From contig NZ_CP039690.1 of NCBI RefSeq assembly GCF_005144885.1, forward strand, positions 1,798,001 to 1,862,000: 64,000 nucleotides of DNA. Direction: 5' to 3'. This DNA is from Phreatobacter stygius. GTDB taxonomy: Bacteria > Pseudomonadota > Alphaproteobacteria > Rhizobiales > Phreatobacteraceae. The position numbers and the translations under genes are program-made. How positions within the stretch are numbered: position 1 is the stretch's first letter; every line of letters starts with the position of its first letter. The notes beneath the pieces are model-generated. The model did no database searches. It saw only the letters and a list, made by a program, of their open reading frames with translations, and was not told the origin of the DNA. Shown here one piece after another: positions 1 through 64,000 of this stretch.

Positions 1-1406
1 CGGCCGTCGGCCTCGTCGAGGCCCAGGTCTGGCTGAAGCCGCGGGTCGCGGTGATCTCCACCGGCGACGAGCTGGTCGCCCCCGGCGAGCCGCTGCGCCC
101 CGCCGCGATCTATGATTCCAACGGCGCCATCGTTGCCGCCGCGCTGGAGGAAAACGGCTGCGAGCCGGTGCGTTTCGGCGCCATTGCCGACGATGCCGTC
201 CGGCTCGAGGCGGCGATGCGCGAGGCCCATGCGACATGCGACGCGGTGATCCTGTCGGGCGGCACGTCGAAGGGCGCCGGCGACCTGACCTACCGCATCG
301 TCGGCGCGCTCGGGAGCCCCGGCATCGTTGCCCATGGCGTCGCCCTGAAACCCGGCAAGCCGCTCTGCCTCGCCGTTGCCGACGGCAAGCCGGTGGTGAT
401 CCTGCCGGGCTTCCCGACCTCGGCCATGTTCACCTTCCACGACATCGTGGTGCCGGTGCTCAGGATCCTGGCCGGCCAACCGGAGCGCCAGGACGTCCAG
501 CTCACCGCGCGCGTGCCGGTGCGCGTGCCCTCCGACCTCGGCCGCACCGAATTCGTCATGGTGGCGCTGTCGGCAAGTCCGGACGGTCCGGTGGCCTACC
601 CGATCGGCAAGGGCTCAGGCTCGGTCACCGCCTTCTCCCAGGCCGACGGTTTCGTCACCATCGATGCGCTGGCCGAAGCCATGCCGGCCGAGACGGTGAC
701 GCCGGTGACCCTGTTCACGCCGCATCTGCATGTGCCGGACCTGGTCATCATGGGCAGCCATTGCGTTGGCCTCGACGCGGTCATCGGCCGCCTGGTCGAC
801 CACGGCTTGAGCGCCCGGTCGCTGGCGCTCGGCAGCCTCGGCGGCCTCTCGGCGCTGCGCCGGGGCGAATGCGATCTCGCTCCGATCCACCTGTTCGATC
901 CGAAGACCGGCCTCTACAACCGGCCGTTTCTCGGCCCCGATATGAGTTTGATCGCTGGCTGGCGGCGCATGCAGGGCATCGTCCACGCCAGGACCGATAC
1001 GCGCTTTGCCGGCATCACCGACGCCAAGGCCGCGGTGGACAAGGCGCTTGCCGATCCCGATTGCCTGATGGTCAACCGCAACCAGGGCGCCGGCACGCGC
1101 ATCCTGATCGACCAGTTGCTCGAAGGACGGAAGCCACCTGGTTATTGGAACCAGCCGCGCTCGCACAACGCGGTGGCCGCGAGCGTCGCCCAGGGCCGCG
1201 CCGACTGGGGCGTGGCGATCCGCCCGGTGGCCGAGGCCAACGATCTCGGCTTCATCCCGCTCGCCGAGGAGCATTACGATTTCGCCGTCGCCGCCGAACC
1301 CGCCAAGGCGGCGGCGATCGAGGCTTTCCGCGCCGCGATCGTCGAGGCGAGAGACGCGCTCGAAGCCCTTGGCTTCGCGCCGGCCGACCGGGAACCGCAG
1401 ACATGA
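1..1406 (+). CDS. MoeA-type molybdopterin molybdenumtransferase fused to a periplasmic-binding-like domain (5' partial)
   Basis: The frame is open to the left edge, so the N-terminus lies outside the window; the GTG at 51 is internal (it reads V in VAVISTGDEL). The first ~165 visible residues are the MoeA MPT-binding fold: STGDELV, an SGGTSKG turn, LKPGKP and LPGFPTS. MoeA inserts molybdate into adenylated molybdopterin to form Moco. After a short domain-IV-like part, roughly residues 240-450 resemble the PBP-like domain found in some MoeA proteins and molybdate-responsive regulators (the stretch around GSHCVGLDAVIGRL, then NRNQGAGTRILIDQLL), which may sense molybdate or a cofactor form. The stop overlaps the next start as ATGA at 1403-1406, so the two genes are probably cotranslated. 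Family certain; role of the C-terminal domain inferred. Confidence 0.88.
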   Translation, partial: AVGLVEAQVWLKPRVAVISTGDELVAPGEPLRPAAIYDSNGAIVAAALEENGCEPVRFGAIADDAVRLEAAMREAHATCDAVILSGGTSKGAGDLTYRIVGALGSPGIVAHGVALKPGKPLCLAVADGKPVVILPGFPTSAMFTFHDIVVPVLRILAGQPERQDVQLTARVPVRVPSDLGRTEFVMVALSASPDGPVAYPIGKGSGSVTAFSQADGFVTIDALAEAMPAETVTPVTLFTPHLHVPDLVIMGSHCVGLDAVIGRLVDHGLSARSLALGSLGGLSALRRGECDLAPIHLFDPKTGLYNRPFLGPDMSLIAGWRRMQGIVHARTDTRFAGITDAKAAVDKALADPDCLMVNRNQGAGTRILIDQLLEGRKPPGYWNQPRSHNAVAASVAQGRADWGVAIRPVAEANDLGFIPLAEEHYDFAVAAEPAKAAAIEAFRAAIVEARDALEALGFAPADREPQT

Positions 1407-2005
1407 CCGATGCGACGCTCGACATCTCCGGCACTTTTCTGGTGCCCAAGGGCAAGCTGACCGCCGCCGTCACCTGGCTCGGCATGGCGAAAGCGCCGGA
1501 GCCTGCGGCGTCGCCCGGCCCGCTGCGGCTCAACCGGATCGCGGCGCCGGATCTCGCCTGGTACCGCGCCCTGTTCCGCCGGGTTGGCGAGGACTGGCTC
1601 TGGACCTCCCGCCTGATCCTGTCCGACGCGGCGCTGGCCGACATCCTCGGCAATCCGCGGGTCGAGGTCTATACGATCGAGCGCGACGGCGCCGAGATCG
1701 GCATGGTCGAGCTGGATCTCAGGGTCGAAGCCGAGGTCGAGATCGTCTATTTCGGCCTGGCCCGGGAGGCCGTCGGCCAGGGCCTCGGCCGCATGGCCAT
1801 GGCGAGCGCCCTGCAGGTGGCCTGGCGGCCCGGCATCACCAAGGTCTGGCTGCACACCTGTTCGCACGACCATCCCGGCGCGCTCAAATTCTACCGGAGC
1901 TGCGGCTTCGTGCCCTATGCCACCGGTATCGAGATCTTCGACGATCCGCGGCTCGCCGGCCTGCTGCCGCGCTCGGCCGCAGCGCATATTCCGCTTATCG
2001 GCTGA
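1403..2005 (+). CDS. GNAT family N-acetyltransferase
   Basis: A 200-residue protein starting at the ATG that overlaps the upstream stop (ATGA). It has the GNAT acetyl-CoA-binding loop, visible as the VGQGLGRMAMA segment around residues 115-125, followed by the C-terminal strand WLHTCSHDHPGALKFYRSCG typical of the GNAT fold. The substrate cannot be read from sequence. The tight overlap with the MoeA-like gene suggests one transcript but does not prove a molybdopterin role. It converges on the epmA-like gene, and the two reading frames overlap by 11 bases at their 3' ends. Confidence 0.85.
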   Translation: MTDATLDISGTFLVPKGKLTAAVTWLGMAKAPEPAASPGPLRLNRIAAPDLAWYRALFRRVGEDWLWTSRLILSDAALADILGNPRVEVYTIERDGAEIGMVELDLRVEAEVEIVYFGLAREAVGQGLGRMAMASALQVAWRPGITKVWLHTCSHDHPGALKFYRSCGFVPYATGIEIFDDPRLAGLLPRSAAAHIPLIG

Positions 2006-3047
2006 AGGTTTCCGGCACCGGGGTCCAGATCACCTCGTCGATCGCGCGGGCGCCGGTCGCCAGCATGACCAGCCGCTCGAAACCGAGCGCGATGCCGCTG
2101 GTCGGCGGCATCAGGGCGAGCGCCGCCAGGAGCTCCTCGTCGATCGGATAGCGCTCGCCATAGACCCGCGCCTTCTCGGCCATTTCGATCTCGAAGCGGC
2201 GGCGCTGCTCGGTCGGATCGGTCAGCTCGCCGAAGGCGTTGGCAAGCTCGACGCCGCAGGCGTAGAGCTCGAAGCGCTCGGCCACCCGTGGGTCGGCCGG
2301 TTTTGGACGCGCCAATGCGGCCTCGCTCACCGGATATTCGCACAGGATGGCCGGGCGGCCGAAACCGAGCTTCGGCTCGATCCGCTCGACCAGCACCTTG
2401 GAGAAGATGTCGGCCCAGGTGTCGTCCTCGGAAACGCGGATGCCCGCCGCGCGGGTGCGGCCGGCGAGGTCGGCGCGATCGGCCTCGCCCGACGGAGCAA
2501 TGGTTGCCAGGAGATCAATGCCGGCATGGCGGTCGAAGGCTTCGGCCAGCGTCACCCGCTCGGGTTCGAGAAACGGATCGGCTGTCGCGCCGCGCCAGGT
2601 CAGAAGCGTAGCGCCGGCGGTCTCGCAGGCGAGCCGCATCAGCGCCGCGCAATCGGCCATCAGCTGTTCGTAGGGTTCGCCCACCCGGTACCATTCCACC
2701 ATGGTGAACTCGGGGTGGTGCAGCGGGCCGCGCTCGCGATTGCGGAACACCCGGGCGAAATCGACGATCCGGGTCTCGCCGGCGGCGATCAGCTTCTTGG
2801 CGGCGAATTCCGGCGAGGTGTGCAGGTAAAGCGGCGCCCGCCGGCCGTCGATGGCGACCGCCTCGGTTGCAAAGGCGTGCAGATGCGCCTCGTTGCCGGG
2901 CGAGACCTGCAACAGCCCGGCCTCGACCTCGGTGAAGCCCTCGGCTTCGAACCAGGAGCGCAGCCGCTGCTTGATCCGGCCGCGCTGGACCAGGAACGGC
3001 CGGCGGTCGGCATGGCGGTCCTTGGCCCACCAGGGAGAGGCTGTCAT
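1995..3047 (-). CDS. epmA: EF-P lysine lysyltransferase (EpmA/GenX-like)
   Basis: About 350 residues, a class II lysyl-tRNA-synthetase catalytic core without the anticodon-binding domain: motif 2 around [20 protein letters not shown] and motif 3 [12 protein letters not shown] near the C-terminus. EpmA ligates (R)-beta-lysine to a conserved Lys of EF-P. The efp gene is divergent, with 122 bases between the two start codons, which strongly supports this over a tRNA role. The start was placed at the ATG reading [19 protein letters not shown]; an ATG two codons upstream (3053) is possible, and no clear Shine-Dalgarno decides it. No epmB (lysine 2,3-aminomutase) lies in the window. Confidence 0.9.
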
Positions 3048-3169
3048 GGACATCGGTTTCAGGCTTCGGGGTGGCGCTTTGCGGAAACTTCGTCTATGCG
3101 ACGGCGGAACCGATCGCCAGGGGCGGTCGCCCCATCCAACCTGCACCCGCCAATCCAAGGACGACATCC

Positions 3170-3739
3170 GTGCCGAAGGTCATCGCCTCTTCCGTCCGCA
3201 AGGGCAACATCCTTGAAGTCGACGGCAGGCTCTATCTGATCGTCACCGCCCAGAATATCCATCCCGGCAAGGGCACGCCGGTGACCCAGGTCGACATGCG
3301 CCGCCTGTCGGATGGCGTGAAGGTGTCGGAGCGCTGGCGCACCACCGAAATGGTCGAGCGCGCCTTCGTCGAGGACCGGCCCTACACCTATCTCTACTCC
3401 GATGGCGACGGCAATCACTTCATGAACAAGGAAACCTTCGAGCAGATCGGGGTTCCCGACGACATCCTTGGCGATATGAAGCCCTATCTCCAGGAAAACA
3501 TGGAAGTGAAGCTCTCGGTCTATGAGGGCAATCCGGTTGGCATCGAACTGCCCCAGCGCGTCACGCTGGAAGTGGTCGAGACCGAGCCGGTGACCAAGGG
3601 CCAGACCGCCTCGTCGTCCTACAAGCCCGCCATCCTGTCGAATGGCGTGCGCACCCTGGTGCCGCCGCATATCGGCGCCGGCACGCGCATCGTCGTGAAC
3701 ACCGAGGACGGCGCCTATTACGAGCGCGCCAAGGACTGA
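3170..3739 (+). CDS. efp: Elongation factor P
   Basis: A 189-residue three-domain EF-P that rescues ribosomes stalled at polyproline. The GTG start gives [12 protein letters not shown], the usual EF-P N-terminus, and AAGGA lies 9 bases upstream. The modified Lys is K34 in the loop HPGKGTP. The C-terminal OB domain ends with [19 protein letters not shown]. The frame is open further upstream, but that extension has no EF-P similarity. The divergent neighbour is the likely modifying enzyme EpmA. Length matches the family (about 188). Confidence 0.97.
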
Positions 3740-3897
3740 TCGCCTGCCGGATTCGAGCGGCCACCAGGCTGCAGCTGGCGCGGACATCCCGCGCTGGCCA
3801 TGGCCGGTGATGCGTGCGCGGGTCCAGCCTTTTCAAACGGCCGCGCAGAGGCGACAAGGGGCGAGAGATTTCGGTCGCAGCGTGACGGGGGACGTTC

Positions 3898-5172
3898 TTG
3901 GCCTATCGCTTCGTCCATGCGGCGGATGTTCACCTCGATTCGCCGCTTCGATCACTCGCGCTGCGCAACCCTGATCTGGCCGAACTGATCGGCAACGCCA
4001 CGCGGCGGGCCTTCACCAATATCGTCGACCTCTGCCTGAACGAACAGGTCGACGCCCTGCTGCTGGCCGGCGACCTCTACGACGGCGACCAGACGTCGAT
4101 GAAGACGGCGCGGTTCCTGGCCATGCAGATCCGGCGGCTCGACGAAGCCGGCATCCGGGTCTTCATCATCCGAGGCAACCACGACGCCCTGTCCAGGATC
4201 ACCAAGGAACTGACCCTTCCAGACACCGTGAAGGTGTTCGGCGGCCGGGCCGAGGCCGTCTCGATCGAGCGGTCGCGCGGCGATTTCGCGGTGGCGATCC
4301 ACGGCATCAGCTTCGCCAACGCCCATGCGGCCGAGAGCCTGCTGCCGAAATACAAAGCCCCGCTCGACGGTGCCGTGAACATCGCGCTGATGCACACGAG
4401 CCTTGCCGGCGCGGCGGGACATGACCCCTACGCCCCGTGCAGCATCGCCGATCTCGGCACCAGCGGCTTCGACTACTGGGCGCTCGGCCACGTCCACCGG
4501 CGTGCCGTCGTCGAAAGCCCGCGTGCGATCGTCATGCCGGGCATGCCGCAGGGCCGCGACATCAACGAGGCTGGGCCCAAATCCGTCACGCTGGTCACGG
4601 TTGCCGATGACCGGTCGATCCAGATGGAACAGCGCTTCACCAGCGTTGCCCAGTTCGAGCGGGTGGCGGTGAATGTCGACGGCATCGAGGATTGGCGCGC
4701 TCTGGTCGCGGCCATGACCCGGGCCTTCGAGCAGGCGCGCGAGCGGACCCAGTCCGAGCATCTGGTGGCGCGCCTCAGCATCACCGGAACGACGCCGCTG
4801 GCCTGGCAGATCAGGCGCGATGCCGACCTCCTGAAGGCGGAGGCCGACGACCGGGCGTCGGTGATCGGCAAGAGCTGGGTCGAGAAGCTCGAGATCGACT
4901 GCACCGCGCCGGGCGTCGTCGCGGGCGCACCTGCCGACCCGCTGGCCGAACTGCACGACCTGATCGCCGGCGAGGTCCTGTCGTCCAGCGCCTATGCGAT
5001 GGAACTGACTGTCATCGCCGAGGAACTGCGGGCGCAATTGCCGGTGGAATGCCGGACCATCTTCGGCACCAGCGAGGAGGCGTTCAAGGCGGCCCTCGGG
5101 CGGCTGGCGCGCGAGGGTGCCGAAGACGTTCTCGCGCGGCTCCACGCTGCAGCCGATGGCGGGCAATCCTGA
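3898..5172 (+). CDS. YhaO/SbcD-like metallophosphoesterase (DNA repair exonuclease family)
   Basis: 424 residues from a TTG start preceded by a G-rich Shine-Dalgarno (GGGGGAC). All calcineurin-like metal ligands are present: D10 and H12 (ADVHLDSP), D59 (AGDLYDG), N94-H95-D96 (GNHD), H166 and H198/H200 (GHVHR). These define the Mre11/SbcD superfamily; length and partner fit the YhaO subfamily. Its stop overlaps the next start (TGATG), so it is coupled to the YhaN-like ATPase, as SbcD is to SbcC. The pair probably processes DNA ends in the cytoplasm. The C-terminal third (residues 280-424) is family-specific and its function is unknown. Confidence 0.87.
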   Translation: MAYRFVHAADVHLDSPLRSLALRNPDLAELIGNATRRAFTNIVDLCLNEQVDALLLAGDLYDGDQTSMKTARFLAMQIRRLDEAGIRVFIIRGNHDALSRITKELTLPDTVKVFGGRAEAVSIERSRGDFAVAIHGISFANAHAAESLLPKYKAPLDGAVNIALMHTSLAGAAGHDPYAPCSIADLGTSGFDYWALGHVHRRAVVESPRAIVMPGMPQGRDINEAGPKSVTLVTVADDRSIQMEQRFTSVAQFERVAVNVDGIEDWRALVAAMTRAFEQARERTQSEHLVARLSITGTTPLAWQIRRDADLLKAEADDRASVIGKSWVEKLEIDCTAPGVVAGAPADPLAELHDLIAGEVLSSSAYAMELTVIAEELRAQLPVECRTIFGTSEEAFKAALGRLAREGAEDVLARLHAAADGGQS

Positions 5173-8100
5173 TGCGCCTCAACCGTCTCGACCTGACACG
5201 CTACGGCAAGTTCACCGACCGCCAGATCGATTTCGGCTCGAGCGAGCCCGGCCGGCCCGACCTGCACATCGTCTACGGCCCGAACGAAGCCGGCAAGTCG
5301 ACGGCTTTGGCCGCCTTTCTCGACCTGCTCTTCGGCATCGAGGCGCGCAGCCGCTACGACTTCCTCCATCCCTATGCGACCATGCGGATCGGCGCTTCGC
5401 TCGATCTCGCCAGCGGCACACGCGCCTTCGTCCGGATCAAGCGGCCGCAGAACAGCCTGCTCGATGGCGGCGAGCAGCCGGTTCCCGACGGCCTCATCCT
5501 CGGCGATCTCGGCGCCATCGACCGGGCCTCCTACCGGACCATGTTCTCGCTCGACGACGACACGCTGGAAGCCGGTGGCGAGAGCATTCTCGCCAGCAAG
5601 GGCGATCTCGGCCAATTGCTGTTTTCCGCCAGCGCCGGGCTCGCGGAGCTCAGCCGGACCCTCGTCGCGCTGCGTGGCGAAGCGGACGGCTTCTACCGGT
5701 TCCGGGCGCGAAGCGGCGAACTGCATGACCTCAAGGCCCAACTGGCGACACTCAAGGAGGAGCGGGAGCGGATCGACACGGCGGCATCCGAATATGCCCA
5801 GCTCGTCGAAACCCGCGACCGCGCCTCGGTCCAGTATGAGGAGGCCCTGGGCGAGCGCGGTCAGGTCCGCTCGCGCATGGACGAGATCAGGCGCCTCGTG
5901 AACGCCATGCCGCGACTGGCCGCGCTGAAGGCCCTGCGCGCCGATCTGGAGCCCCTGGCCGGCCTGCCCGAACCGCCGCCCGGCTGGCTGGAAAGCCTCC
6001 CCAGGCTGCAGGCCGAGGAGATCGAGCTGGCGACCCGCGCCGATGCGATCGATCGCGATATCGACCGTGTGACGGACGAGATCGAGGCGATCGCCGTCGA
6101 CGAGCATGGCCTTCGGCTGGCCGAGCGGGCCGACCGGCTGGCCGAGCTCAGGGCGCGCAGTGTGACGGCGGAGAAGGACCTGCCGCTCCGGCACCTGCAG
6201 CTGAAGGAAATCGACCTGGCAATCTCGGGCATCCTGCGCCGCCTGGAATGTCCGGAACAGACGGCGCCCGGCTCGCTCCTGCTCGCCGCCTCGCAGGTCG
6301 GCGCGCTCAGAAGCCTGATCGAACAGAGGTCGGGTGTCGAGGCGGCGCTGAACGGCAGCCGGCGCGAATGGACCGAAGCGGGCCGTCGCCTCGCCGACCT
6401 GCGCGAGCGGCTGGGTGCCGCCGGCCCCGATGACCAGCCAGGCGCCGCCACGGCGTTCGCGGCGCTTGCCGGCGCGGTGAACGCGCTCCGCGCCGACGAC
6501 CATCTGGCGCGCCGGCGTATCGCCGAGCGAACCAGGGCGAACCTGCTTGATGTCCTGGCCGAACGCCTGTCCGCGTTGAAACCGTGGAGCGGCAAGGCGG
6601 ACGAGCTCGCGGCGATCAGCGTGCCCGCAGCCTACGACATCGAGCGCTGGAAGGCCGCCACCGCGGAGGCCCAGGCCGAGATCGACCGGCATGGCTCGGC
6701 CATCGAGCGCCTCACCACCGAGCGGCGCCGGCTCGAGGCCGAACGGGATTCGATCGGCGCGACGGCCGGGCCGGTGAGCGATCAGGAGGCCGCGGCGATC
6801 CGTGCCGCCCGCGAGGCAGCATGGGCAAGGCACCGGCGCGCGCTCGACGCCACCTCCGCCGACGCCTACGAAGGCACGCTTCGCCGCGACGATGCCGTTG
6901 TCCATGCCCGCTTCGGCAATGCCAAGGACGTGGCGCGGCTGCATCAGCTGACGCAGGCGATCGCGGTCCTCATCGCTGATCTCGACCGGGCCGGAGAGCT
7001 GCACGCCGTCGCGTCAGGCCGCATGGCGACGCTGCGCGCGGAGATCGCCGCGGCGCTGCGGGCGATCGGTCCGGCGATGCCGCCGGACATGTCGCTATCC
7101 CACCTGGAGGCCTGGCTCGCGGCGCGCGAACGGATACTCGACCTGCGTGAACAGCGCCGCCAGGCCGACCGTGACCTTCGCGAGGCGGAAACGGACGCAG
7201 CGGCGGCACGCGAGCGGCTGCTGTCCGCGCTTGCGGCCGCGGGCACCAGCCACGACGCCGCCGCCGACCTCGATGCGCTCGCCCTTGCCGCGCAAACCGC
7301 CATCGATCGCGAGGCCGGCAAGCAAGCGCTGCGCGACCAGGCCGATGAGCGCCGCCGCGACCTGGCGCGGCGGGACGCGGACATGAACGCCGCGGCGGCC
7401 GCCGAGCGGGACTGGAGCCAGGCCTGGGAGAAGGCCTGTGCGGGCTCCTGGCTCGGCCGGGGCGGCATTCCGGGCGTCGCGACGGTGCGCGAATGCCTCG
7501 TCGAGCTCGCGGCGCTCGAACCGGTGCTCGACAAGCGGAGCGGCCTCGCCGATCGGATCCAGAAGATGGAGCACGACCAGGCAGCGTTCGCCGACGAAGT
7601 TGCCGCGCTTGCCGGCGAGCTCGGCATGGACGACCGCAGCCGGCCGTCTCTCGACCTGGCGCACGATGTCGCTCACCGCGTCGAGGCGGCGCGCGCGGCC
7701 GAGGCGACCCGCGCGACCCGGATGACCTCGCTTGACGATCTGCGCGAGCGCCAACGCGATGTTGTCGACCGGATCGCCGTCAACGCCAGGCGAAAGATCG
7801 AAATGACCGGCTATTTCGACGTGACCTCGTTGATCGAGGTTGGCGAAAGGCTGCGCAGCGCCGAGAAAAAAGCCGACTTGCAAAGGCGCGAGATCGACGA
7901 GGCGCGTGCGCTGCGCGACGCGATCGGCGAAACCGCGGAACATGACGCGGAAGCCCTGCTCGAAGGGCTCGATCGGCCGGCGCTCGAAACCGAGCTCGGT
8001 GAACTGACCGCCCGCTTCGAGGACCTCGACCGGCGCGCGCGCGAGCTGTTCACCGCCCATAGCAAGGCGGTGGACCGGGTCGAGGCGGTGGGCGGTGACG

Positions 8101-8651
8101 ACGCGGTTGCCAGGCTCGAAGAACGGCGGCGCACCGGCCTTCTGGAGATTGAAGACAAGGCCCTGCGCCATTTCCGGCTGCGGGTCGGCATCGTCGCCGC
8201 CGAGCAGGCTCTGCGCTCCTATCGCGACCGGCACCGCAGTTCCATGATGAAGCGCGCCTCCGAAGCTTTCCGGACGATCAGCCGCGGCGCCTATACCGGC
8301 CTGGCGACGCAGCCCGAGAAGGATGGCGAGATCCTGCTCGGCGTCGGTGCCGACGGCAGCTCCAAGATCGCCTCGGACATGTCCAAGGGAACGCGCTTCC
8401 AGCTCTATCTCGCCCTGCGCGTGGCCGGCTATCACGAGTTCGCCCGCCTGCGCCCGGCCGTGCCCTTCGTTGCCGACGACATCATGGAAACCTTCGACGA
8501 CTTCCGCGCCGAGGAGGCCTTCCGGGTCTTTTCGGACATGGCCGAGGTGGGCCAGGTGATCTATCTGACGCACCATCGCCACCTGCTGGACATTGCCCAG
8601 CGGGTCTGCCCCGGCGTCAGGGTGCATGAACTCGGCCCCGGCCCCGGTTGA
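5172..8651 (+). CDS. YhaN-like AAA/SMC-type ATPase
   Basis: 1159 residues. The N-terminal half-ATPase carries Walker A at 36-43 (GPNEAGKS) directly after RLDLTRYGKFTD. The middle (about 170-1000) is a very long charged Arg/Glu/Ala-rich region expected to form coiled coils. The C-terminal half holds the signature SKGTRFQLYLALR and Walker B VPFVADDIMETFDD, then a switch His in TLTHHRHL-like context (YLTHHRHLLD). This is the SbcC/Rad50-like partner of the upstream phosphoesterase; the ATG overlaps its stop by one base. A longer upstream frame exists but is only the shadow of the yhaO-like gene. The physiological substrate is unknown. Confidence 0.87.
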   Translation: MRLNRLDLTRYGKFTDRQIDFGSSEPGRPDLHIVYGPNEAGKSTALAAFLDLLFGIEARSRYDFLHPYATMRIGASLDLASGTRAFVRIKRPQNSLLDGGEQPVPDGLILGDLGAIDRASYRTMFSLDDDTLEAGGESILASKGDLGQLLFSASAGLAELSRTLVALRGEADGFYRFRARSGELHDLKAQLATLKEERERIDTAASEYAQLVETRDRASVQYEEALGERGQVRSRMDEIRRLVNAMPRLAALKALRADLEPLAGLPEPPPGWLESLPRLQAEEIELATRADAIDRDIDRVTDEIEAIAVDEHGLRLAERADRLAELRARSVTAEKDLPLRHLQLKEIDLAISGILRRLECPEQTAPGSLLLAASQVGALRSLIEQRSGVEAALNGSRREWTEAGRRLADLRERLGAAGPDDQPGAATAFAALAGAVNALRADDHLARRRIAERTRANLLDVLAERLSALKPWSGKADELAAISVPAAYDIERWKAATAEAQAEIDRHGSAIERLTTERRRLEAERDSIGATAGPVSDQEAAAIRAAREAAWARHRRALDATSADAYEGTLRRDDAVVHARFGNAKDVARLHQLTQAIAVLIADLDRAGELHAVASGRMATLRAEIAAALRAIGPAMPPDMSLSHLEAWLAARERILDLREQRRQADRDLREAETDAAAARERLLSALAAAGTSHDAAADLDALALAAQTAIDREAGKQALRDQADERRRDLARRDADMNAAAAAERDWSQAWEKACAGSWLGRGGIPGVATVRECLVELAALEPVLDKRSGLADRIQKMEHDQAAFADEVAALAGELGMDDRSRPSLDLAHDVAHRVEAARAAEATRATRMTSLDDLRERQRDVVDRIAVNARRKIEMTGYFDVTSLIEVGERLRSAEKKADLQRREIDEARALRDAIGETAEHDAEALLEGLDRPALETELGELTARFEDLDRRARELFTAHSKAVDRVEAVGGDDAVARLEERRRTGLLEIEDKALRHFRLRVGIVAAEQALRSYRDRHRSSMMKRASEAFRTISRGAYTGLATQPEKDGEILLGVGADGSSKIASDMSKGTRFQLYLALRVAGYHEFARLRPAVPFVADDIMETFDDFRAEEAFRVFSDMAEVGQVIYLTHHRHLLDIAQRVCPGVRVHELGPGPG

Positions 8652-8711
8652 TCGACCGGCGCGGCGCATCCGCGTTCGCGGCGCCGGCGAACCCGCCAGC
8701 CGATCCGCGGT

Positions 8712-9569
8712 CTATTCGGCCGCCTGCCCGCGCGAACGGGTCGTCGCATCTTCCACCGCCTGCTCGGCGGCGTCGACCGTCTTCAGCGCCTCCGGATGCG
8801 GCATCGAGACGATGTTGTAGCCGGAATCGACATAGTGGATTTCGCCGGTCACGCCGGTCGACAGGTCCGACAGCAGATAGAGCGCCGAGCCGCCGATTTC
8901 GTCGATCGAAACGGTGCGCCGGAGCGGCGCATGGCGCTTCTGGAAGTTGAACATCAGCCGTGCGTCGGAAATACCGGCGCCGGCGAGCGTGCGCACCGGG
9001 CCGGGCGACAGCGCGTTCACCCGGATGCCGAGCGGGCCGTAATCGGCGGCGAGATAACGCACCGACGCCTCCAGCCCTGCCTTGGCGACGCCCATCACAT
9101 TGTAGTTCGGCATCACCCGGGTCGAGCCGCCATAGGTCAGGGTCAGCATCGAGCCGCCCGGCTGCATCAGGGCGGCGGCGCGTTTGGCGACTTCGGTGAA
9201 GGAGAAGCAGGAAATCACCATGGTGCGCGAGAAATTGTCGCGCGAGGTGTCGGCGTAGCGGCCTTTCAGCTCGTTCTTGTCGGAAAAGCCGATGGCGTGA
9301 ACGATGAAGTCGAGCCCGCCCCAGGTTTCCGCGAGCGTCGCGAAGGTCTGGTCGACGGTGGCGATATCCTCGACGTCGCAGGGCAGCACCAGCGAGGCGC
9401 CGATGCTGTCGGCCAGCGGGCGAACGCGCTTGCCGAGCGCCTCCCCCTGATAGGTGAAGGCGATCTCGGCACCATGGGCGGCGAGCGTCCGGGCGATGCC
9501 CCAGGCGATGGAGTGGTCGTTCGCCACTCCCATGATCAGGCCGCGACGGCCCTGCATCAATCCCGTCAC
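8712..9569 (-). CDS. fabI: Enoyl-[acyl-carrier-protein] reductase (NADH)
   Basis: 285 residues, SDR-like FabI, which reduces trans-2-enoyl-ACP in the last step of each elongation cycle. Visible features: the dinucleotide-binding segment GLIMGVANDHSIAWGIA, the FabI Y-x6-K pair in YNVMGVAK and PGPVRTLAGAGI in the substrate loop. The GTG start (MTGLMQGRRG) has AGGAG 9 bases upstream and matches the usual alphaproteobacterial N-terminus; the open frame extends about 58 codons further but without similarity. It lies 197 bases downstream of fabB, with an inverted repeat in the gap, so it may have its own promoter. Confidence 0.95.
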   Translation of the reverse strand: MTGLMQGRRGLIMGVANDHSIAWGIARTLAAHGAEIAFTYQGEALGKRVRPLADSIGASLVLPCDVEDIATVDQTFATLAETWGGLDFIVHAIGFSDKNELKGRYADTSRDNFSRTMVISCFSFTEVAKRAAALMQPGGSMLTLTYGGSTRVMPNYNVMGVAKAGLEASVRYLAADYGPLGIRVNALSPGPVRTLAGAGISDARLMFNFQKRHAPLRRTVSIDEIGGSALYLLSDLSTGVTGEIHYVDSGYNIVSMPHPEALKTVDAAEQAVEDATTRSRGQAAE

Positions 9570-9731
9570 GCGCTTGCTCCTCGGTTCAATACCGGCCGTG
9601 CCACCGCGGTCGACGAGTTGAAGGTGGGGATGCGCGAAACGGTCTGTCCACATGGCCTTTCGCCTTGGGAGCCTGATCTTCCCGCATCTTCCATGAGTCT
9701 GCGACCACCCGGTGACATTAAGTCCATCACG

Positions 9732-9744
9732 ATTGGATACCAAT
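9732..9744. promoter_or_regulatory. Inverted repeat between fabB and fabI, possible operator
   Basis: A perfect 5-bp dyad with a 3-bp spacer (ATTGG-ATA-CCAAT) sits in a locally AT-rich stretch 163 bases upstream of the fabI start and 22 bases downstream of the fabB stop. The position suits a fabI operator. No known regulator is assigned. Confidence 0.35.
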
Positions 9745-9766
9745 TATGAAAGCGAGCCCCGGGTTC

Positions 9767-10993
9767 TCAGGCATCGACATGCTTCAGCACGATGGTGGCA
9801 TTGGTGCCGCCGAAACCGAAAGAATTGGACAGCACGCAACCGAGCTTGGCGTCGTCGATGCGCCTGCGCACGATCGGCATGTCGGCGACATCGGGATCGA
9901 GCTCTTCGATATGGGCGCTCTCGCAGATGAAGCCGTTGTTCATCATCAGCAGCGAATAGACCGCTTCCTGCACGCCGGTTGCGCCCAGCGAATGGCCGGT
10001 CAGCGACTTGGTTGCCGAGATCGGCGGGCTCTTGTCGGCGCCGCCGAAGACTTCGCGGATCGCCTCGATCTCCTTGAGATCGCCGACCGGCGTCGAGGTG
10101 CCGTGCGGATTGATGTAGTCGACCTTGGCCTTCACGCCCTCGAGCGCCATGCGCATGCAGCGCACCGCACCCTCGCCGGACGGCGCGACCATGTCGTAAC
10201 CGTCGGAGGTGGCGCCGTAGCCGGCGATTTCGCCATAGATCTTGGCGCCACGCGCCTTGGCATGCTCGTATTCTTCCAGCACCAGGACACCGGCTCCGCC
10301 GGCAATGACGAAGCCGTCGCGATTGACGTCATAGGCGCGCGAGGCGGTGGTCGGCCGGTCGTTGAATTTCGACGACATGGCGCCCATCGCGTCGAACAGC
10401 ACCGACAGGGTCCAGTCGAGCTCCTCGCAGCCGCCGGCGAAGACCACGTCCTGCTTGCCCCACTGGATCAGCTCATAGGCATTGCCGATACAGTGGTTGG
10501 AGGTCGCGCAGGCCGAGGAGATCGAGTAGTTCACGCCCTTGATCTTGAACCAGGTGGCAAGCGTCGCCGAAGCCGTCGACGACATCGCCTTCGGCACCGC
10601 GAACGGACCGACGCGCTTGGAATTGCCGCTCTCGCGGGCCTTGTCATAGGCATCCACCAAAGCGCGGGTCGACGGGCCGCCGGAGCCCATCACGATGCCG
10701 GTGCGCTCGTGGCTGATCTCAGCCTCTTCGAGACCCGCGTCCAGGATCGCCTGATCCATGGCCACGTGGTTCCAGGCCGAGCCGCCGCCGTGGAAGCGCA
10801 TGGCGCGACGATCGAGGATGGTCGATGGATCGAGTGTCGGCGCACCCGAGACCTGGCAGCGGAAACCGTGCTCGACGAAGGATGGCGCCAGCGCGATGCC
10901 GCTCCTGGCCTCACGAAGCGAGGCCAGGACCTCGTTGGAATTGTTGCCGATGGACGAGACGATGCCCATTCCGGTGACGACGACGCGGCGCAT
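9767..10993 (-). CDS. fabB: Beta-ketoacyl-ACP synthase I
   Basis: 408 residues with the condensing-enzyme triad C162 (SSACATSNH), H297 ([11 protein letters not shown]) and H334 ([12 protein letters not shown]). The N-terminus [16 protein letters not shown] is canonical. FabB elongates malonyl-ACP onto acyl-ACP and, with FabA, is needed for unsaturated fatty acids in the anaerobic-type pathway. It follows fabA on the same strand with 65 bases between, which is the standard fabA-fabB arrangement. The product is cytoplasmic. Confidence 0.96.
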
Positions 10994-11058
10994 AAGCAGC
11001 CTCTTTCGTTTGATATCGCGGGTATCGTGCCGCGACGTTGTACTGACGAATCAGGCGA

Positions 11059-11571
11059 TCACGCGGCGGCGACGAACAGGCCGACGCGCATGTCCTTCAC
11101 CTCATAGATGCGTTTGCCGTCGGCCTCGAGCCAGCCGTCGGCGATGCCGAGCACGAGCTTGGACTTGAAGACACGTTTGAAATCGACGCCATAGACCACC
11201 TTCTTGGTGGTCGGCAGCACCTGTTCGGAGAATTTCACCTCGCCGACGCCGAGCGCGCGGCCGCGCCCGGGCAAGCCCTGCCAGCCCAGATGAAACCCGG
11301 TCAACTGCCACAGCGCATCGAGGCCCAGGCAGCCCGGCATGACCGGATCGCCCTTGAAATGGCAGGGAAAAAACCAGAGGTCCGGCTTCACGTCGAGTTC
11401 GGCCGTGACATGGCCCTTGCCGTTGGCGCCGCCGTCGACACCGATGGAAGTGATGCGATCGAACATCAGCATGGGTGGCAGCGGCAATTGCGCGTTCCCG
11501 GGGCCGAACAGTTCGCCCCGCCCGCAGGCGAGAAGCTCTTCATAGGTGAAGCTCGTCTTGCGCTCGCTCAT
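11059..11571 (-). CDS. fabA: 3-hydroxydecanoyl-ACP dehydratase/isomerase
   Basis: 170 residues, the normal FabA length. The active-site pair is H71 ([13 protein letters not shown]) and D85 ([10 protein letters not shown]), corresponding to His70 and Asp84 of the E. coli enzyme. FabA dehydrates 3-hydroxydecanoyl-ACP and isomerises the product to cis-3-decenoyl-ACP, the branch point to unsaturated fatty acids. It is the first gene of the fabA-fabB-(fabI) unit and is divergent from irr, sharing a 218-base intergenic region with it. No good Shine-Dalgarno precedes the ATG. Confidence 0.97.
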
Positions 11572-11768
11572 TGCTTTGTTTCAACCGCCCTTTTATCGCG
11601 GCCCCTCCGCCGGGACCGTAGCGGCGCCTCTCTAACACAGGGATTCGGGTGGGGCAAAAGGAGACGAGGTGCGAATTTGACCATGGCGAACAAGCCGATT
11701 GACGCCTCGTCAGGCGCGGCACCGAACCGTCAACCTTCTCGGCTGCGAATGGGTTGCAGAACCGCCGT

Positions 11769-11785
11769 GGAATTCCTAAAATAGG
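11769..11785. promoter_or_regulatory. Nested dyads directly upstream of the irr start
   Basis: Two overlapping inverted repeats, GGAATTCC and CCTA-AAA-TAGG, end 4 bases before the irr ATG. On the minus strand this reads TTTTAGGAATTCC, which resembles one half of the iron control element bound by Irr (TTTAGAA-N3-TTCTAAA), but the second half is poor. Autoregulation is a possibility only. Confidence 0.3.
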
Positions 11786-11789
11786 TTCA

Positions 11790-12305
11790 ATGACGATCCG
11801 GACACTCATCGACCTCACGCATCACGAGCCGCCACTTTCGGCGGACGGGAAGTTGTCGGCCCAGGAGCGGGTCAGCCTGCTGCAACGCACGGGCTGCCCG
11901 ATCCATGACGTGCGCACCATGCTGCGGGAGGTTGGCCTCAGGCCGACCCGCCAGCGCATGGCGCTCGGCTGGATCCTGTTCGCCAAGGGCGACCGGCACG
12001 TCACCGCCGAGATGCTGTTCGACGAGGCCGCCAAGGCGCGGGTGCCGGTGTCGCTCGCCACCGTCTACAACACGCTGCACCAGTTCACCGAGGCTGGCCT
12101 GTTGCGCGAGATCGCGGTGGACGGATCGAAAGCCTATTTCGACACCAATCTGGCCGATCACCACCACTTCATCGTGGAAGGCGAGACCACCGTCTTCGAT
12201 ATTCCCGGCCCGCATATCGCGGTCGACAAGCTGCCGCAGACGCCGGAAGGTTATGAGGTCGCACGCGTCGATGTGATCGTGCGCCTGCGCCGCAAGGAAA
12301 CCTGA
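11790..12305 (+). CDS. irr: Iron response regulator Irr (Fur family, heme-sensing)
   Basis: 171 residues. It has a heme regulatory motif with C36-P37 (TGCPIHDV), a winged-helix DNA-binding part containing GLRPTRQRMALGW and VSLATVYNTLHQF, and the HHH cluster at 124-126 used for ferrous heme binding in Bradyrhizobium Irr. Irr controls heme synthesis and iron-dependent genes and is destabilised by heme in the HRM-containing type. The ATG at 11790 was preferred to an in-frame ATG 12 codons upstream, because the protein then begins as in known Irr proteins. Adjacent fabA-irr order is common in Hyphomicrobiales as far as I recall. Confidence 0.93.
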   Translation: MTIRTLIDLTHHEPPLSADGKLSAQERVSLLQRTGCPIHDVRTMLREVGLRPTRQRMALGWILFAKGDRHVTAEMLFDEAAKARVPVSLATVYNTLHQFTEAGLLREIAVDGSKAYFDTNLADHHHFIVEGETTVFDIPGPHIAVDKLPQTPEGYEVARVDVIVRLRRKET

Positions 12306-12327
12306 GCCGTCCGGCTCCGGCTTTTGC

Positions 12328-12345
12328 TCCCGGCAATGACCGGGA
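12328..12345 (+). terminator. Hairpin 3' of irr
   Basis: A 6-bp perfect stem (TCCCGG / CCGGGA) with a 6-base loop begins 22 bases after the irr stop. There is no U-tract, so intrinsic termination is uncertain. Confidence 0.4.
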
Positions 12346-12394
12346 TGTGATCAATTCGCCATCGCATGGACAATCTGCTGGAAGCTCGCAACCG

Positions 12395-12414
12395 GATATC
12401 GGATAGATATCGGA
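12395..12414. repeat. Tandem GATATCGGA direct repeat upstream of the creatininase-family gene
   Basis: Two identical 9-mers (GATATCGGA) are separated by TA, so they have an 11-bp period, close to one DNA turn. They end 24 bases before the GTG start at 12439. They could be a paired activator site; nothing else in the sequence identifies a regulator. Confidence 0.35.
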
Positions 12415-12438
12415 CGTGGCGAGCGCCGGAGATGTGCG

Positions 12439-13263
12439 GTGACGATTGAAGTCGAATGGGCGCGCATGACTGCGCCGGACCTGCGGGCGATTGCGGCCCG
12501 GCCAAATGCTCTCGCAATCCTGCCGACGGGCTCGCTTGAGCAGCATGGGCCTCACTTGCCTGTCATCACCGATACCGCGAGCGCAAGCGCCGCCGCGCTG
12601 CGCGCCGCACGGCTCGTCGCCGACGACGTTCCGGTCGCCGTCATGCCGGGATTGTGGCTCGGGATGAGCGAGCATCATTTTCCATTCGGCGGCACGATCA
12701 GCGTCGACTTCGAGGCCTATCGCGCCATCATCCACAGCGTCGTGCGCTCCTTGAAGGCGCTCGGCTTCGCCCGATTGCTGCTGGTCAACGGCCATGGCGG
12801 CAATATCGATCCGCTGGCGGTCATCGCCCGCGAACTGGCGGTGACCTTCGCCATGCCGATCGTGGCGACAACGCCCTGGATGCTCGCGCCGAAGGATGTC
12901 GCGGCGATCTTCGAAACCGATACCGGACCGAAGCATGCCTGCGAGGGCGAGACATCGGTGATGCTGACGATCGCCGGCGAACTGGTTCGCCGAGATAAAT
13001 TTGATGAAGCGATGCAGCAGCGGCCCGAGCCGGTTGACGCACCGGCCGGTTTCACACGCTTTTATTCCTTCTCGGAACGCGCGCCCACGACCGGTGTCAA
13101 GGGCGATCCACGCGCTGCGAGCGCCGACAAGGGTGAGCGTTTTCTGGCGATCCAGGCGCGCGAGCTGGCGGCCGCCATCCGCGACGAACGGTTGTGGTCG
13201 ACCCCCGACCCGGTCTGGCGCGCCGGCCGCGGCCAGCAGACCACCTCCGGCAGAACCGACTGA
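12439..13263 (+). CDS. Creatininase-family amidohydrolase
   Basis: 274 residues from a GTG start. The creatininase fold is recognisable from the metal-site motif GSLEQHGPHLPVITD near residues 30-45, the VNGHGGN loop near 116 and a second acidic motif HACEGETS near 172. Members open cyclic amides (creatinine, or formamides and lactams in cofactor biosynthesis such as MftE and FAPy deformylase), so creatinine need not be the substrate. It is a single gene, with a membrane-protein gene convergent downstream; neither neighbour gives a pathway. Confidence 0.82.
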   Translation: MTIEVEWARMTAPDLRAIAARPNALAILPTGSLEQHGPHLPVITDTASASAAALRAARLVADDVPVAVMPGLWLGMSEHHFPFGGTISVDFEAYRAIIHSVVRSLKALGFARLLLVNGHGGNIDPLAVIARELAVTFAMPIVATTPWMLAPKDVAAIFETDTGPKHACEGETSVMLTIAGELVRRDKFDEAMQQRPEPVDAPAGFTRFYSFSERAPTTGVKGDPRAASADKGERFLAIQARELAAAIRDERLWSTPDPVWRAGRGQQTTSGRTD

Positions 13264-13281
13264 GCCGGTCGCGATCCGGCG

Positions 13282-14037
13282 CTAGCTCTCGGCCGCGAAT
13301 GTCGCGGCGCCGACGCTCAGCACCGTTGTGGCGCCGAGCAGGCCGAGCGCCTTGCCGAGACCCGCGGCAATGGCCGGTGGCCAGACGCCGGCGCCTTGCG
13401 CCAGCAGGAAGCCGGCGACGGTCGCCACCGTCCCGACCGAGATGACCACGCAGATGATCGCCGCCGCCTGCGTCGAGCGGCGATGCAGCGCGATGGCGGC
13501 CTGGGGGAAACTGACGACGCCGCCGGCGGACGAGCCGGCCAGCGCGGTCGCGCCGGTCAGCAGGACCGCAATGACTGCGAGCGCGGTGGCGGTCGCCACG
13601 GCGCGCGCCAGCATCCAGGGCCAGCGATCGCCGAAGCTCGCCTCGGTTACCGCAATGGTCACGTCGATGGCGCCGGTCAGCGCCAGCCCGCCGAGCAGGA
13701 CCACCGCCATCACGACCGCCGTTTCGAGGGTGATCCGCCAGGCCGCGCCGACATGGTGGCGGGCCGGCGGCACGGCGGCGCCCTGCCTGGCCAGGCGCCG
13801 CAGCGTCGCGACATAGGCGCCCAGCATGACCGCCAGATGCAGGCAGCCGATTGCCCCAAGCACCAGCGGCAGCTTCCAGATGAAGGCGATGCGCAGCCTG
13901 AGGATCATCTCGATGACGATGCCGGCGAGCAGCGCATAGGGCAGGAGATGCAGTGCCACCCGCCAGCCAGCGTCGACAAGCGCTTGCGCATAACGCGCGG
14001 CAAAGGAGGGCTCGGCAGGTGCTGGCATTTCGGTCAC
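13282..14037 (-). CDS. Multi-pass membrane protein of unknown function
   Basis: 251 residues from a GTG start. Hydrophobic segments suggest about six membrane helices: around LLPYALLAGIVIEMIL, LPLVLGAIGCLHLAVML, TAVVMAVVLLGGLALTG, ATALAVIAVLLTGATAL, AAIICVVISVGTVATVAGF and the C-terminal Gly/Ala-rich segment. No family motif was recognised. It precedes the ThDP-enzyme stop region only by position: both genes are on the minus strand, and the ThDP gene lies upstream with a 40-base gap, so cotranscription is possible. Function unknown. Confidence 0.6.
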   Translation of the reverse strand: MTEMPAPAEPSFAARYAQALVDAGWRVALHLLPYALLAGIVIEMILRLRIAFIWKLPLVLGAIGCLHLAVMLGAYVATLRRLARQGAAVPPARHHVGAAWRITLETAVVMAVVLLGGLALTGAIDVTIAVTEASFGDRWPWMLARAVATATALAVIAVLLTGATALAGSSAGGVVSFPQAAIALHRRSTQAAAIICVVISVGTVATVAGFLLAQGAGVWPPAIAAGLGKALGLLGATTVLSVGAATFAAES

Positions 14038-14077
14038 GCCCGGATCATCGCTGAATCGCGGGCGCGACGCGATAGGC

Positions 14078-15634
14078 TCAGCACAGGACCTCGATCAGGA
14101 ACGGTCCCTTGCGCTTGGCGGCGGACGCGAAGACATCGGCGAAGGCCTCCGCCGTATCGACCCGCGTCGCCTCGACGCCCATGCCGCGAGCCAGCGACAC
14201 CCAGTCGAGGTCGGGATCGCCGAGCGAGAGCATGTCATGCGCCTTGCGGCCCGGGTTTTCCGCGCCGACATTGGCGAGCTCGAGCTTCAGGATGGCATAG
14301 GTGCGGTTCGCCCAGATGCACACGACGACGTCCAGCCGCTCGCGCGCCATGGTCCACAGCGCCTGCAGCGAATACATGCCCGAGCCGTCGGCCTGCAGCG
14401 ACACGACCTTGCGATCCGGACAGGCGACCGCCGCGCCGACGGCCAGCGGCAGGCCTTCGCCGATCGCGCCGCCGGTGAGCTGCAGCCAGTCATGCGGCGC
14501 CGCGCCGTAGGAATGCGGGAAGAAGCCGCGGCCGGTGGTCACCGACTCGTCGACGACAATGGCGTTTTCCGGGATGAGATTGCCGATCACGGTCGCGATC
14601 GAATCCGGATTGAGCGCGCCCCTCGGCAGGTCGGTCCGGCGCGGCGCGGTCAGCACCGGCTCGGTCTTGGCGGCGCCGAGGCGCTCGGCAAGACGCTCCA
14701 GCGCATCGACCGCGTCTTCGGCAGGCGTCGCCAGCGTCACCACTTCCGCCTCCGGTGGATAAAGCGTCGACGGCTTGTTCGGATAGGCGAAGAAAGCGAC
14801 CGGCGCCTGCGTGCCGACCAGGATCAGATGGGTGATGCCCTTGGTCGTGGCGAGCGCGGCATCGACCGGATAGGGCAGCCGGTCGAGGGCGACGCGGCCG
14901 GCGCCCCGTTCCATGCGGGCAACCGAAGTCTGGCCGAGAATACGCGTCCCGGTCTTCTGCTGGATGCGCGAGGCGAGCGCCGCCGCCTTCTCGCGCACGC
15001 CGTCGGTGCCGAGCAGGATCATCGGCTTGCCGCCGGCGAGGATCGCCTTGGCCGCGGCTTCCACGGCAGCCTCGGTGACCTTGGCCGGAGCTGCCGCGGC
15101 GGCGACCGGCGCCGGACCCGAGCCGAGGTTCCAGGCGGTATCGGCCGGCAGGATCAGGGTGGCGATCTGGCCGGGAGGCTGGCTCGCCGCGGTGATCGCC
15201 GCGGCACCGTCGGCGGCGACGTCGGTCGCCGAGACCGAGGTCTTCACCCAGTTCGACATGGTGCCGGCAATGCCTTCGATATCGGAGGTCAGCGGCGCGT
15301 CGTAAACGCGATGATAGGTCGCATGTTCACCGACGATATTGACCACGCCGGAACGCGCGCGCTTCAGGTTGTGCAGGTTGGCAAGACCGTTGGCCAGACC
15401 TGGACCCAGGTGCAGCAGGGTCGAGCCCGGCCTGCCGGTCATCCGGTAATAGCCGTCGGCCGCGCCGGTCGCGACGTTTTCCTGCAGGCAGAGCACGCAG
15501 CGCATGCCGTCGACGCGATCGAGCGCCGCGACGAAATGCATTTCGGAAGTGCCCGGATTGGTGAAGCTCACCGTCACGTCGCCGGCGACGAGGGTGCGCA
15601 CGAGGCTCTCGGCCCCGTTCATGGACTTGGTCAT
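14078..15634 (-). CDS. Acetolactate-synthase-like ThDP-dependent enzyme
   Basis: 518 residues with the three-domain layout of the POX/AHAS family. The ThDP-activating Glu is in LQENVATGAADGYYRMTG, and the ThDP/Mg motif is ADGSGMYSLQALWTMARE followed by the NRTYAILKLEL segment. It lacks an obvious FAD-binding region and is shorter than true acetolactate synthases (about 560-590). It is therefore more likely a decarboxylase or carboligase of the benzoylformate/oxalyl-CoA decarboxylase type than a branched-chain amino-acid enzyme. The ATG (MTKSMNG) was chosen over a longer in-frame extension that merely overlaps the NIPSNAP gene. It is the last of three minus-strand genes with an SDR and a NIPSNAP protein. 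Confidence 0.8.
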   Translation of the reverse strand: MTKSMNGAESLVRTLVAGDVTVSFTNPGTSEMHFVAALDRVDGMRCVLCLQENVATGAADGYYRMTGRPGSTLLHLGPGLANGLANLHNLKRARSGVVNIVGEHATYHRVYDAPLTSDIEGIAGTMSNWVKTSVSATDVAADGAAAITAASQPPGQIATLILPADTAWNLGSGPAPVAAAAAPAKVTEAAVEAAAKAILAGGKPMILLGTDGVREKAAALASRIQQKTGTRILGQTSVARMERGAGRVALDRLPYPVDAALATTKGITHLILVGTQAPVAFFAYPNKPSTLYPPEAEVVTLATPAEDAVDALERLAERLGAAKTEPVLTAPRRTDLPRGALNPDSIATVIGNLIPENAIVVDESVTTGRGFFPHSYGAAPHDWLQLTGGAIGEGLPLAVGAAVACPDRKVVSLQADGSGMYSLQALWTMARERLDVVVCIWANRTYAILKLELANVGAENPGRKAHDMLSLGDPDLDWVSLARGMGVEATRVDTAEAFADVFASAAKRKGPFLIEVLC

Positions 15635-15654
15635 AAGAGCTCCGGAAACGGCCG

Positions 15655-15969
15655 TCACTTCAACGGCGAGAAGGCGGTAGGAACGAGGATCCGGTTCTCC
15701 ATCTTGAGAAGAAGCGGTGTGCCGGTATCGAGATAGGTGCCCCAGCCGGCGGCCACTGCCAGCTTGGCGCGGCGCTGCTCGCGGTCGGCCATGCTGTCGT
15801 AGCGCCACATGTGGACGACCTGGTTCAGCTCGCCCACTTCGGTGACGAAGAAGCCGATCGGCTCCCCGAGGATCGGCCACTGGATCGGCCTGGCCAGGCG
15901 CTCATAGATCTCCAGGAAGGCCTTCACCTTGCCGGGCAGCGTCGTGTAGGTGCGTTCGTCGATGATCAT
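15655..15969 (-). CDS. NIPSNAP family protein
   Basis: 104 residues, a dimeric alpha/beta-barrel (ferredoxin-like) NIPSNAP domain: DERTYTTLPGKVKAFLEIYE at the N-terminus and VVHMWRYDSMADREQRRAKL in the centre are typical. Bacterial members are often encoded beside degradative dehydrogenases and ThDP enzymes, but most have no proven activity. It lies 20 bases upstream of the ThDP-enzyme start and 48 bases downstream of the SDR, which suggests a three-gene catabolic operon. Confidence 0.8.
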   Translation of the reverse strand: MIIDERTYTTLPGKVKAFLEIYERLARPIQWPILGEPIGFFVTEVGELNQVVHMWRYDSMADREQRRAKLAVAAGWGTYLDTGTPLLLKMENRILVPTAFSPLK

Positions 15970-16017
15970 GGCGTGGTCCCTAATCGAGTTTTGGCTGTGG
16001 AGCTATGCCGGTGACGC

Positions 16018-16797
16018 CTAGACGCCCCGCAGCCCGATGCGGTGGCCGCCGTCGACGGTGACGACCGTGCCGGTCATGAACCGGCCGGCATCCGAGAGCA
16101 GCAGCAGAAGCGCACCGTCGAGATCCTGTTCCTCACCGAACCGCCCGACCGGAATGTCGCGCAGCATGGTCTGGCCCTTCTCGCTGGTCAGGTAGTCGCG
16201 GTTGATGTCGGTGATGACATAACCCGGCGCGATGGCGTTGACCCGGATGCCCTTGAACGCCAGCTCATAGGCCATCGCCTGGGTGACCTGCGCCACCGCC
16301 GCCTTGGACACCGCGTAGGACGCGGTTCCCTTGGTCACGCCATAGCTCAGGATCGAAGCGATATTGACGATCGCGCCCGGCTTGCCGGCGGCCAGCAGCC
16401 GCTGCGCCGCCTCCCGCCCGGTGAAGAACACGCCGTCGAGATTGGTCGCCATGACCGCGCGCCAGTCGGCGTCGCTGGTTTCGACCGCCCGGCCGGGAAT
16501 GGCGATGCCGGCATTGGCGACAACCGCGTCAACCGTGCCGAAGGCCTGTTCCGCGGCATCGAAGGCCTGTTTGATCGACGCGGGATCGGTGACGTCGCCT
16601 GAGACCGCTATGGCCTTGCCGCCCTGGGCACGGATGGCCGCCGCCACGCTCTCGACCTTGTCGGCGCGCCTTGCCACCGCCGCGACCGCAGCGCCATGTT
16701 CGGCCAGCGCCACGCAGAAGCGCGCGCCAAGGCCGGTGCCGGCACCGGTCACCAGCGCGACGCGCCCGGTCATGTCGAGAAGATCTCTGGGGGCCAT
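16018..16797 (-). CDS. Short-chain dehydrogenase/reductase (SDR)
   Basis: 259 residues, classical SDR. The NAD(P)-binding motif VTGAGTGLGARF is at about 16-27, the NAG motif in VVANAGIAIPG, the catalytic Tyr-x3-Lys in SYAVSKAAVAQ, and PGYVITDI follows. The ATG at 16797 has GGAG 9 bases upstream; an in-frame extension of 22 codons has no SDR similarity. First gene of the SDR / NIPSNAP / ThDP-enzyme unit. It probably oxidises or reduces a hydroxy-acid or alcohol intermediate; the substrate is unknown. Confidence 0.86.
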   Translation of the reverse strand: MAPRDLLDMTGRVALVTGAGTGLGARFCVALAEHGAAVAAVARRADKVESVAAAIRAQGGKAIAVSGDVTDPASIKQAFDAAEQAFGTVDAVVANAGIAIPGRAVETSDADWRAVMATNLDGVFFTGREAAQRLLAAGKPGAIVNIASILSYGVTKGTASYAVSKAAVAQVTQAMAYELAFKGIRVNAIAPGYVITDINRDYLTSEKGQTMLRDIPVGRFGEEQDLDGALLLLLSDAGRFMTGTVVTVDGGHRIGLRGV

Positions 16798-16930
16798 GGC
16801 GCATCTCCACTGGTTGGCGGCGGCACACTGGCAAATCGCCGGGCCTTTCGGCAAGCCGGCCATGTGATGACCTGCGATGCAGAGGCATCCCCTTGGCGGA
16901 GGCCTCGCCCGCCCCTCTTGACGGTTTCAT

Positions 16931-16954
16931 GTCCTGGGGTCATGACCCCAGGAC
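16931..16954. promoter_or_regulatory. Perfect 24-bp palindrome upstream of opgD
   Basis: The half-site GTCCTGGGGTCA is followed immediately by its exact reverse complement, giving a 12+12 dyad with no spacer. It lies 40 bases before the opgD start, in the divergent region with the SDR gene, where no transcription unit should end. It could be an operator or a leader hairpin. Confidence 0.5.
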
Positions 16955-16993
16955 GCCTTCTTCGGCGTGCATATGTTCCTGCCGAGAGGCGTC

Positions 16994-18589
16994 ATGAGTC
17001 TGCCGATCTTCGCCCGCCGCGATGCCCTGAAGTTGCTTGCCGCTGCGGGTATCGCCTGGCCCGCCACTGTCCAGGCACAGACCACTCAGACCCAGCAGCA
17101 GCCGGCGCCGGCCACTCCGCAGCCGACCGCGCGCTTTGCTTATGAGGATGTGGTGCGCCGCGCCCGCGATCTCGCGGGCCTTGCCTACGAGCCGCCGCGA
17201 CCGCAATTGCCGCCGGCGCTCACCACGATGAATTTCGACCAGTACCGCGAAATGCGCTTCCGTCCGGAACGGGCGCTGATGGGCCAGAACAACGGCCCGT
17301 TCCGCATGCAGATGTTCCATCTCGGCTTCATCTACCGCGATCCGGTGGTGGTGAACGTCATCCGCGACGGCATCCCGACGCCAGTGCCTTATGCCGCCGC
17401 TCTGTTCGATTACGGCCGCAACCGCTTCGAGCGGCCCTTGCCGGTCGATCTCGGCTTCGCCGGCTTCCGCATCCACTATCCCCTGAACGACCCGCGGGTG
17501 CAGGACGAGCTCATTTCGTTCCTCGGCGCGAGCTATTTCCGCTTTCTCGGGCGGGGCCAGAAATATGGCCTGTCCGGGCGCGGCATCGCGGTCAACACCG
17601 CCGGACCGGGCCAGGAAGAATTCCCGATCTTTCGTGAGTTCTGGGTCGAGACGCCGGCAGCCGACGCCGGATCCTGCACCATTTTTGCCCTGCTCGACGG
17701 CGAGAGCCTCACCGGCGCCTATCGCTTCACCCTCTTCCCGGGCCAGGAAACCGTCCTTGACGTCCACTGCACGCTGTTTCCGCGCCGCGCCATCCCCAAG
17801 CTCGGCGTCGCCCCGCTCACCTCGATGTTCTATTACGCCGAGAACGACCGGCGCAGCTTCGACGACTTTCGTCCCGAACTGCACGATTCCGACGGCCTGC
17901 TGATCCATTCCGACACCGGCGAATGGATCTGGCGCCCTCTGCGCAATCCGAAAAGCCCGGAGATCTCGCAATTCGCCGACCGCAATGTGCGTGGCTTCGG
18001 CCTGATGCAGCGCGATCGCGTCTTCGAGCATTACCAGGATCTCGACCTGTCCTACGAAATGCGGCCGAGCTATTGGGTCGAGCCGCGCGAGGGTTTCGGC
18101 GACGGCCGGGTCGAGCTCGTCGAATTGCCGACCTCGGATGAGACCAATGACAATATCGTCGCCTATTGGGTGCCCTCGCGCCCGGTCGAGCAGGGCCAGA
18201 CGCTCACCTTCGCCTATCGCGTGGTGTCGACCGCCAACGAGGCCAGGCTTCATCCCGGCGCCTATGCGCTGAATACCTATCGCACCAGGCCGTCGGCGCT
18301 CGGCTCGAGCGAGCCGGTTCCGGCCAATGCCGCCCGTTTCATCGTCGATTTCGTCGGCGGCGACCTGGAATATTACCTGAGCCAGCCGGATCTGGTGCAG
18401 GTGGTGCCAACGGCTGCCAATGCGCGCATCACCCGCACCTTCCTGGTGCCGAACACCCAGACGCGCGGCTTCCGCGCCGCCATCGACGTGGTTGGCGAGG
18501 CCGGCCAGACGGTCAACCTGCGCGCCTTCCTGCGCACCGGCACCAAGGCGCTGACCGAAACCTGGACCTTCCCCTGGAAGGTCGAATAG
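16994..18589 (+). CDS. opgD: Periplasmic glucan biosynthesis protein, OpgD/OpgG (MdoG) family
   Basis: 531 residues from the chosen ATG (MSLPIFARRDALKLL); GAGAGG lies 4 bases upstream. An ATG nine codons earlier (16967) is possible. The N-terminus is a twin-arginine signal (RRDALKLLAAAG, then cleavage near VQAQ), which favours OpgD over Sec-exported OpgG. The mature part has MdoG-domain landmarks: FDQYREMRFRPERALMG, FGLMQRDRVFEHYQDLD and the C-terminal Ig-like domain ending ETWTFPWKVE. The protein acts in the periplasm on osmoregulated periplasmic glucans. The expected glucosyltransferase partner lies about 33 kb away at 50472-52277. Confidence 0.9.
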   Translation: MSLPIFARRDALKLLAAAGIAWPATVQAQTTQTQQQPAPATPQPTARFAYEDVVRRARDLAGLAYEPPRPQLPPALTTMNFDQYREMRFRPERALMGQNNGPFRMQMFHLGFIYRDPVVVNVIRDGIPTPVPYAAALFDYGRNRFERPLPVDLGFAGFRIHYPLNDPRVQDELISFLGASYFRFLGRGQKYGLSGRGIAVNTAGPGQEEFPIFREFWVETPAADAGSCTIFALLDGESLTGAYRFTLFPGQETVLDVHCTLFPRRAIPKLGVAPLTSMFYYAENDRRSFDDFRPELHDSDGLLIHSDTGEWIWRPLRNPKSPEISQFADRNVRGFGLMQRDRVFEHYQDLDLSYEMRPSYWVEPREGFGDGRVELVELPTSDETNDNIVAYWVPSRPVEQGQTLTFAYRVVSTANEARLHPGAYALNTYRTRPSALGSSEPVPANAARFIVDFVGGDLEYYLSQPDLVQVVPTAANARITRTFLVPNTQTRGFRAAIDVVGEAGQTVNLRAFLRTGTKALTETWTFPWKVE

Positions 18590-18718
18590 CACGCGGCGTC
18601 ATTCGATCCGGACATTGGCGGCGCGGATGATCGGGCCGGACCTGGCTTCGCGCCGAGGATGCGGGTCGTCGCCGCATCAAACGAGTTCCATGGCAGGGCT
18701 GCCGAGCAGGGCTCGCGG

Positions 18719-18735
18719 CGGGGCGGCTTGCCCCG
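18719..18735. terminator. Hairpin between convergent opgD and SelW-like genes
   Basis: A 6-bp stem (CGGGGC / GCCCCG) with a 5-base loop sits 4 bases past the SelW-like stop in the convergent gap. It lacks a U-run and could serve the minus-strand gene. Confidence 0.35.
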
Positions 18736-18738
18736 GAG

Positions 18739-19020
18739 CTATTTCCGGTCGGAATGGCCAAGATCCCGTTCCGGCCAGGCGAGGTCCCTCACCCGCTGCT
18801 TCAGCACCTTGGCCTCGGGAAAACCGCCGTCGCGCTTGCGCTCCCAGATCAGCTCGCCATCGACACGGACCTCGAACACGCCGCCGGTGCCGGGCACCAG
18901 CGCGACCTCGCCCAGGTCCTGGCCGAAGGACGACAGCAGTTCCTGGCCCATCCAGGCCGCGCGCAAGAGCCAATTGCATTGGGTGCAATAGAGGATGGTG
19001 ACGCGTGGTTTGTCGGTCAT
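18739..19020 (-). CDS. SelT/SelW/SelH (Rdx) family thioredoxin-fold protein
   Basis: 93 residues. The redox motif is C12-T-Q-C15 in LYCTQCNWLLRAAWM, after a first beta strand, followed by TGGVFEVRVDGELIWERK, the standard layout of bacterial SelW-like proteins with Cys in place of selenocysteine. A redox role in the cytoplasm is inferred from the family; the bacterial function is not established. It is convergent with opgD. Confidence 0.88.
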   Translation of the reverse strand: MTDKPRVTILYCTQCNWLLRAAWMGQELLSSFGQDLGEVALVPGTGGVFEVRVDGELIWERKRDGGFPEAKVLKQRVRDLAWPERDLGHSDRK

Positions 19021-19089
19021 GGCAGTGGGCCGGCGATCAGCAGGGCATGAGGATGGCGGCGAAGGTTCGCGCGTCTGAAGCCCGACAGT

Positions 19090-19105
19090 GCCCGGTCGAC
19101 CGGGC
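19090..19105 (-). terminator. Palindromic hairpin 3' of the methyltransferase gene
   Basis: The 8-bp half-site GCCCGGTC is followed directly by its reverse complement, forming a perfect 16-bp palindrome 17 bases after the minus-strand stop at 19123. The position fits a transcription terminator. No T-tract follows. Confidence 0.4.
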
Positions 19106-19122
19106 GGCGTCCAGCAATCGGT

Positions 19123-19833
19123 TCAGTTGGCTTTCCGGCGGGCGATCCAGGCGCCCCAGAACAGGCTGGAGAAGAACCGCGTCGGTGGCTCGAAACCGGC
19201 GCCCTGCAGGAGCGCGTCGACGGCTTCTTCGGAATGTGGCGGATCGGCGCCCTGGAGGATCTTGCCGAGCTTGGCCTCGATCTCGGCCGGCGTCGCACCG
19301 TGCATGCGCCACCTCTGGCCCCAGGCGGCGAGCAGCAGTGGCTGGCTCCGATAAGCGAAGCGGTTGCCGGCCAGAATAAGCGGCGCGCCCGGCTGCAGCC
19401 GGCTGGCGATGGCGGCTAGGATCGACCGCTTGGCCGCGTCGCCGGGCAAGTGATGCAGCACGCCGATCAGCGTCGCCGCGTCGAACCGGTCATGGGCCGG
19501 CAGGTCGTCGACATAACCGAGATGGAAGCTGGTCCGGTCGGCAAGGCCCTTGGCTTCGATTTGCGCGACGGCGAGTTCCATCATCGGATCCGACGGGTCG
19601 ACCGCGACGAACTGCCAGGCCGGCTCGAGCGCGCCGGCGGTCACGATCTCCTGGCCGCCACCGCCGGCCCCGACCACCAGCACACGCGCGGCCTGGCCGC
19701 TGCCGAGCGCCGCCGCCAGCATGCAGGCCGACAATTCGTGGCAGGCGTCGTAGCCGGCGAGTGCAATGCGGCTCTGCTGCTGGTATTCGCCGGCGCGGGA
19801 CGGATCGAATTTCGCCGCGGGATCGTTGCTCAT
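19123..19833 (-). CDS. Class I SAM-dependent methyltransferase
   Basis: 236 residues. Motif I is VLVVGAGGGGQE at about 50-61, the acidic post-I residue is in FVAVDPSDPMMELA, and ATLIGVLHHLPG gives motif IV. The C-terminal half contains FAYRSQPLLLAAWGQRW, resembling small-molecule methyltransferases. AGGAGG lies upstream of the ATG. The substrate cannot be inferred; no biosynthetic partners are adjacent. Confidence 0.8.
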   Translation of the reverse strand: MSNDPAAKFDPSRAGEYQQQSRIALAGYDACHELSACMLAAALGSGQAARVLVVGAGGGGQEIVTAGALEPAWQFVAVDPSDPMMELAVAQIEAKGLADRTSFHLGYVDDLPAHDRFDAATLIGVLHHLPGDAAKRSILAAIASRLQPGAPLILAGNRFAYRSQPLLLAAWGQRWRMHGATPAEIEAKLGKILQGADPPHSEEAVDALLQGAGFEPPTRFFSSLFWGAWIARRKAN

Positions 19834-19921
19834 GTCGGACCGATACCTCCTGAGAGACAGCAGGGACCAGAGCTTCAGGCCTTGGACAAGAGCCGCGTCG
19901 GCAAACCAGCTATCCGTTGCC

Positions 19922-20659
19922 TCAGGTTTCCTGGCTCTGTCGGGCCATCCAGCGATGGCGCAGCTGGCCGGCGACCAGCGTCAGGCCAATGACCACGAGA
20001 TAGCCGCGCGTCAGGCTGGTCTGCCACGCGATGAGGCCGGCCCGCGCCTCCGCCGACGGCTGCCGCATGGCCACCGCCAGCGGGCCGACATCGACCTCGT
20101 TGGCCATCCTGAGAAAGCCGAACGCGGCGACCAGCGGCATGGCGACCAGCACGGTGATCAGGGCGGGTTTGAGCCGCCGCGCCCAATCGAAACGCCTGAG
20201 CGTGATCCACAACCCCAGGCAGCCATGCAGCCAGCCGGGCGTCAGCAGGGCCAATTGCCAGCCCTGCGACCCGGAAGCGACCAGCAGCGTCACCACGCGG
20301 CCATAGCTCGAAGGAATATCGAAAAACACCCCGGCGACACGGGTCGCCACCACATGGCCGATCAGCAGGAACGGCAAGGTGAAGCCCGAGGCGAGCCGGA
20401 TGATTTCGATGACGGGCAGGTTCCAGTGGCGGCGCAGGAACACGGTGCGCAGCGCCAGGCCGAAATGGATGGCCGCGGCGCCATAGAGCAGCACCGTGCC
20501 GAGCCGGCTGTGCCAGATCAACACCGCCAGGCCGAGCCCGCGTTCGGCGAGATCGAGGGAGATCACGCCGAGCGCATGGTTGATCAGGTGAGCCGAGATA
20601 TAGGCGAACAACACCAGGCCGGAGGCGAGCCTCAGCCGGCGGATCGCCCGGTCGGTCAC
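19922..20659 (-). CDS. Orphan membrane protein resembling a succinate-dehydrogenase cytochrome b-type anchor
   Basis: 245 residues with about six membrane helices and repeated intramembrane His residues: [49 protein letters not shown] and [14 protein letters not shown]. This pattern resembles the heme-b SdhC/FrdC-like anchor that forms the N-terminus of some rhizobial class III adenylate cyclases. Here it stops before any cyclase or ferredoxin domain. Its start overlaps the CobW stop by four bases (ATGA), so it is translationally coupled to the metal GTPase, an odd pairing. Heme binding is inference. Confidence 0.6.
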
Positions 20660-21735
20660 GCGACGCAGGCCTCGAAGCCGGACTTGATCTTGTCGATCGG
20701 CAGTTCCCGGCCGATGAACACCACTCGGCTCTCGCGCGCCTCGTCAGCCTTCCAGGCGCGCTGGTGGTCGCCGTCGAGGATCATGTGCACGCCCTGGAAC
20801 ACGAAACGGTCCGGGTCGTCCTTGAACGCCACGATGCCCTTGCAGCGCAGGATCTTGGGGCCCTCGACCTGAGTCAGGTCCTGGATCCACGGGAAGAACT
20901 TGTCGGGATCGAGCACCTTGTCGGTTCGGAACGACACCGACTGCATGTCTTCGTCGTGGTAATGCTTCAAGCCGTGGCTCGGATGGTCGCAGTCGTCACC
21001 GGTATGGTCGTGATCATGGCGATGATCGTGGCCATGGCCATGATGATGGTGGCCGTGATCATGGTCGTGGTCATGATCGTCGCGCTCCAGGAAAGCCGGC
21101 TCGATCTCGAGGATCCGCTCCAGGTCGAAGGCGCCGCGTCCAAGCACGGCGTCGAGTTCGACCGCGCATTTCTGGGTCTTGTGCAGCACCGCATAGGGGT
21201 TGATGGCGCGGATCCGCGCCTCGACCTCGCGCAACTGCGCCGGGCTGACCAGGTCGGTCTTGTTGAGCAGGATGACGTCGGCGAAGGCGATCTGGTTCTT
21301 GGCTTCCGGCGCGTCCTTCAGCCGGTCCAGGAGCCACTTGGCGTCGGCGACGGTCACCACCGCGTCGAGCATGGTCTTGGCGCCGACCTCTTCGTCGACG
21401 AAGAAGGTCTGGGCCACCGGTGCCGGATCGGCGAGCCCGGTGGTCTCGACGATGATCGCGTCGAACTTGCCCTTGCGGCGCAACAGCCCCTCGATGATGC
21501 GGATCAGGTCGCCGCGCACGGTGCAGCAGATGCAGCCGTTGTTCATCTCGAAGACTTCCTCGTCGGCGCCGACCACCAGGTCGTTGTCGATGCCGATCTC
21601 GCCGAATTCATTGACGATCACGGCAAACCGCTTGCCGTGGTTTTCGGACAGGATCCGGTTGAGCAGCGTGGTCTTGCCGGCGCCGAGATAGCCGGTCAGC
21701 ACGGTCACGGGGATCTTCTGGAGAGCTTCGGTCAT
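20656..21735 (-). CDS. CobW/COG0523 family GTPase, probable zinc metallochaperone
   Basis: 359 residues, G3E GTPase. Walker A is [15 protein letters not shown] (residues 13-27), the metal-binding CxCC motif is C68-I-C70-C71 in [20 protein letters not shown] follows and LNKTDLV is the guanine-specificity motif. A His/Asp-rich loop lies around residues 218-255, followed by the CobW C-terminal domain. Location directly downstream of the zinc-uptake genes points to zinc allocation, not cobalamin. No Zur-like box was found in the 65-base gap before it, so expression may depend on read-through. ATGA overlap with the downstream membrane protein. Confidence 0.86.
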
Positions 21736-21800
21736 GGGTCATCCGTCGGGGATAAGCTTGCGTCTTAGATAGGGTATGGGGCAGCACTGCAAAAGGCGCG

Positions 21801-22748
21801 TCAGGCTTGCGCCAGCGCACCGCTGATCTGCCCGATATTGTGGCGCATCATGTCGAGATAGGTCGAGGCCGGTCCGTCGGCGGCCGACAGCGCGTCGGAA
21901 TAGAGCTTGCCGCCGACACGCACGCCGGTTTCCGAGGCGATGCGCTGCATGGCCCTGGGATCGGTGATGTTTTCCATGAAGATGGCGGTGATCCGGCCCT
22001 GCTTGATCTGCCGGATGATCTGGCCGAGGTCGCGCGCCGAGGGCTCGGCATCGCTCGCCACGCCGCGCAATGCCACGAACGCGATGCCATAGGCCTTCTG
22101 GAAATATTGGAAGGCGTCATGCGTCGTCAGGATGCGCCGGCGCTCGGCCGGGATCCTGGCCACAGCCGCCTTGATTTCAGCATCGAGCGCATCGAGCGAG
22201 GCCGAATAGGCGGCGGCATTGCCGGTGAACAGCGCCGCGCCGGCCGGATCGGCTGCGACCAGCGCGTCGCGGATGGTCCGGACATAGGTCTTGACGAACA
22301 GGGCGTTCTGCCAGGCGTGCGGATCGTTTTCGCCATGGCTGTGACCATGGCCGTGACCGTGACCATGGCCATGATCGTCTTCAGCCTTCAGCGCGACCAC
22401 GCCGGTGCTTGCGGTGATGACCTTGGCGCGGGTGCCGGACGAACGGATCAGGCGATTGATCCAGCCCTCGAAGCCGAGGCCATTGACGAAGACCAGCTTG
22501 GCCCCGGCGATGGTCCGGGCATCGGCCGGGCTCGGCGCATAGGCATGGGCATCGCTGTCGACACCGACGAGGCTCGTCACCGCCACCCGTTCGGCGCCGA
22601 TCGCCCGCACCAGGTCGGCCAGGATCGAAAAGGTCGCGACCACCGGCATGGGTCCGGCGGCGGCCGGAGCCGGCGCCTGGGCAAGCGCGAGCGGGGTGAA
22701 ACCCGGCGCCAGCGCCAGCGATGACAAGAGCAGGCGGCGCGTGATCAT
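21801..22748 (-). CDS. znuA: Zinc ABC transporter substrate-binding protein
   Basis: 315 residues, cluster A-I metal-binding protein. The N-terminus MITRRLLLSSLALAPG is an export signal with a twin Arg, cleaved near LALAQA. The zinc-type His-rich loop is at about 125-145 (DHGHGHGHGHGHSHGE), followed by DPHAWQN, ILTTHDAFQYF and ENITDPRAMQRIA. The His-rich loop favours zinc over manganese. The start was chosen at this ATG because the upstream in-frame extension lacks signal-peptide features. It lies 22 bases after znuB, with a Zur-like box inside znuB upstream. Confidence 0.92.
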   Translation of the reverse strand: MITRRLLLSSLALAPGFTPLALAQAPAPAAAGPMPVVATFSILADLVRAIGAERVAVTSLVGVDSDAHAYAPSPADARTIAGAKLVFVNGLGFEGWINRLIRSSGTRAKVITASTGVVALKAEDDHGHGHGHGHGHSHGENDPHAWQNALFVKTYVRTIRDALVAADPAGAALFTGNAAAYSASLDALDAEIKAAVARIPAERRRILTTHDAFQYFQKAYGIAFVALRGVASDAEPSARDLGQIIRQIKQGRITAIFMENITDPRAMQRIASETGVRVGGKLYSDALSAADGPASTYLDMMRHNIGQISGALAQA

Positions 22749-22770
22749 CCGGACGTCCTTTTCGCTGTTT

Positions 22771-23640
22771 TCAGGCCTCGCGATGGCGCGCGGGCCAATA
22801 AGTGGGCACCAAACCACCACGCGGTCCGAACACCAGCGACACCGCGTAGACCAGTCCCGCCATCAAGACGATGGACGGGCCCGATGGCGTCGCCATGTTA
22901 TAAGATAACACTAAGCCCGCATAGCCTGAAACCACGCCGAACAGGATCGCAATGCCGCAAAGGGCTGTGACATCGCGGCCCCAGAAGCGCGCGGCAATGG
23001 CCGGAAGCATCATCAATCCGACCGCCAGCAGCGTGCCGAGCGCATGGAACCCGGCCACCAGGTTGAGCACCACCAGGCCGAGGAAAACCATATGGGCCGG
23101 GGCGCCTGCCCGGCTCACCGAGCGCAGGAAACCGGGATCGACGCAGTCGAGCACCAGAGGACGCCAGAGCACGGCGAGTGCGATCAGGGTCACCGTGGTG
23201 ATGCCGGCGAGCAGCAGCAGCGTCGGATCGTCGAGCGCCAGCACGGTGCCGAACAGCACATGCATCAGGTCGACATTGGAGCCGCGCATGGAGACGATGA
23301 TGACGCCGAGCGCCAGCGAGATCAGGTAGAAGGCCGCCAGCGACGCGTCTTCCTTGAGCGCGGTGAAGCGTGCCACGACGCCGGCCGCGAACACCACGGC
23401 AAGACCGGCGACGATGCCGCCAACCGTCATCGGAATCAGCTGCAGGCCGAACACCAGGAAGCCGACAGCGGCACCCGGCAGGATCGCGTGGGCCATGGCA
23501 TCGCCCATCAGCGACATGCGCCGGAGCATCAGGAACACGCCGATGGGCGCGCCGCCGAGCGACAGGGCGACGGCGCCGACCAGGGCCCGGCGCATGAATT
23601 CGAACTCCACGAAGGGCCCGATCAACATGTCATACATCAC
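22771..23640 (-). CDS. znuB: Zinc ABC transporter permease
   Basis: 289 residues, ABC-3 family permease with about eight membrane helices. The coupling region RRMSLMGDAMAHAILPGAAVGF is characteristic. The GTG at 23640 is used here; an ATG lies next to it at 23637. The last ~50 codons contain an unusual AT-rich patch, with two TTA leucine codons (in GLVLSYNM), where a near-perfect Zur operator is embedded. Sits between znuC (11-base gap) and znuA. Confidence 0.92.
   Translation of the reverse strand: MMYDMLIGPFVEFEFMRRALVGAVALSLGGAPIGVFLMLRRMSLMGDAMAHAILPGAAVGFLVFGLQLIPMTVGGIVAGLAVVFAAGVVARFTALKEDASLAAFYLISLALGVIIVSMRGSNVDLMHVLFGTVLALDDPTLLLLAGITTVTLIALAVLWRPLVLDCVDPGFLRSVSRAGAPAHMVFLGLVVLNLVAGFHALGTLLAVGLMMLPAIAARFWGRDVTALCGIAILFGVVSGYAGLVLSYNMATPSGPSIVLMAGLVYAVSLVFGPRGGLVPTYWPARHREA
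22896..22910. promoter_or_regulatory. Intragenic Zur-like box inside znuB, upstream of znuA
   Basis: The site is TGTTATAAGATAACA, a perfect 6-bp inverted repeat with a 3-base centre. It agrees at 14 of 15 positions with the gammaproteobacterial Zur core TGTTATA-N-TATAACA. It lies within znuB codons, about 150 bases before the znuA start, and forces rare TTA codons. It could control an internal znuA promoter. Confidence 0.6.
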
Positions 23641-23651
23641 GAAATCGGCCC

Positions 23652-24416
23652 TCAGGCTGCCACGGCGCAGACCGCCGCATGGTCGTCGAAGGCTTCCGTC
23701 ATGCGCCGCGCCGCCGTCAGGTTCTCCGGCGTCAGCACGTCGGCCGTGCGGCCCCAGGCGATCGGCCGGCGGGCCAGCAGAAGCGCCTGCGGGAAGCTCG
23801 AGCGCACCGTCTCCATGTCGTGCAGGACCGCGATGATGGTGCGTTTTTCGGCATTCCAGCGGCAGACCAGGGCCAGCAGGTCGGCGGTCGTCTTGGCGTC
23901 GATGGCGGTGAACGGCTCATCCAGCAGGATCAATTGGGCATCCTGCACCAAAAGGCGCGCGAACAGCATGCGCTGCAGCTGTCCGCCGGACAGCGTGCCG
24001 ATGATCCGGCTCTCGAAACCGGTCAGGCCAACGGCCGACAGCGCGTGATCGACGGCATCGCGGTCGGCCCGCGACAGGCCGCCAAACAGGCCGGTGCGCC
24101 GCCAAAGGCCCATCGCCACCAGCTCGAACACCGAAATCGGAAAGGACCGGTCGATCTCGGCGGCCTGCGGCAGATAGGCGATCTTGCCACGCCCGGCGTC
24201 GCCCAGCTCGATCGCGCCGCTGAGCGGGCTGATGGCGCCGGCAAGGCCCTTGAGCAAGGTCGATTTGCCGGCTCCGTTGGGGCCGACCACGGCGAGCATG
24301 TCGCCCGCCGCGACCGTCCCGTCGAGATGATGCACCGCCGGGTGGCGGTCGTAACCAAGGGTCAGGTTGCGAAACCGGACGGCGGACATGGCAGGGGATG
24401 ACATCGCGTCTCGCAT
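23652..24416 (-). CDS. znuC: Zinc ABC transporter ATP-binding protein
   Basis: 254 residues. Walker A GPNGAGKSTLLKGL, the Q-loop in IAYLPQAAEID, the signature LSGGQLQRMLFARLL, Walker B LILLDEPFTAID and the switch His in VLHDME are all present. The start at 24416 overlaps the stop of the preceding His-rich protein (TGATG), which supports translational coupling; ATGs at 24404 and 24389 are alternatives. It supplies ATP hydrolysis for ZnuAB-type uptake at the inner membrane. Confidence 0.92.
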   Translation of the reverse strand: MRDAMSSPAMSAVRFRNLTLGYDRHPAVHHLDGTVAAGDMLAVVGPNGAGKSTLLKGLAGAISPLSGAIELGDAGRGKIAYLPQAAEIDRSFPISVFELVAMGLWRRTGLFGGLSRADRDAVDHALSAVGLTGFESRIIGTLSGGQLQRMLFARLLVQDAQLILLDEPFTAIDAKTTADLLALVCRWNAEKRTIIAVLHDMETVRSSFPQALLLARRPIAWGRTADVLTPENLTAARRMTEAFDDHAAVCAVAA

Positions 24417-24643
24417 CAGGCCAGGGCCCAGCCGACAAGCGCCCACAGGACGGCCACGAACCCGGCCGCCACCGCAAGCCGCGCCGGCGCCGACATGAGC
24501 AGGACCGAGACCGGCGATGCGGCGGCGGCCGCCGCGGCGTGGCCATGCGCATGGCCCGCCGGCCCGGGATCATGGGACGCGTGGCTGTGCGCGGGATGAT
24601 CGGGCGGTGAATGAGCGTGTGAAGAATGAACGTGATCGTGCAT
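24416..24643 (-). CDS. Small His-rich single-pass membrane protein heading the zinc operon
   Basis: 75 residues. The first 35 residues contain 12 His, mostly as HxH or HxxH, plus Asp and Ser. An Ala-rich linker follows, then one membrane helix near the C-terminus (LAVAAGFVAVLWALVGWALA). No known family was recognised. It is the first gene after a Zur-like operator and its stop overlaps the znuC start, so it should be made with the transporter under zinc limitation. A role as a membrane-tethered zinc buffer or donor is inference; it could also be a regulator of the transporter. Confidence 0.65.
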   Translation of the reverse strand: MHDHVHSSHAHSPPDHPAHSHASHDPGPAGHAHGHAAAAAAASPVSVLLMSAPARLAVAAGFVAVLWALVGWALA

Positions 24644-24673
24644 GACGCGGGCGCCGTCGTTTCAAGCGATCTC

Positions 24674-24686
24674 GTTATAGTATCAC
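24674..24686. promoter_or_regulatory. Zur-like operator of the zinc-uptake operon
   Basis: GTTATA-G-TATCAC is a 6-1-6 dyad with one mismatch, matching the Zur core GTTATA-N-TATAAC at all but one position. It lies 31 bases upstream of the His-rich protein start in an AT-rich patch. A zur gene is not in the window. Confidence 0.65.
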
Positions 24687-24718
24687 AGAAATGGTGTCCA
24701 GAATGCGCCGTCGTGATG

Positions 24719-24734
24719 GGCGCCGGCCGGCGCC
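24719..24734. terminator. GC-rich palindrome between sciP and the zinc operon
   Basis: A perfect 16-bp palindrome (half-site GGCGCCGG) lies 75 bases past the sciP stop and 33 bases before the Zur-like box. It may end sciP transcription before the zinc promoter. No T-run is visible. Confidence 0.35.
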
Positions 24735-24809
24735 GCTGGCCGGGTCAAACGCCGAAAGCGCCGGCGCCCGGCGGGCACCGACGTTAACAATGCGAGGCGC
24801 ATTAACGAT

Positions 24810-25085
24810 TTATTGACGATATTGTTGGATGCGGGTGGTGCGCAGACCGGCGAGGCCGTGACGGTCGATCGAATGCTGCCAGTTCAGGAATTCCTCGACC
24901 GTCAGCGTGTAGCGCTTGCAAGCCTCTTCCAGGCTCAACAAGCCGCCACGCACGGCAGCGACGACTTCCGCTTTCCGCCGGATGACCCAGCGATGGGTAT
25001 CGGGCGGCGGCAGGTCGGCAATCGTCAGCGGACTTCCGTCCGGACCGATCACGTATTTCACCCTCGGACGCATGGGTTCGGTCAT
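24810..25085 (-). CDS. sciP: CtrA inhibitor SciP (DUF1153)
   Basis: 91 residues. The whole protein is the DUF1153/SciP domain: MRPRVKYVIGPDGSPLTIADLPP, then RWVIRRKAEVVAAVRGG and LSLEEACKRYTLTVEEF, a helix-turn-helix fold. In Caulobacter SciP binds CtrA and blocks its recruitment of RNA polymerase at flagellar and cell-cycle promoters. The ATG at 25085 (MTEPMRP) matches the family N-terminus; 11 upstream codons are excluded. Its leader has a CtrA-like box and a hairpin that would pair with the Shine-Dalgarno region. flgD and fliK lie just upstream on the same strand. Confidence 0.93.
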   Translation of the reverse strand: MTEPMRPRVKYVIGPDGSPLTIADLPPPDTHRWVIRRKAEVVAAVRGGLLSLEEACKRYTLTVEEFLNWQHSIDRHGLAGLRTTRIQQYRQ

Positions 25086-25089
25086 AGAT

Positions 25090-25134
25090 ACTCTCACACA
25101 ACGCACGCGACAGACCACGTCATGCAGTGAGAGT
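25090..25134 (-). promoter_or_regulatory. Leader inverted repeat overlapping the sciP ribosome-binding site
   Basis: The 8-bp arms ACTCTCAC and GTGAGAGT (minus-strand order) are perfect complements separated by 29 bases. The downstream arm ends 5 bases before the sciP start codon and contains its only purine-rich Shine-Dalgarno (GAGAG). Pairing would mask it. Whether the left arm is transcribed is not known. Confidence 0.4.
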
Positions 25135-25146
25135 ACGGGCCGGGGG

Positions 25147-25161
25147 TTAAATTTGGCCTAA
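25147..25161. promoter_or_regulatory. CtrA-like box upstream of sciP
   Basis: On the minus strand TTAG-N7-TTAA, one mismatch from the CtrA consensus TTAA-N7-TTAA, 62-76 bases upstream of the sciP start. In Caulobacter sciP is itself activated by CtrA, which makes the site plausible. Confidence 0.5.
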
Positions 25162-25275
25162 ATGGGATCCGAACAAACAAGCGATCGTTGTAACCATTCC
25201 GAATCGCCTGCAACGACGCGAAGGCGCGCCCGCAGAATGGCTGCCGGAGAGCGCGCGCGGCCATGGTCCGCCGCC

Positions 25276-25926
25276 TCAGAGCGTGATCGACTTGATCTTG
25301 CTGACCGGCACCTTCTGCGTGCCCACCGTCACCGTGATCTCGCTGCCGGAGGTGTCGACCGACGAGACCTGACCGGTATTGACCACGTTGACCTTTGTCG
25401 CGGCCGCGCCCGTGCCCTGCCACAGCTCCATCGTATAGGTGCCGGTGCCGACAGGCGAACCATCGCTGCGGTTGTTGTCCCAGGTATAGCTCGACGGCGC
25501 CCCGCCGGTGACGGTGACCGCCTGCTCCTTGACCACCTTGCCGGCGGCGTCCCGGATGCGCACCGTGTAATCGCCGGTCGCCGCGGTGAAGGTCCATTTC
25601 GTCTCCGACGTGCCCGGCGTCGCCTGGCTCGCATCGAAGGAAACCTTGGTGCCGAGATAACCGAGAGCGGTCGTCGCCTGATTGCCCTGCGAGTTGGCGA
25701 TCAGCTTGTCCAGCTTGTCGTTGGTGGAGAGCTGCTGCTCGATCTGGGAATATTGCACCAGCTGCTGGGTGAACTGGTTGGCGTCCATCGGCTGGGTCGG
25801 ATCCTGGTTCTTCAGCTGGGTCGTCAACATCAGCAGGAACGTGTCGAAATTGGTCGACAGGCGCGACCGCGAGGCCGACGTGTTCGACGTGCCGTTGTTG
25901 GAAACCGGTGAGGTCGAGTCCACCAT
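25276..25926 (-). CDS. flgD: Flagellar hook assembly (hook-capping) protein FlgD
   Basis: 216 residues. The conserved N-terminal FlgD motif FDTFLLMLTTQLKNQDPTQP spans about residues 25-45, with DANQFTQQLVQYSQIEQQL next. A FlgD Ig-like region with GDYTVRIRDAAGKVV and DGSPVGTGTYTMEL follows. FlgD is a scaffold at the hook tip that allows FlgE polymerisation. The start MVDSTSP was chosen because upstream in-frame codons overlap fliK. It follows fliK by 13 bases; no other flagellar genes are in the window. Confidence 0.93.
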   Translation of the reverse strand: MVDSTSPVSNNGTSNTSASRSRLSTNFDTFLLMLTTQLKNQDPTQPMDANQFTQQLVQYSQIEQQLSTNDKLDKLIANSQGNQATTALGYLGTKVSFDASQATPGTSETKWTFTAATGDYTVRIRDAAGKVVKEQAVTVTGGAPSSYTWDNNRSDGSPVGTGTYTMELWQGTGAAATKVNVVNTGQVSSVDTSGSEITVTVGTQKVPVSKIKSITL

Positions 25927-25939
25927 GGCTTGGCTCCTC

Positions 25940-27355
25940 TCAGATTCGGATGTCGACACCGCCGCGCGCGGCGGCGAGGCGGGCATAGGTGGTGATCGTC
26001 GCCTGCTGGGCGGTCGATCCATCGGGATCTTCGACGAGGCCCTGCCAATGCCGTGACTGCCCGGCATGCGGCTGGTCGTGCGGCGAGCCCTGGTTGCTCT
26101 GGTCCTTCAGCGAGAACTCGAGCGAGCCTTCGGACGCGTTCAATCCGGCCTGGTTGAGCGCACGCTCCAGGTTACGCTGGTCGCGCTGCAACAGCTCCAG
26201 CGTCTCCGGCTTCTCGGCGACGATCTTCGATTTGACCCGGCCTTCGCGATCGAGCGTCAGGCTGACCTCGATGCGGCCGAGTTCGGCCGGGTCGAGCTTG
26301 ATGTCGAACCGCGTCGAGCCGGCATTGGCGCGGGCGGCGATGGTCACGGCAACCGCGTGGACCGGCACGACCGAGCCGGCCGCCGCCGTCTGGGCCGCCA
26401 CCTTCTGGGCAACCTCGCCGACAAAGGACAGCGGTCCGGACGCCGGCGTGTTCGCCGCCGGCGCCGGTGCCGGCGGCGGCACATCGGCGGGCGGCGCGGC
26501 CTTGGCGTCGGCAGGAGCCGCGGCGGCCTGTGCCGTGCTGGCGTCGGCCCTAGACTCGGCCCTGGCTTCGGTCTTGATGTCGGCTTTGGGCGCCTCGCCC
26601 GTCGACCCCGGGGCCACCGCGGCGGCGGCACCCGCATTGGCCGGCGTCGCGGCATCGGCCTTGGTCTTGTGCGGGTCGGCTTTCACCGCGTCGGGCGCCA
26701 CAGCACCAGCTTCGGTCAGGACCGCTGCCAGGCCCGGCTCGAGCTGGACCGCCTCGGCGCCGCCCTTCGCCGCGGCGGCCACCGGCTGTCCAGCGGCGGC
26801 GGCAGCGGCAGCGGCCGGATCGACCGCCGGCGTGGCGGTGCCGGCAGCGGCGATCGCTGGTGCCTCGGCCTCGCCTTTGGCGGCAGCCGCCGGCTGGGTC
26901 GCCACCGGCGCAGCAACTGACGGCGCCGTGGCCGTGGCCGCCGGCGTCTGCGGCTGTGCCGCCGGGGCATCGTTGGCCGGCGCATCGCTGTCGCTGCCCG
27001 TCTCATTTTTCGCCGGCGGCGCGGTGCTCGCCTTGTCCTCGGCCGCGGCATTGCCATCGCCTGTGGCGGCTGCCTTCGGCGCCTCGCGCTTGTCGGATGC
27101 CGGCGGCGGCGCGACGACCGGGTCGGTCGGCGCGGGCAAGGTCTCGGCGGCAATCGTCGGTCGCCGCTGCGGCTGGACGCGCGGACGCAGGTTCGGGCGT
27201 GTCGGGCCTTGCTTGTCTTCGGCGTCCAGCGCTTCGCTGAACGGCACCGACGCGGCATCGCGCGCGCCGCCCTGGCCGGAGCGCGCGCGCGCGTCGTTGC
27301 GCGGGACCGAATTCGTGGTCGCGGTCGAAACCGTTCCTGTTGCCGTCGCTGCCAC
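25940..27355 (-). CDS. fliK: Flagellar hook-length control protein FliK
   Basis: 471 residues from a GTG start with GGGG 8 bases upstream. About residues 60-320 are an Ala/Pro-rich, low-complexity ruler region. The C-terminal Flg_hook substrate-switch domain (about 345-425) is clear: RFDIKLDPAELGRIEVSLTL, EKPETLELLQRD, LERALNQAGL. FliK is exported and measures hook length, switching FlhB specificity. Organisation fliK-flgD is a common alphaproteobacterial arrangement, though usually inside a larger flagellar cluster. Confidence 0.9.
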   Translation of the reverse strand: MAATATGTVSTATTNSVPRNDARARSGQGGARDAASVPFSEALDAEDKQGPTRPNLRPRVQPQRRPTIAAETLPAPTDPVVAPPPASDKREAPKAAATGDGNAAAEDKASTAPPAKNETGSDSDAPANDAPAAQPQTPAATATAPSVAAPVATQPAAAAKGEAEAPAIAAAGTATPAVDPAAAAAAAAGQPVAAAAKGGAEAVQLEPGLAAVLTEAGAVAPDAVKADPHKTKADAATPANAGAAAAVAPGSTGEAPKADIKTEARAESRADASTAQAAAAPADAKAAPPADVPPPAPAPAANTPASGPLSFVGEVAQKVAAQTAAAGSVVPVHAVAVTIAARANAGSTRFDIKLDPAELGRIEVSLTLDREGRVKSKIVAEKPETLELLQRDQRNLERALNQAGLNASEGSLEFSLKDQSNQGSPHDQPHAGQSRHWQGLVEDPDGSTAQQATITTYARLAAARGGVDIRI

Positions 27356-27569
27356 CGCGCATGCCCCTGTCGCCGGACCTGAAGAACCGCCGTCGGATCA
27401 GCAAGCTCCGGGCCAGCACCGCCCCGTCAAAAAGCCAAGCAATTTCAGATGGAGGGCAATGGCCCGGCCGTTTCGCACCCGGAATCCACTGCCGGGCACG
27501 GCAAGAATTGCCGGGTGGTCCGGAATGGCTAAGATCGCAGCCCCGAGCGAATCCCAGGGATCCAGGACC

Positions 27570-28826
27570 ATGCTTCTCGGCTGTATCGCCGACGACTTCA
27601 CCGGCGCGAGCGACCTCGCCAACACCCTGGCCAAGGGCGGCATGGCCACCATGCAGTTCGTCGGCGTGCCGACCGAGGCCGCTCCCGCCGAATGCGAGGC
27701 TGGCGTGGTGGCGCTGAAGAGCCGCACCATCGCCGTCGCCGATGCGATCGCCCAGTCGCTGGCCGCTTGCGAGTGGCTGCGGGCTCAGGGCGCCCGGCAA
27801 ATCCTGTTCAAATATTGCTCGACCTTCGATTCCACCAAAGAAGGCAATATCGGGCCGGTGGCCGAGGCCTTGATCGAGCGGCTCGGCGCCGATGTCGCGG
27901 TGGTCTGTCCGGTCTTCCCGGCCACCGGGCGCACGCTGTTCAACGGCCATCTCTTCGTCAATGGCCGGCTGCTGAACGAAAGCGGCATGCAGAACCATCC
28001 GCTGACCCCGATGATCGATCCCGACATCCGCCGCTGGCTCGCATATCAGACGAAGGGCGAGGTTGGCCTGGTGCCCTATGCGACGGTGCGCCAGGGCACC
28101 GCCGCGATCCGCGCGGCGCTTGCCGCCGAAGCCGCCGCCAATCGGCGCCTCGCCGTCGTCGACGCCGTGGCCGATGCCGACCTCAACGCGATCGGCGCGG
28201 CCATGGCCGAGGCCAAGCTGGTCACCGGCGGCTCCGGCATCGCGCTCGGCCTGCCGGCGAATTTCCAGGCCGCCGGCCTGCTGTCCGGCCGCGGCACCAG
28301 TTTCTCGCAGGCAACGGGACCGGCGGCCGTGCTGTCGGGCTCGTGCTCGGCCCAGTCGCGGGCCCAGGTGGTCGCCTATACCGCTAGACATCCCGGCTTG
28401 CTGGTTCTGCCCGACGAGGTGATCAGCGGCGCCATGACCACCGGAAAAGCCTTCGACCACGTGATGGGCCGCATCGGGCTTGCCCCCATGGTCTATTCCT
28501 CGGCCGATCCGGACGAGGTCAAGGCGGCCCAGGACCGCCACGGCAAGGCGGAGGTCGCCGAGGCGATCGAGGGCTTTTTCGGTGAACTGGCGGTCATGCT
28601 CGCCGATGCCGGCGTCGCGCGCCTGGTGGTCGGCGGCGGCGAGACCTCCGGCGCGGTGGTCACCGCGCTCGAGGTCGAGCGTTTCCATATCGGTCCGGAG
28701 ATCGATCCGGGCGTGCCGGCACTCGCGGCCGAGGGCCCGCGGCCGATCCGCCTTGCCCTCAAGAGCGGCAATTTCGGCGCCATCGATTTCTACGACAAGG
28801 CGCTGGCCGCCCTGGGGGCACCATGA
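27570..28826 (+). CDS. otnK: 3-oxo-tetronate 4-kinase (four-carbon acid sugar kinase)
   Basis: 418 residues, DUF1537 kinase: GCIADDFTGASDLANTLAKGG at the N-terminus (substrate and Mg site) and VVGGGETSGAVVTAL near the C-terminus (nucleotide-binding part). It phosphorylates 3-oxo-tetronate on O4. AGGA lies 6 bases before the ATG; an in-frame extension upstream is only antisense to fliK. The stop overlaps the otnC start (ATGA). First gene of otnK-otnC-otnI for catabolism of D-erythronate or L-threonate to DHAP. Confidence 0.92.
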   Translation: MLLGCIADDFTGASDLANTLAKGGMATMQFVGVPTEAAPAECEAGVVALKSRTIAVADAIAQSLAACEWLRAQGARQILFKYCSTFDSTKEGNIGPVAEALIERLGADVAVVCPVFPATGRTLFNGHLFVNGRLLNESGMQNHPLTPMIDPDIRRWLAYQTKGEVGLVPYATVRQGTAAIRAALAAEAAANRRLAVVDAVADADLNAIGAAMAEAKLVTGGSGIALGLPANFQAAGLLSGRGTSFSQATGPAAVLSGSCSAQSRAQVVAYTARHPGLLVLPDEVISGAMTTGKAFDHVMGRIGLAPMVYSSADPDEVKAAQDRHGKAEVAEAIEGFFGELAVMLADAGVARLVVGGGETSGAVVTALEVERFHIGPEIDPGVPALAAEGPRPIRLALKSGNFGAIDFYDKALAALGAP

Positions 28827-29479
28827 AGACGCCCTGGTCGGACGAGGAGGAAGCCGCGCGCGAGAGCCTGGTGCGCTGGGGCCGGTCGCTGTTCGAGCGT
28901 GGCCTGACGCCCGGCTCCTCGGGCAATATGAGCGTCAAGCTCGCCGACGGTTTCCTGGTCACGCCGACCAATTCCTGCCTCGGCTTCCTCGATCTCGACC
29001 GCCTCAGCAAGCTCGATCCCGCCGGCAGACATGTTGCCGGCGACGCCCCGACCAAAGAATTGCCGTTGCATTTTGCCTTCTACGAAGCCCGCCCCTCGGC
29101 GCGCGCCGTGGTGCACCTGCACGCAACCTATTCGACCGCGCTGTCCTGCCTCGCCGATGTCGATCCGGCGGACGCCATCCCGCCGATCACGCCCTATGTG
29201 GTGATGCGTGTCGGCCGCGTGCCGGTGCTGCCCTATACGCGCCCGGGTTCTCCCGACGTCGCGCCGCTGATCCGCGCCAAGGCGCCGGCCCACCCGGCGA
29301 TCCTGCTCGGCAATCACGGACCGGTGGTCGCCGGCACCAGCCTGGAGGCCGCGGTCTTCGCCATGGAGGAGCTGGAGGAAACCGCCAGGCTCACCATCCT
29401 GACCCGCGGCATGGCGGTGCGCCATCTCGGACAGCAAGAGATTGCCGATCTCGAAGCGACATTCCAATTGAAGGGCTGA
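28823..29479 (+). CDS. otnC: 3-oxo-tetronate 4-phosphate decarboxylase (class II aldolase fold)
   Basis: 218 residues, AraD-like class II aldolase. The phosphate-binding segment is TPGSSGNMSVKL, the general-acid Glu is E79 (TKELPLH), and the zinc His ligands are H98, H100 (VHLHATYS) and H165 (GNHGPVV). In the otn pathway it decarboxylates 3-oxo-tetronate 4-phosphate to dihydroxyacetone phosphate. Coupled by ATGA to otnK. Confidence 0.91.
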   Translation: MKTPWSDEEEAARESLVRWGRSLFERGLTPGSSGNMSVKLADGFLVTPTNSCLGFLDLDRLSKLDPAGRHVAGDAPTKELPLHFAFYEARPSARAVVHLHATYSTALSCLADVDPADAIPPITPYVVMRVGRVPVLPYTRPGSPDVAPLIRAKAPAHPAILLGNHGPVVAGTSLEAAVFAMEELEETARLTILTRGMAVRHLGQQEIADLEATFQLKG

Positions 29480-29484
29480 CCGAC

Positions 29485-30267
29485 ATGCCTCGTTTCTCCG
29501 CCAATCTCGGTTTCCTCTGGTCCGACCGGCCGCTTCTCGGCCAGATCGAGGCGGCCGCCAAGGCCGGCTTCAAGGCGATCGAGATGCATTGGCCCTATGA
29601 CACCGATCCGGCGGCGGTGCGGGCCGCCTGCGCGGCCCATGGCCTCCAGGTGCTCGGCATCAACACGATCCGGGGCGACGTCGCCAAAGGCGAGAACGGG
29701 CTTGGTGCGCTCGCCGGCCGGCAGGCCGAGTTCCAGGCTGCCATCGACCAGTCGATCGCCTGGGCGACGGCCGCCGGCGGCACCGCCATCCATGCCATGG
29801 CCGGCATGGTCGGCCCGGCCGACATTCCCGTCGCCACCGCGGTTTTCGCCGAGAATTTGCGCCTCGCCGCCGACAAGGCCGCGGCCCACGGCCTGACCAT
29901 CCTGCTCGAGCCCTTGAACCCGCGCGCCGCCCCCGGCTATTTCTATTCGACGCTGCGCGGCGCCGGCGACATGATCGCCCGCACCAACCGGCCCAATATC
30001 AAGATCATGTTCGATGCCTTCCACATCGGCGTGGCCGAAGGCGACATCCTGACCAAGCTCGACTATTGGCTGCCCCATATCGGCCATGTGCAGATCGCCG
30101 CCGTGCCGAGCCGGGCCGAACCGGACGAAGGCGAGATCCATTTCCCGGCGCTGTTCGAAGCTCTCGACAGGCTCGGCTACACCGGCTGGGTCGGCGCCGA
30201 ATACCGTCCGCGGGCGGGCACCGACGAGGGACTGTCCTGGGTGAAGAAGCTCGGCGTGACGCTTTAG
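29485..30267 (+). CDS. otnI: 2-oxo-tetronate isomerase (hydroxypyruvate-isomerase family)
   Basis: 260 residues, xylose-isomerase-like TIM barrel. Key segments are MPRFSANLGFLW, IEMHWPYDTDPAAV, ILLEPLNPRAAPGYF (metal Glu), IMFDAFHIGVAEGDI (Asp and His) and GAEYRPRAGTDEGLSW (second Glu). It interconverts 2-oxo- and 3-oxo-tetronate ahead of OtnK. It starts 5 bases after otnC. The dehydrogenase that would make 2-oxo-tetronate (LtnD) is not in the window. Confidence 0.9.
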   Translation: MPRFSANLGFLWSDRPLLGQIEAAAKAGFKAIEMHWPYDTDPAAVRAACAAHGLQVLGINTIRGDVAKGENGLGALAGRQAEFQAAIDQSIAWATAAGGTAIHAMAGMVGPADIPVATAVFAENLRLAADKAAAHGLTILLEPLNPRAAPGYFYSTLRGAGDMIARTNRPNIKIMFDAFHIGVAEGDILTKLDYWLPHIGHVQIAAVPSRAEPDEGEIHFPALFEALDRLGYTGWVGAEYRPRAGTDEGLSWVKKLGVTL

Positions 30268-30270
30268 CGC

Positions 30271-30346
30271 GTGATCGTGTCGGATCGAAGCATTGCATCA
30301 AGGACGGCATTGCTTTGTGCCGAGTGTTTCAGCTTGAGTTGATCAC
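30271..30346. repeat. REP-like intergenic element 3' of otnI
   Basis: A 76-bp AT-richer stretch bounded by GTGATC and GATCAC, with an internal imperfect stem AAGCATTGC / GCATTGCTT (8 of 9 pairs). The nested symmetry just past a stop codon looks like a dispersed intergenic repeat. Only one copy is seen here. Confidence 0.4.
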
Positions 30347-30356
30347 ACTCTAGCCT

Positions 30357-30372
30357 GGACACGGGCGTGTCC
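30357..30372. terminator. Hairpin between convergent otnI and NTF2-like genes
   Basis: Perfect 6-bp stem GGACAC / GTGTCC with the 4-base loop GGGC, in the convergent gap. It could terminate otnI transcripts. No U-tract. Confidence 0.4.
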
Positions 30373-30453
30373 GGTCGCCCCGGCGAGGGCAAGGCCATCG
30401 TGCATGGCCGGCCGTGACGGACAGGGTCGTGAAGTCGACCATCCCGGCGGGCC

Positions 30454-30849
30454 TCAGACCCTGGCGAGGGCCTGGGCGAAAGCGAAGCTGTCGGGATAGA
30501 TCTCGTAGGCGGCGACACGGCCGTCCTCGAAGCGGAACAGATTGACCGCACGCACCTGCAGTTCCTCGCCAGTGGCGCGCACCCGCCAATGGCCGTCGAG
30601 CACCAGGGCGACCGCACCCGGCGTTTCGATCCTCTGCACCGTCTCCATCGACACGATGTCGAGATGGTCGGCGACACGCTTGAAGAAGGTGATGACCTTG
30701 GCCCGGCCCTGCCACAGGCCGGCCCAAGGCACGATACCGACCGGGCCGTTCCAGCGCAGCGTCACGTCTTCGGTGGTGACGGCTGAAAGCGCCTGGGCGT
30801 CACCGGCCTTCAGCGCCGCATACCAGCGATCGAGAATGTCGAGGCTCAT
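30454..30849 (-). CDS. NTF2-like / SnoaL-like small protein
   Basis: 131 residues with the cone-shaped alpha+beta NTF2 fold signature: ILDRWYAALKAGDAQALSAV, a central VTLRWNGPVG strand, FFKRVADHL, and the closing strands LFRFEDGRVAAYEIYPD. The pattern is that of polyketide-cyclase/limonene-epoxide-hydrolase-like proteins, many with no known activity. It lies 26 bases downstream of the metallopeptidase on the same strand and may be the last gene of that transcript. Confidence 0.75.
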   Translation of the reverse strand: MSLDILDRWYAALKAGDAQALSAVTTEDVTLRWNGPVGIVPWAGLWQGRAKVITFFKRVADHLDIVSMETVQRIETPGAVALVLDGHWRVRATGEELQVRAVNLFRFEDGRVAAYEIYPDSFAFAQALARV

Positions 30850-30875
30850 TCAGGCTTCATGCCCGCCAGACCGGT

Positions 30876-31574
30876 TCAGCGCAAGATCCGGATCAGCCGG
30901 GTCACGTCGAGCAGCGTCACCAGAGCCGAGGCGACATAGGTGAAGGCAGCCGCCCGCAGCACCGATTTCGCCGCCGGCAGATCGCCCGGCGGCAGGTAGC
31001 CGCCCTTGTCCAGGATCGGCAGCGCCCGGCCGAAGCTGGCGTCGAATTCCACCGGCAAGGTCAGGAGATGCATGACCAGGCGCGAGGCCAGCAAGGCCAC
31101 CGCCACCACGATCTGCAGAATGACCAGCGGCAGCGAATGGACAAAAGCCAGCACCAGCGGCGCCGTGGCGAACAAAATCGCCGCGCCGATCTCCAGCACC
31201 CGCGCGCCTTCCGCCATCTTGATCCGCCAGAGCAGCAGGCGGTCGCCGTCGCGGTGTTGCAGGGCATGGCCGACCTCATGGGCGGCAACCGCCACGGCGG
31301 TCACCGAGCGGCCGCCATGGATATCCGGACTGAGCCTGACGACCCCGTCGATCGGATCATAATGGTCGCCGCCATCGGTCAGCTCGACCTTGATGCCGGC
31401 GAGGCCGGCGCGTTCAAGCAGGTGCTCGGCGAGTTCGCCGCCGGTACCGGGGAAGTCGGCCCGCTCGGCCGCATGCCGGCGCATCTCGGCCTTGACCCAG
31501 AACTGTGGCCCAAAAATCAGCAGGAGCACGGCGGCGCCGGCGAGAACGATCAGGATGGGCATGGTCGCAAGCAT
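30876..31574 (-). CDS. Membrane zinc metallopeptidase (YugP-like, peptidase M-family Zn_peptidase_2)
   Basis: 232 residues. A membrane helix opens the protein (LIVLAGAAVLLLIFGPQFWV), the zinc motif HEVGH lies in AVAAHEVGHALQHRDGD at about residue 95, and two further membrane helices follow. The third ligand is probably in the DASFGRALPIL region (Asp or Glu). The layout fits the YugP family of membrane metallopeptidases. The ATG (MLATMPILI) excludes a long upstream extension overlapping livF. It is 68 bases past livF and may be cotranscribed without functional linkage. Confidence 0.8.
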   Translation of the reverse strand: MLATMPILIVLAGAAVLLLIFGPQFWVKAEMRRHAAERADFPGTGGELAEHLLERAGLAGIKVELTDGGDHYDPIDGVVRLSPDIHGGRSVTAVAVAAHEVGHALQHRDGDRLLLWRIKMAEGARVLEIGAAILFATAPLVLAFVHSLPLVILQIVVAVALLASRLVMHLLTLPVEFDASFGRALPILDKGGYLPPGDLPAAKSVLRAAAFTYVASALVTLLDVTRLIRILR

Positions 31575-31642
31575 CGTTGACCGCCCGGGCCGGAACCGAA
31601 TCCGCCGCGGGCCATGGCCCGAACATGGCGGCTCGCTGCCCG

Positions 31643-32488
31643 CTATGCCAGCCAGCGCTTGCGTCGCTTGTAGCTTTTCACGTCGCGGAAGCTCTTTTTG
31701 TTGCCTTCGGCGACGCCGAGGTAGAATTCCTTGACGTCCTCGTTCTCGCGCAGCGACGCCGCCGTGCCGTCCATGACCACCCGGCCGGTCTCCATGATAT
31801 AGCCATAGGTCGCGTAGCGCAGCGCCATATTGGTGTTCTGCTCGGCGAGCAGGAAGGACACCCCCTCCTTGGTGTTGATGTCCTTCACGATCTCGAAGAT
31901 CTGTTCGACGATCTGCGGCGCCAGGCCCATCGAGGGTTCGTCCAGCAGGATCATCTTGGGCCGTGACATCAGCGCCCGGCCGATCGCGCACATCTGCTGC
32001 TCGCCGCCCGAGGTATAACCCGCCATCGAGCCGCGCCGCTGCTTCAGCCGCGGGAAATAGCCATAGATCTTCTCCAGGTCGTCGCGGATGGCGGCCTTGC
32101 CGTCGCGCCGCGTGAACGCTCCGGTCATCAGATTTTCCTCGATGCTCAGATGGCCGAAGCAATGCCGCCCCTCCATCACCTGGATGCAGCCGCGGCGAAC
32201 CAGGTCGTTGGGCGACAGACCATGCACCTCCTCGCCTTCGAACAGGATCGATCCCTTGGTCACCTCGCCGCGCTCGGCATGCAGCAGGTTGGAAATCGCC
32301 TTCAAGGTGGTGGTCTTGCCAGCCCCGTTGGCGCCGAGGATCGCCACGATGCCGCTGCGTGGCACGGTCAGCGACACGCCCTTCAGCACCAGGATGACGT
32401 GGTCGTAGACGACCTCGATATTGCTGACCGCCAGAATGTCGTCATGGGCGGTTTCAGGCGCGATGGGAGCTTGGGTCTGGGCGGTCAT
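31643..32488 (-). CDS. livF: Branched-chain amino-acid-type ABC transporter ATP-binding protein (LivF-like)
   Basis: 281 residues. Walker A GANGAGKTTTLKAI, ABC signature TSGGEQQMCAIGRAL and Walker B MILLDEPSMGLAPQ, then LAEQNTNMALRYA, a LivF hallmark. The C-terminus carries a longer basic tail (KSFRDVKSYKRRKRW) than E. coli LivF, a feature of transporters coupled to acyl-CoA ligases. It lies downstream of the substrate-binding gene and upstream of the metallopeptidase. Confidence 0.9.
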   Translation of the reverse strand: MTAQTQAPIAPETAHDDILAVSNIEVVYDHVILVLKGVSLTVPRSGIVAILGANGAGKTTTLKAISNLLHAERGEVTKGSILFEGEEVHGLSPNDLVRRGCIQVMEGRHCFGHLSIEENLMTGAFTRRDGKAAIRDDLEKIYGYFPRLKQRRGSMAGYTSGGEQQMCAIGRALMSRPKMILLDEPSMGLAPQIVEQIFEIVKDINTKEGVSFLLAEQNTNMALRYATYGYIMETGRVVMDGTAASLRENEDVKEFYLGVAEGNKKSFRDVKSYKRRKRWLA

Positions 32489-32659
32489 CGGCGGGTCCGG
32501 TCGCTACAGGAAAACGAAGGGGCCGCGGCCGGCGCGGCCCCTTGATGTGATGGCGGCCTCATCGGGCGAAGCGGCCAACGCTTCGCCCGAGACAAACGCG
32601 ACAAGGCCACGAGCCGGGGCGTCCGTCCGCTTCGACGAACCGACGCCCCCTGCGGGTTT

Positions 32660-33991
32660 TCAAGACCGCTGGTCGCAAACCTCGGTCCGGCGCGGCCAGC
32701 CGGCATTGGCCTCGGCATATTTCTTGGCCGCATCCTCGATCAGCGGACGGACGACATCGCGCAGCGGTGCGATCCAATCCGACGACCGGACATAACGGGT
32801 GCCGTCCCATTCATTGACGAACACGTTGTTGTGGCCGTTGTGGTCGGCGCAATTGAGCCGCACGGGGGCCGCGAAGCCTTCCATGCCGATCTCCTTCAGC
32901 CGCGCCTCGGTAATGTTGAGGCTTTCGAAGCCGCGCCGCACATCTTCGGCCGTCACGGCCTTGCGGCCGGTGAGCTGCTGCGCGGTGCGGATGGCTTCCA
33001 CCATCAGCATCGAGTTGTAGACGCCGCGATTATAGAGGTTCTCGCCAATGCGATCGCGGGTGGCGACGCGCGACAGGTTACGGTCGGCGACGAATTTCAG
33101 GATGTCCTGAATGACCGGGAAGTTCGTGCCGGCCTGATGGAAGCTCAGCGAGCGATAGCCGCGCGCCTGGGCGCCGCCGGCGCGGGCGTCGTCATCGCCG
33201 CCGGCCCACCAGACACCGACCAGCCGATCGATCGGGAAATTGTTGCGGATCGCCTCGCGCACGGCGGTCGGGTTCATCGCCCCCCAGCCCTGGTTGTAGA
33301 GGTAGTCCGGGCGGTCGCGCCGGATGTTGAGCCAGACCGAGCTCTGGTTCTGCATGTCGGCCGCGGCGACCGGATAGAGCTTCAGCTCGAAGCCGTAGCG
33401 CGCCGCCAGCACTTCGAGCACCGGGATCGGCTCCTTGCCGTAAGGCGCGTCGAGATGGATCAGCCCGAGCTTCTTGCCGCGCAGCTTTTCAAAACCGCCC
33501 TCGCGCTGCGCCATATAGGCGACCATGACGGAAGCGCCGTCCCAATAGGTTGCCGGCGGATTGAAGATCCACGGAAAGATGTTGCCTTCCGCCGAAGCCG
33601 ACAGGCCATAGGCCATGGACAGCATGGGGACCTTGTCGACCGCCGCGCGCGGGATCAGCTGCAGCGTGATGCCGGTGGAATAGGGGTTGACCACGACCGG
33701 ATTGCGCGAGCGCAGGGAATCGTAGCATTCGACGCCCTTCTTGGTGTCGTAGCCGGTCTCGCATTCCTCGATGACGATCTTGACGCCGTTGATGCCGCCG
33801 TCGCGCTGATTGATCATTTCGAGATAGTCGCGCATGCCGTCGGCGATCGGGATGCCGGAGCTCGCGAAAGGCCCGGTCCGGTAGGTCAGGAGCGGAATGA
33901 ACACGGTGTCCTGCGCGGCGGCCGGTTCGGGCGCCGCCGATATCAGCCCGGCGACCAATGCCGCGGCCATCGTCCATTTGAAGCGTTTCAT
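32660..33991 (-). CDS. ABC transporter substrate-binding protein (LivK-like, type I fold)
   Basis: 443 residues. A Sec signal peptide (MKRFKWTMAAALVAGLISAA, cleaved near PAAAQD) opens the protein. The mature part begins with LLTYRTGPFASSGIPIADG and NQRDGGINGVKIVIEE, typical of the Peripla_BP_6 family. The C-terminal half includes RTAQQLTGRKAVTAEDVRRG. Its operon partners are liv-type permeases and an acyl-CoA ligase, so the ligand is more likely an aromatic or fatty acid than leucine; this is inference. The ATG at 33991 removes a spurious 51-codon extension. Confidence 0.9.
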   Translation of the reverse strand: MKRFKWTMAAALVAGLISAAPEPAAAQDTVFIPLLTYRTGPFASSGIPIADGMRDYLEMINQRDGGINGVKIVIEECETGYDTKKGVECYDSLRSRNPVVVNPYSTGITLQLIPRAAVDKVPMLSMAYGLSASAEGNIFPWIFNPPATYWDGASVMVAYMAQREGGFEKLRGKKLGLIHLDAPYGKEPIPVLEVLAARYGFELKLYPVAAADMQNQSSVWLNIRRDRPDYLYNQGWGAMNPTAVREAIRNNFPIDRLVGVWWAGGDDDARAGGAQARGYRSLSFHQAGTNFPVIQDILKFVADRNLSRVATRDRIGENLYNRGVYNSMLMVEAIRTAQQLTGRKAVTAEDVRRGFESLNITEARLKEIGMEGFAAPVRLNCADHNGHNNVFVNEWDGTRYVRSSDWIAPLRDVVRPLIEDAAKKYAEANAGWPRRTEVCDQRS

Positions 33992-34095
33992 GAATGTCCT
34001 CCTCCGTGGAAGCCCGGGCGTCTGCGGCCCGCGATAATCCGGTGGTTCGTGCCCGTCTTTGCCGACGGGTCTCGTTTGCGAAGCGCGGCCGGCCC

Positions 34096-35175
34096 TCAAT
34101 AGGGGAAAGGCCAGACGCGCAGTTTCTGCTTGGCGATCTGCCACAACCGCGCGAGCCCGTGCGGCTCGACGATCAGGAAGAAGATGATCAGCGCACCCAC
34201 CATGACGTGGGTGAGGTGTTCGGCGAAGGCGCCGGTCAGGGGGATGCCGATCGCCGGCACGCCGAATTTCAGGAGCGTCGGCAGGGTCGAGATGAAGAAC
34301 GAGCCGAGGAACGAGCCGAGCAGGCTGCCGAGCCCGCCAATAATCACCATGAACAGCACATTGAAGCTCTGATTGACATTGAAGGCGTCATTGGCTTCGC
34401 CGCCGCCATACCAGAGGAACATCATGCAGGCGCCGGCGACGCCGCAGTAGAAGGACGATACGGCAAAGGCCAGCAGCTTGGTCGGCAGCAGCTTGATGCC
34501 CATCAGCTCGGCTGCGATATCCATGTCGCGCACCGCCATCCAGGACCGCCCGATGCGTCCATGGACCAGGTTGGAGGCGAGCCAGGTCAAGGCCACGACG
34601 ATGGTCAGCAGCACCAGGTAGCGCATCTCCGGCGTCGCCCGCGCGCCCGTTATCGCCACTCCGAACAGGGTGCGTTCCGGCACCTCGATCGCGCCCGAGA
34701 CATTGTAATTGTAGAGCCAGGGGATGCGCACGAAGCACCACTGCAGGAAGAATTGCGCGGCGAGCGTCGCAACCGCCAGGTAGAAACCCTTGATCCTGAG
34801 GCTGGGTATGCCGAAGACCACGCCGATCGCCGCCGAGAAGAAGCCCGAGACGATGATCCAGACGATGATGTTCACGCCCGGAAAGAGCGTCGTCAGCTTG
34901 TAGCAGGCATAGGCGCCGACCCCCATGAAGGCGCCGCTGCCGAGCGAGATCAGGCCGGTATAGCCGGTCAGGATGTTGAGCCCGATGGCGGCCAGCGCAA
35001 ACACCAGGAACGGCACCATCACGCTCATGATGATGAATTCGGAGGCAAACAGCGGGATGGCGATGAAGGCTATGGCCAGGATGACGGCGATGCCAATCCG
35101 ATCCTGCAGGATCGGGAACACCGCCATGTCGGCCTGGTAGGTGGTCTTGTACTGACCGACTTCGCGGTAGAACAC
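34096..35175 (-). CDS. livM: ABC transporter permease (LivM-like)
   Basis: 359 residues, GTG start with GAGGAG 9 bases upstream. About ten membrane helices; the family motif GLNILTGYTGLISLGSGAF and the ATP-binding-subunit contact region GRIGRSWMAVRDMDIAAELMG are present. It encodes one half of the inner-membrane channel with LivH. It starts 13 bases after livH and is followed by the substrate-binding gene. Confidence 0.91.
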   Translation of the reverse strand: MFYREVGQYKTTYQADMAVFPILQDRIGIAVILAIAFIAIPLFASEFIIMSVMVPFLVFALAAIGLNILTGYTGLISLGSGAFMGVGAYACYKLTTLFPGVNIIVWIIVSGFFSAAIGVVFGIPSLRIKGFYLAVATLAAQFFLQWCFVRIPWLYNYNVSGAIEVPERTLFGVAITGARATPEMRYLVLLTIVVALTWLASNLVHGRIGRSWMAVRDMDIAAELMGIKLLPTKLLAFAVSSFYCGVAGACMMFLWYGGGEANDAFNVNQSFNVLFMVIIGGLGSLLGSFLGSFFISTLPTLLKFGVPAIGIPLTGAFAEHLTHVMVGALIIFFLIVEPHGLARLWQIAKQKLRVWPFPY

Positions 35176-35188
35176 GGGGTCGCTCTCC

Positions 35189-36295
35189 TCAAATCCGTTC
35201 GATCAGCTTGTCGCCGAACAGGCCCTGCGGGCGGAACATCAGGAAGGTCAGCGCGATCACATAGGCAAACCAGCTCTCGATGCCGCTGCCGATGAGCGGA
35301 CCCCAGTAGAATTCGCCGATCTTCTCGCCGATGCCGATGATCAGGCCGCCGACAATGGCGCCCGGCACCGAGGTGAAGCCGCCGAGGATCAGCACCGGCA
35401 GGGCCTTCAGCGCGATCGTCTGCAGGCCGAACGAGACGTCCGAGCGGGCGCCCCACATGATGCCGGTGATCAGCGCGACGACGCCGGCGGTGAACCAGAC
35501 GATGATCCAGATCTGGTTGAGGCTGATGCCGACCGACAGCGCCGCCTTGTGGCTGTCGGCCACCGCGCGCAGCGCCCGGCCGATGCGGGTATATTGAAAG
35601 AACAGCGCGAGCGCCGCGATCATCACCGTGGCGACCACGGCTGCCGCGATGTCGAGCATCTGCAGCGAGACCCGGCCGCCGAGGATATTCAGGTCGATGA
35701 CCCCCTTGGGCAGGCCGAGCTGATCGGCGATCATCACCTTCGGGCTGCCGCCGAAGATCGTCTCGCCGAGCCCGATCAGCAGATAGGTCAGTCCGAAGGT
35801 CGCCATGAACAGGATGATGTCCGGCTGGTTGACCAAGGGGCGCAGCACCACGCGCTCGACCGCGACCGCGAGCGCGAACATGACCGCCAGCGCCACCACC
35901 ACCGAAAGATAGGCGGCGATCATGCCGGTGAAGCCGAAGCTGGCGAATTTCTCATAGACCCCGACCAGCGTCAGGCCGGCGAACACGACCATGATGCCCT
36001 GGGCGAAGTTGAACACGCCGGAGGCCTTGAAGATCAGCACGAAGCCGAGCGCGATCAGTGCATAGAGCACGCCGCCGACAAAACCCTCCCAGATCGTCTG
36101 GACGAACAGATCGGGCATCGCGGCCATTTCGACGAAGGGCGCGATCAGGATCTTGTGGAGCAGGCTGCCGGCGGCGATCAGGCCGAGCTGGGCGCCCGCG
36201 GCGATCAGCACGACCACCAGCAGGACGCCGCCCCAGGCCAGCAGGTCCTTGCGGATCGGCAGGCCGGCCTTGGGGGAGATGATTGCGTCAGTCAT
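35189..36295 (-). CDS. livH: ABC transporter permease (LivH-like)
   Basis: 368 residues. After an N-terminal extension with an extra helix (LLVVVLIAAGAQLGLIAAG) comes the LivH core: GGVLYALIALGFVLIFKASG and NFAQGIMVVFAGL, then TRIGRALRAVADSHKAALSVG (coupling helix) and VPGAIVGGLIIGIGEKIGE. The ATG at 36295 lies 10 bases past livG. An extension 32 codons upstream is not supported. Partner of LivM. Confidence 0.91.
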   Translation of the reverse strand: MTDAIISPKAGLPIRKDLLAWGGVLLVVVLIAAGAQLGLIAAGSLLHKILIAPFVEMAAMPDLFVQTIWEGFVGGVLYALIALGFVLIFKASGVFNFAQGIMVVFAGLTLVGVYEKFASFGFTGMIAAYLSVVVALAVMFALAVAVERVVLRPLVNQPDIILFMATFGLTYLLIGLGETIFGGSPKVMIADQLGLPKGVIDLNILGGRVSLQMLDIAAAVVATVMIAALALFFQYTRIGRALRAVADSHKAALSVGISLNQIWIIVWFTAGVVALITGIMWGARSDVSFGLQTIALKALPVLILGGFTSVPGAIVGGLIIGIGEKIGEFYWGPLIGSGIESWFAYVIALTFLMFRPQGLFGDKLIERI

Positions 36296-36305
36296 CGGAC
36301 CCTCC

Positions 36306-37106
36306 TCAATGCGCCACGCCGAGATAGGCGTCGATGACCCGCTGGTCGCCCTTGACGGCGTCGGGCGTGCCGTCGGCGATCTTGCGGCCATATTCGAGCA
36401 CCACCACCCGATCGGACAGGTCCATCACCACTCCCATGTCGTGTTCGATCAGCGCGATGGTCGTGCCGTACTGGTTCGACACGTCGAGGATGAAGCGGCA
36501 CATGTCCTCCTTCTCCTCCAGGTTCATGCCGGCCATCGGCTCGTCCAGCAGCAGCACGTCCGGCTGCATGGCGAGCGCCCGGCCAAGCTCGACCCGCTTC
36601 TGCAGGCCGTAGGGCAATTTGCCGACCGGCACCTTGCGGACGTGCTGGATCTCCAGGAAATCGATGATCTCCTCGACGAATTTGCGGTGTTCGATCTCCT
36701 CGCGCATGGCTGGGCCGTAGCGCCACAATTGCCAGAAGAAATTGGAGTTCATCTTCAGCGTGCGGCCGGCCATGATGTTGTCGAGCGTCGACATGCCCTT
36801 GAACAGCGCGACGTTCTGGAAGGTGCGCGCGATGCCGCCGGAGGCTGCCTCATAGGGCCGCATTTTCGGCCGGGTCTGGCCCTTGAAGGTGATGCGGCCT
36901 TCGGTCGGATAATAGAAACCGTTGATGCAGTTGAGCATCGAGGTCTTGCCGGCGCCGTTCGGGCCGATGATCGCGCGGATCTCGCCCTTCTTGATATCGA
37001 AGGACACGTCGGTCAGCGCCTTGACGCCGCCGAAGGCGAGCGAGACGTTCTCGACGGCCAGGATCACCTCGCCGGCGGCGATGTCGGTTGGCGATGGGCC
37101 CCTCAT
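36306..37106 (-). CDS. livG: ABC transporter ATP-binding protein (LivG-like)
   Basis: 266 residues. Walker A GPNGAGKTSMLNCINGF, LivG-specific IARTFQNVALFKGMS, signature LPYGLQKRVELGRALA and Walker B VLLLDEPMAGMN are all visible. The signature begins PYG in place of SGG, as is common in LivG relatives. The ATG overlaps the stop of the acyl-CoA ligase (ATGA), so the two are coupled translationally, which ties ligase and transporter to one substrate. Confidence 0.92.
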   Translation of the reverse strand: MRGPSPTDIAAGEVILAVENVSLAFGGVKALTDVSFDIKKGEIRAIIGPNGAGKTSMLNCINGFYYPTEGRITFKGQTRPKMRPYEAASGGIARTFQNVALFKGMSTLDNIMAGRTLKMNSNFFWQLWRYGPAMREEIEHRKFVEEIIDFLEIQHVRKVPVGKLPYGLQKRVELGRALAMQPDVLLLDEPMAGMNLEEKEDMCRFILDVSNQYGTTIALIEHDMGVVMDLSDRVVVLEYGRKIADGTPDAVKGDQRVIDAYLGVAH

Positions 37107-39097
37107 TCCGCGGCCTCCTGAAAGGGTACAGGTCTTACGGCGTGGAGCTCCATGTCGATCACCGCGACATCGCCCTGGATCACGCCCTTGCGGCCGTCCT
37201 CGAAGGTCACCTCGGTGCGGATATGGGCGCGCTTGGAGCCGTCATAGAGGCCGGTCACCAGCGACTGGTAGCGCTCCGCGATGAAACCGCGGCGCACCTT
37301 CTGGGTGCGGGTCAATTCGCCGTCGTCGGCATCGAGTTCCTTGTGCAGGATCAGGAAGCGCTTGATCTGGGCGCCGGCCATCAGCGGCTCGTCGGCGAGC
37401 GACCGGTTCACCTCGTCGACGTGCCTGGCCAGCATCGTGATGACATCCGGGTGGCCGGCCAGTTCCTGGTAGGAGGCATAGGAGACATTGTGCCGCTCGG
37501 CCCAGGAGCCGACCGCGGTCAGGTCGATGTTGAGGAAGGCGGTGACGAAGTCGCGATCCTGGCCGAAGGCGACGGCCTCCTTGATATTGGGATAGAATTT
37601 CAGCTTGTTCTCGATATATTTCGGCGCGAACAGGGCGCCGGACTTCAGCTTGCCGACGTCCTTGGCGCGATCGATGATCCTGAGATGGCCGGTCTTGGCA
37701 TCGAAGAAGCCGGCATCGCCGCTCCTTACCCAGCCATCGGGCGTCTTGGTCTCGGCGGTCTTGGCCGGGTCCTTGAAATAGCCCTGGAACACGCCGGGCG
37801 AGCGGAACAGCACCTCGCCATTGTCGTCGATCTTGATCTCGACATCGATGTTCGGCTTGCCGACCGTGTCGGCATAGATCTCGCCGTCGGGCTGGGCGCT
37901 GATATAGACGCTGGCTTCGGTCTGGCCGTAGAGCTGCTTCAGGTTGATGCCGAGCGAGCGGAAGAACCGGAAGATTTCCGGGCCGATCGCCTCGCCGGCG
38001 GTATAGGCGACCCGGATCTTGCTGAGGCCGAAGCGGTTCTTCAGCGGCTCGTAGACCAGGAAGCGGCCGAGCGCATAGTTCAGCCGCGCGCCGAGCGGCA
38101 CGCTCTCGCGGTTGAGGATCTTCTCGCCCCATTGCTTGGCGACGCTGAGATAATAATGGAACATCCGCCGCTTGAGCGCGCTGGCATCCTCCATGCGCAC
38201 CATGGTCTGGGTCAGCAGCGTCTCGTAGACCCGCGGCGGCGCGAAGGCATAGGACGTGCCGACCTCGCGGCGGTCCTCGGTCACCGTATCGGCGTTTTCG
38301 GGACAATTGACGCAGAAGCCCGCCACATAGGACTGGGCGTAGGAGAAGATGTTGTCACCGACCCAGGCCAGCGGCAGATAGGCGATGACCTCCTCGGTCT
38401 CGTCCAGCTTGTCGAACAGATTGCCGTTGCGCGCGGAGATGATGACGTTGTCATTGCTCAGCATCACGCCCTTGGGCTTGCCGGTGGTGCCCGACGTGTA
38501 GAGCATGATGGCGAGATCGGAGCCCTTGGCATCGGCGATCGAGGCGTCGAGCGCGGCCGTCTTGGCCGGGTCCTTGCCCACCGCCCGGCCGATCGCCTGG
38601 ACCTGCTCGAACGAATGCAGCCGCGAATGGTCGTAATCGCGCAAGCCCCGATGCTCGTCATAGATGATGTGGGTCAGCTTCGGCAGGCGGTCGGACACCG
38701 ACAGGACCTTGTCGACCTGCTCCTGGTCCTCGACGATGGCGATGGTCGTCTCGGCATGTTCGAGCACATAGACCATCTCCTCGGCGACCGAGTCGGAATA
38801 GACCGGCACCGGCACGCCGCCCCAGGACTGGATGGCCGCCATCGACCAGTAGAGCCTCGGCCGGTTGCGGCCGACGATGGCGACCTTGTCGCCGCTGTTG
38901 AGGCCAAGCTCGCGCAGGCCCAGCGCGAAAGCGTGCACCTCCCGGTGAACCTCCGCCCAGGTCCAGCTGTGCCAGATACCGAGATCCTTGTGGCGCATGG
39001 CCGGACGCGTCGCAAACCGCGTCGCGTTCAAGGCCAGCAGCTTCGGAAACGTATCGCCCGCGCCGGAAACGGCGCGCGCGTCGGCGTGGTTTGCCAC
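37103..39097 (-). CDS. AMP-forming acyl-CoA synthetase (long-chain-type)
   Basis: 664 residues from a GTG start preceded by AGGGAGGA 8 bases upstream; 40 further upstream codons are open but not needed. The adenylation-domain core motif is YTSGTTGKPKGVML, with LKQLYGQTEAS and GWVRSGDAGFFD further on, then the hinge/C-terminal KSGALFAPKYIENKL. It activates a carboxylic acid with ATP and CoA. Coupling to livG by ATGA and to a five-component ABC importer suggests uptake with activation of the same acid. Length and motifs fit the FAA1/long-chain class, but an aromatic or branched substrate is possible. Confidence 0.88.
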   Translation of the reverse strand: MANHADARAVSGAGDTFPKLLALNATRFATRPAMRHKDLGIWHSWTWAEVHREVHAFALGLRELGLNSGDKVAIVGRNRPRLYWSMAAIQSWGGVPVPVYSDSVAEEMVYVLEHAETTIAIVEDQEQVDKVLSVSDRLPKLTHIIYDEHRGLRDYDHSRLHSFEQVQAIGRAVGKDPAKTAALDASIADAKGSDLAIMLYTSGTTGKPKGVMLSNDNVIISARNGNLFDKLDETEEVIAYLPLAWVGDNIFSYAQSYVAGFCVNCPENADTVTEDRREVGTSYAFAPPRVYETLLTQTMVRMEDASALKRRMFHYYLSVAKQWGEKILNRESVPLGARLNYALGRFLVYEPLKNRFGLSKIRVAYTAGEAIGPEIFRFFRSLGINLKQLYGQTEASVYISAQPDGEIYADTVGKPNIDVEIKIDDNGEVLFRSPGVFQGYFKDPAKTAETKTPDGWVRSGDAGFFDAKTGHLRIIDRAKDVGKLKSGALFAPKYIENKLKFYPNIKEAVAFGQDRDFVTAFLNIDLTAVGSWAERHNVSYASYQELAGHPDVITMLARHVDEVNRSLADEPLMAGAQIKRFLILHKELDADDGELTRTQKVRRGFIAERYQSLVTGLYDGSKRAHIRTEVTFEDGRKGVIQGDVAVIDMELHAVRPVPFQEAAE

Positions 39098-39161
39098 GAC
39101 CGGCGTCCTCCCTGGTTTTCCTGGCGGCGCAGCGAGGCCACACCACCCATCCCTCTGACCG

Positions 39162-39177
39162 ACCCGGTTTTCCGGGT
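39162..39177. other. Small hairpin in the divergent ligase/AraC region
   Basis: ACCCGG-TTTT-CCGGGT is a perfect 6-bp stem-loop 65 bases upstream of the ligase GTG start, in the 292-base gap between the divergent ligase and araC-like genes. It may lie in the ligase leader. Nothing else marks it as functional. Confidence 0.3.
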
Positions 39178-39346
39178 TCATGGCGACCGCTCGCGCAGCC
39201 GCGTTCCGTCTCGTCAAGACGACCTGCCTGGATAGTTGAACGCGCGGTCGGCGAAATCAAGAGGTCGAAAGGAGGAGGCCAAATCAGCCGGAAGTCGTAG
39301 GCACGTCGGCCGTCGCCTGCGGCGAGCCTGCCGGCCTGCGCCGACG

Positions 39347-39365
39347 ATGCCGATTTCGTTCAAGA
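39347..39365. promoter_or_regulatory. 19-bp repeat, copy 1, upstream of the AraC-type regulator
   Basis: ATGCCGATTTCGTTCAAGA, identical to a copy 32 bases before azlC. This copy ends 24 bases before the regulator's ATG. Shared, exact and close to both starts, it is the probable binding site of the regulator. Confidence 0.6.
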
Positions 39366-39389
39366 CCGGGCCGGCGCGCGTGGTAAAGC

Positions 39390-40262
39390 ATGGCCATGGA
39401 TGGGCCGATCACCCAAGCGCAAGCGCTCGGCACCCTGCCGCTTGGCCAGGGCGAGGCGGCGCGCTTTTTCGCAGCCAGCCGCTTCGGCGGCATCGATTGC
39501 CTCAGCGCCACCTTCGTCAGCCACGCCTACGCCCTGCACAGCCACGAAACCTATGCCATCGGCAGTGTCCTGGCCGGTTGCGAGGTCTGGAACGCCCGTG
39601 GCCGCCGGCACCATGCCGGCCCGGGCGACCTGGTGTTCAATCATCCGCTCGACGTTCATGACGGCGCGCCGCTGGACGGCGGCTATTCCTACCGCATGAC
39701 CTATCCGGGCCTGGATTTCATTCGGCTGGTGGCCGGCTCGATCGCCGGCCGGGTCGTCACCGAGACGCCGTTCTTCCCCGAACCGGTCGTCCGTGACCCG
39801 GAAGGCGCCCGGTTGTTCACCGCGGCCCATGCCGCGCTCGAAGAAAATCATGACGGATTGGCCGGCGAAGAACTGCTGCTGCGTGCCTTTGGCCGCATGC
39901 TGGTGCTGCATGCCGGCCTCGGCGAAGCGGCGATCGGCCGCGAGGCCGGCCCGGTCGCCCGGGTGCGCTCGCTGATCGAGGCGCGTTATGGCGAGGATCT
40001 CAGGTTGGACGACCTCGCCGCAACCGCCGGCCTGTCGACCCATCACCTGATCCGCGCCTTCCGCCGCGAAATCGGCCTGACCCCGCACGCCTATGTCATC
40101 GACGTCCGCGTCCGTCGCGCCCAGGACAGCCTGAAGAGCGGCAGCGCACTGGCCGAAACGGCGGCCGCGGTCGGTTTTGCCGACCAGGCCCACCTGACCC
40201 GCGCCTTCAAGGCCCGGCTTGGGGTGACGCCGGGCGCCTATCGGCGCGCCGTCGCCGGCTGA
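39390..40262 (+). CDS. AraC family transcriptional regulator
   Basis: 290 residues. The N-terminal cupin sensor domain (about 25-120) includes LHSHETYAIGSVLAG and GPGDLVFNHPLDVHDGAP. The C-terminal double helix-turn-helix domain (about 185-288) has LDDLAATAGLSTHHLIRAF and ETAAAVGFADQAHLTRAFK. Start ATG at 39390; another ATG two codons on is possible. It precedes azlCD by 66 bases on the same strand, and an identical 19-mer lies ahead of both units, which suggests autoregulation and control of azlCD. Confidence 0.9.
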   Translation: MAMDGPITQAQALGTLPLGQGEAARFFAASRFGGIDCLSATFVSHAYALHSHETYAIGSVLAGCEVWNARGRRHHAGPGDLVFNHPLDVHDGAPLDGGYSYRMTYPGLDFIRLVAGSIAGRVVTETPFFPEPVVRDPEGARLFTAAHAALEENHDGLAGEELLLRAFGRMLVLHAGLGEAAIGREAGPVARVRSLIEARYGEDLRLDDLAATAGLSTHHLIRAFRREIGLTPHAYVIDVRVRRAQDSLKSGSALAETAAAVGFADQAHLTRAFKARLGVTPGAYRRAVAG

Positions 40263-40278
40263 CCGTTTCGACATCGCC

Positions 40279-40297
40279 ATGCCGATTTCGTTCAAGA
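40279..40297. promoter_or_regulatory. 19-bp repeat, copy 2, upstream of azlC
   Basis: Exact second copy of ATGCCGATTTCGTTCAAGA, 17 bases after the regulator stop and 31 bases before the azlC ATG, same orientation as copy 1. Confidence 0.6.
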
Positions 40298-40310
40298 GCC
40301 TGCGGCGCCC

Positions 40311-40329
40311 TTGCGCCAAGCTGGCGCAA
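40311..40329. promoter_or_regulatory. Perfect inverted repeat overlapping the azlC start
   Basis: TTGCGCCA-AGC-TGGCGCAA: 8-bp arms, 3-base centre; the last base is the A of the azlC ATG. In RNA it would form a hairpin occupying the ribosome-binding region; in DNA it could be an operator. Confidence 0.45.
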
Positions 40330-41060
40330 TGACCGACATGCCGGCCGCGCCGCTCTCCACGCCCCTGTCCGAATTCCGTGATGGCATTGCCGACCTGTGG
40401 CCCGCCATGGTCGCGGCGGCCCCGATCGGCCTGCTCTATGGCGCGATCGCCACCACCAAGGGCCTGTCGCCGATCGAGGTCGCGCTGTCATCGGCGCTGA
40501 TCTTCGCCGGCGGCGCTCAACTGGCGGCGATCGAATTGTGGACGGTGCCGGTGCCGGTCGCGGCGCTGGTGGTCTCGACGCTGCTGATCAATGCCCGCTA
40601 TCTGCTGATGAGCGCGTCGCTGGCGCCGAAGGTGGCGCGATTGCCGCTCATCGGCCGGCTCTTCGGCTTCCATGTGCTGGCCGACGAGAACTGGGCGCTG
40701 GCCGAGCGCCGCGCCGCCCGGCAGCCGATTACCGCGGCCTATTTTTTCGGCATGGGCGCGGCCTTCTGGGTCAATTGGGTGGCCTGGTCCTATGCCGGAA
40801 CCATCCTTGGCCCCCTGCTCGGCGATCCCCGGCGGTTCGGCGCCGACTTTGCCTTCACCGCCATCTTCATCGGACTGATCGTCGGTTTCGTCACCGGTCC
40901 GCGGACCGGTCTGGTGGTGGTGGTCAGCGCGCTCGCCGCGACCGGCGCCTTTGTCGCCTTCGGTTCGCCCTGGCACGTGCTGGTCGGCGCCCTTGCCGGC
41001 ATGGCCGCGGCCGTCCTGGCCTATCGCGACGACGCCGCGCCGAAAGGCGAGACCGCATGA
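40329..41060 (+). CDS. azlC: AzlC family ABC-independent amino-acid exporter, large subunit
   Basis: 243 residues, multi-pass membrane protein. The family opening is FRDGIADLWPAMVAAAPIGL, followed by SSALIFAGGAQLAAIELW and LLINARYLLMSASLAP. AzlC with AzlD exports branched-chain amino acids and analogues across the inner membrane. The ATG in MTDMPAAP was taken; an in-frame TTG six codons earlier starts inside the inverted repeat. Overlaps azlD by ATGA (41057-41060). Confidence 0.92.
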   Translation: MTDMPAAPLSTPLSEFRDGIADLWPAMVAAAPIGLLYGAIATTKGLSPIEVALSSALIFAGGAQLAAIELWTVPVPVAALVVSTLLINARYLLMSASLAPKVARLPLIGRLFGFHVLADENWALAERRAARQPITAAYFFGMGAAFWVNWVAWSYAGTILGPLLGDPRRFGADFAFTAIFIGLIVGFVTGPRTGLVVVVSALAATGAFVAFGSPWHVLVGALAGMAAAVLAYRDDAAPKGETA

Positions 41061-41362
41061 CGCTCGACACGATGACCCTGATCGCCATTTTTGGCATGGC
41101 CGCGGTGACCTATGCCTGCCGCGTCACCGGATTGCTGATCGCCGGCCGCTTTGCCTTTGCCGGCCGCGCCAAGGCGGCGGTCGATGCCATTCCGCCGGCC
41201 GTGCTCACCGCCGTGATCGCGCCGACGCTGCTGGCCACCGGCTGGGCCGAGACCTGTGCCGGTGCGATCACCATCCTGGCCGCCACCCGGCTGCCGCTGA
41301 TCGCCACCATCGCGACCGGCGTCGTCACCGTCGTGGTGCTGCGGGCGCTGCTGGGCGGCTGA
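41057..41362 (+). CDS. azlD: AzlD family branched-chain amino-acid exporter, small subunit
   Basis: 101 residues, about four membrane helices: TLIAIFGMAAVTYACRVTGLL, then IPPAVLTAVIAPTLLAT and VVTVVVLRALLGG. These match AzlD. ATGA overlap with azlC couples the two subunits. Its 3' end overlaps the convergent lipoprotein gene by 38 bases. Confidence 0.9.
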   Translation: MTLDTMTLIAIFGMAAVTYACRVTGLLIAGRFAFAGRAKAAVDAIPPAVLTAVIAPTLLATGWAETCAGAITILAATRLPLIATIATGVVTVVVLRALLGG

Positions 41363-42047
41363 GTGCGCTTGCGTCCGGACCGGGTCTGCGCCCTTCCGCG
41401 GCCGCCTCGTCGATCCAGCCGATGATCTCGTCGTGCAGGCGGCGATCCTTGTCGATGGTCAGGTGATTGACGCCGCCGCGATCGCGCAGGTCCTCGTTGA
41501 CGAACCGGCCGGTGAAGCCCGGGCCGCGGCTGAGCGGCACGGCCCAGCCATTGTTCGACTGGAACAGATTGACCAGCCGGCGGGTACCGCCATGCACCTC
41601 CTGCCGTGACACCGGATCGAAGGTGACCACCAGCGCCAGCGGGGCCAGGCCCTCGCGCGCCACCCGGTTGGCGATCCGGACCGCCGCGTCGGCACCGAGC
41701 GAATGGCCGATCACCACGATCTGCTCGCCCGGATCGGCGCGCCGCCGCTGCACGATCTCGGCCGCCACCGCCTCCCAGCTGGCGACCCCCATGGTGCGCG
41801 CCGCATAACCCTTGCGGCGCAGCTTGCCGCCGAGATTGTCGATCCCCAGCGAAAACACGTCGAACAGGCCGCGGAACAGATAGACCCGGACCGGCGCCGC
41901 CGGCGCGACCGCCGGTTGCGGCTGACCACGGCCGGCCATCTGAGCCGGCGCCGCCGCCTCACCGGCCGGCTCCAGGGTCTGGCAGCCGGCAAGGCCGAGG
42001 CCGAGGCCGCAGCAGAGCGCCACAACCAGCGGCGGATACAATCTCAT
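41325..42047 (-). CDS. Alpha/beta-hydrolase-like lipoprotein
   Basis: 240 residues. The signal peptide ends in lipobox LAGC (residues 19-22: GLGLAGCQT), so the protein is probably anchored to the membrane. The nucleophile elbow is GHSLGAD around residue 115, with a likely catalytic Asp in VVTFDPVS and His in GVNHLTID. The natural substrate is unknown; ester or lipid hydrolysis is inferred. It converges on azlD with overlapping 3' ends. Confidence 0.75.
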   Translation of the reverse strand: MRLYPPLVVALCCGLGLGLAGCQTLEPAGEAAAPAQMAGRGQPQPAVAPAAPVRVYLFRGLFDVFSLGIDNLGGKLRRKGYAARTMGVASWEAVAAEIVQRRRADPGEQIVVIGHSLGADAAVRIANRVAREGLAPLALVVTFDPVSRQEVHGGTRRLVNLFQSNNGWAVPLSRGPGFTGRFVNEDLRDRGGVNHLTIDKDRRLHDEIIGWIDEAAAEGRRPGPDASALSRPAAPAAPRR

Positions 42048-42124
42048 TTCATCCCTGCCCGGCAGATCCGATCGACGCGGTTGCCGATTAGCCCAGGACC
42101 ACTGAACAGGAGGTGAACCGCGCC

Positions 42125-43123
42125 TCAGGCGACGCCGGCGCGCAGCAGGTCGTGCACGTGCAGGATGCCGATGGGCTTGCCGGCCTCGACCGCGAACAGG
42201 GCGGTGATCTTGGTGCGGTTGAGCAGGTCGATGACTTCGCTGGCGAACTGGTCCGGCCGCACGGTCTTGGGCGCCGGGGTCATCACCTCGTCGACCGGCA
42301 AGGCCAGGAGATCGGCTTGCATGTGCCGGCGCAGGTCGCCGTCGGTAACGATGCCGACAAGCTTGCCGTCCTGATCGACCACGCCGCAGCAGCCGAAGCC
42401 CTTGGTGGTCATTTCCAGGATCACCTCGGTCATCGGCGCGCCGAGGCGGCTGAGCGGCAGCGCCTCGCCGTCATGCATGACGTCGCGGACCTGGGTCAGC
42501 ACGGCGCCGAGCTTGCCGCCGGGATGGAAGGTGCGGAAATCGGCGGCGGTGAAACCGCGCTCTTCGAGCAGGGCCACCGCCAGGGCGTCGCCGATGGCGA
42601 GCTGCATCAGCGTCGAGGTGGTTGGCGCGAGCCCGTTCGGGCAGGCCTCTTCGGCACGCGGCAGGTCGAGGCAGACATCGGCGGCCTTGCCGAGCGCCGA
42701 ATCGCCGACCGAGGTGATCGCCACCAGGCCGACGCCGAACCGGCGCGAAAAGCCGACGAGGTCACGCAGTTCGACCGTCTCGCCGGACCAGGACAAGGCC
42801 AGGATGACGTCATCGGCCGTCACCATGCCGAGATCGCCATGGCTGGCTTCGCCCGGATGGACAAAGAAAGCCGGCGTGCCGGTGGAAGCAAGGGTGGCGG
42901 CGATCTTGCGCCCGACATGGCCGGATTTGCCCATGCCGGTCACGATCACCCGGCCCTTTGCCTTCATCAGCAGCGCGACCGCCGCGGTGAACGGCGCGCC
43001 GAGCCCGTTGGCCAGCGCCTCCTCGAGCGCGACGATGCCGGCCGCTTCCACTGAAAGCGTGCGCAGCGCCGACGCAAGAATGCTGTTGCGGGCCGAGATC
43101 GTGGCCGAGGTCCTGGAGTTCAT
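42125..43123 (-). CDS. kdsD: D-arabinose 5-phosphate isomerase
   Basis: 332 residues: SIS domain at about 40-180 with VIVTGMGKSGHVGRKIAATL, HPGEASHGDLGM and SWSGETVELRDLV, and two CBS domains at about 205-330 (VRDVMHDGE, VIVDGDL-like GIVTDGDLRRHMQ, VDEVMTPAPKTV). KdsD converts ribulose 5-phosphate to arabinose 5-phosphate for Kdo of lipopolysaccharide. The ATG MNSRTSA was chosen; 19 upstream codons are excluded. A capsule-type KpsF role is an alternative, but no capsule genes are present. Confidence 0.92.
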   Translation of the reverse strand: MNSRTSATISARNSILASALRTLSVEAAGIVALEEALANGLGAPFTAAVALLMKAKGRVIVTGMGKSGHVGRKIAATLASTGTPAFFVHPGEASHGDLGMVTADDVILALSWSGETVELRDLVGFSRRFGVGLVAITSVGDSALGKAADVCLDLPRAEEACPNGLAPTTSTLMQLAIGDALAVALLEERGFTAADFRTFHPGGKLGAVLTQVRDVMHDGEALPLSRLGAPMTEVILEMTTKGFGCCGVVDQDGKLVGIVTDGDLRRHMQADLLALPVDEVMTPAPKTVRPDQFASEVIDLLNRTKITALFAVEAGKPIGILHVHDLLRAGVA

Positions 43124-43280
43124 GACGCCTGTCCGCTGACGAAGGCTGGTCGCTCTACCACGGCTGCGCGCCAAGTGCACCTTGCCGTGATCAACTGACC
43201 TGCCGGCGCCGCCATCAACCCGGCGTTAACCACGGCTCTTTACCTCTTGTTGAGGAAATTCGCGCCGGGAAGGGTCATCG

Positions 43281-45200
43281 TTGGGTCTCGTAGCCCGCCA
43301 CCTCGCAACTGTGAGTGTGATCGCGCTCGTCCTGGCCTGGACGGGCGCGGCCACGCATGGCCAGGGCTTGCGTGGCTCGACCCCCGCGCCGGGTATCGCG
43401 CCGCTGGTCGACGACCCCGGCCGAAACGAGGGCTGGCGCGGCTTGGCGCCGCTCGAATCCGACGCCGGTGCGGCGTCGCGCGCCGGCGCCGCGAGCGATG
43501 CCGAGGCGGCCGGCCTGCGCACCGAAGCCCCGGCCGCGCCACCGGGCGCCGCGCGGACCGACGCCGCCGGCCGCGACCGGCAACGCGCGCAGAACCGCCG
43601 CGCGCCGTGGATCGACCCGGATCCGCGGCGGGCCAACGCGCTGGCGAGCGGAGGCCTGGCCGCCCCGGCCCCGCCGACCGCGGCGGCCCGTCCCATGTCG
43701 TCACGCCCGGCCGTCGTCGCCAACCGGCGCACCGGACGGATGCCGCGACGGCCGGCAGCCGCGGCCGATCCGGCCGCGGCCCAGGCCTCGCGTCCAGCGA
43801 CGACAACCGCGCGCCGGCCGCCGACGGCGGCCATTACCCTGTCGCGCGACGAGATCCGCGCGCTCGGCCCGGGCGGGCGCGGCGTCGCGACCCCGGTCCA
43901 GCCGCGCCGTCCGGTCGACGTGCCCATCGTCATCGACCGGACGCAAGGTGGCGGCCGCGCCTTGCCCAACGCCAATCCGCTCGGGCGCGGCGCCGTGGTC
44001 GACCCGGTGACCGGCGAGGTCGTCTCCTTTGCCCGGGCGCCGGTGGTCGAGGCCGATCCCTTCGCGCCGACCGGCCTCAGGCTCGGCACGTTCATCGTGA
44101 CGCCGGTGGCCGACGCGACGCTCGGCTACGATTCCAACCCGCGCCGTCTGCATGACGGGGCACGAGGCTCGCTGTTCACCCAGTCCTATGGCGAGGTCCA
44201 GGCCCGCTCGGACTGGACGCGCCACGAGATGACGGCGCGCCTGCGCGGCACCTATTCCGCCTATTTCTCCGACCCGGGGGTCAATCGGCCCGAGGTCAAT
44301 GCCGTCGTCACCGGCCGCATCGACCTGGCGCGGACCACCCGCATCGACACCGAGGCGCGTTATAACCTGACCGCCCAGTCGCCCGGCTCGTCGAACCTGC
44401 CATCGGCCCCCTCGTCGCTGCGGGACCTGCCCCTGGTTCGCCAATATGGCGCGACGGCGGCCCTGGTGCAGGATGTCGGGCGGCTTCAGTTGACGCTGCG
44501 CGGCGCCGTCGACCGCTTCACCTATGATGACGCGACGACCAATGACGGCACGACCATTCCGCAGGCGGAGCGCAACTACAATTCGCTTGGCCTGCGCGCC
44601 CGCGCCTCCTACGAACTGACCCCGGGCCTGCGCCCTTTCATCGAGGTCGGCGTCGAGCGGCACGCTTTCGACACACCGGTTTCGTCGGGCGGGCTCCTGC
44701 AGGGCTCGACGTCGAGCAGCTACCGGATCGGCTCGACCTTCGAATTGAGCCGGCTGCTCACCGGTGAGGTCGCAGCCGGCTATCTGATGCGCGACAATAT
44801 CGACCCGACCTTGGTCGATATCCGCGTGCCGACCTTCGACGCCGCCCTGGTCTGGACGCCGACTGCGCTGACGACGCTGCGCTTCGCGGCCAAATCGGTC
44901 ATCGACGAAACCTTCACCACTGGCGCCGCCGGTATCCAGCGGCGCGATTTCTCCATCGAACTCGAGCATTCCTTCCGGCGCTGGCTGATCGGCACGGCAA
45001 GGCTCGCCTATGGGCAGGACATCTATGTCGGTGACCCCAGGATCGATCAGCGGCTGATCGGCTCGCTCAACCTGGTCTATCGCGCCTCGCGCAACCTGCA
45101 GATCCGCGGCGAAATACGGCGCGAGATGCTGATGTCGAATCAGGCTGGGCAGAGCTACTCGGCCAATATCTTTCTTCTCGGCCTCAGATTGCAACGCTGA
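43281..45200 (+). CDS. Outer-membrane beta-barrel protein with a long disordered N-terminal region
   Basis: 639 residues from a TTG start with GGGAAGGG 6 bases upstream. A signal peptide (about 1-28, VIALVLAWTGAATHG) is followed by about 200 residues of Ala/Pro/Arg-rich sequence without secondary-structure pattern. From about 270 onward there are alternating amphipathic strands (VTPVADATLGYDSNPRR, MTARLRGTYSAYFS and so on) to the C-terminal strand NIFLLGLRLQR. The barrel resembles the BBP2-type outer-membrane family, often near exopolysaccharide or glucan genes. Substrate or function is unknown. Confidence 0.78.
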   Translation: MGLVARHLATVSVIALVLAWTGAATHGQGLRGSTPAPGIAPLVDDPGRNEGWRGLAPLESDAGAASRAGAASDAEAAGLRTEAPAAPPGAARTDAAGRDRQRAQNRRAPWIDPDPRRANALASGGLAAPAPPTAAARPMSSRPAVVANRRTGRMPRRPAAAADPAAAQASRPATTTARRPPTAAITLSRDEIRALGPGGRGVATPVQPRRPVDVPIVIDRTQGGGRALPNANPLGRGAVVDPVTGEVVSFARAPVVEADPFAPTGLRLGTFIVTPVADATLGYDSNPRRLHDGARGSLFTQSYGEVQARSDWTRHEMTARLRGTYSAYFSDPGVNRPEVNAVVTGRIDLARTTRIDTEARYNLTAQSPGSSNLPSAPSSLRDLPLVRQYGATAALVQDVGRLQLTLRGAVDRFTYDDATTNDGTTIPQAERNYNSLGLRARASYELTPGLRPFIEVGVERHAFDTPVSSGGLLQGSTSSSYRIGSTFELSRLLTGEVAAGYLMRDNIDPTLVDIRVPTFDAALVWTPTALTTLRFAAKSVIDETFTTGAAGIQRRDFSIELEHSFRRWLIGTARLAYGQDIYVGDPRIDQRLIGSLNLVYRASRNLQIRGEIRREMLMSNQAGQSYSANIFLLGLRLQR

Positions 45201-45608
45201 TCGGGGTGGTTCGCTGGCCGGCGCCGAGATGACCTGCCACGTCACGTACCAGAAGCAGACATTCAAGTCATCACAAGATCGTGCAAGGAATTTGCATGGT
45301 CGATCTTGCGGCGCAAACGACCCAGTCTTTGATCAAAGACGCGCGACCTCTTTGCGTGAACTCACGCCATTTGGCGTCGCAAACTGGCCCGATGTATCCA
45401 ATTTGCTGACCAAGGATTGGATTCATGAGCTTCAGGAGCACCAAGATGGCCATATGCAACAAATCCGGTGAAGACTGAGTTTCGGCGCACGGATACCGCG
45501 ACGCGCAGGTTTTAGATCGAACTAAATAGCAATGCATTACCTAACGTAATATGTGTTTACAGAATTCGATTCAGAAATTCTTTAATTGTCACAAGCAATG
45601 TCTGGATT
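45201..45608. other. 408-base gene-free, AT-shifted region with successive hairpins
   Basis: The longest gap without a supported gene. Between 45274 and 45383 it has three strong dyads. CAAGATCG / CGATCTTG (45274-45308) encloses TGCAA / TTGCA. A perfect 16-bp palindrome lies at 45325-45340 (half-site GTCTTTGA). A composite stem at 45351-45383 has TTTGCG / CGCAAA outside and ACGCC / GGCGT inside. The last ~110 bases before tadE are distinctly AT-rich (promoter-like, for example around TTACCTAACGTAATATG). Short open frames on both strands show no recognisable protein. A structured RNA or a degraded insert is possible. Confidence 0.6.
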
Positions 45609-46046
45609 ATGAGCAGGATCTGGAAATTGCTGTGTCGGTTTCGCCATCGCCAGGAAGGCGCGTCGGCCGTTGAATTCGCCATCGTCGTGCCGGTCTTCCT
45701 GATGATCCTGTTCGGGATCATCATCTTCGGCGGCTATCTGAGCGTCGTCCACAGCGTACAGCAACTCGCGGCCGAGGCCGCGCGCGCCTCGATTGGCGGC
45801 CTGAGCGACAACGAACGCACGGCGCTGGCCAACAGCAACATCCAGACCCAGGCGGGTTTCTACCCCTTCATCGAGCGCAGCCGCCTCGTCGTCGAATCCG
45901 CCTCGACCAATGCGGCCACCAGCACATTCACGGTCCGGCTGCGTTACGACGCCAGTCAGAGCTTCATCTACAGCCTTCCGAGCCTTGTCCCGATGCCATC
46001 GCCGCAGATCGTCCGGTCGGCCGCCATCCAACGTGGCGGGTACTGA
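45609..46046 (+). CDS. TadE-like pilus assembly / secreted pseudopilin protein
   Basis: 145 residues. The TadE signature EGASAVEFAIVVPVFLMILFG at about residues 15-36 contains the prepilin-like site (the AVEF context) and the membrane helix. The periplasmic part is variable. TadE-type minor pseudopilins function with the Tad/Flp secretion system. No cpaABC-tadZA-flp genes are in the window, so this pair is an orphan unit. It is followed 13 bases later by a tadG-like gene. Confidence 0.85.
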   Translation: MSRIWKLLCRFRHRQEGASAVEFAIVVPVFLMILFGIIIFGGYLSVVHSVQQLAAEAARASIGGLSDNERTALANSNIQTQAGFYPFIERSRLVVESASTNAATSTFTVRLRYDASQSFIYSLPSLVPMPSPQIVRSAAIQRGGY

Positions 46047-46059
46047 GGAGGAGCAGGCA

Positions 46060-47751
46060 TTGTTCGCGGCACTCCGTTCCTTCCTTCGTGACACCAAGTC
46101 CTTCCTTCGTGACACCAGGGGCTCGATCGCGATCATTTCCGGCGTGCTGGCCGTGGTCGTGATCGGCTTCAGCGCGGTCAGCGTCGACCTCGGCAAGGTC
46201 TATGTCGACCGCCGCAAGGCGCAGAGCGTGGCCGACCTCGCCGCCCTGTCGGCGGCGAGCGACCTGACCCGCGCGGCGCGGGCGGCCAGCGCCACCGTCC
46301 AGCGCAACAGCCTTTCCGTCGACAGCCCGATCTCGGTCGAGCTCGGCACCTACACGCCCAACGCCAACGTTGCGCTCGCTAGCCGGTTCCAGACGATTGC
46401 CGGCGCGACACCCAATGCGGCCAGGGTGACCATCAATTCGCGCAGCGACCTGGTCTTCGGCCGGGTGATCACCGGCAAGGACTATTTTGTCATCCGCACG
46501 ACGGCGACCGCCGCCACCACGTCCTTCGCGTCGTTTGCCATCGGCTCGCGCCTGGTTGCGGTCGACGGCGGTCTCTTGAACCAATTGCTCGGCAAGCTGC
46601 TCGGCACCACCATCACGCTCTCGGCAATGGATTATCAGTCACTGGTGGATGCCAAGCTCGACCTGTTCAATTTCATGAACAAGCTTGCCGAGAAGACCCA
46701 TCTGACGGCCGGCACCTATGCGCAGCTGTTGAATTCCAACATCAAGGTGGTCGACGTCCTCGGCGCCATGGTGGCATCGACCCTGAGCCCGCAAGGCACG
46801 CCGACCGGCGCCAGCAGGGCTCTGACCAGCATCCTTCAGTCGCTGAGCGCGGCAACCAACAGCATGGTCATGGCCTCGCTGATCAATCCCGGCCCCTACA
46901 AGGACCTGCCGGTCGGCCAGACCTCGACCATGGGCATCAATCTCTCCGCCCTCGACCTGCTGAACGCGACGGCACAGCTCGCCAATGGCAACCGCCAGAT
47001 CGAGGTCGGCCTGGGCGTCAACGTGCCGGGGATCGCAACCGCAACGCTGAAGCTCGGCATCGGCGAACGGCCGGTCGGCACCAGCTGGGTGACGGTCGGT
47101 GATGTCGGCGCCCAGGTCCACACCGCGCAGACCCGCCTGCTGCTGGTGCTGCGGCTGCTCGGCGCCGGCAATATCGCATCGGTCAATGTGCCGCTCTATG
47201 TCGAGGTGGCGGCCGGCACGGCGCGCCTGAACGCCCTCAACTGCGCTTTCCCCGACGCCAATGCGTCGACCATGACGCTCGGCGTCAGGCCCGGCGTCAT
47301 CGACGCCTGGATCGGCAATGTCTCGGTCGCCGATTTCAACAATTACACCACCGCACCCCGCCCCGACCGTGCCGCCCTGGTCGATACCCCCCTGCTGGCG
47401 GTGCTCGGACGCGCCCATGTCCAGGTCACCAACATGGCGCAGACGCCGGTCACCTTCACCATGGCGGAAATCAACCGCCAGACCAAGAAGACGGTCGGCA
47501 CCACCCAGTTCACCCAGTCCTTGCTGGCCGGCCTGCTCAACGACCTGCAGCTCGACGTCTCGGTGCTCGGCGGCCTCAATCTCGGGCTCGGCGGCGCCGT
47601 CGGGCCGCTGGTCGCCAGCATCCTTTCAGGCGCCACGCCGTCGATCGACCTGTTGCTGGCCAATCTGCTGCAGACGCTCGGCGTCAGCCTCGGACAGGCC
47701 GACGTCTGGGGCCTCGGCCTGCGCTGCGACGGCGCGGTGCTGGTGCAGTGA
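46060..47751 (+). CDS. TadG-like protein with Tad N-terminal membrane domain
   Basis: 563 residues from a TTG start preceded by GAGGAGGAG at 8 bases. The Tad domain is clear: TRGSIAIISGVLAVVVIGFS and AVSVDLGKVYVDRRKAQ, then VADLAALSAASDL. The N-terminal cytoplasmic tail contains a 7-residue tandem duplication (SFLRDTK-SFLRDTR) encoded by a 21-bp direct repeat. The long periplasmic part (about 70-563) is Ala/Thr/Leu-rich, has no von Willebrand domain that I can see and ends with GLRCDGAVLVQ. Function beyond the family is unknown. Confidence 0.8.
   Translation: MFAALRSFLRDTKSFLRDTRGSIAIISGVLAVVVIGFSAVSVDLGKVYVDRRKAQSVADLAALSAASDLTRAARAASATVQRNSLSVDSPISVELGTYTPNANVALASRFQTIAGATPNAARVTINSRSDLVFGRVITGKDYFVIRTTATAATTSFASFAIGSRLVAVDGGLLNQLLGKLLGTTITLSAMDYQSLVDAKLDLFNFMNKLAEKTHLTAGTYAQLLNSNIKVVDVLGAMVASTLSPQGTPTGASRALTSILQSLSAATNSMVMASLINPGPYKDLPVGQTSTMGINLSALDLLNATAQLANGNRQIEVGLGVNVPGIATATLKLGIGERPVGTSWVTVGDVGAQVHTAQTRLLLVLRLLGAGNIASVNVPLYVEVAAGTARLNALNCAFPDANASTMTLGVRPGVIDAWIGNVSVADFNNYTTAPRPDRAALVDTPLLAVLGRAHVQVTNMAQTPVTFTMAEINRQTKKTVGTTQFTQSLLAGLLNDLQLDVSVLGGLNLGLGGAVGPLVASILSGATPSIDLLLANLLQTLGVSLGQADVWGLGLRCDGAVLVQ
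46078..46119 (+). repeat. 21-bp tandem duplication in tadG
   Basis: Two copies, 46078-46098 and 46099-46119, begin TCCTTCCTTCGTGACACCA and differ only near the last bases. They encode SFLRDTK and SFLRDTR. In-frame slippage is the likely origin. Confidence 0.8.
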
Positions 47752-47787
47752 GCGCCGGGGTCCGGCCGCGTCTCAGCCGGCGCTGAG
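47751..47787. terminator. Bidirectional hairpin between tadG and galU
   Basis: AGCGCCGG (47751-47758) pairs with CCGGCGCT (47777-47784); an alternative tight stem CTCAGC-CGGC-GCTGAG occupies 47772-47787. The structures span the 21-base gap and both stop codons of convergent genes. Confidence 0.45.
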
Positions 47788-48660
47788 CCGGGCAAGTTCG
47801 GCCTTCAGCGGCCCGCCCAGATCGTCGCGGCGCAGCGCATAGGCGACATTGGCGGTGAGGAAACCGAGCTTCGTCCCGGTATCGTGGATCTCGCCATCGA
47901 AGGTGAAGCCGAAAAACGGCTGCTGCTGCTGCAGCTTCAACATGCCGTCGGTGAGCTGGATCTCGCCGCCGGCGCCACGCTCCTGGGTCTCCAGGATCTT
48001 GAAGATATCCGGCTGCAGGATATAGCGGCCGGAGATCGCGACATTTGACGGCGCGGTGCCCTTGGGCGGCTTTTCGACCATCCGGGCGATTTCATAAGCG
48101 CCACCGGCGACCGGCTTGCCCTTGCCGATAATGCCATATTGATGCGTCTCGTCATCGGGCACCTCGTAACCCGCGACATAATTGCCGCCGGTTGCCTCAT
48201 AGGCCTCGAGCATGGCCGCGATACAGCCTTTGCCGCCACGCCTGGCCAGGTGCAGCATGTCGGGCAGCAGCAGCGCAAAGGGCTCGTCGCCAACGATGTC
48301 GCGGGCGCACCAGACCGCATGGCCAAGGCCGAGCGGCTCCTGCTGACGGGTGAACGAGGTGGCGCCGGCGGCCGGCAGGTCCCGCTTCAGCTCGTCCAGC
48401 GCCGCGGTCTTGCCGCGCGCCTCGAGCGTCGCATCCAGTTCGAAAGCCTTGTCGAAATGGTCCTCGATCATCTGCTTGTTGCGGCCGGTGACGAAGACAA
48501 AATGCTCGATGCCGGCTTCGCGCGCCTCGTTCACCACATGCTGGATGACCGGGCGATCGACGACGGGCAGCATTTCCTTGGGGATCGCCTTGGTGGCGGG
48601 CAGGAAACGTGTGCCAAGACCGGCAACGGGGAAAACAGCCTTGCGAATGCGACGGACCAT
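47773..48660 (-). CDS. galU: UTP-glucose-1-phosphate uridylyltransferase
   Basis: 295 residues. N-terminal nucleotidyltransferase motif [21 protein letters not shown], then [27 protein letters not shown] and [12 protein letters not shown]. GalU makes UDP-glucose, donor for periplasmic glucans and exopolysaccharide, which fits the OpgH-type transferase two genes upstream on the same strand. It lies 74 bases from the secreted unknown. Confidence 0.95.
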
Positions 48661-48734
48661 GGATCAAGAACCTCGTCAGGTTGGCTGGGATGCCCAGCAC
48701 ATAGCGCGCAATTTCTGAACGGCGTGTGACCAGC

Positions 48735-49712
48735 CTATCTCTGGATCTGGGCGGCCGCGCTCGCCGGCGGCTCCGGCCGGAAGGCGTTGAACACCATGTC
48801 GGGCGCCGAGGTATTGTGCCGCGACGGCACCAGCCGGCCAGCCCACAGGTCGGTCGCATGGGCGCGGCGGAACGGCAGGATCGCCTCTTCGCGCCAGCCG
48901 GCCGCATCCTTCTCGCGCACCGCCACCCGCGCCACATCGGCATTAAATTCAGTGACATACATCGAGCGAAGCGCGGCGAACGGGCCGCCGGTGATCGGCC
49001 GCGCAAAGGCGACGTCGAGGCCGATCAGCTCCTGGTTGAGGGTCGCGAGCCGCACCGTGGCGGAATTGCCGTCCGGATAGCTCAGCGTGAAGGTCTTGGT
49101 GGCGGGATCGAAGGCGATCTCCTTGATCTTCACGATCGGCCGCTCCTCGACCACCACCGGCCCGATCAGGAAGGAGGAGCCATAGGCGGTCCAGCGCAGA
49201 TTGGCCGGCGGCAAAGGCCGGGCGCGCCAATAGCCGTCGGTCGGATAGACCACCAGCACCTCTTCGGCGCGATCCTGGAAGCGGTACCAGATCTGGATCA
49301 GGTGAATATTGCGCTCGGTGCGGTCGCCGACCCGCACCACCGTGTCGGAGGGGCGCCAGAAGCTCTTCTCGCGATAGCCGATCACCTGCCATTCCACCGT
49401 CTCGTAGAGGGTGATGCGATCCGGCATGGGCTGGGCGAGTGCCGCTTCCTTCATCGGGCAGGCGGTCCAGTCGGCGGCGAAACGATCGATGCTGAGCGCG
49501 CCGATATAGGCCGGATGGGCTGCCTCGATCCGGAACGACCGCACCGCCGGATTGGCGAGGTTCAGGGTGACATTGTCCTTTTCCGCGCAGAGCACCGGTT
49601 CGGACCCGTTGGTGATCTCGACAGGCAGGCCGTCGAGCGTCGCGGCCCGGCCGGCCCCGGCAAGGATCGGCGCGGCCAAAATCAGCGTGGCGAGGACGGA
49701 GACGAGCTTCAT
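48735..49712 (-). CDS. Secreted protein of unknown function
   Basis: 325 residues with a Sec signal (LVSVLATLILAAPILAGAG, cleaved near GRAA). The remainder is soluble, with many aromatic strand-like segments (VEWQVIGYREKSFWRPSD, IHLIQIWYRFQDRAEEV, MYVTEFNADVARVAV). No domain was recognised. It lies 4 bases downstream of the FkbM methyltransferase, itself coupled to the OpgH-like gene, so a role in glucan assembly or modification in the periplasm is inferred from context only. Confidence 0.65.
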   Translation of the reverse strand: MKLVSVLATLILAAPILAGAGRAATLDGLPVEITNGSEPVLCAEKDNVTLNLANPAVRSFRIEAAHPAYIGALSIDRFAADWTACPMKEAALAQPMPDRITLYETVEWQVIGYREKSFWRPSDTVVRVGDRTERNIHLIQIWYRFQDRAEEVLVVYPTDGYWRARPLPPANLRWTAYGSSFLIGPVVVEERPIVKIKEIAFDPATKTFTLSYPDGNSATVRLATLNQELIGLDVAFARPITGGPFAALRSMYVTEFNADVARVAVREKDAAGWREEAILPFRRAHATDLWAGRLVPSRHNTSAPDMVFNAFRPEPPASAAAQIQR

Positions 49713-49716
49713 GCGT

Positions 49717-50475
49717 TCATTCCCTCGAGAGCACGGCGTAGACGTCGCCCGAATTGGCCTGATGCGGAAGCCCGATCAGGTGGGCTGCCATGGTGTCCTT
49801 CGACACGAAACGTCCAAATGTCAGCTGCTGGCTCTCGCCGAGCGCCACGTCGAAACCATAGGGTCCGAGCTCCGCCAGCCGGTCGAGGCAGGCGAGCGCG
49901 ACCTCGCGCTGGATGGTGGTGAATTCGAACGACAGGGCGGGAAGCGCCCGGGTCAGTCCGGCCAGCACATCCGCCTCGAACCCCTCGACGTCGATCTTCA
50001 CGAAGGCTGGCACGCCATGGACTTCGATCAACCGGTCGAGCGTGGTGCAGGCCACCGTGATCTCCTGGTCCCAGACCTGGCCTTCCCAGCCGCCGGCGCC
50101 GGCGGCCGAGGCGATGAAATCGGCCGAGGCGGTGGTCACCGTCGGATTGTCGGTATTGACCTTGAGCGTGAGCGACCCTTCGGCTGCGCCGCAGGCCGCG
50201 CGCAGCAGCGTCACGTCCGGATCGTGGCCGAACAGGGTCTCGATCACCCGCGCCGGTCCGGGCTGCGGCTCCAGCGCGACGACTGTTGCGCCGAGGCGGC
50301 GGAAGCTCGCGACCCGGTCGCCGACATGACTGCCGATGTCGAAGGCGAGATCGCCGGCGCCGACGAAGCCGGCATAAAGCGCATCCATCGCGGCGGCCTT
50401 GGCCGGATCGCCATGATAGGTGACGACCGAGCGCGCCACCGCGACCAGCTCGGCAATGCGCCGGTCGAGCGTCAT
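49717..50475 (-). CDS. FkbM-family methyltransferase
   Basis: 252 residues. SAM-binding motif LAFDIGSHVGDRVASF around residue 45, acidic motif ALEPQPGPA and the FkbM C-terminal signature FVKIDVEGFEADVLAGL. FkbM enzymes O-methylate sugars or other hydroxyls. Its ATG overlaps the stop of the OpgH-type transferase by ATGA, which points to methylation of the same glucan or polysaccharide, or a precursor; that is inference. A long in-frame extension upstream is only the shadow of the transferase gene. Confidence 0.82.
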   Translation of the reverse strand: MTLDRRIAELVAVARSVVTYHGDPAKAAAMDALYAGFVGAGDLAFDIGSHVGDRVASFRRLGATVVALEPQPGPARVIETLFGHDPDVTLLRAACGAAEGSLTLKVNTDNPTVTTASADFIASAAGAGGWEGQVWDQEITVACTTLDRLIEVHGVPAFVKIDVEGFEADVLAGLTRALPALSFEFTTIQREVALACLDRLAELGPYGFDVALGESQQLTFGRFVSKDTMAAHLIGLPHQANSGDVYAVLSRE

Positions 50476-52277
50476 GATGCCTCCCCTGCCCTGGCCGAAA
50501 CGATCTCGTGGGGCGGATTGAACTCTTCCGGGACGCCGCACAGCTTGAGCGCCACGAACAGGCGCCCGAGCAGCGGCGAAGCGGTGATGACCGCGAAGGG
50601 GATCGCCACCAGGAAGCCCAGCGTCAGCGGCAGCGACCACCAGGCGGCCCTCGGCGAACCGAGCCACAACAATCCGACCACCGCCACGCCGAAGGCCATC
50701 TGCGGCCAGAAGGCGTCGAAGGCTTCGCGCCAGGTCAGCGCCATGGCGTCGCGCTGCTGGCCGCCCCAGACGACCGAGCGGCCGAGCGCCAGCCCGATCA
50801 TGAACACGGTGATGCGGAACGAGGTGAGCGCGCCGACCAGGAACGAATAGACGAATTCGATCGCCACCGCCGCGGCGAAACGGACCCCGCCGCCATAACG
50901 CCGGACACCGCCCTCGGTGAGCAGGATATCGGTGATGCCGGCGATCTTCGGCATCAGATACATGATGAAGAACAGGATATAGACAAAGATCGCGAAGCCC
51001 GCCGGGAAGCTGGCGCGCGACGGCTCGTGCAAGGCCAGGAACGGCGACAGCGCGATCATCAAGGTCCAGGCCGGCACGCCGACGAACATCAGGATCGCCC
51101 AGACGAGCTGGAAGCGGCTCATCGGCAGCAGCCCCTTCTGATCGAACAGGTTGAGATATTGCATGTTGCCCTGGCACCAGCGCACGTCGCGACGCGAGAA
51201 TTCCAGGATGGTGGGCGGGTTTTCCTCCCACGACCCGTCCTCCTCGGGCAGCACCCGCACCTCGTAGCCGGCGCGGCGCATGAAGGTCGCCTCGACCTGA
51301 TCGTGGCTCAGCACATGGCCGCCGAGCGGCGGCTTGCCCGGCAGGATCGGCAGGGCGCAATGCTCGACGAAGGGCTTGATCCGGACCAGGGCGTTGTGGC
51401 CCCAGAACGGCCCGCATTCGCCGACCCACCAGGCCTGCCCCATCGTGTAGGTGCGCATGCCCTGGCGCATGCCGAACTGGAAGATGCGGGCGAAGGCCGA
51501 TGACGACGGCATGCCGACGACCAGGCTCTGCAGGATACCGATCTTCGGATAGGCCTGCATCATCCGGACATGGCGGATGATGGTCTTGCCGGCCATCAGG
51601 CTGTCGGCGTCGAGCGGCAGCATGAGTTCGTAGCGCATGCCCCAGCGCTCGCAGAAATCCCGGACATTGCCGGCCTTGAAGCCCTGGTTGTCGGTGCGGC
51701 GGCGATAGACGACGCGGTCGGAGCCGGCCTCGGCCGCAAAGCCGGCAGCCAGCGTCTCCTCCTTGGCGGCGACGTCGGGATCATTGGTGTCGGACAGAAT
51801 GAAATAGTCGAAGCGATCGCCGAAACCGGTGGCGTCGACGCTCTGCTTGACGATCCTGAGCCGCGCGATGGCGCGCGCCGGATCCTCGTTCCTGAGCGTC
51901 ATGAAAATGGCGGTGCGAATGGTGATCGGCGTGTCGGTATCGCCGGCCGCGGCGAAGGGCGCGACCTGTTCGAAACCGTCATCGACGCCATGCAGCAGCC
52001 AAAGCCCGATCAACGCGTTCCAGAACCCGAGCACGGTCCAGGGCGTGGCGATGGCGAAGGCGACGGCCAGCACGATATCGACGATGGTCCAGCCGCCCGA
52101 GCCCAGGATCGACCAAGCCGCCCAGTTCAGGATGAACCAGGTGCCTATATTCAATCCGACCACCAGGCGGCGGCGGTCGCGCAAGTCGGCCATGGACTGG
52201 AGCCCCGCCGGCGTCGTAGAGCCTTGATCCGCAGGACGGCCGCCATCGTTCGAGACGGTGGGCATGAGCTCGTTCAT
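50472..52277 (-). CDS. opgH: Glucosyltransferase of the OpgH (MdoH) family
   Basis: 601 residues; GGAGGT lies 6 bases before the ATG. A GT2 domain (about 110-400) is flanked by membrane helices (two near 35-90, several after 420). GT2 residues: DTNDPDV, LPLDADSLMAGK, SHDQVEATFMRRAGYEVRVL and the Q/RxxRW motif RRDVRWCQGNMQ. OpgH polymerises UDP-glucose into periplasmic glucans at the inner membrane. It is shorter than E. coli OpgH (847), lacking N-terminal extensions. A mate of the distant opgD and of galU downstream. Divergent from the BchC-like dehydrogenase, with only 49 bases between starts. Confidence 0.87.
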   Translation of the reverse strand: MNELMPTVSNDGGRPADQGSTTPAGLQSMADLRDRRRLVVGLNIGTWFILNWAAWSILGSGGWTIVDIVLAVAFAIATPWTVLGFWNALIGLWLLHGVDDGFEQVAPFAAAGDTDTPITIRTAIFMTLRNEDPARAIARLRIVKQSVDATGFGDRFDYFILSDTNDPDVAAKEETLAAGFAAEAGSDRVVYRRRTDNQGFKAGNVRDFCERWGMRYELMLPLDADSLMAGKTIIRHVRMMQAYPKIGILQSLVVGMPSSSAFARIFQFGMRQGMRTYTMGQAWWVGECGPFWGHNALVRIKPFVEHCALPILPGKPPLGGHVLSHDQVEATFMRRAGYEVRVLPEEDGSWEENPPTILEFSRRDVRWCQGNMQYLNLFDQKGLLPMSRFQLVWAILMFVGVPAWTLMIALSPFLALHEPSRASFPAGFAIFVYILFFIMYLMPKIAGITDILLTEGGVRRYGGGVRFAAAVAIEFVYSFLVGALTSFRITVFMIGLALGRSVVWGGQQRDAMALTWREAFDAFWPQMAFGVAVVGLLWLGSPRAAWWSLPLTLGFLVAIPFAVITASPLLGRLFVALKLCGVPEEFNPPHEIVSARAGEAS

Positions 52278-52326
52278 CAACGGACCTCCGTCGCCCCTGC
52301 CGGGCGGCGTCAAGGGAGAAGACATC

Positions 52327-53304
52327 ATGGCCCTGGCCGCCCGCGCGCTCTGGTATGCCTCGCGTCGCCATGTCGAGCTGCGCGAAACCATCTTGAGCGA
52401 ACGCAGCGAAACCGAGGCACTGGTTCGCATGCTGTATAGCGGGGTGAGCCGCGGGACGGAAAGGCTCGTGTTCAACGGCCTGGTGCCGGCAGCCGATCGC
52501 GAGCGCATGTGTGTTCCCCTGCAGCAGGGCGAATTCCCCTTTCCGGTCAAATACGGCTATTGCGCCGTCGGCCTGGTCGAGGCCGGGCCGGAAGCGCTGG
52601 TCGGCAAGACCGTGTTCACGCTGGCGCCGCATCAGGACCGCGTGCTGGTGCCGCTCGACAAGATCCCGCCGGTGGTCCTGCCGGCCAATGTGCCGCCGCG
52701 ACGGGCCATTCTCGCCGCCAACCTGGAAACCGCGCTGAACGCCGTCTGGGATGCCGGCGTCGGCCCGGGCGACCGGGTCGTGGTGGTCGGCGCCGGCACC
52801 GTCGGACTGCTCGTCACCTATCTCTGCGCCGGTATCCCCGGCACCGAGGTGACCTTGATCGATGTCGACCAGAGCCGCCGGATCTATGCCGAGCTGTTCG
52901 GTGCCCGCTTCACCAAGCCGCTCGACGGGCCGGCCGATGTCGATGTCGCCTTCCATGCGTCCGCCACGGCGGCCGGGCTTGCCTGCGCGCTCGCCTGCGC
53001 CGGCGACGAGGCGACCGTCGTCGAACTGTCCTGGTTCGGCGACCAGGATCCGGCGGTGCCGCTGGGGGCGGCCTTTCATGCCCGCCGGCTGAAGCTCGTC
53101 TCATCCCAGGTCGGCCAGGTCGCCACCTCGCGCCGGCCACGCTGGACCTGCCGGCGCCGGCTCGAAAAGGCCGTGGCGCTGCTCGCCGACGACCGCCTCG
53201 ACCAGTTGATCACCGAGGAGATCGCCTTTGCCGACCTCGCCCGGGAAATGCCGCGCATCCTGGCGCCCGGCGCGCCGGGCCTCACCGCTGCCGTGCGCTA
53301 CTGA
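52327..53304 (+). CDS. BchC-like medium-chain dehydrogenase lacking canonical zinc ligands
   Basis: 325 residues; AGGGAGAAG upstream of the ATG. The MDR fold is visible from LYSGVSRGTERLVFNG, a BchC-type opening that replaces the usual zinc Cys/His context, and the Rossmann motif VVVVGAGTVGLLVTYL around residue 155, with IDVDQSRR as the NAD-binding acidic residue. It is the first gene of a four-gene operon with a PTPS homologue, GT4 and methyltransferase. It likely oxidises or reduces a cofactor-like intermediate; the substrate is unknown. 69 upstream codon positions in frame were excluded because they overlap the opgH start. Confidence 0.75.
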   Translation: MALAARALWYASRRHVELRETILSERSETEALVRMLYSGVSRGTERLVFNGLVPAADRERMCVPLQQGEFPFPVKYGYCAVGLVEAGPEALVGKTVFTLAPHQDRVLVPLDKIPPVVLPANVPPRRAILAANLETALNAVWDAGVGPGDRVVVVGAGTVGLLVTYLCAGIPGTEVTLIDVDQSRRIYAELFGARFTKPLDGPADVDVAFHASATAAGLACALACAGDEATVVELSWFGDQDPAVPLGAAFHARRLKLVSSQVGQVATSRRPRWTCRRRLEKAVALLADDRLDQLITEEIAFADLAREMPRILAPGAPGLTAAVRY

Positions 53305-53391
53305 CATTGGCGGGCCAGCCTTCTCAGATCCGCCCGGGATGACCTAAGGTTGGCCCGGCTCGATCGGAGCCACATCAAGGGAACTCCAGGA

Positions 53392-53793
53392 ATGTACAGC
53401 GTCGAAGTCCGCGACCGCATGATGATCGCCCACTCGCTGCCCGATCCGTTCTTCGGGCCGGCCCAGGGCAAGCATGGCGCGAGTTTCGTCATCGACGTCG
53501 CATTTTTCCGCGAGACGCTGAACCGCCAGAATGTCGTGGTCGACATTGGCGCGGCCCTGGATGTGCTGGGCAAGACCTTGAAGGAGCTCGCCTATCAGGA
53601 TCTCGACGGCTTGCCGCAGTTCAAGGGCCAGCTGACCACCACCGAATTCTTGTGCCGATATGTCTATGACGCCTGCGTCGCGGCGGCGAAATCGGGCGGG
53701 CTCGGCACCGACGGCGCGACGCTCGCCAAGATCCGGGTCACGCTGCACGAGCATGACCTGGCACGCGCAAGCTTCGAGGGGCCGGTTGCGTGA
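53392..53793 (+). CDS. 6-pyruvoyltetrahydropterin synthase / QueD homologue with altered active site
   Basis: 133 residues with the T-fold of PTPS/QueD. H14 (IAHSLPDP) matches the first zinc His and H28 (KHGASF) the second, but the HGH motif is HGA, so the third ligand is missing. The position of the catalytic Cys, four before H28, is Ala (PAQGKH). The Asp-His relay LDHxxLN is replaced by YQDLDGLP, while T-x-E (TTTEFL) and the C-terminal Glu (TLHEHD) survive. The enzyme is probably not a standard 6-carboxytetrahydropterin synthase. It overlaps the next start by GTGA. Confidence 0.8.
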   Translation: MYSVEVRDRMMIAHSLPDPFFGPAQGKHGASFVIDVAFFRETLNRQNVVVDIGAALDVLGKTLKELAYQDLDGLPQFKGQLTTTEFLCRYVYDACVAAAKSGGLGTDGATLAKIRVTLHEHDLARASFEGPVA

Positions 53794-54854
53794 CCAGGGC
53801 GGTCTTCGCCATTCCGGGCGATCTCAGCCTGCCGACCGGCGGTTATCGCTACGATCGCGAAGTGCTGGCCCGCGCCGCCGCGCATGGGCTGGAGCTCGGC
53901 CATCTTGGCCTCCCCGGCTCCTTTCCATTCCCTGACGAAAGCGCGCTCGACATCACCCGCACCGCCTTGGCATCGCTCGCGCCGCAGACGGTCCTGCTGG
54001 CCGACGGCCTTGCCTATGGCGCCTTTCCCGAGGCGCTGTGCGCCGCGGTGACCTGCCCCATCGCCGCTCTCGTCCATCATCCGCTGGCGCTCGAGAGCGG
54101 GCTTTCGCCAGCCGCTGCTGCCGCCCTGAAGGCCAGCGAGACCATCGCCCTGGGCCACGCCCGGGCGGTCATCGTCCCCAGCCCGACGACCGCGCGCATC
54201 CTTGTCGACGACTACCGCGTGGCCGCGGCCAAGATCACCATTGCCGAACCTGGCACTGCGCGGGCGGCGCGGGCGACCGGGTCGGGCGGGACGACAACCG
54301 AGCTGCTCGCCGTCGGCGCAATATCGCCGCGCAAGGGTTATGGCGTGCTGGTCGCGGCGCTCGGCCAATTGAAGGAACTCGACTGGCACCTGACCATTGC
54401 CGGCGCCACGGATCGTGCCCCGGCAACCGTCGCCGAACTTCAGGCGAGCATCGACCAGGCCGGATTGGCCGGCCGCATCGCGCTTGCCGGCGCGGTCGAC
54501 GACGGGAGCCTCGACAAGCTCTATGCCGCGGCCGACCTGTTCGTCATGCCCTCGCTGTTCGAGGGTTACGGCATGGTGCTGACCGAGGCCATGGCGCGCG
54601 GCCTGCCGATCGTCACGACGACCGGCGGGGCGGCTGCCGAGACCGTGCCCGACGCCGCGGCCTTGAAGGTGCCGCCGGCCGACGAGGCGGCGCTGCGTGA
54701 TGCGCTGGCGACGGCGTTGAAAGACCGCGGGCTGAGGGCGCGGCTTGCCGAGGCATCCTGGGCGGCGGCACGCGCCTTGCCGACCTGGGACGACACGGCG
54801 CGTGTGATCTGCGAGGTTCTCGGCAACCTCGCCGCAAGGACGATGAGACCATGA
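53790..54854 (+). CDS. GT4-type (GT-B) glycosyltransferase
   Basis: 354 residues, GTG start overlapping the upstream stop (GTGA). The N-terminal domain begins with GDLSLPTGGYRYDREVL; the C-terminal domain has LLAVGAISPRKGYGVLV and the donor-site EGYGMVLTEAMARGLPIV (E-x7-E). Retaining sugar transfer from an NDP-sugar is expected. Location after a pterin-fold enzyme and before a methyltransferase makes a glycosylated small molecule more likely than a cell-wall polymer, but this is inference. It overlaps the methyltransferase start by ATGA. Confidence 0.85.
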   Translation: MTRAVFAIPGDLSLPTGGYRYDREVLARAAAHGLELGHLGLPGSFPFPDESALDITRTALASLAPQTVLLADGLAYGAFPEALCAAVTCPIAALVHHPLALESGLSPAAAAALKASETIALGHARAVIVPSPTTARILVDDYRVAAAKITIAEPGTARAARATGSGGTTTELLAVGAISPRKGYGVLVAALGQLKELDWHLTIAGATDRAPATVAELQASIDQAGLAGRIALAGAVDDGSLDKLYAAADLFVMPSLFEGYGMVLTEAMARGLPIVTTTGGAAAETVPDAAALKVPPADEAALRDALATALKDRGLRARLAEASWAAARALPTWDDTARVICEVLGNLAARTMRP

Positions 54855-55687
54855 GCTTTTCCGCCGACTGGCTTGCCTTGCGCGAACCCGCCGATCACGC
54901 CGCGCGGTCGAAGTCCTTGCTGGCCGAAGTCGCCGGCCATTTTGCCGGACGCGAGGCGATCAGCGTGGTCGATCTCGGCTGCGGCGCCGGTTCGAACCTG
55001 CGCGGCACCGCTCAGGCCTTGCCGGACCGGCAATATTGGCGGCTGGTCGACTATGACCCGAAACTGCTTGCCGCCGCCCGAGGCCGCCTCACGGCCTGGG
55101 CCGACGGCGCATCCAGCGACGGCGACGTGCTGGTGCTGGCCAAGGGCGCAAAATCGCTGCGTGTCACCTTCACCCAGGCCGATCTCAATACCGATCTCGA
55201 CCGCGTGCTGGCGCCGAGCGCCGATCTCGTCACCGCCGCCGCCCTGTTCGACCTGGTGTCGGCAACCTGGATCGAACGGTTCGTCGCCGCCCTCGCGCTG
55301 CGCCGGCTGCCGCTTTACACCGTGCTGACCTATGACGGCACCGATGCCTGGACACCACCTCATCCGGCCGACCAGGCCATGCTCCAGGCCTTTCATGCCC
55401 ATCAGGCGACCGACAAGGGCTTCGGTCCCGCCGCCGGCCCGCAGGCCACCGCGATCATGGCCGCGGCCTTCGCCAAGGCCGGCTATGCGATCAGGCAGGC
55501 GCCGAGCCCCTGGCATGTCGGCGCCGATCTCGCCGCCCTTGGCCGGCAATTGGTGGCCGGTTTTGCCGGGGCGGTCGGCGAGACCGGGCGCCTGTCCCAG
55601 GCCGAGATCGATGCCTGGCTCGCCGCCCGGCTAAGCGGTGTCGCCTGCGAAGTGGGCCACCAGGATCTGTTCGCGATCCCGCGCTGA
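54851..55687 (+). CDS. SAM-dependent methyltransferase, last gene of the pterin-fold operon
   Basis: 278 residues. Motif I is SVVDLGCGAGSNLRGTA around residues 36-52, the following acidic residue is in WRLVDYDPKLLAAA, and LVTAAALFDLVSATWI forms motif IV. The rest (about 150-278) resembles class I small-molecule methyltransferases. ATGA overlap with the GT4 gene. The product may methylate the glycosylated intermediate or the aglycone; no direct evidence. Confidence 0.8.
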   Translation: MSFSADWLALREPADHAARSKSLLAEVAGHFAGREAISVVDLGCGAGSNLRGTAQALPDRQYWRLVDYDPKLLAAARGRLTAWADGASSDGDVLVLAKGAKSLRVTFTQADLNTDLDRVLAPSADLVTAAALFDLVSATWIERFVAALALRRLPLYTVLTYDGTDAWTPPHPADQAMLQAFHAHQATDKGFGPAAGPQATAIMAAAFAKAGYAIRQAPSPWHVGADLAALGRQLVAGFAGAVGETGRLSQAEIDAWLAARLSGVACEVGHQDLFAIPR

Positions 55688-55941
55688 CCACCGGCACCGA
55701 CGACTCGCTTGCCTGGCTTGCGGGCGCGGCCGGCTATTGTGCGCTGCAGCAAGAAGACAAGTTTTCTCAAGCCGTTACGCAATCTCCTTGCGCCTGCGTA
55801 GTTTAGAATGAAATCGACATAGGCTTTTCGGCGTGACAGCATCTCTGTCCTAAGGGCCGGGCGTTCCATGCGAAGTTCATGGGACCGACGAGGCCATGGG
55901 GCGCGGCGCCGACGGCGGCGCAAGACGACCGGGAGACCGCG

Positions 55942-58900
55942 ATGGCCAAAATGCCTGGGGCCGAGACACCGTCTGTGTCATCCGATCTCGTCAACAGCCT
56001 TCGGCTCGACGACGTCAGTCTCGACGACAAGTTCGACCTGACGAAAAAGGACATCTTCGTCACCGGCGTCCAGGCCCTGGTTCGCCTCACCTTGATGCAG
56101 AAGGAGCGCGACCGGCGGGCGGGCCTCAACACCGGCGGTTTCGTTTCCGGCTATCGCGGTTCGCCGCTCGGCGGTCTGGACCAGCAGTTCGCCCGGGCGC
56201 AGCGCAATCTGCTGGCCAATGACATCATCTTCACCCCCGGCCTGAACGAGGACCTCGCCGCGACCGCGGTCTGGGGCACCCAGCAGGCCGAAATGCGCGG
56301 CGAAGGCAAATATGATGGCGTCTTCGGCGTCTGGTACGGCAAGGGACCGGGTGTCGACCGCTCCGGCGACGTGTTCCGCCACGCCAATCTCGCGGGATCG
56401 TCCGGTAATGGCGGCGTGCTCTGCCTGATGGGCGATGACCACACGGCGGAATCCTCCACCGTCGCGCACCAATCGGAGTTCCACTTCGTCGACGTGATGA
56501 TGCCGATCCTCAATCCGGCCGGCGCGCAGGAAATCCTCGACTACGGCCTGCTCGGCTGGGCGCTGTCGCGTTATTCCGGCAATTGGGTCGCGCTCAAATG
56601 CATGAAGGACACGGTGGAATCAACCGGCGTCATCGACGGTTCGATCGACCGGATCAAGGTCGTCATTCCCGGCGAGGACGAATTCGCCATGCCGCCGGGC
56701 GGCCTGTCGATCCGCCCGGAAGACGACCGTCACGAACAGGAGCTCCGGCTCCACATGTACAAGCGCGCGGCGGCGCTCGCCTTCGTCAAGGCCAACAAGA
56801 TCAACCGCATCATCACGTCGGGCGGGCGCAAGCCGAAGCTCGGCATCATCACCACGGGAAAAAGCTATCTCGACACCCGCCAGGCATTCGACGAACTGGG
56901 CCTCGACGAGGTCAAGGCCAATGACCTCGGCATCCGCCTGTTCAAGATCGGCTGCACCTGGCCGCTCGATCCGGGCGAACTGAAGAGCTTTGCCGATGGT
57001 CTCGACCTGATCATCGTGGTCGAGGAAAAGCGCTCGCTGATCGAGGTGCAGGTGCGCGAGGAGCTTTACGGCTCGGCCAACCAGCCGGTGGTCATCGGCA
57101 AGAAGGACGAAGACGGCAACTGGCTGTTCCCGGTCCACGGCGCGCTCGATCCGAACGACGTTGCCATCTGCATCGGCGAACGCATCCTGAAACATGCAGG
57201 CTTCGTCGAGGACATCGCAGCCAATGTGCAACGCCTGAAGGCGGCCCAGGAGGTCTTGAAGACGACGCCCTCGATCGCCGCCCGCGTGCCCTATTTCTGC
57301 TCGGGCTGCCCGCACAACACCTCGACCGTGGTGCCCGACGGCATGCGCGCCTATGCCGGCATCGGCTGCCACTACATGGCGCTGTGGATGGACCGCAAGA
57401 CCGAGGGCTTCACCCAGATGGGCGGCGAAGGCGCCAACTGGGTCGGCGAGGCGCCGTTCTCCAGGCGCGGTCACGTGTTCCAGAACCTCGGCGACGGCAC
57501 CTATAACCATTCGGGTTATCTGGCGATCCGCTTCGCCGTCGCGACCAAGACCAACATCACCTACAAGATCCTGTTCAACGACGCGGTCGCCATGACCGGC
57601 GGCCAGCCGCACGAGGGCAGTCTGACGGTACCGATGATCGCCGCGCAATTGCGCGCCGAGGGCATCGAGCGCATTGCGGTCGTTTCCGACGAGCCGGACA
57701 AATATGGCGCCGCGGGCGCGGTTTTCCCTGCCGGCACGACCTTCGACCATCGCGACGACCTGCAGGCGATCCAGATCGAACTCGCCAAGCTGCCCGGTGT
57801 CACCGCGCTGATCTACGACCAGACCTGCGCCGCCGAGAAGCGCCGGCGCCGCAAGCGCAAGCAGTATCCGGATCCGATCAAGCGGGTGATCATCAACGAA
57901 AGCGTCTGCGAGGGCTGCGGCGATTGCGGCGTGCAGTCGAACTGCGTGTCGATCCAGCCGGTCGAAACCGAATTCGGCCGCAAGCGCACCATCGACCAGT
58001 CGTCCTGCAACAAGGACTTTTCCTGCGTGAAGGGCTTCTGCCCGAGCTTCGTCACCGTCCATGGCGCCGAGATCAAGAAGGGCAAGGGCCTGAGCGTCAC
58101 GGCTGATGTTTCGGGCCTGCCCGAGCCGGTGATCCCTGAAATCGGCCACACCTACAACGTGCTGATCGCCGGCATCGGCGGGACCGGCATCGTCACCGTC
58201 GGCGCCATCCTTGGCATGGCCTGCCATCTCGAAAAGAAGGGCGTCGGCCTGATCGACATGGCGGGCCTGGCGCAGAAGGGCGGCGAGGTGTTCTCGCATA
58301 TGCGCATTGCCCGCACGCCCCAGGACATCCACTCGATCCGCGTGCATGCCGGCTCCGCCGATCTCGTGCTGTCGGGCGACATCGTCATCGCCGGTGGCAA
58401 GAAGGCGCTGGCTTCGATGAAGCCGGACACCAAGGTGGTGGTCAACACGGTCGAGATGTTGCCGGGCCAGTTCACCCGCGACGCCAATTTCTCGCTGCCG
58501 TCGGAGCGGCTGAAGCGCGCCATCATCACCCATGCGAGCCGCGAGACGACCCATCTCATCGACGCGCAGCGGCTGGCCACCGCCTTGATGGGCAATTCGA
58601 TCGCCTCGAACCTGTTCCTGGTCGGTTATGCCTATCAGATCGGCGCCCTGCCCTTGAGCGCTGCGGCCATCGAGCGGGCGATCGATCTGAACGGCGAAGC
58701 CGTGCAGATGAACGTCACCGCCTTCCGCTGGGGCCGGCTCTCGGCCCATGACATGGCGGCCGTCGAGGCACTGGTAAAGCCGGCGGCCGGGATCTCGGCG
58801 CAGGAGAAGATTTCCGAGACGCTGGACGAGAGCGTTGCCCGGCGCATCGCCTTCCTCACCGCCTATCAGAACGCCGCCTATGCCGAGCACTATGCCAAAG

Positions 58901-59487
58901 GTGTCGCCAAGGTCAGGCGGATCGAAGCCGAGCAGGCCCCGGGGAAGCAGGCTTTGAGCGACGCGGTCGCCCGCTACCTGTTCAAGCTGATGGCCTATAA
59001 GGACGAATACGAGGTCGCCCGGCTCTATACCGATGGCGGGTTCCAGAAACAGGTTGCCAAGGCCTTCGACGGCGACAACCTGCGCTTCGAATTCCACCTG
59101 GCGCCGCCGCTCTTCGCCCGGATCGACCGGCATACCGGCCTGCCGCGCAAGATGAGCTTCGGCCCGTGGATGATGCGCGGGTTCAAGATCCTGGCCAGGT
59201 TCAAGGCCCTGCGCGGCACCGCCTTCGACGTTTTCGGCTATAGCCACGAACGCCGGACCGAGCGCCAGCTGATCGCCGACTACGACAGGCTGATCGGCGA
59301 GATCCTGGCCAAGCTGACACCGGACAATCACGCGCTGGCGGTCGCACTTGCCGCCATCCCGGAAAAGATCCGCGGCTTCGGCCATGTCAAGGCGCGCCAT
59401 CTGGCCGCGGCGAAAGCCGAGGAGGCGGCGCTCATTGCCCAGTTCCGCAGCCAGCCGAAGCCAGAGGTGCAGCTCGCCGCCGAATAA
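55942..59487 (+). CDS. Indolepyruvate ferredoxin oxidoreductase, fused alpha-beta type
   Basis: 1181 residues. N-terminal pyrimidine-binding domain (NTGGFVSGYRGSPLGGLDQQ); the ThDP domain near 450-560 has FCSGCPHNTST, GIGCHYMALWMD and NLGDGTYNHSGY. A ferredoxin-type iron-sulfur part around 655-705 is Cys-rich (CEGCGDCGVQSNC, then CNKDFSCVKGFC). The gamma-like domain near 740 has AGIGGTGIVTVGAILG. It decarboxylates 2-oxo acids from aromatic or branched amino acids to acyl-CoA with ferredoxin. The ATG at 55942 has GGGAGA upstream. Family length fits (about 1160). Confidence 0.93.
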   Translation: MAKMPGAETPSVSSDLVNSLRLDDVSLDDKFDLTKKDIFVTGVQALVRLTLMQKERDRRAGLNTGGFVSGYRGSPLGGLDQQFARAQRNLLANDIIFTPGLNEDLAATAVWGTQQAEMRGEGKYDGVFGVWYGKGPGVDRSGDVFRHANLAGSSGNGGVLCLMGDDHTAESSTVAHQSEFHFVDVMMPILNPAGAQEILDYGLLGWALSRYSGNWVALKCMKDTVESTGVIDGSIDRIKVVIPGEDEFAMPPGGLSIRPEDDRHEQELRLHMYKRAAALAFVKANKINRIITSGGRKPKLGIITTGKSYLDTRQAFDELGLDEVKANDLGIRLFKIGCTWPLDPGELKSFADGLDLIIVVEEKRSLIEVQVREELYGSANQPVVIGKKDEDGNWLFPVHGALDPNDVAICIGERILKHAGFVEDIAANVQRLKAAQEVLKTTPSIAARVPYFCSGCPHNTSTVVPDGMRAYAGIGCHYMALWMDRKTEGFTQMGGEGANWVGEAPFSRRGHVFQNLGDGTYNHSGYLAIRFAVATKTNITYKILFNDAVAMTGGQPHEGSLTVPMIAAQLRAEGIERIAVVSDEPDKYGAAGAVFPAGTTFDHRDDLQAIQIELAKLPGVTALIYDQTCAAEKRRRRKRKQYPDPIKRVIINESVCEGCGDCGVQSNCVSIQPVETEFGRKRTIDQSSCNKDFSCVKGFCPSFVTVHGAEIKKGKGLSVTADVSGLPEPVIPEIGHTYNVLIAGIGGTGIVTVGAILGMACHLEKKGVGLIDMAGLAQKGGEVFSHMRIARTPQDIHSIRVHAGSADLVLSGDIVIAGGKKALASMKPDTKVVVNTVEMLPGQFTRDANFSLPSERLKRAIITHASRETTHLIDAQRLATALMGNSIASNLFLVGYAYQIGALPLSAAAIERAIDLNGEAVQMNVTAFRWGRLSAHDMAAVEALVKPAAGISAQEKISETLDESVARRIAFLTAYQNAAYAEHYAKGVAKVRRIEAEQAPGKQALSDAVARYLFKLMAYKDEYEVARLYTDGGFQKQVAKAFDGDNLRFEFHLAPPLFARIDRHTGLPRKMSFGPWMMRGFKILARFKALRGTAFDVFGYSHERRTERQLIADYDRLIGEILAKLTPDNHALAVALAAIPEKIRGFGHVKARHLAAAKAEEAALIAQFRSQPKPEVQLAAE

Positions 59488-59495
59488 GTTCGGGC

Positions 59496-59526
59496 CAGCC
59501 CCGACAGAACAGGCCTGTCGGGGCTG
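59496..59526. terminator. Strong hairpin between convergent IOR and phosphoesterase genes
   Basis: A perfect 12-bp stem, CAGCCCCGACAG / CTGTCGGGGCTG, with a 7-base loop begins 8 bases after the oxidoreductase stop. Orientation suits both converging transcripts. No U-run. Confidence 0.65.
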
Positions 59527-59557
59527 AGGCACAAGCGGATATCGGCTCGGATTTGCC

Positions 59558-60487
59558 TCAGATCTTGAGCGAACGGTTCTGTTCGCGGCCGAAACCGCGG
59601 ATCTCGAGGCGGTCGGCATGGACCTCGACGATCGAATAGGCGGTGGTATCGGGCGTATCGACCATGCCGCAGAAATTGACGAAATATTTGCCGCTGACCT
59701 CGGCGAAATTGCCGGCATGGTTGTGGCCGCAGAAATAGGCGACGAAATTGTCGAAGCCGGTCAACAGCTCGACGATCCGTTCGGCATCCCAGAGATTGTG
59801 GATATTGACCGGATAGATCGGGTAGTGGCCCATGACGATGACCTTTTCGCCTGATGCCTTGGCCTTGGTCATGGTTTCGCCGAGCCAGGCGAACTGGGCA
59901 TCGCTCAACGATCCGTTCCAGGCCTGCGCGTTGATCGCGTTCTTCTGCTTCAGCGCCGCCAGCCGTTCGGCGGCGAGCTCCCGGCGGGCATCGCCGCGCG
60001 GCGGCGCGAAGGTGCTGACGTCATTGCCATCGAGGATGATGAAGCGATAACCGCCTCCGGCGAAATCGTAATAGGCCCTGGGCATGCCGGTATTGCGCAC
60101 GACGGAGGCGAGATAGTCGTTGGCGACATCGTAGTCGTGATTGCCGAGCAGGAAGAAGCGCTCGTGCTTCAACTGGTCGTAGACCGGCAGGACATGGCCG
60201 AAGCTCTCCCAATGCCGGTCGATGATATCGCCGAGCGTCGCGACGAAGCGCAGGTCGTGCTTGTTGAACTCGCCGATCGCCGCCGACAATTTCCACAGGC
60301 TGTTGGCGTAGTAGCGGTTCATTCTGAGATTTGGCACGACCGGCGCATATTGCGGATCGGCAACGATGCCGAAGCGAAACAGCGGCCCGGCCTGGCCACG
60401 CGCCGGACCGGCCAGAAAGCCGCCGAACGGCGTGACCAGCGTGGCCGCCGCGCCTGATGTGAGAAGATTGCGCCTGGTGATCATCAT
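59558..60487 (-). CDS. Tat-exported metallophosphoesterase similar to ADP-ribose/CDP-alcohol diphosphatases
   Basis: 309 residues. Twin-arginine signal ITRRNLLTSGAAATLV, cleaved near ARGQA. Metallophosphoesterase motifs: FGIVADPQYA, ATLGDIIDRHW (Asp), LGNHDYDV, VMGHYPIYP and FCGHNHAG. The RYYANSLWKLSAAIGEF segment between the first two motifs matches the Mn-dependent ADP-ribose diphosphatase family. Export makes an extracellular nucleotide or nucleotide-sugar substrate likely. An ATG one codon later is an equal alternative. Confidence 0.83.
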   Translation of the reverse strand: MMITRRNLLTSGAAATLVTPFGGFLAGPARGQAGPLFRFGIVADPQYAPVVPNLRMNRYYANSLWKLSAAIGEFNKHDLRFVATLGDIIDRHWESFGHVLPVYDQLKHERFFLLGNHDYDVANDYLASVVRNTGMPRAYYDFAGGGYRFIILDGNDVSTFAPPRGDARRELAAERLAALKQKNAINAQAWNGSLSDAQFAWLGETMTKAKASGEKVIVMGHYPIYPVNIHNLWDAERIVELLTGFDNFVAYFCGHNHAGNFAEVSGKYFVNFCGMVDTPDTTAYSIVEVHADRLEIRGFGREQNRSLKI

Positions 60488-60623
60488 GGGCTCCGGATGC
60501 CAGCTATCGTCAGGCGCGATCCTGCCTGCCGCCGGCTACGTCCTTGTGACACCGGCGAATGCGGCATGTTCCGGAACTGCGACAGGCAAACATCTTGATC
60601 CCGCCGGCTTTTGCCGCCAAAAG

Positions 60624-60655
60624 AACGGTCGAAACCGTTTCTCCCCCGAAAGGGG
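60624..60655 (+). promoter_or_regulatory. Two hairpins in the leader of the small membrane protein
   Basis: AACGGT-CGAA-ACCGTT (60624-60639) is followed by CCCC-GAAA-GGGG (60644-60655), the latter with a GNRA loop, ending 24 bases before the ATG at 60680. They may shape the 5' leader. Confidence 0.35.
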
Positions 60656-60679
60656 CCGACGACTGGGACCTGAAGATCC

Positions 60680-60919
60680 ATGGCCGCTGCCGCTGACCGC
60701 CCGATCAAATGGACGAACGTCACCAACGTCGTCTGCGCCACCGTTCTGATCGCCTGCGAGACGATCGGCACGGGCGCCGCCGGCGGCTGGGCGCTGGCCG
60801 GCCTGCTGAAGATGGGCGACCTGGCCGTGCATGTCGCCGTTGGTATCGGTTCGCTGATCGGCCTGGTCGCGACCGTCGCCTTCTACCGCTCGGCGATAAG
60901 GGCCGAACCCTTCCGCTGA
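60680..60919 (+). CDS. Small membrane protein, two predicted helices
   Basis: 79 residues. Two hydrophobic segments are VVCATVLIACETIGTGAAGGWALAG-like (about 17-42; Gly/Ala rich) and VHVAVGIGSLIGLVATVAFY (about 50-70), with a basic C-terminus. No family was recognised. The divergent neighbour is the metallophosphoesterase and the convergent one a double GNAT. It could be an accessory or stress protein; codon usage resembles the neighbouring genes. Confidence 0.55.
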   Translation: MAAAADRPIKWTNVTNVVCATVLIACETIGTGAAGGWALAGLLKMGDLAVHVAVGIGSLIGLVATVAFYRSAIRAEPFR

Positions 60920-60930
60920 GCAGGCCGGCG

Positions 60931-60945
60931 CCCGGAATAACCGGG
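60931..60945. terminator. Hairpin between the small membrane protein and the double GNAT
   Basis: CCCGG-AATAA-CCGGG, a 5-bp stem in the 29-base convergent gap, 11 bases past the plus-strand stop. Short; weak candidate. Confidence 0.35.
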
Positions 60946-60948
60946 ACC

Positions 60949-62097
60949 CTAGCCCAGAGTCTTCTTCATGTGCTGAGCCGCCCGATCCGGCAATTGCTGG
61001 ACATGGGTCGGCTCGAAGCCCTTGCGGGCGTACCAGGCGATCCGCTCGGTGAGCTTGACGTGGGTGTAGAGCGTCATCGCCTTGGCCCCGAGCGCCCTCG
61101 CCCGGGTCTCGCAAAACGCCAGGATGGCATCGCCGTAACGCTTGCCTTGCGATTTCGGATGCACCGCCAGCGAATAGATGACCGGTTCGGGTCCGGGCTC
61201 GAACACCGCGCAGGCGGCGAGGTGATCCTCGCCATCGGCAACCCAGATCTCATGATTTGATATCAGGGCGCCATAATCAGCGGTGCGCGGCATGGATGCG
61301 ACGCCGATGATTGCCTCATTGGGCAGGTAGGCTGCCGTCTTCAGCGCCTGGATCCCAGGCACATCGGCGAGTGTCGCCCGGCGCAGCGTCAAGGGGCCTT
61401 CGGTCGCGGTCAGCTGGTTGAACACGCCAAGCGCCACCTTCTGCCGGCCGGCGGCATCGAAATTGGCAGGATCGAGCCATCGCTCGAAGGCAAGCTTGCG
61501 TTGCGGCCATTCGATGTCGAGCATCGAGAACCAGGCGGTGTCCCGGTTGTGCCCCTTGGCGATCACGTGCTGGCGGAACAGGCCCTCATAGGTGAAACCG
61601 AAACGGATCGCCGCGCGCTTCGACGGCGCATTGAGATCGTTGCACTTCCATTCGTAGCGCCGATAGCCGAGCGTCTCGAAGACATGGGCCGCCATCAGAT
61701 ATTGGGCTTCGGTTGCCGCGGGCGTCCGCTGCAGGGCCGGCGTATAAAGGATCGAGCCGACCTCGATGACCCGGTTCGCCGGATCGATGCGCATCAGCGA
61801 CAGCCAGCCGATGGCACGATCATCCCGGTCGGCGATCGCCCAATAGACCTGATCGGTCGTGCCGGCGGCGATCTTGGCGACGAAAGCGCTAAATTCGGCC
61901 TGGTCGGAAAAGGGCCCGGCGGACAGATAGGCCCATTGCGCAGCCTTCTCCGGTCCGTGCGACAAGGCATAGAGACCGTCGCTGTCGCGCGCCGCATCGA
62001 GCGGCCTCAAGCGGCAGGAACGCCCCTCGATAACACAGTGGACCGGGCGCGGAGCCGGGGTCGTGTCGATCACCGGCCCAAGGTCTATGGCAGTCAC
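60949..62097 (-). CDS. Tandem GNAT acetyltransferase
   Basis: 382 residues from a GTG start with GGAG 7 bases upstream; an ATG 12 codons earlier is possible. Residues 25-210 are a RimJ/RimL-type GNAT (LRPLDAARDSDGLYAL, GWLSLMRIDPANRVIEVG, YEWKCNDLNAPSKRAAIRFGF). Residues 235-382 are a second GNAT, with LRRATLADVPGIQAL and SLAVHPKSQGKRYGDAIL, whose acetyl-CoA loop is QGKRYG. Two complete-looking domains in one chain are less usual. Substrates unknown; the first half resembles amino-group acetylation enzymes. Confidence 0.8.
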   Translation of the reverse strand: MTAIDLGPVIDTTPAPRPVHCVIEGRSCRLRPLDAARDSDGLYALSHGPEKAAQWAYLSAGPFSDQAEFSAFVAKIAAGTTDQVYWAIADRDDRAIGWLSLMRIDPANRVIEVGSILYTPALQRTPAATEAQYLMAAHVFETLGYRRYEWKCNDLNAPSKRAAIRFGFTYEGLFRQHVIAKGHNRDTAWFSMLDIEWPQRKLAFERWLDPANFDAAGRQKVALGVFNQLTATEGPLTLRRATLADVPGIQALKTAAYLPNEAIIGVASMPRTADYGALISNHEIWVADGEDHLAACAVFEPGPEPVIYSLAVHPKSQGKRYGDAILAFCETRARALGAKAMTLYTHVKLTERIAWYARKGFEPTHVQQLPDRAAQHMKKTLG

Positions 62098-62136
62098 GTT
62101 GCAGCTCCAGTCATGCGGGGGCAGCGCCGGCATCCT

Positions 62137-62970
62137 TCAGGATTTGGCGCCATGCTCACGGAAGAAGGTGTTGAGCGCGCCGAAGGGTTCAGCCTCGCCC
62201 AGCGCATTGAAGGTGCCCGGTCCGGCGATCTCGCGTGCCGCTTTCAGGAAGCCGCCCCAGGCGGCGCGCGCCAGCGCCGAACCGACGCTGATGCGGCGGA
62301 CACCGAGTGCTTCGGCGTCGGCGACGCTGATGCCGATCGGCCCGGAAATCAACAGGTTGACCGGCTTCGGTCCGGCCGCCGCGACCACCTCGTGGATGTC
62401 GTCGGCCTTGCGCAGGCCGGGTGCATAAAGCACGTCGGCGCCGGCCGCCGCGAAGGCCTTGAGCCGCTTGACCGCCTCGGCCTGGGCGTCGGGGTAGCCG
62501 ACGAGATGGGCCTCGGACCGTGCGGTCAGCAAGACACCGGTGCCCTTCAGCGCTTCGACGGCCGCCGCGACCCGCTCGACCGCCAGATCGAAGTCGTAGA
62601 GGGGTTTTGCCGGATCGCCGGTATTGTCCTCGATCGACAGGCCGGCGACGCCGGTCCCGGCGCAGAGCCGGACATTCTCGGCGACCCCTTTCGGGTCGTG
62701 GGCATAACCCGACTCGTAATCGGCATTCACCGGCAGATCCGTCGCCTTGACGATCTCGGCAATATGCGCGAGCGCCATGTCGCGCGGCACGGCCCAGTCC
62801 ATGTCCGGCAGGCCGCGCGAGAACGAGAAGCCCGACGAGGTCGTCGCCAGGGCCTTGAAGCCGAGATGTTTGAGCATCAGGGCCGAACCGGTATCCCAGG
62901 GGTTGGGAATGACGAAACAGCCGGTTTCGTGCAGGCGACGGAAGGCTGAGCGTTTCGCTGCGATGTCCAT
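62137..62970 (-). CDS. Isocitrate lyase / phosphoenolpyruvate mutase superfamily enzyme
   Basis: 277 residues, TIM barrel. The opening HETGCFVIPNPWDTGSALML, TTSSGFSFSRGLPD, VNADYESGYAHDP (Mg-binding Asp-Tyr-Glu) and LSIEDNTGDPAKPLYDF are typical. The isocitrate-lyase catalytic Cys motif is not visible, so it is more likely a PEP mutase-like or oxaloacetate-decarboxylase-like enzyme, or one of the many unassigned members. The ATG (MDIAAKR) has AGGGG close upstream. A second ATG four codons before it is possible. Confidence 0.84.
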   Translation of the reverse strand: MDIAAKRSAFRRLHETGCFVIPNPWDTGSALMLKHLGFKALATTSSGFSFSRGLPDMDWAVPRDMALAHIAEIVKATDLPVNADYESGYAHDPKGVAENVRLCAGTGVAGLSIEDNTGDPAKPLYDFDLAVERVAAAVEALKGTGVLLTARSEAHLVGYPDAQAEAVKRLKAFAAAGADVLYAPGLRKADDIHEVVAAAGPKPVNLLISGPIGISVADAEALGVRRISVGSALARAAWGGFLKAAREIAGPGTFNALGEAEPFGALNTFFREHGAKS

Positions 62971-63071
62971 GACACCCCTCATCAAGGCTCGATCGCGCCA
63001 GCCTTCCGCCGAAAGGCCGCGCGCGCAAGACAATCCTGCTGATGGCGCCGATCGCAGGGGCGAATAGGCGA

Positions 63072-63815
63072 TTACTTCGCCGGCAGCACGGCGGCGAGAT
63101 CGGCCTCGCCGAGGATGCGATAGCGTCCGGGCGCGAGATCATCCGGCAGCGCCAATTGCCCGATACGGTCGCGATGCAGCGCCGCGACGTGATTGCCGAC
63201 GGCGGCGAACATCCGCCGCACCTGGTGATAGCGTCCCTCGTGCAGGGTCACGATCGCTTGGGTCGGCGAGACGACCTCCATTTCGGCCGGCAGGAGCGGC
63301 TTTTCGTCGCCTTCCAGAAGCAAGGTGCCGGCGGCGAACCGCGCCGTCTCGTCGCCGCGCAGGGGGCGTTCGAGCGTGACGCGATAACGTTTAGGGACAT
63401 GGTTCTTCGGCGAGATGATGCGGTGCAGGAGGGCGCCGTCATCGGTCAGCAGCAAAAGCCCGGAGGTTTCCTTGTCCAACCGGCCAACCGTCGAGATCGC
63501 CGGATCGCGCCGGCGCCACCGGTCGGGCAGCAGCGAATAGACCAGCGGTCCAACCTCCTTGTGCGAGCAGGTGACCCCGAGCGGCTTGTGCAGCATCAGC
63601 GCCACGCCCGGCGGCGGATCGAGCGGACGGCCGCGCACGACCATGCGCTGCGACAGGTCCGGCGTCACCGCGATCCGCTGGTCGGCATCGTCGATGATCT
63701 TGCTGTCAAGCGTCACCAGCCCGGCATGGACGAAGCCCTGCACCTCCCGGCGCGAGCCATAGCCGAGATTGGCGAGCAGGCGGTCGAGCCGGAGATTGAG
63801 CGCCGGCTTGCTCAT
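63072..63815 (-). CDS. Pseudouridine synthase, RsuA/RluB family
   Basis: 247 residues. The S4 RNA-binding domain is at 7-55 (LRLDRLLANLGYGSRREVQGF). The catalytic Asp is D114 in STVGRLDKETSGLLLLTDDG, and the C-terminal HQVRRMFAAVGNHVAALHR is conserved. It isomerises uridine in 16S or 23S rRNA. The start ATG overlaps the stop of the upstream RsmC-like gene by ATGA, so the two rRNA-modification genes are likely cotranslated. RsuA versus RluE/RluB cannot be settled. Confidence 0.88.
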   Translation of the reverse strand: MSKPALNLRLDRLLANLGYGSRREVQGFVHAGLVTLDSKIIDDADQRIAVTPDLSQRMVVRGRPLDPPPGVALMLHKPLGVTCSHKEVGPLVYSLLPDRWRRRDPAISTVGRLDKETSGLLLLTDDGALLHRIISPKNHVPKRYRVTLERPLRGDETARFAAGTLLLEGDEKPLLPAEMEVVSPTQAIVTLHEGRYHQVRRMFAAVGNHVAALHRDRIGQLALPDDLAPGRYRILGEADLAAVLPAK

Positions 63816-64000
63816 TTCTGCGCCTCATAGACCTTGTAGGCGCCGGTCTCGACCCGCATCGTCACGGTCTTGAACAAAGGCGCCAGGACCGCTTCGTAAG
63901 GCAGGTGGCGATTGGCGACAAGCCAGCAGATGCCGCGGGCTTTCAAGAGTTCGGCGGCACGCCGCACGAAGGCCTGGCCAAGCGCCTTGTCCTCGGCCCC
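63812..64000 (-). CDS. RsmC-like 16S rRNA methyltransferase (5' partial)
   Basis: Only the C-terminal 62 residues are present and the gene continues past the right edge. The visible sequence has AAELLKARGICWLVANRHLPY followed by EAVLAPLFK and ends GAYKVYEAQK, matching the end of RsmC/RlmG-type methyltransferases that methylate guanine N2 in rRNA (the WxVANRxLPYE motif). The frame reading 63 codons to the edge has no stop. Coupled to the pseudouridine synthase downstream. Confidence 0.8.
   Translation of the reverse strand, partial: GAEDKALGQAFVRRAAELLKARGICWLVANRHLPYEAVLAPLFKTVTMRVETGAYKVYEAQK

Follow-up and report, generated by a model that had tools for sequence, protein, structure and literature searches.

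The aztB permease gene of Phreatobacter stygius carries, within its coding sequence, a 15-bp element resembling a Zur operator, which raises the question of whether this element is a selected operator or an accident of the codons and, in the first case, what it would control. It lies in an operon of the window, that is the whole stretch of 64,000 nucleotides analysed, with the following features.

20656..21735, minus strand: CobW-family GTPase gene, next downstream
21801..22748, minus strand: aztC-like gene (znuA in the earlier note), periplasmic zinc-binding protein, first gene 3' of the box; PF01297, AztC best model
22771..23640, minus strand: aztB (znuB in the earlier note), zinc ABC transporter permease, hosting the box; PF00950 (ABC-3), E 1.7e-52, NCBIfam AztB
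22896..22910, no strand assigned: intragenic candidate Zur box, TGTTATAAGATAACA, minus-strand reading TGTTATCTTATAACA; aztB codons 244-249
23652..24404, minus strand: aztA, ATPase; start ATG at 24404 or 24389, by eye
24416..24643, minus strand: short His-rich ORF (MHDHVHSSHAH...), probably membrane-anchored, first gene of the operon; boundaries by eye
24673..24687, no strand assigned: promoter-proximal candidate Zur box, minus-strand TGTGATACTATAACG; 19.6 bits, below the internal box
24674..24679, minus strand: putative -10 of the aztA promoter, TATAAC, overlapping the Zur box
24695..24700, minus strand: putative -35 of the aztA promoter, TGGACA

Along the minus strand, the operon begins with the short His-rich ORF and continues with the ATPase, permease, binding-protein and CobW GTPase genes. 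The permease passed the NCBIfam AztB cut-off (283.4 bits for a cut-off of 280) and reached 83.9 bits with ZnuB (cut-off 284), while the best model for the binding protein was AztC, with 298.8 bits, below the cut-off of 350. The names znuB and znuA used previously are thus better replaced by aztB and aztC-like, respectively. The His-rich ORF (24416-24643) presents a hydrophobic end, and a His-rich coding sequence was seen by eye at this place across the genus. An AztD-like gene (224.7 bits for a cut-off of 400) is located outside the azt operon, at locus L002, and a Zur box (L002:1501-1515) separates it there, as a zinc chaperone gene, from a TonB-receptor-like gene of divergent orientation, the latter named by eye. 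The genome also presents a tandem pair of distant ABC-3 permease-like matches (G000:C1:2313289-2314910), perhaps a manganese or iron importer.

The 15-mer TGTTATAAGATAACA at 22896-22910 is, as the earlier note had described, a perfect 6-bp inverted repeat flanking 3 bases. In the ORF 22771-23640, the minus-strand codons around it read GGC TTA GTG TTA TCT TAT AAC ATG. Both TTA codons attributed to the box are real; codon 245 belongs to it, but codon 243 lies outside and varies within the genus between TTA, CTA and TTG. From the end of the box to the ATG of the next gene (22748) there are 147 bases, in agreement with the distance of about 150 bases proposed earlier.

A chance origin of the box was rejected on shuffle, genome-count and independent-base expectations. 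A zero-mismatch TGTTATNNNATAACA occurs once in the one-contig genome of 7.35 Mb, and this occurrence is the intragenic box; about 0.012 perfect occurrences are expected under the independent-base model. For sites with up to 3 mismatches, the expectation in the window is 0.02 (mean of 100 shuffles). Since the pattern with up to 2 mismatches is rarer in this genome than its reversed control (11 vs 22 per strand), weight was given only to sites with 0-1 mismatch, with the exception of 24673-24687, a 2-mismatch site favoured by its position at the aztA promoter. Two further sites of the genome have 1 mismatch, one in the intergenic region between the AztD-like and TonB-receptor-like genes (L002) and one just before a ZigA gene (L003). 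Over the 12 genomes of the genus, 25 sites with at most 1 mismatch were found vs 7 for the control; the internal box accounts for 12 of these, and the others whose loci were inspected precede zigA in six genomes, P. stygius included. At two loci, L146:1501-1752 and L149:1501-1758 (genomes G001 and G009), a 1-mismatch Zur-like box is instead followed, some 40 bp further on, by a cobalamin riboswitch (Rfam RF00174; 122.8 and 125.4 bits), which suggests that zinc and B12 may jointly control the gene downstream of these riboswitches.

The element GTTATCTTATAACATG is present once per genome, in aztB, in the 12 genomes of the family, which all belong to the genus Phreatobacter. The full 15-mer is identical in 10 of the 12, and in the other two a C replaces the first T (coding strand). 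The AT-rich box codons to which the earlier note drew attention are kept in 12/12 genomes, codons 245-248 being identical in all of them, in genes that differ pairwise at a median of 39% (range 12-56%) of their amino-acid-invariant codons. Of the 206 degenerate amino-acid-invariant codons of aztB, 27 are identical in the 12 genomes, and the only ones among these that end in A or T are TAT240, TTA245, TCT246 and TAT247. TTA is present at codon 245 in 12/12 genomes and in 0/591 leucine codons elsewhere in the aztB genes, a reference taken without the box codons and codon 243 (a rare leucine codon, TTA, CTA or TTG, in 12/12); TCT accounts for 4/182 serine codons elsewhere. Codons 245-248 form the sole invariant window among 86 comparable 4-codon windows. 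In 20000 within-amino-acid column shuffles, which ignore relatedness, an all-identical 4-codon window appeared with a frequency of 0.0097, and one with at least 3 A/T-ending codons with a frequency of 0.00015. The synonymous constraint ends at the box, codons 242-243 and 250-252 being variable. The 12 genomes represent one genus and a single origin of the box; within this limit the comparisons show, at the level of sequence evolution, that selection on the DNA beyond the protein holds the box in aztB.

To ask whether the conserved element is a Zur motif, a weight matrix was derived from the 12 zigA boxes alone, ZigA genes being present in 12/12 genomes. For each gene, the site closest to the consensus was taken from the 150 bp preceding it; the boxes carry 0-4 mismatches, and the model is built from sites that were themselves chosen for their fit to the consensus. 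With this zigA-only model the internal box scores 24.7 bits in 10 genomes and 20.6 in 2, and the zigA boxes themselves 21.3-30.8 bits. The internal box ranks first in the 64-kb window (24.7), followed by the aztA-promoter box (19.6) and by a third site at 9.6, and in 12/12 genomes every other site of the locus scores lower. The best promoter-proximal (aztA) site reaches at most 10.6 bits in 7/12 genomes, where the internal box stays at 20.6-24.7; the aztA-site values of two genomes are lower when the site is placed by mismatches, not by score. These low scores should not be over-read, as sequences like TGCTACTATATAACT are similar to two zigA boxes and may bind Zur all the same. The internal box shows one mismatch to the 15-bp proteobacterial consensus TGTTATANTATAACA and shares its core with the 19-bp form AATGTTATAWTATAACATT used for an EMSA-tested Acinetobacter box (PMC3516566). 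A Zur relative is encoded in 12/12 genomes, and Zur was the best of the four NCBIfam models that this protein matched, with a score below the cut-off (116.3 vs 167).

Therefore, the codon conservation in 12/12 genomes, together with a model built from the promoters of another gene and the gene context, strongly support the identification of the element as a Zur box made in the earlier note, and 22896-22910 is very probably a real, selected intragenic operator to which Zur is predicted to bind.

An Irr-type Fur-family regulator is encoded in the window (11754-12305, plus strand; 217.6 bits for a cut-off of 170), and a second Irr in the same genome (locus L119). An Irr site was considered, since an Irr gene is present in the window, and rejected in view of the like boxes at zigA, at the AztD-like/TonB pair and at the azt operon.

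The same data bear on another explanation of the conserved codons, namely that they serve translation or RNA, as a rare-codon pause or a hairpin, and match the Zur motif incidentally. TTA is rare in these genes, codon 243 is likewise a rare leucine codon throughout the genus, and the inverted repeat can fold as a short hairpin. Nevertheless, the conserved block matches the extent of a Zur box, and the model trained on zigA promoters places this block ahead of every other site of the window, which makes this explanation very improbable. A 66-nt RNA around the box is not unusually stable (z = -0.59, with 51/200 shuffles as good), and the RNA hairpin was rejected as cause of the conservation on this value. 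The window gave 0 Rfam matches to known RNA families at the gathering score.

We then compared the permease genes of relatives. The alignment held 110 aztB-type loci, of which 19 belong to the genus (the 12 genomes, 7 loci apparently repeating the same genomes), 11 were dropped for identities below 45% and 80 formed the outgroup. The outgroup comprises 73 loci from the best 80 of 378 relatives (62-71% identity) and 7 others (48-68%), and is partly redundant, with some near-duplicates (L101/L102) and some loci that may be one genome entered twice. A site with up to 3 mismatches was present in 0/80 of these aligned permease genes (73 of them from the best 80 of 378 relatives); the best outgroup site, with 4 mismatches, was found in 2/80. 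In the sample of the order, the motif-coded form was found in 12/397 genomes, all Phreatobacter, and in 0/385 others.

Residue 248 is His in 68/80 outgroups and Asn in 2/80, and Asn in 12/12 genomes of the genus. The Asn248 codon AAC supplies the ATAAC end of the box, as the box requires. The two outgroups with Asn248 carry no box, so that Asn is tolerated without it; in the genus, the box may have brought about the change in the protein. A leaderless start at Met249, whose ATG stands right behind the box, was also considered; Met is found there in 12/12 genomes of the genus and in 0/80 outgroups, conservation within one genus proving little, and this candidate was set aside because the binding-protein gene seems, by eye, to have its own ribosome-binding site.

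Two roles had been suggested in the earlier note, a repressor roadblock and an internal zinc-controlled promoter. We rank a roadblock at the permease/binding-protein junction slightly ahead, as a tentative first choice. In zinc-replete cells, zinc-loaded Zur on the internal box would shut off the distal operon in cis by stopping, within the last 50 codons of aztB, the RNA polymerase coming from the aztA promoter; full-length aztB, aztC and cobW would then not be made, and the internal box would act as a second lock on top of the lower-scoring promoter-proximal box. On the other hand, a polymerase halted inside aztB would produce incomplete aztB messages, and a roadblock of this type may be leaky.

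The second role, which we regard as almost as likely, is that of a weak, zinc-repressed sigma-70 promoter with its -10 in the box, driving aztC and cobW separately and occluded by Zur with zinc, so that extra binding protein would be made in zinc starvation. The position of the box, 147 bp before the binding-protein gene, suits a promoter. The string TATAAC, the -10 of the aztA promoter, is present within the internal box in 12/12 genomes and the extended (TGn) -10 shape TGTTATCTT in 10/12, both strings belonging to the Zur motif itself; the aztA promoters present TATAAC or TATATA as -10. The upstream element is where the internal box departs from the other Zur promoters of the genus, as a coding-strand -35 at the zigA or aztA spacings is absent from it in the 12 genomes. 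TTG at 26-28 nt upstream of the box, on the coding strand, was found in 0/12 (zigA promoters, 12/12) and TGGA at 13-15 nt upstream in 0/12 (aztA promoters, 11/12, with TCGACA in the other), and TTG occurs at other distances, at -30 in one genome, at -21 in one and at -4 in five. The one -35-like hexamer that most genomes (9/12) have in common, TCGGCA or TTGGCA at 30 nt upstream, is too far from the -10-like strings, and the third-base conservation does not reach the -35 zone, except for the invariant GGC239 and TAT240. A consensus promoter scan gave no promoter-like pair at the internal box; its two matches were placed by eye elsewhere, in coding sequence or its start.

The missing -35 is only moderate evidence, because a looser combined score brings the internal box within range of the zigA promoters and above the majority of coding-sequence controls. 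This score sums the hexamer matches to TTGACA and TATAAT (maximum 12) at a spacing of 15-19. The internal box reached 8 of 12 in 10 genomes and 7 in 2, a score of at least 8 being attained by 27/900 control windows from coding sequence; the zigA promoters scored 8 in 9 genomes and 9 in 3, and the aztA promoters 8-10. On this result a small part of our confidence was moved from the roadblock to the promoter. A Beijerinckiaceae locus (L085) with its second Zur box in the intergenic region between permease and binding protein also speaks for a promoter, as does the zinc-repressed promoter upstream of dip0442, within the permease gene, described for Corynebacterium diphtheriae (PMC6711530).

Two other roles would leave the box a selected Zur operator. 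As an auxiliary operator in a DNA loop, it could keep Zur close to the promoter-proximal box, from which about 1.8 kb separate it, in the manner of the intragenic lac O2 at the lac promoter. Two boxes in one operon, of which the promoter-proximal one falls to 10.6 bits or less in 7/12 genomes and the internal one keeps its 20.6-24.7, would fit such an arrangement. The loop is nevertheless improbable, 1777 bp being long for it, and Zur proteins of alphaproteobacteria are not known to us to form loops. It is similarly unlikely that the box acts as a store of zinc-loaded Zur or in the control of an antisense RNA: the antisense strand presents TATAAG in 12/12 genomes, TGGA at -24 in 3/12 and a loose combined score of 8 in 7/12, but it has no conserved -35, TTG being absent in 12/12.

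Evidence on the choice between roadblock and promoter comes from relatives that carry a box at the same junction. Ten loci (L066, L067, L068, L070, L072, L074, L078, L111, L114 and L115) present a Zur-like box inside the binding-protein ORF; they were chosen for having it, from the best 80 of 378 relatives, and comprise 8/8 Phyllobacterium together with L072 and L114, entered as Rhizobiales bacterium. This box, TGTTATACTATTACT with variants (C first, or CTG for CTA), for example at L066:3929-3943, is located 35 nt inside the ORF, in the signal-peptide codons GTT ATA CTA TTA CT. The ATA and TTA codons of the box are invariant, and from codon 21 on they account for only 5/209 and 0/185; codons 1-20, outside this reference, contain one ATA, at codon 2, and four other TTA, which three loci have at codon 11 and one locus at codon 7. 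The parallel box scores 21.1-25.2 bits, with the base frequencies of the GC-rich Phreatobacter, and in 10/10 loci exceeds the box that precedes the ATPase gene, which scores 20.5, or 24.1 in L072. A further box behind the binding-protein gene outscores it in 4/10 loci. Junction sites with up to 3 mismatches were found in 11/73 outgroup loci from the best 80 of 378 relatives, that is the ten and L085, where the site is intergenic. Of six more loci inspected, Consotaella (L073, 12.6 bits) and Mangrovicella (L080, 13.9 bits) present degenerate forms at the same offset, and four present none.

Its location 35 nt past the start codon excludes the parallel box as operator for any promoter whose transcripts would begin behind the box. 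It can block polymerase, or be the downstream operator of a promoter in the end of the permease gene. The Phyllobacterium box is in a different gene and therefore of independent origin from the aztB box of Phreatobacter, which suggests that a second Zur stop at the permease/binding-protein junction arose more than once. By this analogy the roadblock is favoured. The combined proposal remains doubtful as a whole: that at least two alphaproteobacterial lineages independently coded a Zur operator at this junction (in the end of aztB in Phreatobacter and in the binding-protein signal peptide in Phyllobacterium), on codons rare in the remainder of those genes and, in Phreatobacter, with Asn248 in place of a widely conserved His, as a zinc-controlled roadblock that would govern the binding protein apart from the operon promoter.

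Intragenic transcription-factor sites are often mapped, and whether they are functional is debated. The present locus adds evolutionary evidence of a kind that binding maps lack: genus-wide synonymous conservation against codon preference, the replacement of a residue that is widely conserved, and a comparable solution in the adjoining gene of another lineage. One sequence would here encode both a protein and a metal switch, testable by a few synonymous changes that leave the protein unaltered. In a literature search that mostly lacked subscription papers, neither this site nor any intragenic Zur operator of an alphaproteobacterium was seen described.

The Phyllobacterium-type loci resemble Phreatobacter in having, where the permease and binding-protein genes meet, a second Zur-like box that falls within an ORF and on codons rare in the remainder of that gene; they differ in that their box occupies the signal-peptide codons of the binding protein, that of Phreatobacter being in aztB. 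Paracoccus denitrificans shares the Azt-type importer with a Zur box at the aztA promoter, and its 15-bp Zur motif, bound in a zinc-dependent manner in EMSA, resembles the Phreatobacter box; in contrast, the MAST search reported there gave only five motifs, all in promoters, and aztD lies inside the operon, whereas the AztD-like gene of Phreatobacter is elsewhere (PMC5387054).

In Streptomyces coelicolor, of 113 Zur sites placed no more than 500 bp before an ORF, 72 are also in a neighbouring coding region, a likeness to the present box; a codon-level conservation analysis is given for Phreatobacter only, as far as the available part of that source goes (PMC5472717). Bacillus subtilis likewise presents Zur boxes within coding sequences: 35/80 ChIP sites are intragenic, 16 of these with a predicted box, and mutating 4 intragenic boxes raised the expression of fusions 4- to 9-fold. 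The cis effect of these boxes was the same in a zur mutant, and the role of Zur was left unclear (PMC4324032). B. subtilis belongs to another phylum and, for the part of the source available, codon-level conservation or a site in a zinc-importer operon was found only for Phreatobacter (PMC4324032).

Corynebacterium diphtheriae, also of another phylum, has a metal ABC transporter cluster with a predicted Zur site and promoter in the permease ORF before the next gene. There is no intergenic gap between the permease gene dip0441 and dip0442, and in lacZ fusions the 350 bp preceding dip0442 act as a promoter repressed by zinc (PMC6711530). The predicted -10 and -35 are marked there, whereas no clear -35 is found in Phreatobacter, and dip0442 is a putative secreted or membrane protein of unknown function, whereas the gene downstream of the Phreatobacter box encodes a binding protein (PMC6711530).
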